A DNA stretch of 37,528 bases, taken from contig CALLBC010000108.1 of the NCBI GenBank assembly GCA_938001965.1, positions 1-37,528 on the forward strand, given 5' to 3'. Below are positions 1 to 37,528 of the stretch, piece by piece. The position numbers were made by a program, and so were the translations under genes. The notes under the pieces are model-generated. The model worked only from the letters and a program-made list of their open reading frames with translations, searched no databases and had not been told where the DNA came from. Positions within the stretch are counted from its first letter, which is position 1; each line of letters starts with the position of its first letter. This DNA comes from an uncultured Bdellovibrionales bacterium. GTDB taxonomy: Bacteria > Bdellovibrionota > Bdellovibrionia > Bdellovibrionales > UBA1609.

Positions 1-320
1 TTATTTCCTAATGATAGGTTTGAGAAATTTAACTCCTCACCTAGGCCTACTAGTTTTTCATCTTTCATCTCTGGGTCAAAGGGAATATAACTTTTAATAG
101 CGCTGGGCGTTCCAATAATGGAGTTGGCAATATACTTTACGGCAGCCTGACAAGATTGTTTACTTTCAGCCTCTATCATTGCTGGTTTTTTTGTTGAAAG
201 CATTATGGTAGAAAAAGAAACAACAGATAATATTCCAATGGCCAGCATTACACTTATAATTGAGAAACCTTGATTATTATGTAAATAATTGCGTTCATTA
301 TTGCTATTATTAATAGACAT
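1..320 (-). CDS. Pilin-like protein with N-terminal methylation motif (3' end truncated by window edge)
   Basis: Manual reverse-strand translation from ATG at 320: MSINNSNNERNYLHNNQGFSIISVMLAIGILSVVSFSTIMLSTKKPAMIEAESKQSCQAAVKYIANSIIG..., open to the window edge. QGFSIISVMLAIGILSVV resembles a type IV prepilin cleavage site plus hydrophobic helix. Not in the ORF track. Confidence 0.75.
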   Translation of the reverse strand, partial: MSINNSNNERNYLHNNQGFSIISVMLAIGILSVVSFSTIMLSTKKPAMIEAESKQSCQAAVKYIANSIIGTPSAIKSYIPFDPEMKDEKLVGLGEELNFSNLSLGN

Positions 321-494
321 CTTATTAATCCTCTGTATCTTAGATTAGCTAATTTTCAAAACAAATCACTACTTACCTATTAATTTTAATAGGTTTATTC
401 TTTATTTCAAGGTAAAACTAAACAAGATTAGCTATAGAGATAGCCCAGTATGAATTTTCATATAGTAGTTACATTATAAGACACTATTTAATTA

Positions 495-526
495 AAAATA
501 AAAAATGGGCCAAGACTATGGCCCAT
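495..526 (-). terminator. Rho-independent terminator for the esterase gene
   Basis: Stem ATGGGCCA(505-512)/TGGCCCAT(519-526), 6-nt loop; on the minus strand followed by a T-rich tract (TTTTTATTTTT) about 30 nt after the stop at 557. Confidence 0.75.
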
Positions 527-556
527 AAATTTAAAAAATTATAATTCGTTTTAACT

Positions 557-1798
557 CTAATTTCCGCTTTGATATTCATTTGTGTATTTATCTGAGACAA
601 GTCTGCCAATTTTTCTTAAAGCCACTTCGTTAAAATGAACTTTCCTTGGCTCACTAGATATGTGCGGAAAAGGATCGCTTGTAGTGTCCTCTCCCCTACT
701 AAAGTCAGTGTTCGGGTTATTGTCTGTTCTTAAAAGTGCAAGAGCATTGTTTACAAACGGATACCAACCAGTTTCATTAGCTAGGAAGTATCTTGCTGGT
801 CCGTACCAAGGAAGGGCGTGAAACTTGCTCATAAGATTATTAACTTTACCAAAATAACGATAAATATCTGGATCATTATCTGCCTCGCCTTGCATCCACC
901 AGATCATGTCTACATTATTTTTTCCTGGCAGTTTATTAAGTGCATTTCGAACCTTATTATCTATATTTGAAAAGTAATTATTAACATTGTTATTCCAAAT
1001 TCTTATTGGCTGACCGGGCGCTGCCGTTGCAATAATGGCAACAACCTTACAAGGATTTGTTTTTGCTACTGAGTTACCAATTTGTAAAGCCGGGTGGTTT
1101 GTATTTCTTGGATAACGTGATGTTTCGCCACGATCATTAGTATATGTATGCCAAGTTTGCGATCTTGGGTCTGGAATTTCCCAGCGATTATTTGTAGTCC
1201 AAACAATAACTCTGCTATTCACTCGATCATCGGAGTTATTTGGGTCATACTTCGTATTACCACCAGCAGCATTTGATTGACCAGCGGTTAATATAACATC
1301 TGTAACAGAGTTTCTTAGATCCTTATTATTAAGTGCAGAACAATTGGCATTATTAATAACTAAGCTTTCAGTGTTATTACTTTGGGGGCTTTGAACCTGA
1401 CATGATGAAACTCCATTCCATCCCCAACCGTCGCCATCATCGTCAACACAAGTATTAGAGCTCGTGTTAGTCGCTGTGCTAGTATTATTACTTACTGAAG
1501 TATTTGTATTAGTACTGGCATTACTCACCTGGCATGATGAAACTCCATTCCATCCCCAACCGTCGCCATCATCGTCAACACAAGTATTAGAGCTCGTGTT
1601 AGTCGCTGTGCTAGTATTATTACTTACTGAAGTATTTGTATTAGTACTGGCATTACTCACCTGACATGATGAAACACCATTCCAACCCCAGCCGTCGCCA
1701 TCACTATCTACACAAGCATTTTGAGCTAATGTTGGCCAACTCAATAGAGTTAATATAGACATAATTATAGTTAATTTCATTTTGTACCCCCAATTCAA
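557..1798 (-). CDS. Secreted SASA/SGNH-type (sialate O-acetylesterase-like) esterase with N-terminal tandem CVDxDGDGWGWNGVSSCQV motifs
   Basis: Signal peptide (MKLTIIMSILTLLSWPTLAQ); three copies of the Cys-bounded DGDGWGWNG motif; SASA-like motifs VILTAGQSNAAGG, WWMQGEADND and a late KVHFNE His. Confidence 0.8.
   Translation of the reverse strand: MNWGYKMKLTIIMSILTLLSWPTLAQNACVDSDGDGWGWNGVSSCQVSNASTNTNTSVSNNTSTATNTSSNTCVDDDGDGWGWNGVSSCQVSNASTNTNTSVSNNTSTATNTSSNTCVDDDGDGWGWNGVSSCQVQSPQSNNTESLVINNANCSALNNKDLRNSVTDVILTAGQSNAAGGNTKYDPNNSDDRVNSRVIVWTTNNRWEIPDPRSQTWHTYTNDRGETSRYPRNTNHPALQIGNSVAKTNPCKVVAIIATAAPGQPIRIWNNNVNNYFSNIDNKVRNALNKLPGKNNVDMIWWMQGEADNDPDIYRYFGKVNNLMSKFHALPWYGPARYFLANETGWYPFVNNALALLRTDNNPNTDFSRGEDTTSDPFPHISSEPRKVHFNEVALRKIGRLVSDKYTNEYQSGN
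1397..1720 (-). repeat. Tandem 132-bp coding repeats (two full units 1397-1528 and 1529-1660, one partial 1661-~1720)
   Basis: By eye, 1397-1528 and 1529-1660 differ at about one base (ctgacatg/ctggcatg). The third copy is more diverged and covers the 19-aa motif only. Confidence 0.9.
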
Positions 1799-2109
1799 TA
1801 CAAGTTAATAATACAAATGATATGCCAAAAATTGTGTCTCATTTTTGATAAAATTTGCGACTTTCATGCATAAGCTCTACACATATATAAAATTAATTTA
1901 CAATCCAAACCATCTCAAGATGAGAAACTTTGTGAGTTACCTGAGTTACACATTAAAGTGAGGTCAGTATTTAACTTCACCAAATTAAAAATATATTTTT
2001 TTTAAATTTGAAAATACATTTCAAAACAAACTAAAAGCCTTCTTCTCACCCAAGACCCATAAGGGTTTTAACTTGCACTAATCAAAAAGGTATGAGGTAA
2101 TTCTATACA

Positions 2110-2958
2110 ATGAATAGAGCAGGAACTTATAAAAAAAACTATATTAACAATGAGCGTGGCTTTACTTTAATTTCATTAATTACCACTTTAGGACTAGCTT
2201 CCATTGCAACCCTCATAGCCCTGTCATTAATTCAAGTTACTCAAACCTACGCCATTCAATCAAGAAACGAAATGAACGCCCTTAGAATGTCTATATCCAT
2301 GGAGTATAATTTACGTAAATATATATCACTTGCTGTTAGAGTGGTGCCAGAGGGAACAAGAGGAGCCAACAACCGACTTGGTGAATTTAACACTGTTGAT
2401 GATTGTACTATTTTAGCCAACTGCCCTGGCACGTCATGGAGAGAGGTTGCCTTTTTTAATCGTGAAAACTCAACGGGTGGGCTGGGAACAGTTTCAGAGC
2501 TTGGCCTTGCCCCCACCTGGATCTGGTATAAAGGCCCTATACACGACCCCGCCAATCACTTAAATTCAAGTCCTGGATTACTTGTTATTGACAATGGCTC
2601 AAGCGCAATTAATGGCGTTCCTGAGGCCTCGGACATATTCTTTAATGCACTATCTTATTTTAACTTTAATCCAATTAGCACGGGAACAAGTGTATCACAA
2701 GTTCAGGTTGAAGCTCGCTTTAGGTACCATGGCATAACGCGCGTACAATCTTGGTGCCCACGAGAAGCTATCCTTGCTGGCACCTGCAACTATACAAGTG
2801 GTGAAGTTCCTAACTATTTGGATAAGGAAATCACATTTAATATATTATTAGTAAATAATATTCTCGAAGAAGATATTGGCGATGGCTCAAACTTAGAAGT
2901 GCGTCCTCTCGGCCCTATTCATTTTTTTAAATCCATAAACCCTACAAGAGTGTTTTAA
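2110..2958 (+). CDS. Prepilin-type N-terminal cleavage/methylation protein (PilW-like minor pilin/pseudopilin)
   Basis: N-terminus ERGFTLISLITTLGLASIATLIALSLIQV matches the type IV prepilin motif. Confidence 0.75.
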   Translation: MNRAGTYKKNYINNERGFTLISLITTLGLASIATLIALSLIQVTQTYAIQSRNEMNALRMSISMEYNLRKYISLAVRVVPEGTRGANNRLGEFNTVDDCTILANCPGTSWREVAFFNRENSTGGLGTVSELGLAPTWIWYKGPIHDPANHLNSSPGLLVIDNGSSAINGVPEASDIFFNALSYFNFNPISTGTSVSQVQVEARFRYHGITRVQSWCPREAILAGTCNYTSGEVPNYLDKEITFNILLVNNILEEDIGDGSNLEVRPLGPIHFFKSINPTRVF

Positions 2959-2960
2959 TC

Positions 2961-3722
2961 ATGTTCAAGTATACGCCGCAAGAAGGATCCATAAGTGTTG
3001 TACTGTCTATGATAACTGCAACTATAGTTGCTTTGGCGGTTGCTGCCTCCTTACTAATTTCAAGACAGGTCAGCAAAGAGGCACAGCATTTAAGGTCTTT
3101 AATTTTTGCTAACGGAGTTATTGAACAGCTTGGAGCTGCCACTGACCAAGCACGTAAAGTATTTTTAACTTTTGGCTCTACATGTGATGCTTCAACCACT
3201 TATTACCCAAGCGCTGACCCAACTGACGGCTTTTGTTTTCCAAGTAGAATATGTGTTCTAGATCCAAATGATAACTCAATAGAATTATGTAGTGATGATG
3301 GTGCCACAGGAAGCGTAGATTTATTTCAAATTGCAAACGTAAAACAAGGCCTTGAGGCCAACTATAAACCCATCAAAAAACCTAATAGTAAGGTCGTGAC
3401 TGCTTTAAAAAATATAAAAAAATCTATTGCTGACTTTCACGAAAAACTTTTTTACGCAGACAATACCTCTTATGCACAAGAAGCGTATAACTTAGATAAC
3501 TTTACTGGCGCAACGCCCACTCCGGCAACTTTAGACTCCACTTGCACTGGCACATTATGTAAGGACTGCTCTGATGCTGCCAACCCACCCGGTGGAAACC
3601 TCATTACCTGTATTCGTTTCAAAGTATGTCCCACTTACAGTGCCTGTGACCCTCTTAATAATTTAGAGTGGATTGTAGTAAAAGTTGGGGCACTTAATAG
3701 CCCACCTGACCCAGCTCCATAA
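2961..3722 (+). CDS. Pilin-like/PilX-like membrane-anchored protein
   Basis: N-terminus QEGSISVVLSMITATIVALAVAASLLIS followed by a Cys-containing secreted domain; 2 bp downstream of the previous pilin-like gene. Confidence 0.55.
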   Translation: MFKYTPQEGSISVVLSMITATIVALAVAASLLISRQVSKEAQHLRSLIFANGVIEQLGAATDQARKVFLTFGSTCDASTTYYPSADPTDGFCFPSRICVLDPNDNSIELCSDDGATGSVDLFQIANVKQGLEANYKPIKKPNSKVVTALKNIKKSIADFHEKLFYADNTSYAQEAYNLDNFTGATPTPATLDSTCTGTLCKDCSDAANPPGGNLITCIRFKVCPTYSACDPLNNLEWIVVKVGALNSPPDPAP

Positions 3723-3747
3723 GCTAAAGTCTATTAATCAACTACAA

Positions 3748-4782
3748 CTACCTATTTCTCCAAGATTTGCCGGCCCTAGCTTTTGGGTCCATCTGAAATT
3801 TTCTAACAGCTGCATTATGCTTTTCTAAGGTTTCAGAAAATACATGGGTACCGTCATTACGGCTAACAAAATAAATCATTTTAGATTCTCTTGGATTCAA
3901 AGCCGCCTTAAGTGAAGACAGGCCAGGGTTTGCAATAGCACCATAAGGCATTCCATCCATTGCATAAGTATTATATCTTGTTTTTTCTCGTATATCTTTT
4001 TTTCTAATATTTGTTGGGAAGATTCCTGTTTTATCAAACATTCCATAAAGAATGGTTGGATCACATTGCAACCTCATTCCTTTTTTAATTCTGTTATGAT
4101 AAACAGAAGAAACAAGAGTTCTCTCTTCTTCCGCTCCAGTTTCTTTTTCAATAAGACTGGCCATAATAACATGATCTTTTCGCGACATTTTAATTTTCGC
4201 ACCAACAAGGCTTTTTTTATAATTTACCTTAAAGTTATCCACCATTTTTTTTATTAATGACTTCAAGGTTGTATTTTTATTTATAAAGTAAGTTTCAGGA
4301 AATAAATATCCCTCTAAGTTTGGCAAATCTTCCGCCAGCATCTCTTTTACAAAGTCTTTATCTCTAACCAAATCTAAAAATTCTTTTTTCGAGAACAACC
4401 CTCTTTTTTCTAACAATATACCAATATCATTAACATTAAGACCCTCTTGAAAAGTAATTTTTTGATCTTCTGACTTACCAGTTGTTAGCTCTTCTAAAAC
4501 TTGCAGCTGTGACATATTAGAATTTAAATTATATGTCCCTGCTTTAAGCTGAACATTATATTTAGTAAATTTTGAGAATAACTTAATAATTAAGTTTTTA
4601 TTTAGATAGCCCTTTGCTGATAACTCATTTAAAATTTTATTAAATGAACTCCCTTTTGTTACCTCATACTTAATATTTTGCAAATTCTCAGTTGCTGGCT
4701 CTTTTAAGTTCTGAAAACTTACAAATAAATAAACACTGGTGATAGCAACTGACAATAAAATTAAACTGAATATTTTTTTCAA
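3748..4782 (-). CDS. mltG: Endolytic murein transglycosylase MltG (YceG family)
   Basis: N-terminal TM helix, EGYLFPETYF, MASLIEKETGAEEERTLVSSVYHNRIKKGMRLQCDPTILYG. Confidence 0.92.
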   Translation of the reverse strand: MKKIFSLILLSVAITSVYLFVSFQNLKEPATENLQNIKYEVTKGSSFNKILNELSAKGYLNKNLIIKLFSKFTKYNVQLKAGTYNLNSNMSQLQVLEELTTGKSEDQKITFQEGLNVNDIGILLEKRGLFSKKEFLDLVRDKDFVKEMLAEDLPNLEGYLFPETYFINKNTTLKSLIKKMVDNFKVNYKKSLVGAKIKMSRKDHVIMASLIEKETGAEEERTLVSSVYHNRIKKGMRLQCDPTILYGMFDKTGIFPTNIRKKDIREKTRYNTYAMDGMPYGAIANPGLSSLKAALNPRESKMIYFVSRNDGTHVFSETLEKHNAAVRKFQMDPKARAGKSWRNR

Positions 4783-4801
4783 AACTTTCTCTCCAAATTA
4801 A

Positions 4802-6316
4802 CTAGGGGTACTCTAAACCAGGCAATACTTTTGTTGCATCAAAGACACCTCTATCTTCTAGGCTGGCTATTGGCGTTGTACAATATTTAACAGCAAAATG
4901 TCCTGAAGGTCTATCATTTCCGGACTTACCTAAACCTCCAAATGGCAACCTTGAACTTGCTCCATTAGTGGTTCTATTCCAATTTAATAAGCCTACTCGA
5001 GCTTCAACCAATGCCTTTTCGTAAATGGATTTATTTTTTGTAAAGATCGACATGGCGAGCCCAAAACCCGAAGCATTGGTGATTTCTAAGGCTTGTTCAA
5101 TATCTTTAACTTTGTATATGGCAACATTTGGGCCAAAAATTTCACTTTTTTGATAAACTGATTTTTCATCAAAACTCTTAACTAAGTTTATACTTGGAGT
5201 AACGTAGAAGCCATCATACCCACTTGGACTAAGCGGCTTACCCCTCATCATTGACTCTGCCCCTTCACGACCAGCAATTTCTTGGAACCTTACGTATTTA
5301 TCCATTGAATCTTTACTAATTAGTGGCCCCATAAATGGGTTATTACTCCAATGGTCAATTTTTATTTTTTTTGCAGCAGCATAAAATTTATCAATAAATT
5401 GATCATAGATAGCCTCATTCAAAATTAATTTACTTGTGCAAGAGCATCTTTGCCCAGCTGTCAAAAAGCAACCAATCAGTGTATCGTAAACACCCTTTTC
5501 AATATCAGCATCATCCCAAACAATTGTGGTATTTTTTCCGCCCATCTCTAAGGCTAAAATTTTCCAATGTTGATTCATTGTTTCTTGCTTTATTTTTAAA
5601 CCAACATCATACGAACCTGTAAACAAAACACCATCGACCAGCTTATGACCAACGATTCTTTTGCCGGCCTCACCTTGCCCTTGAACTAAGTTAAAAACAC
5701 CAGGAGGCAAACCAGCTTCCATAAACATTTCGGCTATTACTTGACCAGTTGCTGGTGTTTTATCAGACGGTTTAAAAACAACTGTGTTTCCTGTAATTAA
5801 GGCTGGAATGATATGTCCATTTGGCAAGTGAGCTGGAAAATTAAATGGACCAATAACTGCCATCACCCCTCTCGATTTATATCGAACCACTCCATCTGTG
5901 TCAGGTAAGGCGTTTTCAATTCTTTCATCACTAACTAACTTTAACGAATGCTCAATAGTTATTTTAATTTTACCCGCTAAGGCCTTGGCCTCAGTTAAAG
6001 CCTCCCAAGTTGGCTTGCCTGTTTCTCTTGAAATAATTTCTGCAATTTTATCTGTATGGGATAAGTAAACCTCTTGGAGTCTTAGCAAATAGTTTTTTCT
6101 ATCTTCCAATGGTACAAACCGCCACTTTTTATAGGCCTCATGAGCTGCGTTACAAGCTTGATCTATGTGATCATAGCTTGAGTCTATTTTAATAACCTTA
6201 TCTTTTGAGTCAGAAGGAGAAACATTTTCCCATGTTTCATCTGATTTTTTTATTTCAATAAATTTTCCATTTATGTAATCACCCTTGTGATTTATTGGAG
6301 TTAAGCTCATTTTCAC
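4802..6316 (-). CDS. astD: N-succinylglutamate 5-semialdehyde dehydrogenase
   Basis: Aldehyde dehydrogenase fold: VIGPFNFPAHLPNGHI, LEMGGKN, TAGQRCSC, NWNRTTNGASSRLPFGG; closest in character to AstD; next to astA. Confidence 0.88.
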   Translation of the reverse strand: MKMSLTPINHKGDYINGKFIEIKKSDETWENVSPSDSKDKVIKIDSSYDHIDQACNAAHEAYKKWRFVPLEDRKNYLLRLQEVYLSHTDKIAEIISRETGKPTWEALTEAKALAGKIKITIEHSLKLVSDERIENALPDTDGVVRYKSRGVMAVIGPFNFPAHLPNGHIIPALITGNTVVFKPSDKTPATGQVIAEMFMEAGLPPGVFNLVQGQGEAGKRIVGHKLVDGVLFTGSYDVGLKIKQETMNQHWKILALEMGGKNTTIVWDDADIEKGVYDTLIGCFLTAGQRCSCTSKLILNEAIYDQFIDKFYAAAKKIKIDHWSNNPFMGPLISKDSMDKYVRFQEIAGREGAESMMRGKPLSPSGYDGFYVTPSINLVKSFDEKSVYQKSEIFGPNVAIYKVKDIEQALEITNASGFGLAMSIFTKNKSIYEKALVEARVGLLNWNRTTNGASSRLPFGGLGKSGNDRPSGHFAVKYCTTPIASLEDRGVFDATKVLPGLEYP

Positions 6317-6435
6317 CTTCTTGATTAAGAATTACTAACTTTAGATATTAACCATCATTTTCAATGGTTCAAAACATTTTGTTCTTCAATTTTATATTAT
6401 TAACTATCGGCTTGGCTGGCTGCAGCATATATACA

Positions 6436-7461
6436 CTATTCATTGGTAAGAAATATTTTCTCGCCACCATCAAGTTTAAGCTTCCCCCTTACCGCTTCAG
6501 GCAATATTACCTCATTGCCTCTTTCAATATAGGGTGTTTGAGAAATTTTTATTCCCCCCGCACCTTCAAAACCTATAAGCCCAAATCGTTCAAATTTATC
6601 AGTATTTTTTTTAATTTTATTTAAAGTCAAAGTCCTACCATTTTTTATTAATGTTACTTCGCTCTTTTTAACCCCTAAATGTGGGCCACCATCAAATGGA
6701 TCAACTTCATTTTTATCTTTAAAGCCTACTTTATTCAGCAAATGTAATGCTCCAGCTGTTTGATCACTAACTCTACCTAAAACCAACCTGGCTTTAGAAT
6801 TAAGTAACGCTAAATAAATTTCTTCTTTAGGAAACAAACTTTGAATAAATTCTTTATTCTTATGGCTTAAAGCATCGGCCTCTTGGTATGGCATTCCTGT
6901 AAATCGTCTTCCCAGAGCCTCCCAAAACTCACTTCTTCCATCCTCTGTGAGTGGTGGCGCCATTTCAGAGTGCAAATCTTCTTTAAATCTGTCAGGCTCC
7001 ATCCCAATATATACAAACCTGGATAAACTGGTTAACTTGCCTACTTTTTCTGGGCGCCGTCGATAAGACCTATGAACAACTAGTCCCCCCAACTCAGTTG
7101 GACCCTCTGTGGTTACTTTCAACTTTAACACTTGATGAATAAATCCCACCCCTAAAGACTTACTAAACATTTCTTTTTTTGATAGTTTGTAACTATAAGT
7201 TGGGTTTTCTTCACTACCATGCTGAGCCTTTATTTGCGCGCTTCCTACAACCCAGCCATTTTCCAAATCTTCTGCAACCAACATGTATGTCGAGTCTTTC
7301 ATATCAGCACTTCCAGAGAATGATTGTTGGCTGAGCTCAATTTTTTCAGAAATAACTTTTTTATCCGCCGGCAAATTTAATAATGAAAACTGGCCCGCCA
7401 AAGATACTAAATTTGATAAATCTTTTTCTTCTACTGGCCTAACAATAAAATTCATAAACAC
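6436..7461 (-). CDS. astA: Arginine/ornithine N-succinyltransferase-like protein (AstA/AruFG family)
   Basis: AstA-type motifs: LGGLVVHRSYRR, SEFWEALGRRFTGMPYQEADALSHKNKEFIQSLFP, GFKDKNEVDPFDGGPHL. Start may be the internal ATG giving MNFIVRPVEE. Confidence 0.85.
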   Translation of the reverse strand: MFMNFIVRPVEEKDLSNLVSLAGQFSLLNLPADKKVISEKIELSQQSFSGSADMKDSTYMLVAEDLENGWVVGSAQIKAQHGSEENPTYSYKLSKKEMFSKSLGVGFIHQVLKLKVTTEGPTELGGLVVHRSYRRRPEKVGKLTSLSRFVYIGMEPDRFKEDLHSEMAPPLTEDGRSEFWEALGRRFTGMPYQEADALSHKNKEFIQSLFPKEEIYLALLNSKARLVLGRVSDQTAGALHLLNKVGFKDKNEVDPFDGGPHLGVKKSEVTLIKNGRTLTLNKIKKNTDKFERFGLIGFEGAGGIKISQTPYIERGNEVILPEAVRGKLKLDGGEKIFLTNE

Positions 7462-8798
7462 ACCTGACCTATTATCTCTTTGTAAAATTCTGTTGATTTT
7501 TTTAGAGCACTTAAACTAATTGACTCATTAGGCTGGTGAGAATTACCAAGACCAACACCCGCACCAAATAATAAACAATCCACTTCGTACTTTTTCATTA
7601 AATTTGCTTCTGTGCAAATGGGTGAGGATTTAATTTTTCCAGAATTAATCCCTTGAAGACTGGCAACTTCGCAAGCAGTATTAACAAGCTTATTCTCCAT
7701 CGCCTGATTAAAAGACGGAATATATCTTTTTAATGAAAATTTCGAATTTATTTTTGAACATGAGTGCTTTAAATCGAGCATCCAACTTCTGTACTCTTTC
7801 TCTGGAACCGAAGGTAACAACCTACAATTTCCAGTGATTACAACTCCAAGTTTGGAACTTCTAATTTTTCCAATATTTAATGTTGAATGCTTTGTTGAAA
7901 ACCCATCGTGTGGAAATCTTTTAAACTTTTCTATTAATTGTAAAAGCTCTCTGTAAACAATTAGTAATTTATCAGAAATATTTTCCTTTATACTTCCAGA
8001 TGGAACAAACTCTATTAATGAATGCTCGGCAATAGTATTATGTAATACTCCCCCGTCCACACTCATGATTGCAACGCTTGGCATTTTTTCTAAAAAGTCG
8101 AACAACTTAATAATTGCACTTTCACCTTCTTCGGCTAAAGACGAATGTGCGCTTTTGCCCCTAAAAACTTTACTCTGAGTAAAGCTATTGTCTGCGCTAT
8201 TGTGTTCAGTATGGAATTTTTTTTCTGCCTCTGAAAATGGTATTTCAATTTCAACTACAGCAATCCCAAGTCCTTCATTATAAATATTTAAATCCGTCGG
8301 GTGTGAAACAAGTGCCATATCTATTTCTTGAGAGTGACTACTTAAAAACTCAGAAGTGCCTATTAGCCCATTTTCCTCACTATGAGTCCCGAGTAAATAA
8401 ACGGGCTTCCTTAAGTTCTTATCTTTATAGCTGTGTATCGCCTCTAATTTACATAAAAAATCTAATTTATTTGTAACTCCTAAACCATAGAGCTCGTCAC
8501 CATAAATCGATAATTTAAAAGGGTTACCTTGAGTCTTATCCCAATGCCCATAGCTACCAGGGTCGGTGGTATCCAAATGAGTTAATAGCATTAAAGCCTT
8601 TTCATTATCATCACTACCTTCTATTTTAACAAGAAGGTTACTCTCTAGTGAACTCGCACTTTCTGAGGGAATTATTTCATTTTTTAATTCCATTTTAGAG
8701 CTGATAAGCTCACTTAAGTAATTTACAATATCATTAGTCCCAGAAAATGGACTACTCTCAATTGAGGTAATTTTTTTTGCCTCATCTAAAAAAATCAA
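7452..8798 (-). CDS. M20-family metallopeptidase/deacylase (ArgE/DapE-like)
   Basis: M20 landmarks: LLTHLDTTDPG, HSEENGLIGT, GKSAHSSLAEEG, GAGVGLGNSHQPNE. Overlaps neighbouring genes on both sides (8795-8798 and 7452-7461). Confidence 0.8.
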   Translation of the reverse strand: MIFLDEAKKITSIESSPFSGTNDIVNYLSELISSKMELKNEIIPSESASSLESNLLVKIEGSDDNEKALMLLTHLDTTDPGSYGHWDKTQGNPFKLSIYGDELYGLGVTNKLDFLCKLEAIHSYKDKNLRKPVYLLGTHSEENGLIGTSEFLSSHSQEIDMALVSHPTDLNIYNEGLGIAVVEIEIPFSEAEKKFHTEHNSADNSFTQSKVFRGKSAHSSLAEEGESAIIKLFDFLEKMPSVAIMSVDGGVLHNTIAEHSLIEFVPSGSIKENISDKLLIVYRELLQLIEKFKRFPHDGFSTKHSTLNIGKIRSSKLGVVITGNCRLLPSVPEKEYRSWMLDLKHSCSKINSKFSLKRYIPSFNQAMENKLVNTACEVASLQGINSGKIKSSPICTEANLMKKYEVDCLLFGAGVGLGNSHQPNESISLSALKKSTEFYKEIIGQVCL

Positions 8799-10174
8799 GC
8801 AAGCTCCAGGACAGACTTTTCAATAATTTTTTTACAAACAGCCACATCTTCTTCTTTTAAAGTTGCTGGCAATAGGAATCTTAATCTAAATGGCCCTTTA
8901 CCACAGCCAAATGTCATTAAACCATTTTTATATAAGGTTTTTAAAAGAGCTAACATTTTTTCTTTAGAGCCATCCAAAGGAGTGGTAGCTACCATTAGCC
9001 CCATACCACCGGCATCTTGTAGCAAACCTCTACAACTTCCTTCATTTAGCTCATTTAACATACCAACAAACATGTTATGTACATTTTGTATTTTTCCCTT
9101 TTCACCCATATAACCATCTTCCAACTCTGTGAGCGCAGCAATCCCGGATGCCAGAGCCACTGTTGAGCCTGCAAAAGTGCCAGATACAAGCCCTGGTTTT
9201 GGGTTTAACTCTTCAGTAAATAATGTTGCACCAGCCTGCAACGTCTTAGCCACAGTACATACATCTACATACTCACCAATATCTAAGCGCTCAAAAGCAA
9301 AAAACTCTCCAGTACGACAAAATGTTTGTACTTCATCAGCCCAAACTGGGATGCCCTTTTCTCTGCAAAAATCTAACATTGGCAAGAAAAATTCTCTTGG
9401 GGCAGAGTTATAACCACCCTCTCCCTGCATCGGCTCAAAACAAAAACTACTAATATCGCCTTCATGTTTTGCAACATGTGATTTAAAAATTTCAAACGAT
9501 TTTTCAATACTTTTGGGGTCTTTCTTGTCATAAAAAGGTACTCTTAGAACCTCATTATATTTTGGCAAACCAACGGTGTAGTTTTCATTGTCAGTAATTT
9601 CTGCCATCATCATAGAACGACCTGCAAAGGCATTTTTCATCGCGATAATCATTTTTGCCGGAGACTTATATTGTCGACAAGCCTTGAGGGCATTTTCTCC
9701 TGCCATTGAACCCGAGGTGGTCAGCCACGCATGCTTTAACCTGCTTTTTTTACTAGCTAGATTGATTAATTTTTCTCCTAAAATGGAGTACTCTTTGTTT
9801 GGCTGTAAATTCCCTTGCATAACAATATCTGAAAGTGCCGCCTGTAAACTAGCTTTTATTATGGCTGGGTGAGAGTGCCCCAGTATGTGAATTCCTATCC
9901 CATTAATTAAATCAATTTTAACACTACCGTCTTCAAGCTCAACATATGGCCCCTGACCTGAACCTGTACCTATATAAGGGTAAAATAGTGGTCGCCCACG
10001 GTTAACCCCAACCTTATCCACATGTGCCTGTGCTTGTTCCACAAATTTATCATTCGGCTGTCTTGGGCCCTTAATGGAAGAGTTTATTTCTAAAACTTGA
10101 TCAATAATTTGATTAATGTTTTGTTTAATTTCTTTTGATTGCTCTAATACATGGCCTACTAATTGATCAGACAT
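8795..10174 (-). CDS. Class III PLP-dependent aminotransferase (acetyl/succinylornithine aminotransferase-like, with N-terminal extension)
   Basis: GIGIHILGHSHPAI, TTSGSMAGENALKACR, FEPMQGEGGYN, WADEVQTFCRTGEFFAFE, VAKTLQAGATLF (candidate PLP Lys). AstC-like role supported by operon context. Confidence 0.82.
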   Translation of the reverse strand: MSDQLVGHVLEQSKEIKQNINQIIDQVLEINSSIKGPRQPNDKFVEQAQAHVDKVGVNRGRPLFYPYIGTGSGQGPYVELEDGSVKIDLINGIGIHILGHSHPAIIKASLQAALSDIVMQGNLQPNKEYSILGEKLINLASKKSRLKHAWLTTSGSMAGENALKACRQYKSPAKMIIAMKNAFAGRSMMMAEITDNENYTVGLPKYNEVLRVPFYDKKDPKSIEKSFEIFKSHVAKHEGDISSFCFEPMQGEGGYNSAPREFFLPMLDFCREKGIPVWADEVQTFCRTGEFFAFERLDIGEYVDVCTVAKTLQAGATLFTEELNPKPGLVSGTFAGSTVALASGIAALTELEDGYMGEKGKIQNVHNMFVGMLNELNEGSCRGLLQDAGGMGLMVATTPLDGSKEKMLALLKTLYKNGLMTFGCGKGPFRLRFLLPATLKEEDVAVCKKIIEKSVLELA

Positions 10175-10467
10175 ACTACCCCTCTAAAATCAGATATAAA
10201 TTAAGAATCAACTTAACACTTTTTTATCAAAAATACCAAAGGGGACTCAGGGTGTTAGCCTAAGGTAAGAACAACTAATACTAGAAAAATAAATAAATAC
10301 TTCAAATTTGCAGTACATTGCCCATTGAGGGCAATGCCATGTTTATTTCAAGGACCCCTGGGGTAAATTGGTTATTTTTATATCATGGGTTCCTAGCAGT
10401 CCTGCGTTAACTTCCCTTATTATTATCAAAACTTTACAAGCTGATAATTCATTCATAAACTATTATT

Positions 10468-11247
10468 ATGTTTAAGCTTTTAATTTATTTTAGTTTGGTT
10501 TTATTTTCGCTGAACAGCCTCGCTCAAAGTGAAGCGCACCCTGATTTTAAAAAAGCTGTAAATAGTTATAAACAAAAAAACTACAAGGAAGCTCGTGAGC
10601 TTTTCCAAAAAATCTCCACTGACAACCCAGAGAATATTACAAGTTTATATAACCTTGGACTTGTTGAAGCCAAGCTCGGAAAACCAGGCATTGCTGCTGC
10701 TTTTTGGAAAAAAGTTTTAAACCTACAGCCGCACCACAATCAAGCCAGAAACTCCCTAAATAGTATCAAAAAAAAATTACCTAATGGTAACTCGCGATCA
10801 AGCTGGGAAAAATTTAGAAATTATGCCCTAAGTTACTTTTCAATAAATCACTTACTGTTTTTCTTTACTTTGTTTTTTGCCGGCGGAGCCGCCACCTGCA
10901 TAAAGTACTTTACCCGCCGACATATTGCGCTAAAAAATCATTTCCCAATGCCACACCTTCCTAAGCTATCAATATTTTTTATCGTCTGCTTTTTACTTGT
11001 AGCAATTTTATTTTCTGCAAAACTATATGATCACTCTAAGCCAAGGGCCACTGTAATTGCTGATTCAGCTTCCATCTTCTTAAGTCCAACTGAAGAAGAT
11101 GTTAAGATTAGCGAACTCAATCAAGGGGCAGAAGTTATTATTAATAACGTCATGGAGAAATGGGTGCGCATAGTTACTCTTTCTGGGAATGAAGGTTGGG
11201 TAAAAGCTGAAAGTATTTTGCAAACATCTGGGAGAGAACGTTTATGA
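10468..11247 (+). CDS. TPR protein with transmembrane segments and C-terminal SH3-like domain (BatE-like)
   Basis: Signal peptide; TPR-like SYKQKNYKEARELFQKI...ITSLYNLGLVEAKLG; TM helices; C-terminal ATVIADSASIFLSPTEE...GWVKAESIL resembles bacterial SH3. Confidence 0.65.
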   Translation: MFKLLIYFSLVLFSLNSLAQSEAHPDFKKAVNSYKQKNYKEARELFQKISTDNPENITSLYNLGLVEAKLGKPGIAAAFWKKVLNLQPHHNQARNSLNSIKKKLPNGNSRSSWEKFRNYALSYFSINHLLFFFTLFFAGGAATCIKYFTRRHIALKNHFPMPHLPKLSIFFIVCFLLVAILFSAKLYDHSKPRATVIADSASIFLSPTEEDVKISELNQGAEVIINNVMEKWVRIVTLSGNEGWVKAESILQTSGRERL

Positions 11248-11771
11248 TTAACTACCTTTGGGAAAATTTATTCAAACGCAATGAAGACCATGTAATTAAA
11301 GTCTTATCTAATAATGTTTTATTTAAAGACTTAACATCTAGTGAGTTACAAACTGTATCAAATTTTTTACATATTCGTCACTACCGCCCGGCTGAATTGA
11401 TTTTCAGACAAAATGAAATCGGTGTTGGCATGTATATTATTCTTAAGGGAAAAGTTGACATTCTTATTGAAAACCATAGCGCTGGCGACGAAGACACTGG
11501 TGACTTTATAACACGGCTAGAAGAAGGTGATTTAATGGGCGAACTGTCACTTATAGAAGAAAATAGTCGACGAACTGCTTCTGCCCGAGCCATGAATGAG
11601 TCATCACTCCTTGGTTTTTTTCAACCTGACTTAAAAAACTTACTGCAATCTCACCCTGAAATTGGAGGACGTATATTATTACGACTTTCCCAGGTGCTTG
11701 GCAGACGACTATCTGAAACGGCAACTAAAATTACTGAACTTAAAAAACAAATTGATAGTATAAAGGCTTAA
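11244..11771 (+). CDS. Stand-alone cyclic nucleotide-binding domain protein
   Basis: cNMP-fold pattern: IRHYRPAELIFRQNEIGVGMYIILKGKVDI...LEEGDLMGELSLIEENSRRTASARA; no HTH after it. Confidence 0.85.
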   Translation: MINYLWENLFKRNEDHVIKVLSNNVLFKDLTSSELQTVSNFLHIRHYRPAELIFRQNEIGVGMYIILKGKVDILIENHSAGDEDTGDFITRLEEGDLMGELSLIEENSRRTASARAMNESSLLGFFQPDLKNLLQSHPEIGGRILLRLSQVLGRRLSETATKITELKKQIDSIKA

Positions 11772-12821
11772 ATGAACATACTTATACAACAACAGCGCTT
11801 AAAAAAAATTGAACGACTAAAACTCGTTTTATTTCTAAGTATAATTGCCGTTGGCTTATTAATATTACTAAAAGTGGACAACATGTTACTGTCCTTTTTG
11901 TTAGCCTTTGTTTTAAAATATACCCTTGCACCACTAATTAATTATTCGGAAAGAAAGGGTGTTAGTAAATCCCATGCAACACTACTTGTTTTTACATTAT
12001 TTTTTAGTCTTATTGGCATTTTAATTTATTGGGCTTTACCGTATATTTCTGTTCAATTTAAAGCCTTCCACGCAGAATTGCCACGTTATATTGAAGGGAC
12101 ACGCTCCTTAATTTTTGACATCGAGTCTCGAGTGGAAGAAATTATTAACACTAGCGTCGAGTTTAACCTTAGTGCTCAAGCAGAAAGCTTAATGGTTAGC
12201 TGGACTAGGTCTTTATTTGAAGATCTTCCTAATTTTTTATCTAAATCTTTAACCACAATTCTCCTTGCTCCCTTCTTTGCTTATTTTTTGCTAAAAGATA
12301 GCCACAGCATTTCTAAAAAACTTTTAGATTTAGTTCCAAATAGTTTTTTTGAGCTTGCCCTGAGCTTGCAATACCAAATTAGCGAACAAATGGGACAATT
12401 CATTCGAGCACGACTACTAGAGGCTGTAATTGTTGGTATGATTGTATGGGCTGGTCTTAGTATTATTGGTTTCCCATATTCTCATTTACTTGCTTTATTT
12501 GCTGCCCTAACTAATTTAATCCCATATATTGGGCCAATTATAGGGGCCATCCCCGCCATTATTATTGCAATGATTAATGGTGCTGGGCTACTTGCAGTTG
12601 TTGGTGTTTACGCCTTTGCTCAGCTTATTGATATTATTTTTATTATCCCCCTTGTTGTGGCTAAAATTGTTAATTTACACCCAATCACAGTTGTGGTTTC
12701 TATAATTATTGGAGCTCAACTTCTTGGTATTGTGGGTATGTTGGTTTCAATTCCTGCAGCCAGTATGATCAAGGTAACCGCTCAAAATGTGTATCATCAT
12801 TTAATTAATTTCAGAGCATAA
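11772..12821 (+). CDS. AI-2E/PerM family membrane transporter
   Basis: Multiple TM helices; LLAPFFAYFLLKDS, LTNLIPYIGPIIGAIPA, HPITVVVSIIIGAQLLGIVGMLVSIPAA typical of the AI-2E transporter family. Confidence 0.88.
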   Translation: MNILIQQQRLKKIERLKLVLFLSIIAVGLLILLKVDNMLLSFLLAFVLKYTLAPLINYSERKGVSKSHATLLVFTLFFSLIGILIYWALPYISVQFKAFHAELPRYIEGTRSLIFDIESRVEEIINTSVEFNLSAQAESLMVSWTRSLFEDLPNFLSKSLTTILLAPFFAYFLLKDSHSISKKLLDLVPNSFFELALSLQYQISEQMGQFIRARLLEAVIVGMIVWAGLSIIGFPYSHLLALFAALTNLIPYIGPIIGAIPAIIIAMINGAGLLAVVGVYAFAQLIDIIFIIPLVVAKIVNLHPITVVVSIIIGAQLLGIVGMLVSIPAASMIKVTAQNVYHHLINFRA

Positions 12822-12946
12822 AACCCTTTAATTACAATAGCTTATGTTGTGTTAAATAATTTTTAAAAAATACACTCCTAGCTTAACACTAAGCCCTCCA
12901 TATAGTAGTATGCCTAGATCATTACCAATCTTTGATTTGGAGACCC

Positions 12947-13699
12947 ATGAAAAATCTAATTTACACCCTTTTAATTTTAAGTTTTCTCGCCCTTACTGGC
13001 TGCTCCACCGCAGAGTTAAAAAACACTAATATTGATGAAAAAACTGCTGAAGGAACTTACAACCTCGCTACATATTATGCCAAAAACAAAAGATATGAAG
13101 ATGCCTTAGCCCGCTTAAGAACATTAAAAAATAAGTTTCCATACAGTAAATATGCCGTTATGTCTGAGCTAAAAGTTGCAGACATTGAATTTCAAAGGGA
13201 GTTCTGGCCTGAGGCTGAAACTGCCTATCGTTTATTTAAAGAATTTCACCCTAAACACCCCAAGTCTGATTATGTTAGCTACCAAATGGCTTTAAGCCAA
13301 TACAACCAACTTCCATCAACAATTGATCGTGATTTAACTGATGCTTATAATACTATCCGATATTTTGATGATGTTATTCAAAGCTATCCAAAAAGTGAGT
13401 GGGTCGCTAGCTCTAAAGAATACAAAAATAAAACTATTAAAATGCTAGCCGAGAAGGAGCAATATATTGCATCTTTTTACTTTATAAGAGAACATTATTT
13501 AAGTGCTCTTGGAAGATATGAAGGAATTCTTAAGCGCTTTAAGGGAATTGGTGTTGAGGAAGATGCTTTATATGGTGCTGCAGTATCAGCCTATAAAGTG
13601 AAGGATATGGCAAAGGCAAAAGATTACTTGGACACTCTTGCAACAAAATATCCCAACTCTGATCTATACAAAAAGGCCAAAGGTAAGATTCGTGAATAA
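12947..13699 (+). CDS. bamD: Outer-membrane assembly lipoprotein, BamD/YfiO-like
   Basis: Lipobox LALTGC; TPR-type AEGTYNLATYYAKNKRYEDALARLRTLKNKFPYSKYA. ORF track starts at a TTG (12932); ATG at 12947 has upstream ttggagac. Confidence 0.8.
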   Translation: MKNLIYTLLILSFLALTGCSTAELKNTNIDEKTAEGTYNLATYYAKNKRYEDALARLRTLKNKFPYSKYAVMSELKVADIEFQREFWPEAETAYRLFKEFHPKHPKSDYVSYQMALSQYNQLPSTIDRDLTDAYNTIRYFDDVIQSYPKSEWVASSKEYKNKTIKMLAEKEQYIASFYFIREHYLSALGRYEGILKRFKGIGVEEDALYGAAVSAYKVKDMAKAKDYLDTLATKYPNSDLYKKAKGKIRE

Positions 13700-14417
13700 C
13701 AAAGACTATGATGATTTATTAGAAACTGCTCATGAGCTTTTTAAAGAAAGTAAGTACGACCAAGCAGAAACAATTTTAAACCAATTAATTTTAAAAAATC
13801 AAAAAAAGCCTATTGTTTTCCATTTACTTGGCACAATTTATTACGATCGTGGAAAGTTTAATAAAGCAATTCGAGCCTTCAGAAGAGCTCTTGAAATAGA
13901 CCCCTCTTTCACTGATGCCAGTGTGGGCCTAAGTATTATCTTAAATGATCTTGGTAAATACGACGAAGGCAAAAAGGTCTTCCTTGAGGCTCAGGCCATG
14001 CTTGGAACTAAAGACCAAGAGCAAGACAGCTATATCAACGAAAAAATTGCCATTAAACATGATGAACTCGGCGAATTATATTCAAACTATAAACGCCATA
14101 AAGAGGCTATGGAGCAGTACTTAAAGGCATTGTTGCTCTCCAAAAGAAAGCCCGAGCTAAACTTAAAAGTTGTTTCTTGCCTTAGGCGTCTTGGTGAAAA
14201 AGACAAGGCCATCTTTAGGCTTAGAGATCTTTTAAAAAGTTATCCCGACTTCACCTCTGCAAGAGTGATGTTGGGTGAAATTTTATTCGAAAACAAACAA
14301 AACCCAGAGGCTACTCATGAATTAGAGCGCGTCCTTCAAATTGAACCCAATAATCAAATAGCAAAAAATCTTTTAAACGAATTACATAATCATAACTTAA
14401 TACACAGCAATACTTAA
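13692..14417 (+). CDS. TPR repeat protein
   Basis: Several TPRs (VFHLLGTIYYDRGKFNKAIRAFRRALEIDPS etc.). Likely GTG start at 13692 overlapping the bamD stop, rather than the track start at 13638. Confidence 0.8.
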   Translation: MNNKDYDDLLETAHELFKESKYDQAETILNQLILKNQKKPIVFHLLGTIYYDRGKFNKAIRAFRRALEIDPSFTDASVGLSIILNDLGKYDEGKKVFLEAQAMLGTKDQEQDSYINEKIAIKHDELGELYSNYKRHKEAMEQYLKALLLSKRKPELNLKVVSCLRRLGEKDKAIFRLRDLLKSYPDFTSARVMLGEILFENKQNPEATHELERVLQIEPNNQIAKNLLNELHNHNLIHSNT

Positions 14418-14426
14418 AGGCACTTT

Positions 14427-14939
14427 ATGAACTTAAAAAATGACTTAGTTAAATTTATATCTGAAGACGAAATCAACGAAATGGTTATTAGCCTGGCAAA
14501 AGAAGTTGAAAGAGACTATGAAGGACTAGAGTTATATATTATTTGCCCGCTCAAGGGGTCTATATTATTTGTTTCTGATCTTGTGAGAAAAATTAGCTTA
14601 CCAACAATTGTAGATTTTGTTCATTTAACATCACCAAAAAAACAAAGTGTTAAAATACATAAAGATATTCAAAACGATATTACTGGCAAGCATGTATTAA
14701 TCGTGGAAGAAATTATTGATGCCGGAAGAACTTTAAGCTTTTTAAGAACACGAGTCCTAGCTTCAAACCCTGCTTCTGTTAAAATATTGACCCTGCTTGA
14801 TAAACCAGCAAGACGTGAATTACCAATTCAACCTGATTATGTTGGTCATACTATTGATGATCGATTTGTTATTGGTTATGGGATGGATTCCGAAGAAAAG
14901 GGACGAAACTATAAAGATATTTACAATTATCGCAACTAG
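14427..14939 (+). CDS. hpt: Hypoxanthine phosphoribosyltransferase
   Basis: PRTase motif VLIVEEIIDAGRTLSFL; IICPLKGSILFVSDLVRKI; VGYGMD-type FVIGYGMDSEEKGRN. Confidence 0.87.
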   Translation: MNLKNDLVKFISEDEINEMVISLAKEVERDYEGLELYIICPLKGSILFVSDLVRKISLPTIVDFVHLTSPKKQSVKIHKDIQNDITGKHVLIVEEIIDAGRTLSFLRTRVLASNPASVKILTLLDKPARRELPIQPDYVGHTIDDRFVIGYGMDSEEKGRNYKDIYNYRN

Positions 14940-14940
14940 C

Positions 14941-14970
14941 TTCTTAGTTAACTAAAACGTTAACTAAGAA
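14941..14970. repeat. Perfect inverted repeat (12-bp arms, 6-nt loop) between convergent hpt and rimO
   Basis: ttcttagttaac - taaaac - gttaactaagaa; no 3' T-tract on the plus strand, so not a classical plus-strand terminator. Confidence 0.75.
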
Positions 14971-15180
14971 AAAAACCATTACTGACATCACAAAAATTAA
15001 TGTAATTTGATTGCCTAACAAGCTGATCTCCCTAATTATTAGCCCTGTTATCTATAAATTAAAAAATTTATTATCAGGTACTTATATATTAGAGCAGAGA
15101 TTGACGTTGGCCGTCAAGTATTGAAAATTTATTTAGACTTTCAATGTAATTTACAACTTTGCTTGAAAACAAATTTCCAA

Positions 15181-16548
15181 TCAAATGATTGAACCGACTA
15201 AGTCATAATCATGACTTTCAGTAATTTTAACATCAATTATTTCGCCTTGTTTAGCCTGACCTTCATTAATATAAACAATACCATCAATGTCTGGAGCTTG
15301 CCCAGCGTAGCGACCTTGCAACAATAACTCTGTTTCTTCACTAACTCCATCAACAATTACGGGAAGTACTTTATCAATTAAAACCTTATGCTTTTCTTTA
15401 CTAATGGGCTTTTGCAGAGACATCAACCTGTCATAGCGCTCTTGTTTAACGGCCTCATCAATTTGATTTGGCAAGGTTCCAGCCTTAGTATTTTCTTCAA
15501 CCGAATACTGAAATGCTCCAACACGATCAAACTTTTGTTCTTTTATAAACTCAAGTAACTCTTCAAATTGAGCTTCTGTTTCCCCTGGATAGCCAACAAT
15601 AAACTGCGTTCTTACTACAGCATCAGGTATTTCTGACCTTATTAGTTCTAGGCACTTCACGATTTGCTCTTTTGTTACCCTACGATTCATTGTTTTAAGC
15701 ATTTCATTATTAATATGCTGTAGCGGCATATCAAAGTAATTAACCAAGTTATCTCTTTCTTTTATAAGTTGGATCATTTTTTCGTCAATTCCATCAGGAT
15801 ATAAATATAAAACCCTGATCCAATCGGCCCCACTCTTATCAGATAACTCTTTTAATAAGTTATAAGGGGAATCTGTACGGCTTGGGTCTTTTTTCTTCAA
15901 GTCCCAACCATAGTCTGTAAAATCATGAGAAATTACAATGAGTTCACGCACACCACCAGCAACAAGTAGTTTTGCCTCACTAACCACATTTTCAACCTTT
16001 CTGGATTGCAAATTACCCCTAATTAAGGGAATCGCACAAAAGGCACATCTTTTTTTACACCCTTCAGAAATTTTTAAATAGGCTCTGTGTGAAAACTGAG
16101 AATTTAACCTTGGAGTAGATTCCTCCTGTAAATAGGTTGGCAAATTAAAATAAGTTTTCTTTTTTTCGCCCTTATAAGCCTTTTCCAAAATATCATCTAT
16201 ATTCTGAAACTGACCCGACCCCACAAACAAATCTGCTTCTGGTAATCCCTCGACCAAATCATCTTTATATCTTTGAGTTAAACAACCGGCCACAACTAGC
16301 TTTTTTAAATTACCAGAAGCTTTAAGCTTAGCAGCCCCCAGGACAGTATTAATTGACTCTTCTTTAGCGTCCTCAATGAAGCCACATGTATTCACAATAA
16401 TTGTATCCGCCTCAGCCTGGTCTTTGACTAAGTCATAACCTTTATTTTGAAGTGTTCCATACATAATTTCACTATCAACCAAGTTTTTTGGACAACCTAG
16501 GCTAATAATATGAACTTTCTTTTTATTTTCTATAGTTTGATCCGACAA
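15181..16548 (-). CDS. rimO: Ribosomal protein S12 methylthiotransferase
   Basis: ISLGCPKNLVDSE, IVNTCGFIEDAKEES, radical SAM ISEGCKKRCAFCAIP, C-terminal TRAM-like region. Confidence 0.95.
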   Translation of the reverse strand: MSDQTIENKKKVHIISLGCPKNLVDSEIMYGTLQNKGYDLVKDQAEADTIIVNTCGFIEDAKEESINTVLGAAKLKASGNLKKLVVAGCLTQRYKDDLVEGLPEADLFVGSGQFQNIDDILEKAYKGEKKKTYFNLPTYLQEESTPRLNSQFSHRAYLKISEGCKKRCAFCAIPLIRGNLQSRKVENVVSEAKLLVAGGVRELIVISHDFTDYGWDLKKKDPSRTDSPYNLLKELSDKSGADWIRVLYLYPDGIDEKMIQLIKERDNLVNYFDMPLQHINNEMLKTMNRRVTKEQIVKCLELIRSEIPDAVVRTQFIVGYPGETEAQFEELLEFIKEQKFDRVGAFQYSVEENTKAGTLPNQIDEAVKQERYDRLMSLQKPISKEKHKVLIDKVLPVIVDGVSEETELLLQGRYAGQAPDIDGIVYINEGQAKQGEIIDVKITESHDYDLVGSII

Positions 16549-17196
16549 TTACATCTCCGTTGATTCAGCGCCCTTTGGTGCTATATATTTAAATTTTGAA
16601 TCAATGGCTTTAGTTTTAAATGATACCTTCGTAAAATCGTGTCTTGTTTTATTTTCTAAGCTATCCGTGTACTCAATAAATTTTATTTCTTCCGCCGATT
16701 TATCAATTCCAATTTTAGCCGATTTTATATCCGCCATTTCTGATTTCTTTTTAAATAACACTTTAAAAGTATTTTCATTAATTTTTGTAAAATTTAAGTC
16801 CTCTTTAATATTTGCATTTCCAAAAAATGCAGCCAAAAAACCCTTAACCTTTTTTTGACCAGATTTAGATTTTAAATGCGTTACTTGAACTTTACCGCCA
16901 AGCTTTTGGGATAATTTATTTTCAATCCAGATCCCATTTTTATTCATTACCACTAAATGCTTTTCTGGATTCGTAATTTCATATCGCATTCTATTATTAC
17001 TAAGGTATAAACTGCCGTTACTTTTTTTAGTCTCACCGAGCAAAGACATCTCTACAGTTTTATTTAATTTCATTTCAACGGCTGGAGAATTTCTGTATTT
17101 ATTAATGACCTGATGCAACCTTATTGTTGGATCCGCACTTTCGGCAAAACCCGTAACTGATACAGCAAATAATATTGAAAAAAGTAAGCATTTCAT
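16549..17196 (-). CDS. LolA-like outer-membrane lipoprotein carrier protein
   Basis: Signal peptide; short secreted protein with alternating beta pattern (MRYEITNPEKHLVVMNKNGIWIENKL); abuts rimO. Confidence 0.65.
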   Translation of the reverse strand: MKCLLFSILFAVSVTGFAESADPTIRLHQVINKYRNSPAVEMKLNKTVEMSLLGETKKSNGSLYLSNNRMRYEITNPEKHLVVMNKNGIWIENKLSQKLGGKVQVTHLKSKSGQKKVKGFLAAFFGNANIKEDLNFTKINENTFKVLFKKKSEMADIKSAKIGIDKSAEEIKFIEYTDSLENKTRHDFTKVSFKTKAIDSKFKYIAPKGAESTEM

Positions 17197-17316
17197 AAAC
17201 TTAAACTAACAATTTTTATATATTATGTCTATGTTCACACTCAATATTGACAGGCATTTGACACCCAAATAGCCAAAAGCCTATAAAGTTTTCATTGAAA
17301 TTCAATAATCTCTATT

Positions 17317-18000
17317 TCAACCCAACAATGAACCAATATTTCTCTGCTGAACCCTAAAATTCAACCTTTCAGCCAGGACCCAAACTTCAAAATTTCTTGG
17401 GCTACCAAGAGCCGCGTAAGCCGCCCTGGCAGTGGCCCCGGTGGTGATCACATCATCCACAAAAACAATTTGCTGATTACTACTCCATTTAATTTTTTGT
17501 TTTACTTTGTATTGTTTTTTAAAGCGATCATTCTTATTTAATTTCTTTTGTTTTTTATAACTATTTATATCAGTTAATATGTCTTTATACTTACACCCTG
17601 TCACTTCGGACAATGCCCTTGCTAAGTGTAGTGCATGATTTTTTTTAACTTTTACTGACGGCGCAGGTACAAAAACTATTTCTCGATTTTGATAATAATC
17701 AAATGTTATTTGCTGTAAAATTAGTAAACCTAATTTACCAAAGACTTTAGGGGAATGGCCACCTTTTAGATTATATATTATTTTATTAATAAAATAATCA
17801 TTTCTATCACTCCAAACCCAAGCTCTCCTTACAGGAAAATCATAATTTAAACTTGCTGCATTACAATTTCCTTCAGCAAGAGACTTATATTTCTTCCAGC
17901 ACCCCTTGCACAAAATATCTATGGGAGGCTCATATACATTACAAAGCAAGCAAACCCTTAAAAAATCAAACCAATCATACACATCAAAATTAAATAGCAA
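17317..18000 (-). CDS. ComF-family phosphoribosyltransferase-like protein
   Basis: N-terminal CLLCNVYEPPIDILCKGC zinc-finger-like motif; PRTase motif IVFVDDVITTGATARAAYAAL; ARALS. Confidence 0.88.
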   Translation of the reverse strand: MLFNFDVYDWFDFLRVCLLCNVYEPPIDILCKGCWKKYKSLAEGNCNAASLNYDFPVRRAWVWSDRNDYFINKIIYNLKGGHSPKVFGKLGLLILQQITFDYYQNREIVFVPAPSVKVKKNHALHLARALSEVTGCKYKDILTDINSYKKQKKLNKNDRFKKQYKVKQKIKWSSNQQIVFVDDVITTGATARAAYAALGSPRNFEVWVLAERLNFRVQQRNIGSLLG

Positions 18001-18069
18001 CTTCCAAAAATTACTATAACTAAACCTAAGCTACCTTTAAAAAATGAATATCCAATAGGCGAACTTCAA

Positions 18070-18543
18070 CTAATCATTATGATAGGGAATATTTTTCTGT
18101 ATACAGATAGACCTGTATATTTGTTCCATGGCCATAATCTTTGCCACATGGTGATTCATCGTTAATGGGCTAAGACTAATCGACTGATCTGCTCTATTTT
18201 TTATATCATCTGAAAACCCATAACTACCACCTATTAAAAAAACAATTCTCTGCTTTCCTAAATTAAATGAGTTTTCAATATTTTTAGATAATGCCCTTGA
18301 GCCTTCATAAACCTTACCATTTTCATCAAAAATAATTATGTAGTCTTTCGAAGAAAGCTTTTTAAGAATTAAATCTTGTTCAAGTTTAATTTTTTCGTTT
18401 TTCTTACTTCTTGGTAGGCTTTTAGTTTTTATCACATCAATTTTAAATGGATAGTAATGATTAATTTTTTTTAGATACAAGTTACTGGCTATTTCAGCCC
18501 ACTCTTCTTTGCCCGATTGTATATATATTAATTTTATTTCCAC
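18070..18543 (-). CDS. rlmH: 23S rRNA pseudouridine-1915 N3-methyltransferase
   Basis: IIIFDENGKVYEGSRALSKNIE, IVFLIGGSYGFSDDIKNRADQSISLSPLTMNHHVAKIMAMEQIYRS is RlmH-like. Confidence 0.93.
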   Translation of the reverse strand: MEIKLIYIQSGKEEWAEIASNLYLKKINHYYPFKIDVIKTKSLPRSKKNEKIKLEQDLILKKLSSKDYIIIFDENGKVYEGSRALSKNIENSFNLGKQRIVFLIGGSYGFSDDIKNRADQSISLSPLTMNHHVAKIMAMEQIYRSICIQKNIPYHND

Positions 18544-18557
18544 CCAATATACTCTGG

Positions 18558-19574
18558 TTAAGTATTTATTTTCTTACCGCTAGCCCATAGCTCTTCTAAG
18601 TTATATTCACTGCGCACAAATTCATAAAATACATGAATAATTAGTGAGCCATAATCAATAACAACCCAGCGCCCCTCGGATAAGCCCTCAACTGCAATTG
18701 GAGAAACCCCTTGCGTCTTTCTTAAAAAGCGAATCAAGTGTTCAGCCAAAGAAGAAGTATGCCTAGTGTTCGTTCCTGATGCTATCAAATTGAAATCTGA
18801 CGGCTGCGTAATTTCTCTTACATCATATGCAAAAATATTTAATGCATTTTTTTCTTTTAATACATTTGCACACTCAACTGTAAAGGCTTCAAAATCCTCA
18901 ACTTTATCATCCAATCTTTCATAAATTTTTTCTTGTAAGTAATAGTTCTTCGCTTGATCCGGAACCAAGTCACCAACCGATAGCCCTTTTCTCATTTTAG
19001 ATCTTAAGTCACTTGAAGAAATATTTATATCTTCTTCCAGCTGTAAGTACTTTATCTTTTTACCAGTAGAGAGCATAAATTCATTTTCAGTAAAGTCATC
19101 TGTTAAGTCTTGCAACTCCACTGGTAGCTCTTCAAATTTTAAAAATTCAAAACCTGGACGACTAACTACAAGTAAATTCGCTTCCGTTAAAACTTTCTGA
19201 TAGTTCTTCCATTGGTGAAATTGCTTCAGCTGATCTAAGCCAACAACAATATTAATATCACTATTTTCATATTTCTCTTTAAAGTAAGGAAGCGTATCTA
19301 CAGTATATACTTTTTTATCTTGCTTTAATTCATAGTCCTCTACAGTGACATCAAGATAATCAACAGACTTTTTAACAGCGTTAATTCTGTGTTCAATACC
19401 CGGATCATAATCAAATTCTTTTAACGGACTCTTTCTGGCAGGCACAACTATGGTTTTACCTTCAGGAAATTTTTTTAGTAAGGTTTCAATAACACTAATA
19501 TGTCCGGTATGAACTGGGTTAAAACTTCCACCATATATATAGATACTGTTACTCATATTCATCTTCCTCGCCAT
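18558..19574 (-). CDS. nadD-rsfS: Fused nicotinate-nucleotide adenylyltransferase (NadD) - ribosomal silencing factor (RsfS)
   Basis: N-terminal half YIYGGSFNPVHTGHISVIE...VVPARKSPLK...ISSSDLRSKMRKG (NadD); C-terminal half NALNIFAYDVREITQPSDFNLIASGTNTRHTSSLAEHLI...VAVEGLSEGRWVVIDYGSLIIHVF-type (RsfS/DUF143). One uninterrupted frame. Start possibly ATG near 19556. Confidence 0.92.
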   Translation of the reverse strand: MARKMNMSNSIYIYGGSFNPVHTGHISVIETLLKKFPEGKTIVVPARKSPLKEFDYDPGIEHRINAVKKSVDYLDVTVEDYELKQDKKVYTVDTLPYFKEKYENSDINIVVGLDQLKQFHQWKNYQKVLTEANLLVVSRPGFEFLKFEELPVELQDLTDDFTENEFMLSTGKKIKYLQLEEDINISSSDLRSKMRKGLSVGDLVPDQAKNYYLQEKIYERLDDKVEDFEAFTVECANVLKEKNALNIFAYDVREITQPSDFNLIASGTNTRHTSSLAEHLIRFLRKTQGVSPIAVEGLSEGRWVVIDYGSLIIHVFYEFVRSEYNLEELWASGKKINT

Positions 19575-20589
19575 TATAAACTAAATCATCCATCTTATAT
19601 ATCAGGTCTTGTATATTTAGCCCTGTTACTGACGATATTGTTAAAACATCTATTCCTGTTTCATTTTTAAACTCTCTAACTTTTTTCCTTAACTCTTCAG
19701 GAGTTAAAACATCAATCTTACTAAAAGCTACTATTTGCTTTCTTTTAGCTAAGGGCTTTACATGTGATTGATGCTCCTTAAGTTCGTCATATTTTTCAAG
19801 CTCTTTCATAATTAAGTTATAACTCTCAACAGGAGGCTTTGGCGCTAACTCTGAAGCATCTATTAAATGTACAAAAGCTTTTGTTCTTTCTATATGACGT
19901 AAAAATTGAATACCTAAACCCTGCCCTTCATGAGCACCTTCAATAAGACCGGGTATATCAGCAACCACAAAGTTTCTTCCTTCCTCTACTTTAACTACAC
20001 CCAAGTTTGGCACTAGAGTTGTAAAGTGATAGTCAGCTATTTTTGGCTTTGCTGCAGAAACTCTGGAAATTAAAGTTGATTTACCAACATTTGGAAAACC
20101 TATAATTCCAATATCAGCTAAGATTTTTAACTCCAAGGATATTTCAAGCTCTTGCGCTGGCATTCCTTTTTGAGCAATTTCAGGAGCTTGATGGACACTT
20201 GTTTTATAAAAACAGTTTCCCTTCCCACCAATTCCACCCACTAAAAGTGTATAAGAATCTAGGCCGGCCATATCAACAATAAGCTGTGAATTATTATCTT
20301 TTACAATTGTTCCTGGAGGCACATCTAAAATTAGATCTTCCCCATTATGCCCAGACATATTGGCACCTTTACCTGGCTGACCATTTTGAGCTTTATATTT
20401 TTTTTTGAATTTAAAATCTAGTAGTGAGGAGAGCTGTGGACTTGTGCGAATAATTACATCGCCACCTTTACCACCATCGCCACCATCTGGACCGCCCCTT
20501 GGAACATGAGACTCGCGGCGAAAACTAATACAACCAGGCCCACCTTTTCCTGACGTAACTGATATGTGGACCTCGTCTATAAATTTCAT
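19549..20589 (-). CDS. obgE: GTPase Obg/CgtA
   Basis: MKFIDEVHISVTSGKGGPGCISFRRESHVPRGGPDGGDGGKGGDV; G-domain IGFPNVGKSTLIS, DIPGLIEGAHEGQGLG. Confidence 0.96.
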   Translation of the reverse strand: MKFIDEVHISVTSGKGGPGCISFRRESHVPRGGPDGGDGGKGGDVIIRTSPQLSSLLDFKFKKKYKAQNGQPGKGANMSGHNGEDLILDVPPGTIVKDNNSQLIVDMAGLDSYTLLVGGIGGKGNCFYKTSVHQAPEIAQKGMPAQELEISLELKILADIGIIGFPNVGKSTLISRVSAAKPKIADYHFTTLVPNLGVVKVEEGRNFVVADIPGLIEGAHEGQGLGIQFLRHIERTKAFVHLIDASELAPKPPVESYNLIMKELEKYDELKEHQSHVKPLAKRKQIVAFSKIDVLTPEELRKKVREFKNETGIDVLTISSVTGLNIQDLIYKMDDLVYNGEEDEYE

Positions 20590-20610
20590 TTGAATATATT
20601 ATTAATAAAA

Positions 20611-20871
20611 TTAGGCTGTACGAGGATACACACTAATTTTCATTCTTCTTTTATCTAAGTGCTCAAACTTAACAACACCTTCGATTAAAGAGAAAATTGT
20701 ATGATCTCTACCAATGCCAACGTTTTTCCCAACATGGAATTTCGTTCCTCTTTGACGAACTAAAATCATACCAGGTCTTACAGGTTGACCACCAAATTTT
20801 TTAACACCTAAACGTTTACTGTTACTATCTCTTCCGTTCTTAGTACTACCGGCTGCTTTTTTCGATGCCAT
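20611..20871 (-). CDS. rpmA: 50S ribosomal protein L27
   Basis: [60 protein letters not shown]. Confidence 0.97.
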
Positions 20872-20880
20872 GACTACCCC

Positions 20881-21459
20881 TTAGCTTTTCTTTTTCGCTG
20901 TCTTTTTAGCAGCTGTCTTCTTTTTAGTTACTTTCTTTTTTGTCTTCTTCTTTGCAGCTTTCTTTTTTGCTGTCTTTTTCTTAGCCGTAGCCTTTTTAGC
21001 CACTTTCTTTGCTACTTTTTTTGTAGCTTCTTTTTTAGCTCCAGGCTGTTTAGCAGCTTTTCTTGCAGCTGCTTTATCATCTAATAGTTGCTGCTTTTTA
21101 GCTGGATCAAAAACTTTAGCTTCTTTATCAGCTTTACTTACTTCACCCTTTGGGTTGGTAATAGACTTAATAAAAAGCTCTGTGTACCACTGACGATGAC
21201 CTTGCATACGTCTGTAACCCTGTCTTCTTTTTTTCTTAAATACTAACACTTTTGCTGCGCGAGTTTGGTGAGTAACAACTGCTACTACTTTTGCATCTGG
21301 TAATACTGGATTTCCAGAAAAGCTATCTGCTCCACCAACCCAAAGTACTTCAGGAATTTCAAATTCATCACCTAAGTTTTTATTTAACTTTTCAACTCTT
21401 AATTTATCACCAGCTTTTACTCTATATTGTTTACCACCGGTGCGTACTATTGCGTACAT
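20881..21459 (-). CDS. rplU: 50S ribosomal protein L21 with long Lys/Ala-rich C-terminal extension
   Basis: MYAIVRTGGKQYRVKAGDKLRVEKL...RRQGYRRMQGHRQWYTELFIKSI; start at ATG 21459 with upstream GGAGG (minus strand), not the track start at 21504. Confidence 0.95.
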   Translation of the reverse strand: MYAIVRTGGKQYRVKAGDKLRVEKLNKNLGDEFEIPEVLWVGGADSFSGNPVLPDAKVVAVVTHQTRAAKVLVFKKKRRQGYRRMQGHRQWYTELFIKSITNPKGEVSKADKEAKVFDPAKKQQLLDDKAAARKAAKQPGAKKEATKKVAKKVAKKATAKKKTAKKKAAKKKTKKKVTKKKTAAKKTAKKKS

Positions 21460-21739
21460 TTCTAACCTCCAAACTCTCTTTAGTAGAACTGTAATATCTG
21501 CCACGCTGCGATAGCTAAGTCAACATATTATAGCTGTTCAACCAGGCATATTTTTCAATATTGCAATGGCCCTAAATCATTAATATTTTAGGGTTATTTA
21601 TACGTCGCAGCTATTACAGCGAGCTACCAAATGCCCATGGATTGAGCGGCCATAAGTGCTCGATATTTATACACTATTTTATACTTAAAGTCTTTAAGCT
21701 CTGGCCCATGCTTTGTTACATAGGCCTTCAAATCCAATT

Positions 21740-21911
21740 TTCTAGCTAAATACTTTTAAATCTTCGCTTCTACTTTTGCTAGAGTATCGCGTCGCGCTTC
21801 GCGTATCCGCGCTGTGCTCACCTGAAAGGTGACAAAGTGCGAAGACGCGATGCCGCCGTAAGCGCACTTTAGCAAAAGTAGAAGCGAAGATTTAAAAGTA
21901 TTTAGCTAGAA
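21740..21911. repeat. Long inverted-repeat element: 42-bp perfect arms flanking an 88-bp GC-rich core
   Basis: Arm 21740-21781 ttctagctaaatacttttaaatcttcgcttctacttttgcta is the exact reverse complement of 21870-21911 tagcaaaagtagaagcgaagatttaaaagtatttagctagaa; core 21782-21869 is GC-rich with nested complementarities. Confidence 0.92.
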
Positions 21912-21918
21912 GTTTAGG

Positions 21919-23445
21919 CTATATCCAGTTGATTTCATATTGCTCAATATGAAAGCTTGGCTCGACCTTCACGGCCACAGATGTCTGTTTATCACTTTCA
22001 AAGCCGTCAATGGCCTCGGTCTCTTCGGTATATAGCCAGTCTGCCACGTCAGAGTGGCACCTGACCTTAACTGATTCTGAGCTCACCTCTTTTTTAAGGC
22101 TAAGTTCACGTTCAATTTCTCTCAAAATTTCTTGGGCCACTGTCATTTTTTGCTTAACATAGCCTTTGCCTTCACAATATGGGCAAGGCTCACATAATGT
22201 GTTCCTTAAACTTGGCCTCGTTCTTTTTCGAGTCATCTCTACAAGACCCAGATCAGACATTGAAACAATAGTGTTTTTTGCCTTATCTTTTGCCATTTCA
22301 TTTTGTAAAGCTTGTAAAATTTGCTCTTTATGAGTTTCTTTTTCCATATCAATAAAATCAATAATGATTATGCCGCCGCAGTTTCTTATCATTAGCTGAT
22401 GTGCAATTTCTTTTGAAGCCTCGAGGTTTGTTTTAAATATTGTTTCTTCCAAGTCTTTTTTACCAACATAACGCCCGGTATTTACATCAATAACAACAAG
22501 AGCCTCCGCCTCATCAATAACAATGTAACCTCCTGACTTTAACCAAACTTTCCGGCCAAGTGACCTTGAGATTTCAATATCAATATCATACAGATCAAAT
22601 AAGGGTTTAATATTTTCATACAATTGAACTTTTGATTTTAACTTTGGCATAAATTGGCCCACAAAATGGACTACTTTTTTATATGTTGGCTTATCATCAA
22701 CCAAAACTCTTTTAACATCTTCATTAAGAAGATCTCTTAAGGAAACCAGCTCCATGCTAATCTCGGAATGAACCTGACCCATTGTTTTTTTATTTGTATA
22801 GTTTTTTTGAACATCACGCCAAATTTTACTTAAATAAACTAAGTCTGAATTTAAACTCTCTTCGGGAGCGCCTTCACCAGCAGTTCTAATTATAACTCCA
22901 CCCTCTGGCTTTAAAGAAAGCACTAGCTCCTCTAAACGCGCCCGCTCTTCCTCATTTTCTATTTTGCGAGAAACACCAATATGATTAACCGTGGGCATAT
23001 ACACAAGGTTTCTGCCTGGTAAGGTTATGTGGGTTGTAATTCTTGCGCCCTTTGTTCCTAAGGGGTCTTTTGCTACCTGAACCATTAACTCTTGGCCAGC
23101 CGTAATTAAAGTTTGTATTGGAGGCAAAGAAGTGTTTTCCACACCCTTATTATCAAATCTTTTTAACACCACCTCTTCTTCGTCATTATCATCCGATAAA
23201 TCCGCATCAACTTTTAAGCCTTGAGTAACAATATCACCAACATATAAAAAGGCAGCCTTGTCGAGACCAACATCTACAAAAGCGGCCTGCATCCCAGGCA
23301 AAACCCTAAGAACCTTTCCCTTATATATTGATCCGACAAAGGTCGGTAAAGTCTTTCTTTGAACTTTGAAGTCAGTAATCACTTTTTCATCAAGATAAGC
23401 AACTCGAGTTTGTCCTGGACGAACATTTATTAATATTTCAGACAT
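21919..23445 (-). CDS. rng: Ribonuclease G/E family
   Basis: VGSIYKGKVLRVLPGMQAAFVDVGLDKAAFLYVGDI, EALVVIDVNTGRYVGKKDLEETIFKTNLEA, CEPCPYCEGKGYVK zinc-link motif. Confidence 0.94.
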   Translation of the reverse strand: MSEILINVRPGQTRVAYLDEKVITDFKVQRKTLPTFVGSIYKGKVLRVLPGMQAAFVDVGLDKAAFLYVGDIVTQGLKVDADLSDDNDEEEVVLKRFDNKGVENTSLPPIQTLITAGQELMVQVAKDPLGTKGARITTHITLPGRNLVYMPTVNHIGVSRKIENEEERARLEELVLSLKPEGGVIIRTAGEGAPEESLNSDLVYLSKIWRDVQKNYTNKKTMGQVHSEISMELVSLRDLLNEDVKRVLVDDKPTYKKVVHFVGQFMPKLKSKVQLYENIKPLFDLYDIDIEISRSLGRKVWLKSGGYIVIDEAEALVVIDVNTGRYVGKKDLEETIFKTNLEASKEIAHQLMIRNCGGIIIIDFIDMEKETHKEQILQALQNEMAKDKAKNTIVSMSDLGLVEMTRKRTRPSLRNTLCEPCPYCEGKGYVKQKMTVAQEILREIERELSLKKEVSSESVKVRCHSDVADWLYTEETEAIDGFESDKQTSVAVKVEPSFHIEQYEINWI

Positions 23446-23601
23446 TGCTTCCTCTTAACCATAAATTACCTAGACCTTTGTTATACACAAATTCTCCAGA
23501 AGTGTCCTCATAATTTTTTAACTCTTTTTATCACATATTCGTAAACCCAACAGCATAACTAGCCGATAACATTACATCTACCAAGTATAAAGGAATATAG
23601 T

Positions 23602-24795
23602 ATGGCAAGCATAGATGATCTTTTTAAAATGATGGTAAGCAGAGACGCTTCAGATTTACATTTAAGCGCTGGAGCTTCACCAATTATGAGAATTAGTGGT
23701 GACATGATCCCACTAGAAATTCCCGCTCTTACATCTGCAGATGTGCAAAATTTAGTTTTTGAAATTTTGTCAGATAAACAAAAAAAGAAATTTATTGAAA
23801 ATTGGGAACTTGATTGCAGTTATCATCTACCTGGAATTGGTCGGTTTCGTATTAATGTCTTCATGCAACGCCGAGGATTAGGGGCCGTTTTTAGACAAAT
23901 TCCAACTGAAATTAAGTCTATGGAAGAATTGGGGCTCCCCTCTATACTACGAAGTTTTACAAAACTTCACCGTGGATTAGTTTTAGTTACTGGACCTACT
24001 GGGTCAGGTAAATCAACAACTCTTGCAGCCATGATTCATACAATTAATATGACAATGTCAAAACATATCCTAACTGTTGAGGATCCTATTGAGTTTGTGC
24101 ATGAAAACAGAAAGTCTTTAATTAGTCAGAGAGAAGTATCAAGCCATACAAAGTCTTTTAAAAACGCATTGAAGGCTGCCCTCAGGGAAGATCCTGATAT
24201 AATTTTAGTGGGCGAAATGCGTGACCTTGAAACAATTGAGCTTGCCTTGACCGCTGCAGAGACTGGACATTTAGTTTTTGGAACTTTACACACCAATAGT
24301 GCCCCAAAAACTGTGGATAGAATTATTGATGTGTTTCCCGAAGGAGCACAGTCACAAATTAGAACTTTATTATCCGAAAGCTTGAAAGGGGTTGTTGCAC
24401 AACAACTATTTAAACGCGCAGATAAACCCGGTCGCGTAGCAGCCCTTGAAATTTTAGTTAATACGCCAGCTGTTGGAAACCTAATTCGTGAAGGCAAAAC
24501 CTATCAAATACCTTCAATTATGCAAACCGGCCATGAAGTAGGAATGGTTACCTTTGATCGCGCACTAAAGGAATTAGTGGCGGCTGGAAAACTTACTTCA
24601 GACGTGGCCGATGATTTCTTAGGCCGAAAAACAAAGAGTGCTCAAAAAGAACTTCCGAAAGCAAACATCTCTCTTAAAGCTCAGGAGCTTAATGGCGCGC
24701 CAAAATCAGATATCAGACTAAACGATGAAAGTACCTCTGCCAAAACTGAAGTTTCAAGTGTATTTGGTGGCTTTAACAAGAAAAAAAGCAGCTAA
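23602..24795 (+). CDS. pilT: Type IV pilus retraction ATPase PilT
   Basis: DASDLHLSAGASPIMRISGD, GPTGSGKSTTLAAMIH, ALREDPDIILVGEMRDLETIELALTAAETGHLVFGTLHTNSA. Confidence 0.93.
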   Translation: MASIDDLFKMMVSRDASDLHLSAGASPIMRISGDMIPLEIPALTSADVQNLVFEILSDKQKKKFIENWELDCSYHLPGIGRFRINVFMQRRGLGAVFRQIPTEIKSMEELGLPSILRSFTKLHRGLVLVTGPTGSGKSTTLAAMIHTINMTMSKHILTVEDPIEFVHENRKSLISQREVSSHTKSFKNALKAALREDPDIILVGEMRDLETIELALTAAETGHLVFGTLHTNSAPKTVDRIIDVFPEGAQSQIRTLLSESLKGVVAQQLFKRADKPGRVAALEILVNTPAVGNLIREGKTYQIPSIMQTGHEVGMVTFDRALKELVAAGKLTSDVADDFLGRKTKSAQKELPKANISLKAQELNGAPKSDIRLNDESTSAKTEVSSVFGGFNKKKSS

Positions 24796-24798
24796 TCT

Positions 24799-24819
24799 GA
24801 AGCAAGCCATGCTTGCTTC
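24799..24819. repeat. Short perfect hairpin just downstream of pilT
   Basis: GAAGCAAGC - CAT - GCTTGCTTC, 9-bp arms, starting a few nt after the pilT stop; no following T-tract. Confidence 0.6.
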
Positions 24820-24990
24820 TAGCAATATCTAAAAACTAAAACTTATTTGATCTGTCAGAATTTGAAAGCCTAGAATAAGATTTATTCTTCGTACATCGAA
24901 AGTCATTATTCACTTGTTGTATTAGTAATTTATTTAAACAGTCCTTGAACAGTTGCTAATTCTAAAATAAATATATTCTTTTAGGAATAT

Positions 24991-25683
24991 ATGGATAATT
25001 TAAATAGTTTCATTGATCATACTCTACTAAAGGTTACTTCTGTTGAAAGTGATTATATACAATTGTTTGATGAAGCTATTAAGTATAAATTTTATTCCGC
25101 CTGCATACCACCTTACTTTGTTCCCTTAGCCAAGAAATCACTCATGGGCAGCTCTGTTAAAACCTGCAGCGTTGTTGGTTTCCCATCAGGACTAAATAAT
25201 TTAAAAACTAAAGCTCAAGAAACAGAGCTACTTATTAAAGAAGGTGTTGATGAAGTTGATATGGTCGCAAATCTCTCTCTTATTAAGTCCAACAACTGGA
25301 ACATGTTATTAAATGAAATTTCTTTAATTAAACGTTTGTGTGGTGAAAACCCGCTTAAAGTTATTGTTGAATCATCATTGTTATCCAAAGAGGAAATACT
25401 TAACTGCTGTCTTATAATCAAAGATGCTGGGGCTGATTTTATTAAAACTTCTACGGGGTTTAATGGCCCCGGCGCACAAATTGAAGATGTTAAGTATATG
25501 TATAGCCAACTTGAGGGCTCACAAGTTAAGATAAAAGCCAGTGGTGGAATTAGAGATTTAAACTCTGCCCTTAACTTTATCGACGCTGGTTGCAGTCGAA
25601 TTGGCAGTAGCTCTGGGGTACAAATAATTAACCAATTAAAAACAGGATCAGTAAATGAAACTTCTTCCAGTTCAAATTATTAA
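24991..25683 (+). CDS. deoC: Deoxyribose-phosphate aldolase
   Basis: FIDHTLLKVTS, SVVGFPSGLN, GVDEVDMVANL, KVIVESSLLS, GADFIKTSTGF, VKIKASGGIRDLNSAL. Confidence 0.93.
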   Translation: MDNLNSFIDHTLLKVTSVESDYIQLFDEAIKYKFYSACIPPYFVPLAKKSLMGSSVKTCSVVGFPSGLNNLKTKAQETELLIKEGVDEVDMVANLSLIKSNNWNMLLNEISLIKRLCGENPLKVIVESSLLSKEEILNCCLIIKDAGADFIKTSTGFNGPGAQIEDVKYMYSQLEGSQVKIKASGGIRDLNSALNFIDAGCSRIGSSSGVQIINQLKTGSVNETSSSSNY

Positions 25684-26962
25684 AAATAAAAGAAATAAAC
25701 AGCCTCTAAGTTATGATGAGCTTAAGTTTCTTGTTGATGGCTATACTGACGGCTCAATTCCCGATTATCAAATGTCATCTTTTTTAATGTCTGTATTCTT
25801 TAACGGCATGACCCCAGAAGAAACAGCCAGCTTTACTAAGATTATGAAAGAGTCTGGCAACAGCTTTGACTTTAAAGATCTTCAACCACTCGTTATTGAT
25901 AAACACAGCACTGGCGGTGTTGGCGACAAGGCTAGTTTAATTTTAGCTCCCATTGCCGCAGCCTGTGGAGTTTATGTGCCCATGATTGCTGGTCGCGGAT
26001 TAGGTCATACTGGTGGCACACTTGATAAGCTCGAAAGCATCACTGGTTTTAATACTCAAATTGAGCGAAGTAATTTTGAAGCTATTGTTCGTGACGTGGG
26101 CTTTGCCATAATGGGACAAACATCTGATATTTGTCCTGCCGATAAAAAACTTTATGCACTTCGGGACGTTACTGCCACAGTTGAATCGCTTCCTTTAATC
26201 TGCGGAAGTATCATGTCAAAAAAATTATCTGAAGGCATTAATGGGTTAGTTCTTGATGTAAAGTTTGGTAAAGGCGCGTTTATGAAATCTGTTGCTGATG
26301 CCGAAAGCCTTGCTCTTTTACTTAAAGAAACTGGCGAGGCCAATAATGTTAAAGTACATGCACTTCTTACCAATATGGAACAACCCCTCGGTAAATATGT
26401 CGGTAATTCACTTGAAGTTCTTGAGTGTTATGAAATTCTAAATGGCTCAAGTGATAGACTATATCAAGACACTATTGAGCTTAGCCTTCAGCTCGCTGCA
26501 CATATGATTTACTTAGCAGGCAAAGCAAGTAGCTCAGAGGCTGCATACGCACTTGCCAAAGAACAATTATCAAATGGAAATGCTCTTAAAAAATTTGAGC
26601 AAGTCTGCGAAAGACAGGGAGCTACCTGCAAAATGTCTGAAACTCCCCAGCCTAAATCTTCAATCGAAGTTAAAGCCAGTGAAGATGGCTATATCTCTGA
26701 ATTTTTAAATGAAAAAATTGGTTACTTGGGTGTACGCCTCAAGGCAGGCCGTTCAATTTCCACTGATATTGTAAATCCTTTGACAGGTTTTGAGTTTTGT
26801 AAAAAAATTGGAGATCAGGTTAAAAATAATGAAGTCATTGCCAAAATTCACCATGATGGTCGTGTTGATTTAACTGGCGCTGAAGAAGACTTAAGGAGCT
26901 ATATTAAAATTTCTAAAAACAAACCTGATACTTTGAACTTAATACATAAAAAAATTATATAA
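25655..26962 (+). CDS. deoA: Thymidine/pyrimidine-nucleoside phosphorylase
   Basis: LVIDKHSTGGVGDKASLILAPIAAACGVYVPMIAGRGLGHTGGTLDKLESI; 29-bp overlap with deoC. Confidence 0.92.
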   Translation: MKLLPVQIIKNKRNKQPLSYDELKFLVDGYTDGSIPDYQMSSFLMSVFFNGMTPEETASFTKIMKESGNSFDFKDLQPLVIDKHSTGGVGDKASLILAPIAAACGVYVPMIAGRGLGHTGGTLDKLESITGFNTQIERSNFEAIVRDVGFAIMGQTSDICPADKKLYALRDVTATVESLPLICGSIMSKKLSEGINGLVLDVKFGKGAFMKSVADAESLALLLKETGEANNVKVHALLTNMEQPLGKYVGNSLEVLECYEILNGSSDRLYQDTIELSLQLAAHMIYLAGKASSSEAAYALAKEQLSNGNALKKFEQVCERQGATCKMSETPQPKSSIEVKASEDGYISEFLNEKIGYLGVRLKAGRSISTDIVNPLTGFEFCKKIGDQVKNNEVIAKIHHDGRVDLTGAEEDLRSYIKISKNKPDTLNLIHKKII

Positions 26963-26975
26963 TAGGGGCTTAATT

Positions 26976-27788
26976 GTGATCGAGCGACTTAAGGAATCTA
27001 AAAAATATATTGAAACAAAAATAAGCAAAACCCCGACATTGGCAATTACTCTTGGATCTGGGTTGTCTGATTTTGTTAATAAATTATCAAACACAATAAC
27101 AATACCATTCAACGATATTCCTAATTTTTCTAAAACAACTGTGGAGGGTCACCCTGGCCAAATGGTTTTTGGAGAAATCGGTGATCATTATATATGCGTA
27201 TTGCAAGGTCGCGTTCATTATTATGAGGGGCATGACCTGCCTGAGGTGGTTTTTGCCACTCGCCTTATAAACCAGCTTGAAATTAAAACCTTAATACTAA
27301 CTAACTCCTCTGGTGGTTTTCTTGATGGGATGAAGCCTGGTGACTTCATGATTATTACTGACCATATTAATTTAACAGGGCAAAATCCGCTGATTGGCCC
27401 CAACATAAAAGATTTTGGTCCTAGATTTCCCGACATGAGTGAGATCTATAATAAAGACTTAATTGAAAAACTTGAAAGTACTTTTAAAAGTAAAAATCTT
27501 CGCTACCAAAAAGGTATCTACTGTGGCGTTACAGGGCCAAGTTATGAAACACCTGCAGAGATTCGCTTTATGAAGCTGATAGGCGGGGGAGCCGTGGGCA
27601 TGAGCACAGTTCCTGAAGCCATTGCCGCTAATCACATGGGAATGAATATCTGTGGCCTAAGCTGTATTACCAACCTGGCCTCAGGAATAAGTAAAAATGC
27701 CCTAACACATGAAGAAGTTAAAGATGAAGCCGCCCTAGCTGCTAAAAACTTTAATGAAGTTCTCCATGATTTTATTTTAAAATTATAA
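26976..27788 (+). CDS. punA: Purine-nucleoside phosphorylase (PNP I/PunA family)
   Basis: LAITLGSGLSDFVN, VEGHPGQMVFGEI, LQGRVHYYEGHDLPEVVF, LTNSSGGFLDGMKPGDFMIITDHINL, GPSYETPAEIR, AVGMSTVPEAIAANHMGMN; GTG start. Confidence 0.94.
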   Translation: MIERLKESKKYIETKISKTPTLAITLGSGLSDFVNKLSNTITIPFNDIPNFSKTTVEGHPGQMVFGEIGDHYICVLQGRVHYYEGHDLPEVVFATRLINQLEIKTLILTNSSGGFLDGMKPGDFMIITDHINLTGQNPLIGPNIKDFGPRFPDMSEIYNKDLIEKLESTFKSKNLRYQKGIYCGVTGPSYETPAEIRFMKLIGGGAVGMSTVPEAIAANHMGMNICGLSCITNLASGISKNALTHEEVKDEAALAAKNFNEVLHDFILKL

Positions 27789-27799
27789 ATGGAGATAGC

Positions 27800-29113
27800 T
27801 TGTTATTAATTAAAAATGGTACTCTTGTAACTATGAATAAGTCCTTTGATGTTCTCAAGGGCGACCTCTTAATTAAAGACAATAAAATAATACAAATTTC
27901 AAAAAACATCCCTACTCCGGAGGGGGCCAAAACTATTGATGCCAGCAATCAGTTTGTTTTGCCTGGGTTAATTCAATCCCATGTGCATTTATGTCAAACT
28001 CTTTACCGTGGCTTTGCTGATGACCTACCCTTGCTTGATTGGCTTAAAAATAAAATTTGGCCAATGGAACACAATCACACTGAGAACTCAATTAAAGCCT
28101 CAGCAGACCTATCAATATTAGAAATGAATTTACTGGGGACCACTAGTATTCTAGATATGGCCTCTGTAAGAAATACTCATGCCTTGCTAGAGTCGGTTGA
28201 AAAATCTGGAATACGCTATTGGGGCGGAAAGTGCTTTATGGACTATAAAGACTACAGTGGCCCCCTTTATGAAAAAACTAGTGAAACGCTCAAAGAAACT
28301 GAAGAGTTAATTAAGTACTGGCACAAAAAAAATGACCTTATCAACTATGCCCTTTGCCCAAGGTTTGTGGTTTCATGTACTGAAGAAATCCTGATAGAAA
28401 GTAGAGAGTTACAAAAACAATATGATTTAATCATTCACACGCATGCCAGTGAAAATAAAGATGAAGTTGACATCGTCATTAAACGAACCGGACTAAGAAA
28501 CATTTCTTACCTTGATAAAATTAATCTACTTAACAAACAATCAGCCATTGCTCACTGCATACACCTTGATGAACACGAAATTTCATTAATGAAAAATTCG
28601 CAAGCTAATATTCTACATTGCCCAAGTTCAAACTTAAAACTTGCAAGTGGGATCGCCAAAATAGAACAGTATATTAATAATGGCCTCAGAGTTTCCATTG
28701 GCGCTGATGGCGCTCCTTGCAATAACAACTTAGATCCATTTATGGAAATGAGGCTCTGTGCTTTATTACAAAAACCAATTTTTGGATCTGAAGCCCTTTG
28801 CGCTCAAAAAGCTCTTGAGATTGGAACTCTTGGCGGGGCCATGGCTCTGGGCATGGAAAACCAATTAGGCCAACTTTCAGAAGGCTTTTTAGCGGATGTC
28901 ATTACTATTGATCGCTCGCATCCAAGTGTTTACACTGTACAAAACCCCTACTCAGCCATTGTTTATAGTTGTAGCGGAAGAGATGTTACAAACACTATTA
29001 TTAATGGAAAACTGGTTGTAAAAAATAAATCACATCAAGTTTTTGATGAAGAGTCTGTGAAGCAAAGTGCAAAACTTGAGCTGGACAAAATGATACGAAG
29101 AATTGAAAACTAA
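27800..29113 (+). CDS. Amidohydrolase (guanine/adenosine/MTA deaminase-like superfamily)
   Basis: FVLPGLIQSHVHLCQTLYRGFADDLPLLDWL, HTHASENKDEV, SAIAHCIHLDEHEI, SIGADGAPCNNNLDPF; candidate TTG start with upstream GGAGA. Confidence 0.85.
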   Translation: MLLIKNGTLVTMNKSFDVLKGDLLIKDNKIIQISKNIPTPEGAKTIDASNQFVLPGLIQSHVHLCQTLYRGFADDLPLLDWLKNKIWPMEHNHTENSIKASADLSILEMNLLGTTSILDMASVRNTHALLESVEKSGIRYWGGKCFMDYKDYSGPLYEKTSETLKETEELIKYWHKKNDLINYALCPRFVVSCTEEILIESRELQKQYDLIIHTHASENKDEVDIVIKRTGLRNISYLDKINLLNKQSAIAHCIHLDEHEISLMKNSQANILHCPSSNLKLASGIAKIEQYINNGLRVSIGADGAPCNNNLDPFMEMRLCALLQKPIFGSEALCAQKALEIGTLGGAMALGMENQLGQLSEGFLADVITIDRSHPSVYTVQNPYSAIVYSCSGRDVTNTIINGKLVVKNKSHQVFDEESVKQSAKLELDKMIRRIEN

Positions 29114-29307
29114 CTCTATTTACAAACTTTAGTCTAATCCATGCAAACCCCTGAAATGCCCTGTGGCAGTGCATTTTAGCCATAATCAGGACTAGCCCAT
29201 AGTCAAAAAAACCACTCTCCGTAACCTCCGCAACTAAACCCTCTGGCATAATAATATCTGAAGTCTTTTCTTTCGAAACCTCTTTGTTTCAACTTATCAA
29301 AAGTTAA

Positions 29308-30597
29308 ATGCCATGGATGGCGGAGCTATTAATGATTGCAAGTATTTTACGTTTTATCCTATTTATTTTTTTAACTTTAAATATTATCTCTTGTGATAAC
29401 TCAGCAAACGAAAGTAAGAAGTTTGACGAATTCAATAAAACTCAAGCTTGTCGTGGCAACAAAGTACCAAACGAATATATTGTTCAATGGAAAAGTGGAA
29501 AAATTTCAAAAGTCACTGGCATGAACCAAGAGCAGTTTTTAAATAATTATATTCAAAAACATTATGATGAAATAAAAACTTCTGAACCAAATTATAAATT
29601 AAACTTAATTGATGATTCTATTAAACCCTTTGCCACATGCACCAAAGGCAACTGGGGTGTTGATAGCATAAATGTAAAATCATTATGGTCTTCTGGCTTA
29701 ACTGGTAAAAATGTTTTAATTGCGGTGAGTGATTCTGGCGTAGACATTAACCACCCTTCTTTAAAAAATAGAATTGCTTACAATATCGGTGAATCTGGAA
29801 CTGACTCCAATGGTAACGATAAATCAACTAATGGTATTGACGATGATAAAAATGGTTATATTGATGACTACGCCGGCTATGATTTTGTCGATGGGGATGG
29901 CTCTCCAAACGATATAAGCGGGCACGGCACAGGCGTGGCTGGAACAATTGCCTCTGAGCACGCTCCCTTTAAAAGCAACGGAAGTAACAAACAAGTCTTT
30001 GGCATTGCTCCTGGCGCTAAAATAATTCCAATTAAATTTATAAACCGCACAGGCGCAGACACTCAGGCAGCGGTTAACTCTTTAAAATATGCTGTTACTA
30101 GAGGCGCACAAATTATTAATGCTAGCTGGGGAGGAAATGATTGTTCTTCTATTTTACCCAATTATATAAAAACTTTGGAACAAAAAAATTTACTTTTCGT
30201 TGCAGCCTCCGGCAATGAGTATAAGGATCTTGATAATCTTGGGCGGCTTAACCCCACTTACCCTGCATCACTCAATTTAAAGAATCAAATTACTGTTGGG
30301 GCCATAGGGTTTTTTGGTAACAAAACTGATTTTTCAAACTATGGGAGAAACTCTGTAGAATTATTCGCCCCTGGTTCAGAGATTATAACTTTAGCACCAA
30401 ACTCTGGCAGCACATGCTATGATGGAACAAGCTTTGCCGCACCAATTGTTAGCGGTGCGCTTGCTTTGCTCATGGAAGCATACCCAAGCGCTAAGCCTTT
30501 AGAAATTAAAAAGCTTATTCTAGATAATACTCGAATAGATCAAAACTATATTAACCTCACAAAAGGGGCTTTAGATTTGGGTAATTTATCTCCTTAA
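29308..30597 (+). CDS. Subtilisin-like (S8) serine protease, probable lipoprotein
   Basis: Catalytic triad motifs AVSDSGVDINHPS, DISGHGTGVAGTIASE, YDGTSFAAPIVSGALA; N-terminal hydrophobic segment ending LNIISC. Translation may start at 29332. Confidence 0.9.
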   Translation: MPWMAELLMIASILRFILFIFLTLNIISCDNSANESKKFDEFNKTQACRGNKVPNEYIVQWKSGKISKVTGMNQEQFLNNYIQKHYDEIKTSEPNYKLNLIDDSIKPFATCTKGNWGVDSINVKSLWSSGLTGKNVLIAVSDSGVDINHPSLKNRIAYNIGESGTDSNGNDKSTNGIDDDKNGYIDDYAGYDFVDGDGSPNDISGHGTGVAGTIASEHAPFKSNGSNKQVFGIAPGAKIIPIKFINRTGADTQAAVNSLKYAVTRGAQIINASWGGNDCSSILPNYIKTLEQKNLLFVAASGNEYKDLDNLGRLNPTYPASLNLKNQITVGAIGFFGNKTDFSNYGRNSVELFAPGSEIITLAPNSGSTCYDGTSFAAPIVSGALALLMEAYPSAKPLEIKKLILDNTRIDQNYINLTKGALDLGNLSP

Positions 30598-30814
30598 TAA
30601 AATATTTATTTTCTTTAAATTTAGGACGCGGTATTACATAAATACACCTCCTGAAAGCCCCATATTTAAGCTAAACAGCTAGATTTTGTGCCGCGCATTA
30701 TTTAGGTCATTTTTACCCTACTATTCCTATACGTCTCTCTCTATTTCATATAAGAATTTATGCTTAAATTAAAGTTTTAAAATTTAAACTAAATCAACAA
30801 TTAAGGGCACTTAA

Positions 30815-32107
30815 GTGAGAACATACATTAGTGATTTAAAAAAACATATCGGCGAAGAAGTTACTTTAAAAGGTTGGGTTTATAACTACAGAGCTTCAAG
30901 TAAAAAAATAAAGTTTTTAATTTTACGAGATGGCACTGGATTATGCCAATGTGTTTACTTTAATGGCGAGTGTGATGACCAAGCTATAGAATTATTTTCA
31001 GAAATCACGCAAGAGTCTAGTGTGGAAGTTACTGGAGTTCCTCGTATTGAAGAGCGTAGCCCAGGTGGAGTTGAGCTTGGTGCTGTAAAATTAAAAATAT
31101 TATCGAAATCAGTGGATTACCCAATCACTCCCAAAGAACATGGAACTGATTTTTTAATGAACCACCGTCACCTTTGGTTAAGGTCGAAAAAACAACATGC
31201 AGCCTTAAGAGTTCGAGCCGAACTTATTAATGCAATCAGAGATTTCTTTGATGGTGATGGTTTTACACTTATAGATGCACCCATTTTTACTCCAAGTTCT
31301 TGTGAAGGAACATCCAATTTATTTGAAACACAATACTTTGATGACAAAGCCTATTTATCACAAAGTGGTCAACTATACATGGAAGCCGCCGCTGCTGCTT
31401 TTGGCAAAGCCTATTGTTTTGGCCCAACTTTCCGTGCAGAAAAATCTAAAACTCGCAGACATCTTATTGAGTTTTGGATGGTTGAACCAGAAGTAGCATT
31501 CAATGACCTTTATGACAATATGGACTTAGCAGAAAAGTTTGTTGAGTATATAATTCAACGAACAATTAAAAATAAGGCGGAAGAACTTAAAATTCTTGGT
31601 CGCGATACAAGTGGCCTTGAAAAAATTAAAGGAGAATTCCCTCGCCTACATTATAGAGAGGCTGTAGAAATTATTAAAAAAGAAAACCCTGATTTTATTG
31701 ATGGCGATGACTTTGGTGCGCCTGACGAAACTGTGATTAGTTCAAAATTTGAAAAGCCAGTTTTTGTTCACCACTTTCCGTCAGCAATTAAAGCTTTTTA
31801 CATGAAAGAGGACACTGAGGATAAGGGTTATAGTTTTAGCTGTGACATGCTTGGAACAGAAGGCTACGGTGAGATCATTGGCGGAGGCCAACGTGAAGAA
31901 AGTATTGAAGTATTAGAACAAAAAATTAAAGAACATGAATTAGATATGAAGGATTTTCAGTGGTATCTAGATGTAAGGCGCTATGGAAGCTTCCCTCACT
32001 CTGGCTTTGGCTTGGGTGTTGAAAGAACTGTAGCTTGGATTTGTGGCTTACCTCATATTAGAGAAACTATACCCTTCCCAAGAATGTATGGTCGATTACA
32101 TCCATAG
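30815..32107 (+). CDS. asnS: Asparaginyl-tRNA synthetase
   Basis: OB fold [27 protein letters not shown]; class II motifs [74 protein letters not shown]. Confidence 0.94.
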
Positions 32108-32115
32108 GAGTTAAT

Positions 32116-33672
32116 GTGGAAAAAGAAATAGAATTAAAACTTAAAAATCTTGATGATAAAAATAATCAAGCCTATATGGGTGGTGGTGAAGCCAGGCAAA
32201 AAAAGCATCGCCAAGGCGAACGCTTAACTGCACGTGAACGCCTTGATGTTTTACTTGATCCAGGCAGCTTTGTTGAGCTTGATCGCTTTATCACTCACCG
32301 CTGCCAAAATTTTGGAATGGGTGAAAGAAAAATCCCTGGTGATGGTGTTGTTACCGGCTATGGTCGAATTAATGGAAAGACGGTTTATGTCTATAGCCAA
32401 GACTTCACAGTGTTTGGCGGAAGTATGTCGCGCACTCAAGCCAACAAAATTTTAAAAATACAAGAAATGGCTATGAAAAATGGATGTCCAATTATTGGAT
32501 TAAATGATTCTGGTGGCGCGAGAATTCAAGAGGGTGTTGAAGCCTTGGCTGGGTACGCAGATATCTTTTTGAAAAATACTTTAGCTTCTGGTGTAGTTCC
32601 ACAAATTAGTGCAATAATGGGGCCTTGTGCTGGTGGTGCTGTTTATAGCCCAAGTTTAACTGATTTTATTTTTATGGTTAAAGATACTAGTTATATGTTT
32701 GTAACTGGTCCCGATGTAATTAAAACTGTAACTCATGAAGAAGTTACTAAAGAGGAACTAGGTGGTGCATTAACTCATAACCAAAAATCTGGTGTTGCAC
32801 ATTTTGCCACAGACAATGATAAGCACTGCTTATTAATGATTCGTGAACTTCTAAACTTCTTACCAATGAATAACTTAGATGATACCCCTTATCTTGAAAC
32901 TAAGGATAAGCCTGACCGCATTGATGAAAGCTTAAACGAAATTGTTCCTAGTAATCCTAAAAAGCCTTATGACATAAAAGAAATTGTTAAAAAGACTGTT
33001 GATGAGGGCTACTTCTTAGAAGTTCAGCAACATTATGCGCAAAATATTGTTATTGGCTTTGCTAGATATAATGGGCGCAGTGTTGGTATAGTTGCTAACC
33101 AACCACAAGTTTTGGCTGGCTGTTTAAATATTCCTGCCAGCATAAAAGCAGCTCGATTTGTTAGATTCTGTGATGCCTTTAATATTCCTGTTGTAAGTTT
33201 TGTTGATGTTCCTGGCTTTTTACCAGGGACCGACCAAGAGTGGGCTGGAGTAATTACTCACGGAGCAAAATTACTTTATGCTTATGCCGAAGCAACAGTT
33301 CCTAAGGTAACTATTGTTACAAGAAAAGCTTATGGCGGAGCCTATGACGTAATGTCATCAAAGCATTTACGTGGCGACATTAACCTTGCCTATCCAACAG
33401 CAGAAATTGCAGTAATGGGTGCTGAGGGCGCAGTGAATATTGTATTTAGAAATGAAATTAAAGAAGCCTCCAATGTGGATGAGCGCAGAAAAGAGCTTAT
33501 TGATGATTACGAAAAGCAATTTGCTAATCCTTATGTTGCTGCCGAGCTTGGTTACATCGACGAGGTCATTGAACCTGCACTCACTAGGAAAAGAATTATT
33601 GAGTCATTAGAAATGCTAAAAAACAAAAAAGATACTAACCCTCCAAAAAAACACGGGAATATACCTCTATAA
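32116..33672 (+). CDS. pccB: Propionyl/acyl-CoA carboxylase carboxyltransferase (beta) subunit
   Basis: [88 protein letters not shown]. Confidence 0.93.
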
Positions 33673-33687
33673 AACTAGGATATAATT

Positions 33688-35187
33688 ATGTTTAAAAAAA
33701 TTCTTATTGCTAACCGTGGTGAAATTGCAATTCGTGTGATTCGTGCTTGTAGAAGCATGAACATTCAAACTGTTGCTGTTTATAGCGTTGCCGACAGAAA
33801 CAGTTTACATGTTATGCTTGCCGATGAAGCCTATGAAATTGGACCTGCACCGAGTAACCAATCATATTTAAATGTGGATAAACTTGTTGAAGTTTGTAAA
33901 AGTGCTAGCGTTGATGCTATTCACCCTGGCTATGGCTTTTTAAGTGAAAATGCTGACTTTGTAAAAAGACTTAACGAGGAAGGCATTACTTTTATTGGCC
34001 CAACTGTTGAAAATATTAGAGCCATGGGCGATAAACTTGCTTCTCGCGAGCTCATGATGAAGGCAGGAGTTCCTACCGTTCCTGGAAGCCCTGGATCAAT
34101 TACAGATGCTGATGAAGCCGAAAAAGTTGCTGCTGAAATTGGTTACCCTGTAATTATTAAAGCTTCTGCTGGGGGCGGAGGTAAAGGAATCAGAGTTGTT
34201 TTTGAACCTAAAGAATTAGCTAGTAGCTTTAGAGCCTGCCAATCTGAAGGAAAAAATTACTTCAGTGATGATCGAGTTTTTATTGAGCGCTTTGTTCAAA
34301 ACCCTAAACATATTGAAATCCAGGTTTTTGGCGACACGCATGGAAACGTAGTTCACTTATTCGAGCGCGAATGCTCTGTTCAAAGACGACACCAAAAACT
34401 AATTGAAGAATCTCCTAGTATTTCTGTTCCGCAAAAAGTTCGTGAGACAATGGGTCAGGTTGCCGTAACAGCAGCCAAATCTATTAACTATGTTGGCGCC
34501 GGAACTATTGAGTTTATTTTTGATAACAATACTAAAGAGTTCTTTTTCATGGAGATGAATACTCGTTTACAAGTTGAGCATCCAATTACTGAGCTTGTCA
34601 CTGGGGCTGACTTAGTTAAAGAACAAATTCTTGTTGCTACTGGTAAAGAGCTTTCATTTAAACAAGAAGATATTAAACAAACTGGTCATGCCATTGAATT
34701 AAGAATTTGCGCTGAAGACCCTGTAACTTTTGTTCCAAACCCAGGGACAATAAGACGTTACCGTGAGCCGTCTGGCCCATTCATTCGAGTTGATGGCGGC
34801 GCCTACCAAGGTTATGAAATCCCAATTTATTATGACCCAATGATATCTAAACTTATTGCTTGGGGACATAATCGCGAAGAATGTATTAACAATCTTCATC
34901 GCGCTTTAGGCGAGTATATGATCACTGGTGTAAAAACTAATATCAACTTACATCGAAATATTTTAAAGCACCCACTCTTTTTAAGCGGTGAATACACAAC
35001 CCAATTCATTGAAAAAGAAGTTACTGGTAAACCACAAGAAGACATGTTCATGTTTGTAGATGATCGAGTCTTTTTAATTTCAGCTGCGATTGAAGCCTAC
35101 AAACATGCAAAGTCTAATAACAACTTTCAGTTTAGTGAAAATAGCCAATGGAAAATTGCTGGCCGCAATAAGCAACTAAGGCAATAG
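33688..35187 (+). CDS. Biotin carboxylase subunit of acyl-CoA carboxylase
   Basis: FKKILIANRGEIAIRVIRACR, HPGYGFLSENADF, IIKASAGGGGKGIRVV, ERECSVQRRHQKLIEESPS, MEMNTRLQVEHPITE. Confidence 0.93.
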   Translation: MFKKILIANRGEIAIRVIRACRSMNIQTVAVYSVADRNSLHVMLADEAYEIGPAPSNQSYLNVDKLVEVCKSASVDAIHPGYGFLSENADFVKRLNEEGITFIGPTVENIRAMGDKLASRELMMKAGVPTVPGSPGSITDADEAEKVAAEIGYPVIIKASAGGGGKGIRVVFEPKELASSFRACQSEGKNYFSDDRVFIERFVQNPKHIEIQVFGDTHGNVVHLFERECSVQRRHQKLIEESPSISVPQKVRETMGQVAVTAAKSINYVGAGTIEFIFDNNTKEFFFMEMNTRLQVEHPITELVTGADLVKEQILVATGKELSFKQEDIKQTGHAIELRICAEDPVTFVPNPGTIRRYREPSGPFIRVDGGAYQGYEIPIYYDPMISKLIAWGHNREECINNLHRALGEYMITGVKTNINLHRNILKHPLFLSGEYTTQFIEKEVTGKPQEDMFMFVDDRVFLISAAIEAYKHAKSNNNFQFSENSQWKIAGRNKQLRQ

Positions 35188-35196
35188 GAGTATATC

Positions 35197-35718
35197 ATGT
35201 ATTTTGAAGCACAATCTAATGGACAAAATTATGCACTAACTATTCGCGAAGACCGTGAAGCTTGGCGAGTTGGTATAAAAAAAGAATCTCTTGATTGGAA
35301 CTACTACAATGTTTCTAAGAAAGATTATCAAGATGTGAATCAAACTATCAGTTTTATTTTCAAAAATAGCTCATACTTAGTTGATGTCATTGGTGAAGAA
35401 ACTGATTATACCGTTTACACTCGTGGCTCATTTAGAAAAATAAGTATTTTCAATGACGAAATGATCTTACATGAAAGCCTTAAATCTGGTGGCCAACTTG
35501 GTGGAGGCAATAACCTCTCTTCAGGTATGCCTGGAAAAATTGTAAAGCTTTTTGTTAAGCCTGGACAAGAAATCAAAGAAGGCGAGCCTTTATTAATTAT
35601 GGAAGCAATGAAAATGGAAAATGAAATGCGTGCAGCCAGAGATGTTACCATTGATGAAATTCTAGTTTCTGAAGGTGACACAATAGAATCAGGTGCTGTT
35701 CTAATATCTTTCAAATAA
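35197..35718 (+). CDS. Biotin carboxyl carrier subunit of acyl-CoA carboxylase
   Basis: C-terminal biotinyl domain MPGKIVKLFVKPGQEIKEGEPLLIMEAMKMENEM. Confidence 0.93.
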   Translation: MYFEAQSNGQNYALTIREDREAWRVGIKKESLDWNYYNVSKKDYQDVNQTISFIFKNSSYLVDVIGEETDYTVYTRGSFRKISIFNDEMILHESLKSGGQLGGGNNLSSGMPGKIVKLFVKPGQEIKEGEPLLIMEAMKMENEMRAARDVTIDEILVSEGDTIESGAVLISFK

Positions 35719-35733
35719 AGGTAATACAATTTA

Positions 35734-37338
35734 ATGTCTAAAACTAAATATCGTAAAAGCTCATTTACCAACTCTAGCAACATTGAAATCCAGGATTACT
35801 ATGGCCCAAGCGATGTTTCAGACAACCTAAGCGAAAGCCTATCGACACCAGGGAAATTCCCTTTTACTCGCGGCGTACAAGAAACTATGTACAAAGGGCG
35901 TTTATGGACCATGAGACAATATGCTGGCTTTGGTTCTGCTGCAGAAAGTAACAAACGTTATAAATTACTTTTAGATAAAGGCACAACAGGATTAAGTGTC
36001 GCTTTCGACCTGCCCACTCAGATGGGCTATGACTCAGATCATATTATGTCTACTGGCGAAGTTGGAAAGGTTGGAGTTGCAATAAGTAGTATTGAAGATA
36101 TGGAAGTACTACTAAATAATATTCCTCTTGATAAAGTTTCCACCTCTATGACTATTAACTCCACTGCGGGTATTTTACTTAGCCTTTATATTGCTGTGGC
36201 AGAAAAAAGAGGAATTGATCGTAAGATCTTACGTGGAACTATCCAAAATGATTTATTAAAAGAGTATATCGCCCGTGGCACATATATTTACCCACCAAAG
36301 CCATCAATGCGAGTTATTACAAATATTTTTGAATACTGTACTAACGAAGTTCCATTATGGAATACAATTAGTATTTCTGGATATCATATTCGTGAGGCTG
36401 GCAGCACCGCTGTACAAGAGCTTGCCTTTACCCTTGCTAATGCAATTACGTATGTGCAATCTGCTGTTGACCAAGGGTTAGACGTTAATAGCTTTGCTCG
36501 TCGACTCAGTTTCTTTTTTAACGTTCATAATAACTTCTTTGAAGAAATTGCTAAATTTCGTGCGGCAAGAAGAATGTGGGCTAAAATAATGAAAGAGCGC
36601 TTCAATGTTACTGATGAAAAAGCTTTAAAAATGAGGTTTCATTCTCAAACCGCTGGAGTAACTTTAACTGCTCAACAGCCAGAGAACAATATTGCCCGAG
36701 TAAGTATGCAAGCCTTAGCCTCTGTTTTAGGAGGCACTCAAAGTCTGCATACAAACTCTATGGACGAGGCTCTTGGTTTACCCACTGAAAAAGCAGCCAC
36801 AATTGCTTTAAGAACCCAACAAATTATTGCCCACGAAACTGGAGTTACTGACACAATTGATCCACTTGCTGGCTCTTACTTTGTGGAAAATTTAACAGAT
36901 GAAGTTGAGCGCAGAGCCTATGATTATATCGACCGCATTGAAAATATGGGCGGAGTTATTAAATGTATTGAGCAAGGCTGGATTCAAAATGAAATACAAA
37001 ACTCTGCTTACCAACAACAACTTGATCTTGAATCAAAAAAAGAAATTATTGTTGGTGTTAATGACTTTATACAAACTGATAAACGTACAAATGTTGAGGT
37101 CTTAAAAATTTCTGAAGACGTTGCAAGAGAACAAATTCAAAGGCTTACTCTATTTAAAAGTAAAAGAGATAATGCTTTAGTAAAATCATATTGTGAGAAA
37201 ATCACAAATGCAGCCGATGCTGACACAAATTTAATGCCTCTTTTTGTTGAAGCTGTTAAAAATAATGTTACTCTTGGCGAAATCAGTGACTCTCTCCGCA
37301 AAGTCTTTGGACAATACAGAGAGACTGTTAAGTTTTAG
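35734..37338 (+). CDS. Methylmalonyl-CoA mutase large-subunit catalytic domain (no cobalamin-binding domain in this ORF)
   Basis: [100 protein letters not shown]. Confidence 0.92.
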
Positions 37339-37528
37339 TTTTGATAATTTTCCTAGCAAGTTTGCAAGCGAGTTGATTGATAGCCTAAGTTGTAACGGTT
37401 AAGACCTGATCGTACAGTTGCCCTTTTAGCAAGCATCGTGTTTTTAAATTGTCTGTCAGTTAAAATCTAGTTTTTTCTTATTCCAAACCTCCTTGCCTGC
37501 AAGGAGAGTTTGCATCGGAGTTCTTCCG

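Follow-up and report, generated by a model that had tools for sequence, protein, structure and literature searches.

The gap between rng and rplU in the 37.5 kb stretch of DNA analyzed here (the window) raises the question of what kind of sequence builds a long, perfect inverted repeat around a GC-rich centre, and how it came to lie there. The initial annotation had described 42-bp arms at 21740–21781 (plus strand) and 21870–21911 (minus strand), and repeat comparison confirmed that they are exact reverse complements; with one mismatch allowed, a repeat search extends them to 46 bp (21740–21785 and 21866–21911). Between them lies a conserved core of 88 bp (21782–21869, plus strand) with a GC content of 60%, compared to 29% for the arms and 36% for the window, in agreement with the GC-rich centre and AT-rich surroundings first reported. 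The core contains an internal loop, GCGTATCCG / CGAAGACGC, and an apical stem, as seen from an alignment of 29 copies, pair counts, and the same motif in other genera. The boundaries of the repeat family to which it belongs, here called family A, make this copy slightly longer than first noted (approximately 21734–21918, 185 bp, plus strand, in core+ orientation; outer-end consensus CCAAATTTCTGnATAAATATTTTTAAAA), and a covariance model matches it from 21735 to 21917 (E=4e-46). The element abuts the stop codon of rng (21919–21921; gene at 21919–23445, minus strand), and rplU (L21; 20881–21504) and the rplU–obg group are likewise on the minus strand.

At the base composition of the window, an exact match of 42 pairs is expected by chance at approximately 1e-24 per position, and no other inverted repeat as large was found in the 37.5 kb. 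The minimum free energy of the element folded as RNA is −106 kcal/mol versus −45 ± 3.9 in shuffled sequences (z = −15.9). No ORF of at least 100 aa crosses the element between rng and rplU, which bears out the view that the core is not explained by a CDS. The stem was also rightly judged to exceed the size of a terminator, as its 42-bp arms are AT-rich and no T run follows it. A direct target duplication flanking 21734–21918 was not found. Other repetitive features of the window include a 132-bp tandem repeat of approximately 2.5 copies (1395–1720, the first two 99% identical) inside a minus-strand ORF (557–1798), and the 3′ part of rplU (20887–21030), which encodes a low-complexity C-terminal tail.

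The genome of the window (G000; 3.55 Mb, 266 contigs) carries many such elements. A blastn search with the 172-bp element, proposed earlier as a check, recovered approximately 30 dispersed loci; often the core alone aligned, since the arms are too variable. A covariance model built from 29 copies of this genome added diverged ones (L087–L089), and both methods together give at least 32 copies. In most of them one arm is an almost perfect match to the other (approximately 98% self-complementary), though the arms vary between copies. Changes on both sides were found in 34 of 36 arm pairs and 47 of 70 pairs overall in the 29-copy alignment, and the cells with two-sided change over the structure numbered 231, compared to 53 ± 7.5 in shuffles (0 of 500). 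The suspicion of a genuine structure was therefore well founded, as pairing is strongly maintained and also strand-specific (see below). The gene on the 3′ side of the core runs towards the element and has its stop codon within 40 nt in 23 of the 29 copies; a stop codon is equally near on the 5′ side in only about seven.

Outer arm ends are common to the G000 copies, and solo occurrences of their consensus did not rise above background in 569 kb; the idea that this consensus is a repeated target was rejected for that reason. Shared ends that are not found above background elsewhere suggest that one palindrome in G000 was probably amplified whole, and that the arms of its copies later diverged together. 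Because the outer arms of the window copy match this subfamily consensus, they were probably inherited. No empty site close enough to show the origin of these arms was found, and when exact insertion boundaries were sought between G000 and both G001 and G002, the intergenic DNA was too diverged to align.

A regulatory RNA linked to RNase G/E, the other reading offered at first, was rejected on location. No such hairpin was found downstream of rng in eight relatives inspected (G001, G002, G003, and five more), and other copies adjoin other genes. Conservation at rng–rplU had been suggested as a check, and in the same-genus relative G001 the element is absent from this gap, though about a dozen copies occur elsewhere in that genome. 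The covariance model detected no family A copies in the near-complete G002 and G003, and gave matches in seven more genera of the same family and, elsewhere in the order, in one genus of a different family. Most matches outside G000 are very long hairpins that share the motif GCGTATCCG...CGAAGACGC in the internal loop; those in G005 carry a weaker variant. Scanning 84,980 species for the motif pattern returned 31 loci on genome contigs, of which 23 have a hairpin, and all 23 are titled Bdellovibrionales, Bdellovibrionaceae, or Bdellovibrionia. The other eight matches (Polaromonas, Luminiphilus, Actinomadura, and others) have no hairpin and were taken as chance. Searches of phage and plasmid records and of IMG/VR came back empty or with a single match that lacked a hairpin and was attributed to chance. 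In both the covariance model search and the motif scan, the family A core is restricted to Bdellovibrionales assemblies. The copies in G010 (L072, L073, and L076) form divergent pairs 90–310 bp apart, whereas other genomes have single copies.

Comparison between copies and between genomes bears on the origin of the arms. In G055 (assembly SI075_bin85), the sites L162, L172, and L155+L168 have an identical 86-bp core within wholly unrelated perfect arms. Arm identity between these copies is 0.47, the same as for shuffled arms (0.47), and the outer arm ends, shared within G000, are unshared here. The orthologous copies L006 (G000) and L136 (G001) follow the same gene and have related cores and very different arms, and hence arms change fast. 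At G001:C18, an ABC1-like gene ends inside the left arm, which takes in its final 24 nt (LTDYWPE*), and the right arm repeats this sequence in inverted form. This gene end is conserved in the G000 ortholog, which provides a coding comparison and not an empty site, as the contig ends approximately 60 nt past the gene; an apparent core of another family lies at that contig end. At G025:C18, a gene end, LRLEF*, falls within one arm and recurs inverted in the other; the gene itself is conserved in G007, G035, and G010. In the latter three genomes the same two genes converge but no hairpin lies between them, which makes these empty sites; the intergenic gap is 171 bp in G025 with the element versus 38, 6, and −4 bp in G007, G035, and G010, respectively. 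A SufE-like gene end in an arm at L160 looks similar and is a possible further case, so that the evidence for native arms comes from two well-supported loci and one weaker one. The simplest reading of these loci is that a stretch of the flank was copied, inverted, to the far side of the core. In two of the three cases the gene is on the 5′ side of the core and in the other on the 3′ side, a poor fit to one fixed direction of copying.

The residual arm mismatches provide information on the strand involved. Among 64 distinct elements from 10 genomes, the core+ strand shows 41 G.T, 6 A.C, and 24 other mismatches (p = 2e-7), and without G000 the ratio of G.T to A.C is 18:2. An earlier, looser count in other genera (18 G.T and 14 A.C) included internal-loop positions and was superseded by this stricter one. 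The core+ strand is also the better-folding strand of the core in 50 of the 64 elements. As neutral drift is expected to produce G.T and A.C equally, the excess indicates that a particular single strand, set by the core, folds while arms are being formed or maintained. The bias could alternatively come from selection on a folded RNA. In most G000 copies, the adjacent gene has core+ as its template strand, and this speaks against a simple role as a 3′-UTR RNA.

Family A is not the only core found in such a setting. Long hairpins with a loop of at least 20 in 607 kb of G000 mostly contain recognizable cores of a few families; hairpins without a core are short and terminator-like there, and long core-less palindromes were not found. 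In these 607 kb and in 259 kb of G055, long perfect arms also enclose other short cores, such as GTGCTCnnnCAGCTCGCCTACGGCGAGAACTGCGCGC and CTAAAACGAGTTCGGAGC...GAGCACCGTATGTCTGAGGCTTTAG; hairpins of this kind were not found in 165 kb of G002 and G003. A second family has a core of approximately 49 bp (TTTCACAAAGTGCTCnnnCAGCTCGCCTACGGCGAGAACTGCGCGCTTTATAAA) in unrelated perfect arms of 23–43 bp, at L204:2720-2815, L206:11281-11413, L206:19343-19439, L235:19058-19191, L238:2034-2155, 7159-7273, and 11640-11774, and L210:4851-4957 (G001). The third core family, CTAAAACGAGTTCGGAGC...GAGCACCGTATGTCTGAGGCTTTAG, is found with long arms at L204:13035-13147, at L276:1543-1665, and beside the family A element in L006. 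More core types occur in long hairpins of G055 (L251, L257, L259, L263, and L264), and some of its extra cores carry a GTTTGAGC / GAGTTCCGC motif that recalls the second family. The presence of several core families in long perfect arms implies that the phenomenon is larger than family A.

Our preferred explanation, which we consider probable though by no means secure, is that the window element is a single copy of a dispersed mobile hairpin that is non-autonomous, and that the flanking sequence is copied back on itself as the hairpin inserts or afterwards. The conserved, moving part would be the core of approximately 88 bp, and the long arms would largely not be inherited with it. With the core+ strand single-stranded, the hairpin would fold and place its 3′ end on its own strand, and a polymerase could then copy the flank with the folded core as primer. 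Sequence from one flank would thereby be copied, inverted, to the other side of the core, and an insertion, typically just past a stop codon, would end within a perfect palindrome of 25–70 bp. Such fold-back synthesis may occur once at insertion or repeatedly during replication, and an enzyme acting in trans is assumed. In G000, whole amplification of one palindrome would account for the shared outer ends, and its arms may have co-diverged by compensatory change or by repeated arm-to-arm copying. The wider proposal, to which we give slightly less than even weight, is a new mode of DNA insertion in which short hairpin cores of several families spread in one order and every insertion turns 25–70 bp of the target into an inverted duplication around the core, by fold-back synthesis on one defined strand, in place of a direct target duplication. 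The literature searched contained no precedent for a bacterial mobile element that duplicates its target in inverted orientation.

Among the alternatives, a classical MITE would consist of a 185-bp unit with terminal inverted repeats (CCAAATTTCTG...), moved as a block by an end-recognizing transposase. The earlier MITE-like label holds insofar as the element is dispersed, non-autonomous, and missing from the rng–rplU gap of a same-genus relative, and the conserved outer ends of the G000 copies would fit, as would the lack of a solo end consensus standing out in 569 kb. The classical form is nevertheless rather unlikely, as the window copy has no direct target duplication, the arms do not form the same terminal inverted repeat from genome to genome, and host coding sequence can occur within them; furthermore, the identical cores with unrelated arms in G055 imply that the ends are not what is recognized there. 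The massive compensatory change, the G.T-type wobble limited to one strand, and the position just past stop codons could also be explained by a structured RNA, in which core+ is transcribed into a long double-stranded hairpin that might, for example, act in processing or stability at the ends of genes, with the pairing of the arms maintained by selection. We regard this as unlikely, because in 23 of the 29 G000 copies the adjacent gene is transcribed through the core− strand, on which the tolerated mismatches are A.C and not G.U. Its location is also not conserved among relatives, the arms are unrelated between copies, and Rfam gave weak sub-threshold matches with none at gathering score.

Insertion of the core into palindromes that already existed, such as terminators or other hairpins, has a precedent in REP dimers, some of which were noted inside longer palindromes (PMC3733652). 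The empty sites in G007, G035, and G010 contain no palindrome, however, which largely refutes this reading, and the absence of long core-less palindromes from the 607 kb of G000 also speaks against it; we consider it very improbable. A fold-back artefact of assembly or amplification deserves attention since the genomes were assembled from metagenomes and cores form the ends of some contigs (L155 and L168), but it is scarcely credible given a core conserved in many independent assemblies from different projects, mid-contig copies with different genes on either side, and an orthologous site occupied by related cores in G000 and G001.

Candidate enzymes for the proposed mobile hairpin were also evaluated, and among the families considered neither a transposase with its ends nor another enzyme could be linked to it. 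A REP transposase (PF01797, Y1_Tnp) was rejected as the mover, as its genes are present both with and without the element and show no REPtron layout; no core was found near Y1_Tnp genes in 12 stretches inspected. Reverse transcriptase (PF00078, RVT_1) was rejected as well, with no match in G000, G001, G010, and G025. The complex that contains SbcD cuts long hairpins in E. coli. SbcD (TIGR00619) had no match above cut-off in 27 of the 28 genomes examined across the order and was found in G045 only. Its loss was rejected as a specific trigger because it is missing across nearly the whole order, element-free genomes included. The absence of SbcD may permit such palindromes, but it is at most permissive and does not explain their patchy presence.

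The closest known relatives are the REP and REPIN palindromes associated with RAYT (TnpA_REP) transposases, which fall into GTAG and CGTC super-families (PMC3733652, PMC8266576). Like family A, they are dispersed, non-coding, and hairpin-forming, lie mostly just 3′ of stop codons, and show strand-specific folding and stem irregularities. REP units measure 20–40 bp, however, compared to approximately 88 bp for the family A core. They have a GTAG or CGTC tag at the foot of the hairpin, and many but not all family A copies have CGTC, TGTC, or AGTC 5′ of the inner stem. REP and REPIN have a consensus palindrome and a link to RAYT, whereas family A has no tie to RAYT and, outside the G000 subfamily, a palindrome unique to each copy.

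Correia/NEMIS and ERIC elements are MITEs that, like family A, are short, non-autonomous, multicopy, intergenic, and palindromic. MITEs are expected to have fixed terminal inverted repeats and direct target duplications, whereas family A has variable arms and no direct duplication was seen. The attC sites of integrons are similar in that a long hairpin lies beside a stop codon and one strand folds. Family A forms no cassette array, its conserved centre and variable arms are the reverse of attC, and the attC motifs R″ (RYYYAAC) and R′ (GTTRRRY) were not found by inspection at the ends of family A copies. Quasipalindrome correction by template switching copies one hairpin arm onto the other and, as in family A, makes the two arms identical. 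It is known as a local mutation process and is not known as the partner of a dispersing core; in family A, arms of 25–70 bp appear to be made anew around such a core. We regard family A as a variant of the dispersed palindromic repeats, and it is a real possibility that its insertion mode is new.

Family A is a repeat spread through relatives of the predatory bacterium Bdellovibrio, in which only the centre is conserved and the arms mirror neighbouring host DNA where this can be checked. Mobile DNA is usually recognized by fixed ends and direct target duplications, and an element with a conserved centre and ends that mirror the host flank would escape standard searches. New long palindromes would arise naturally from such an element. 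The tolerance of bacteria for long palindromes would become testable, in an order that appears to lack SbcCD, and with family A as a natural data set, selection on pairing could be told apart from arm-to-arm copying.
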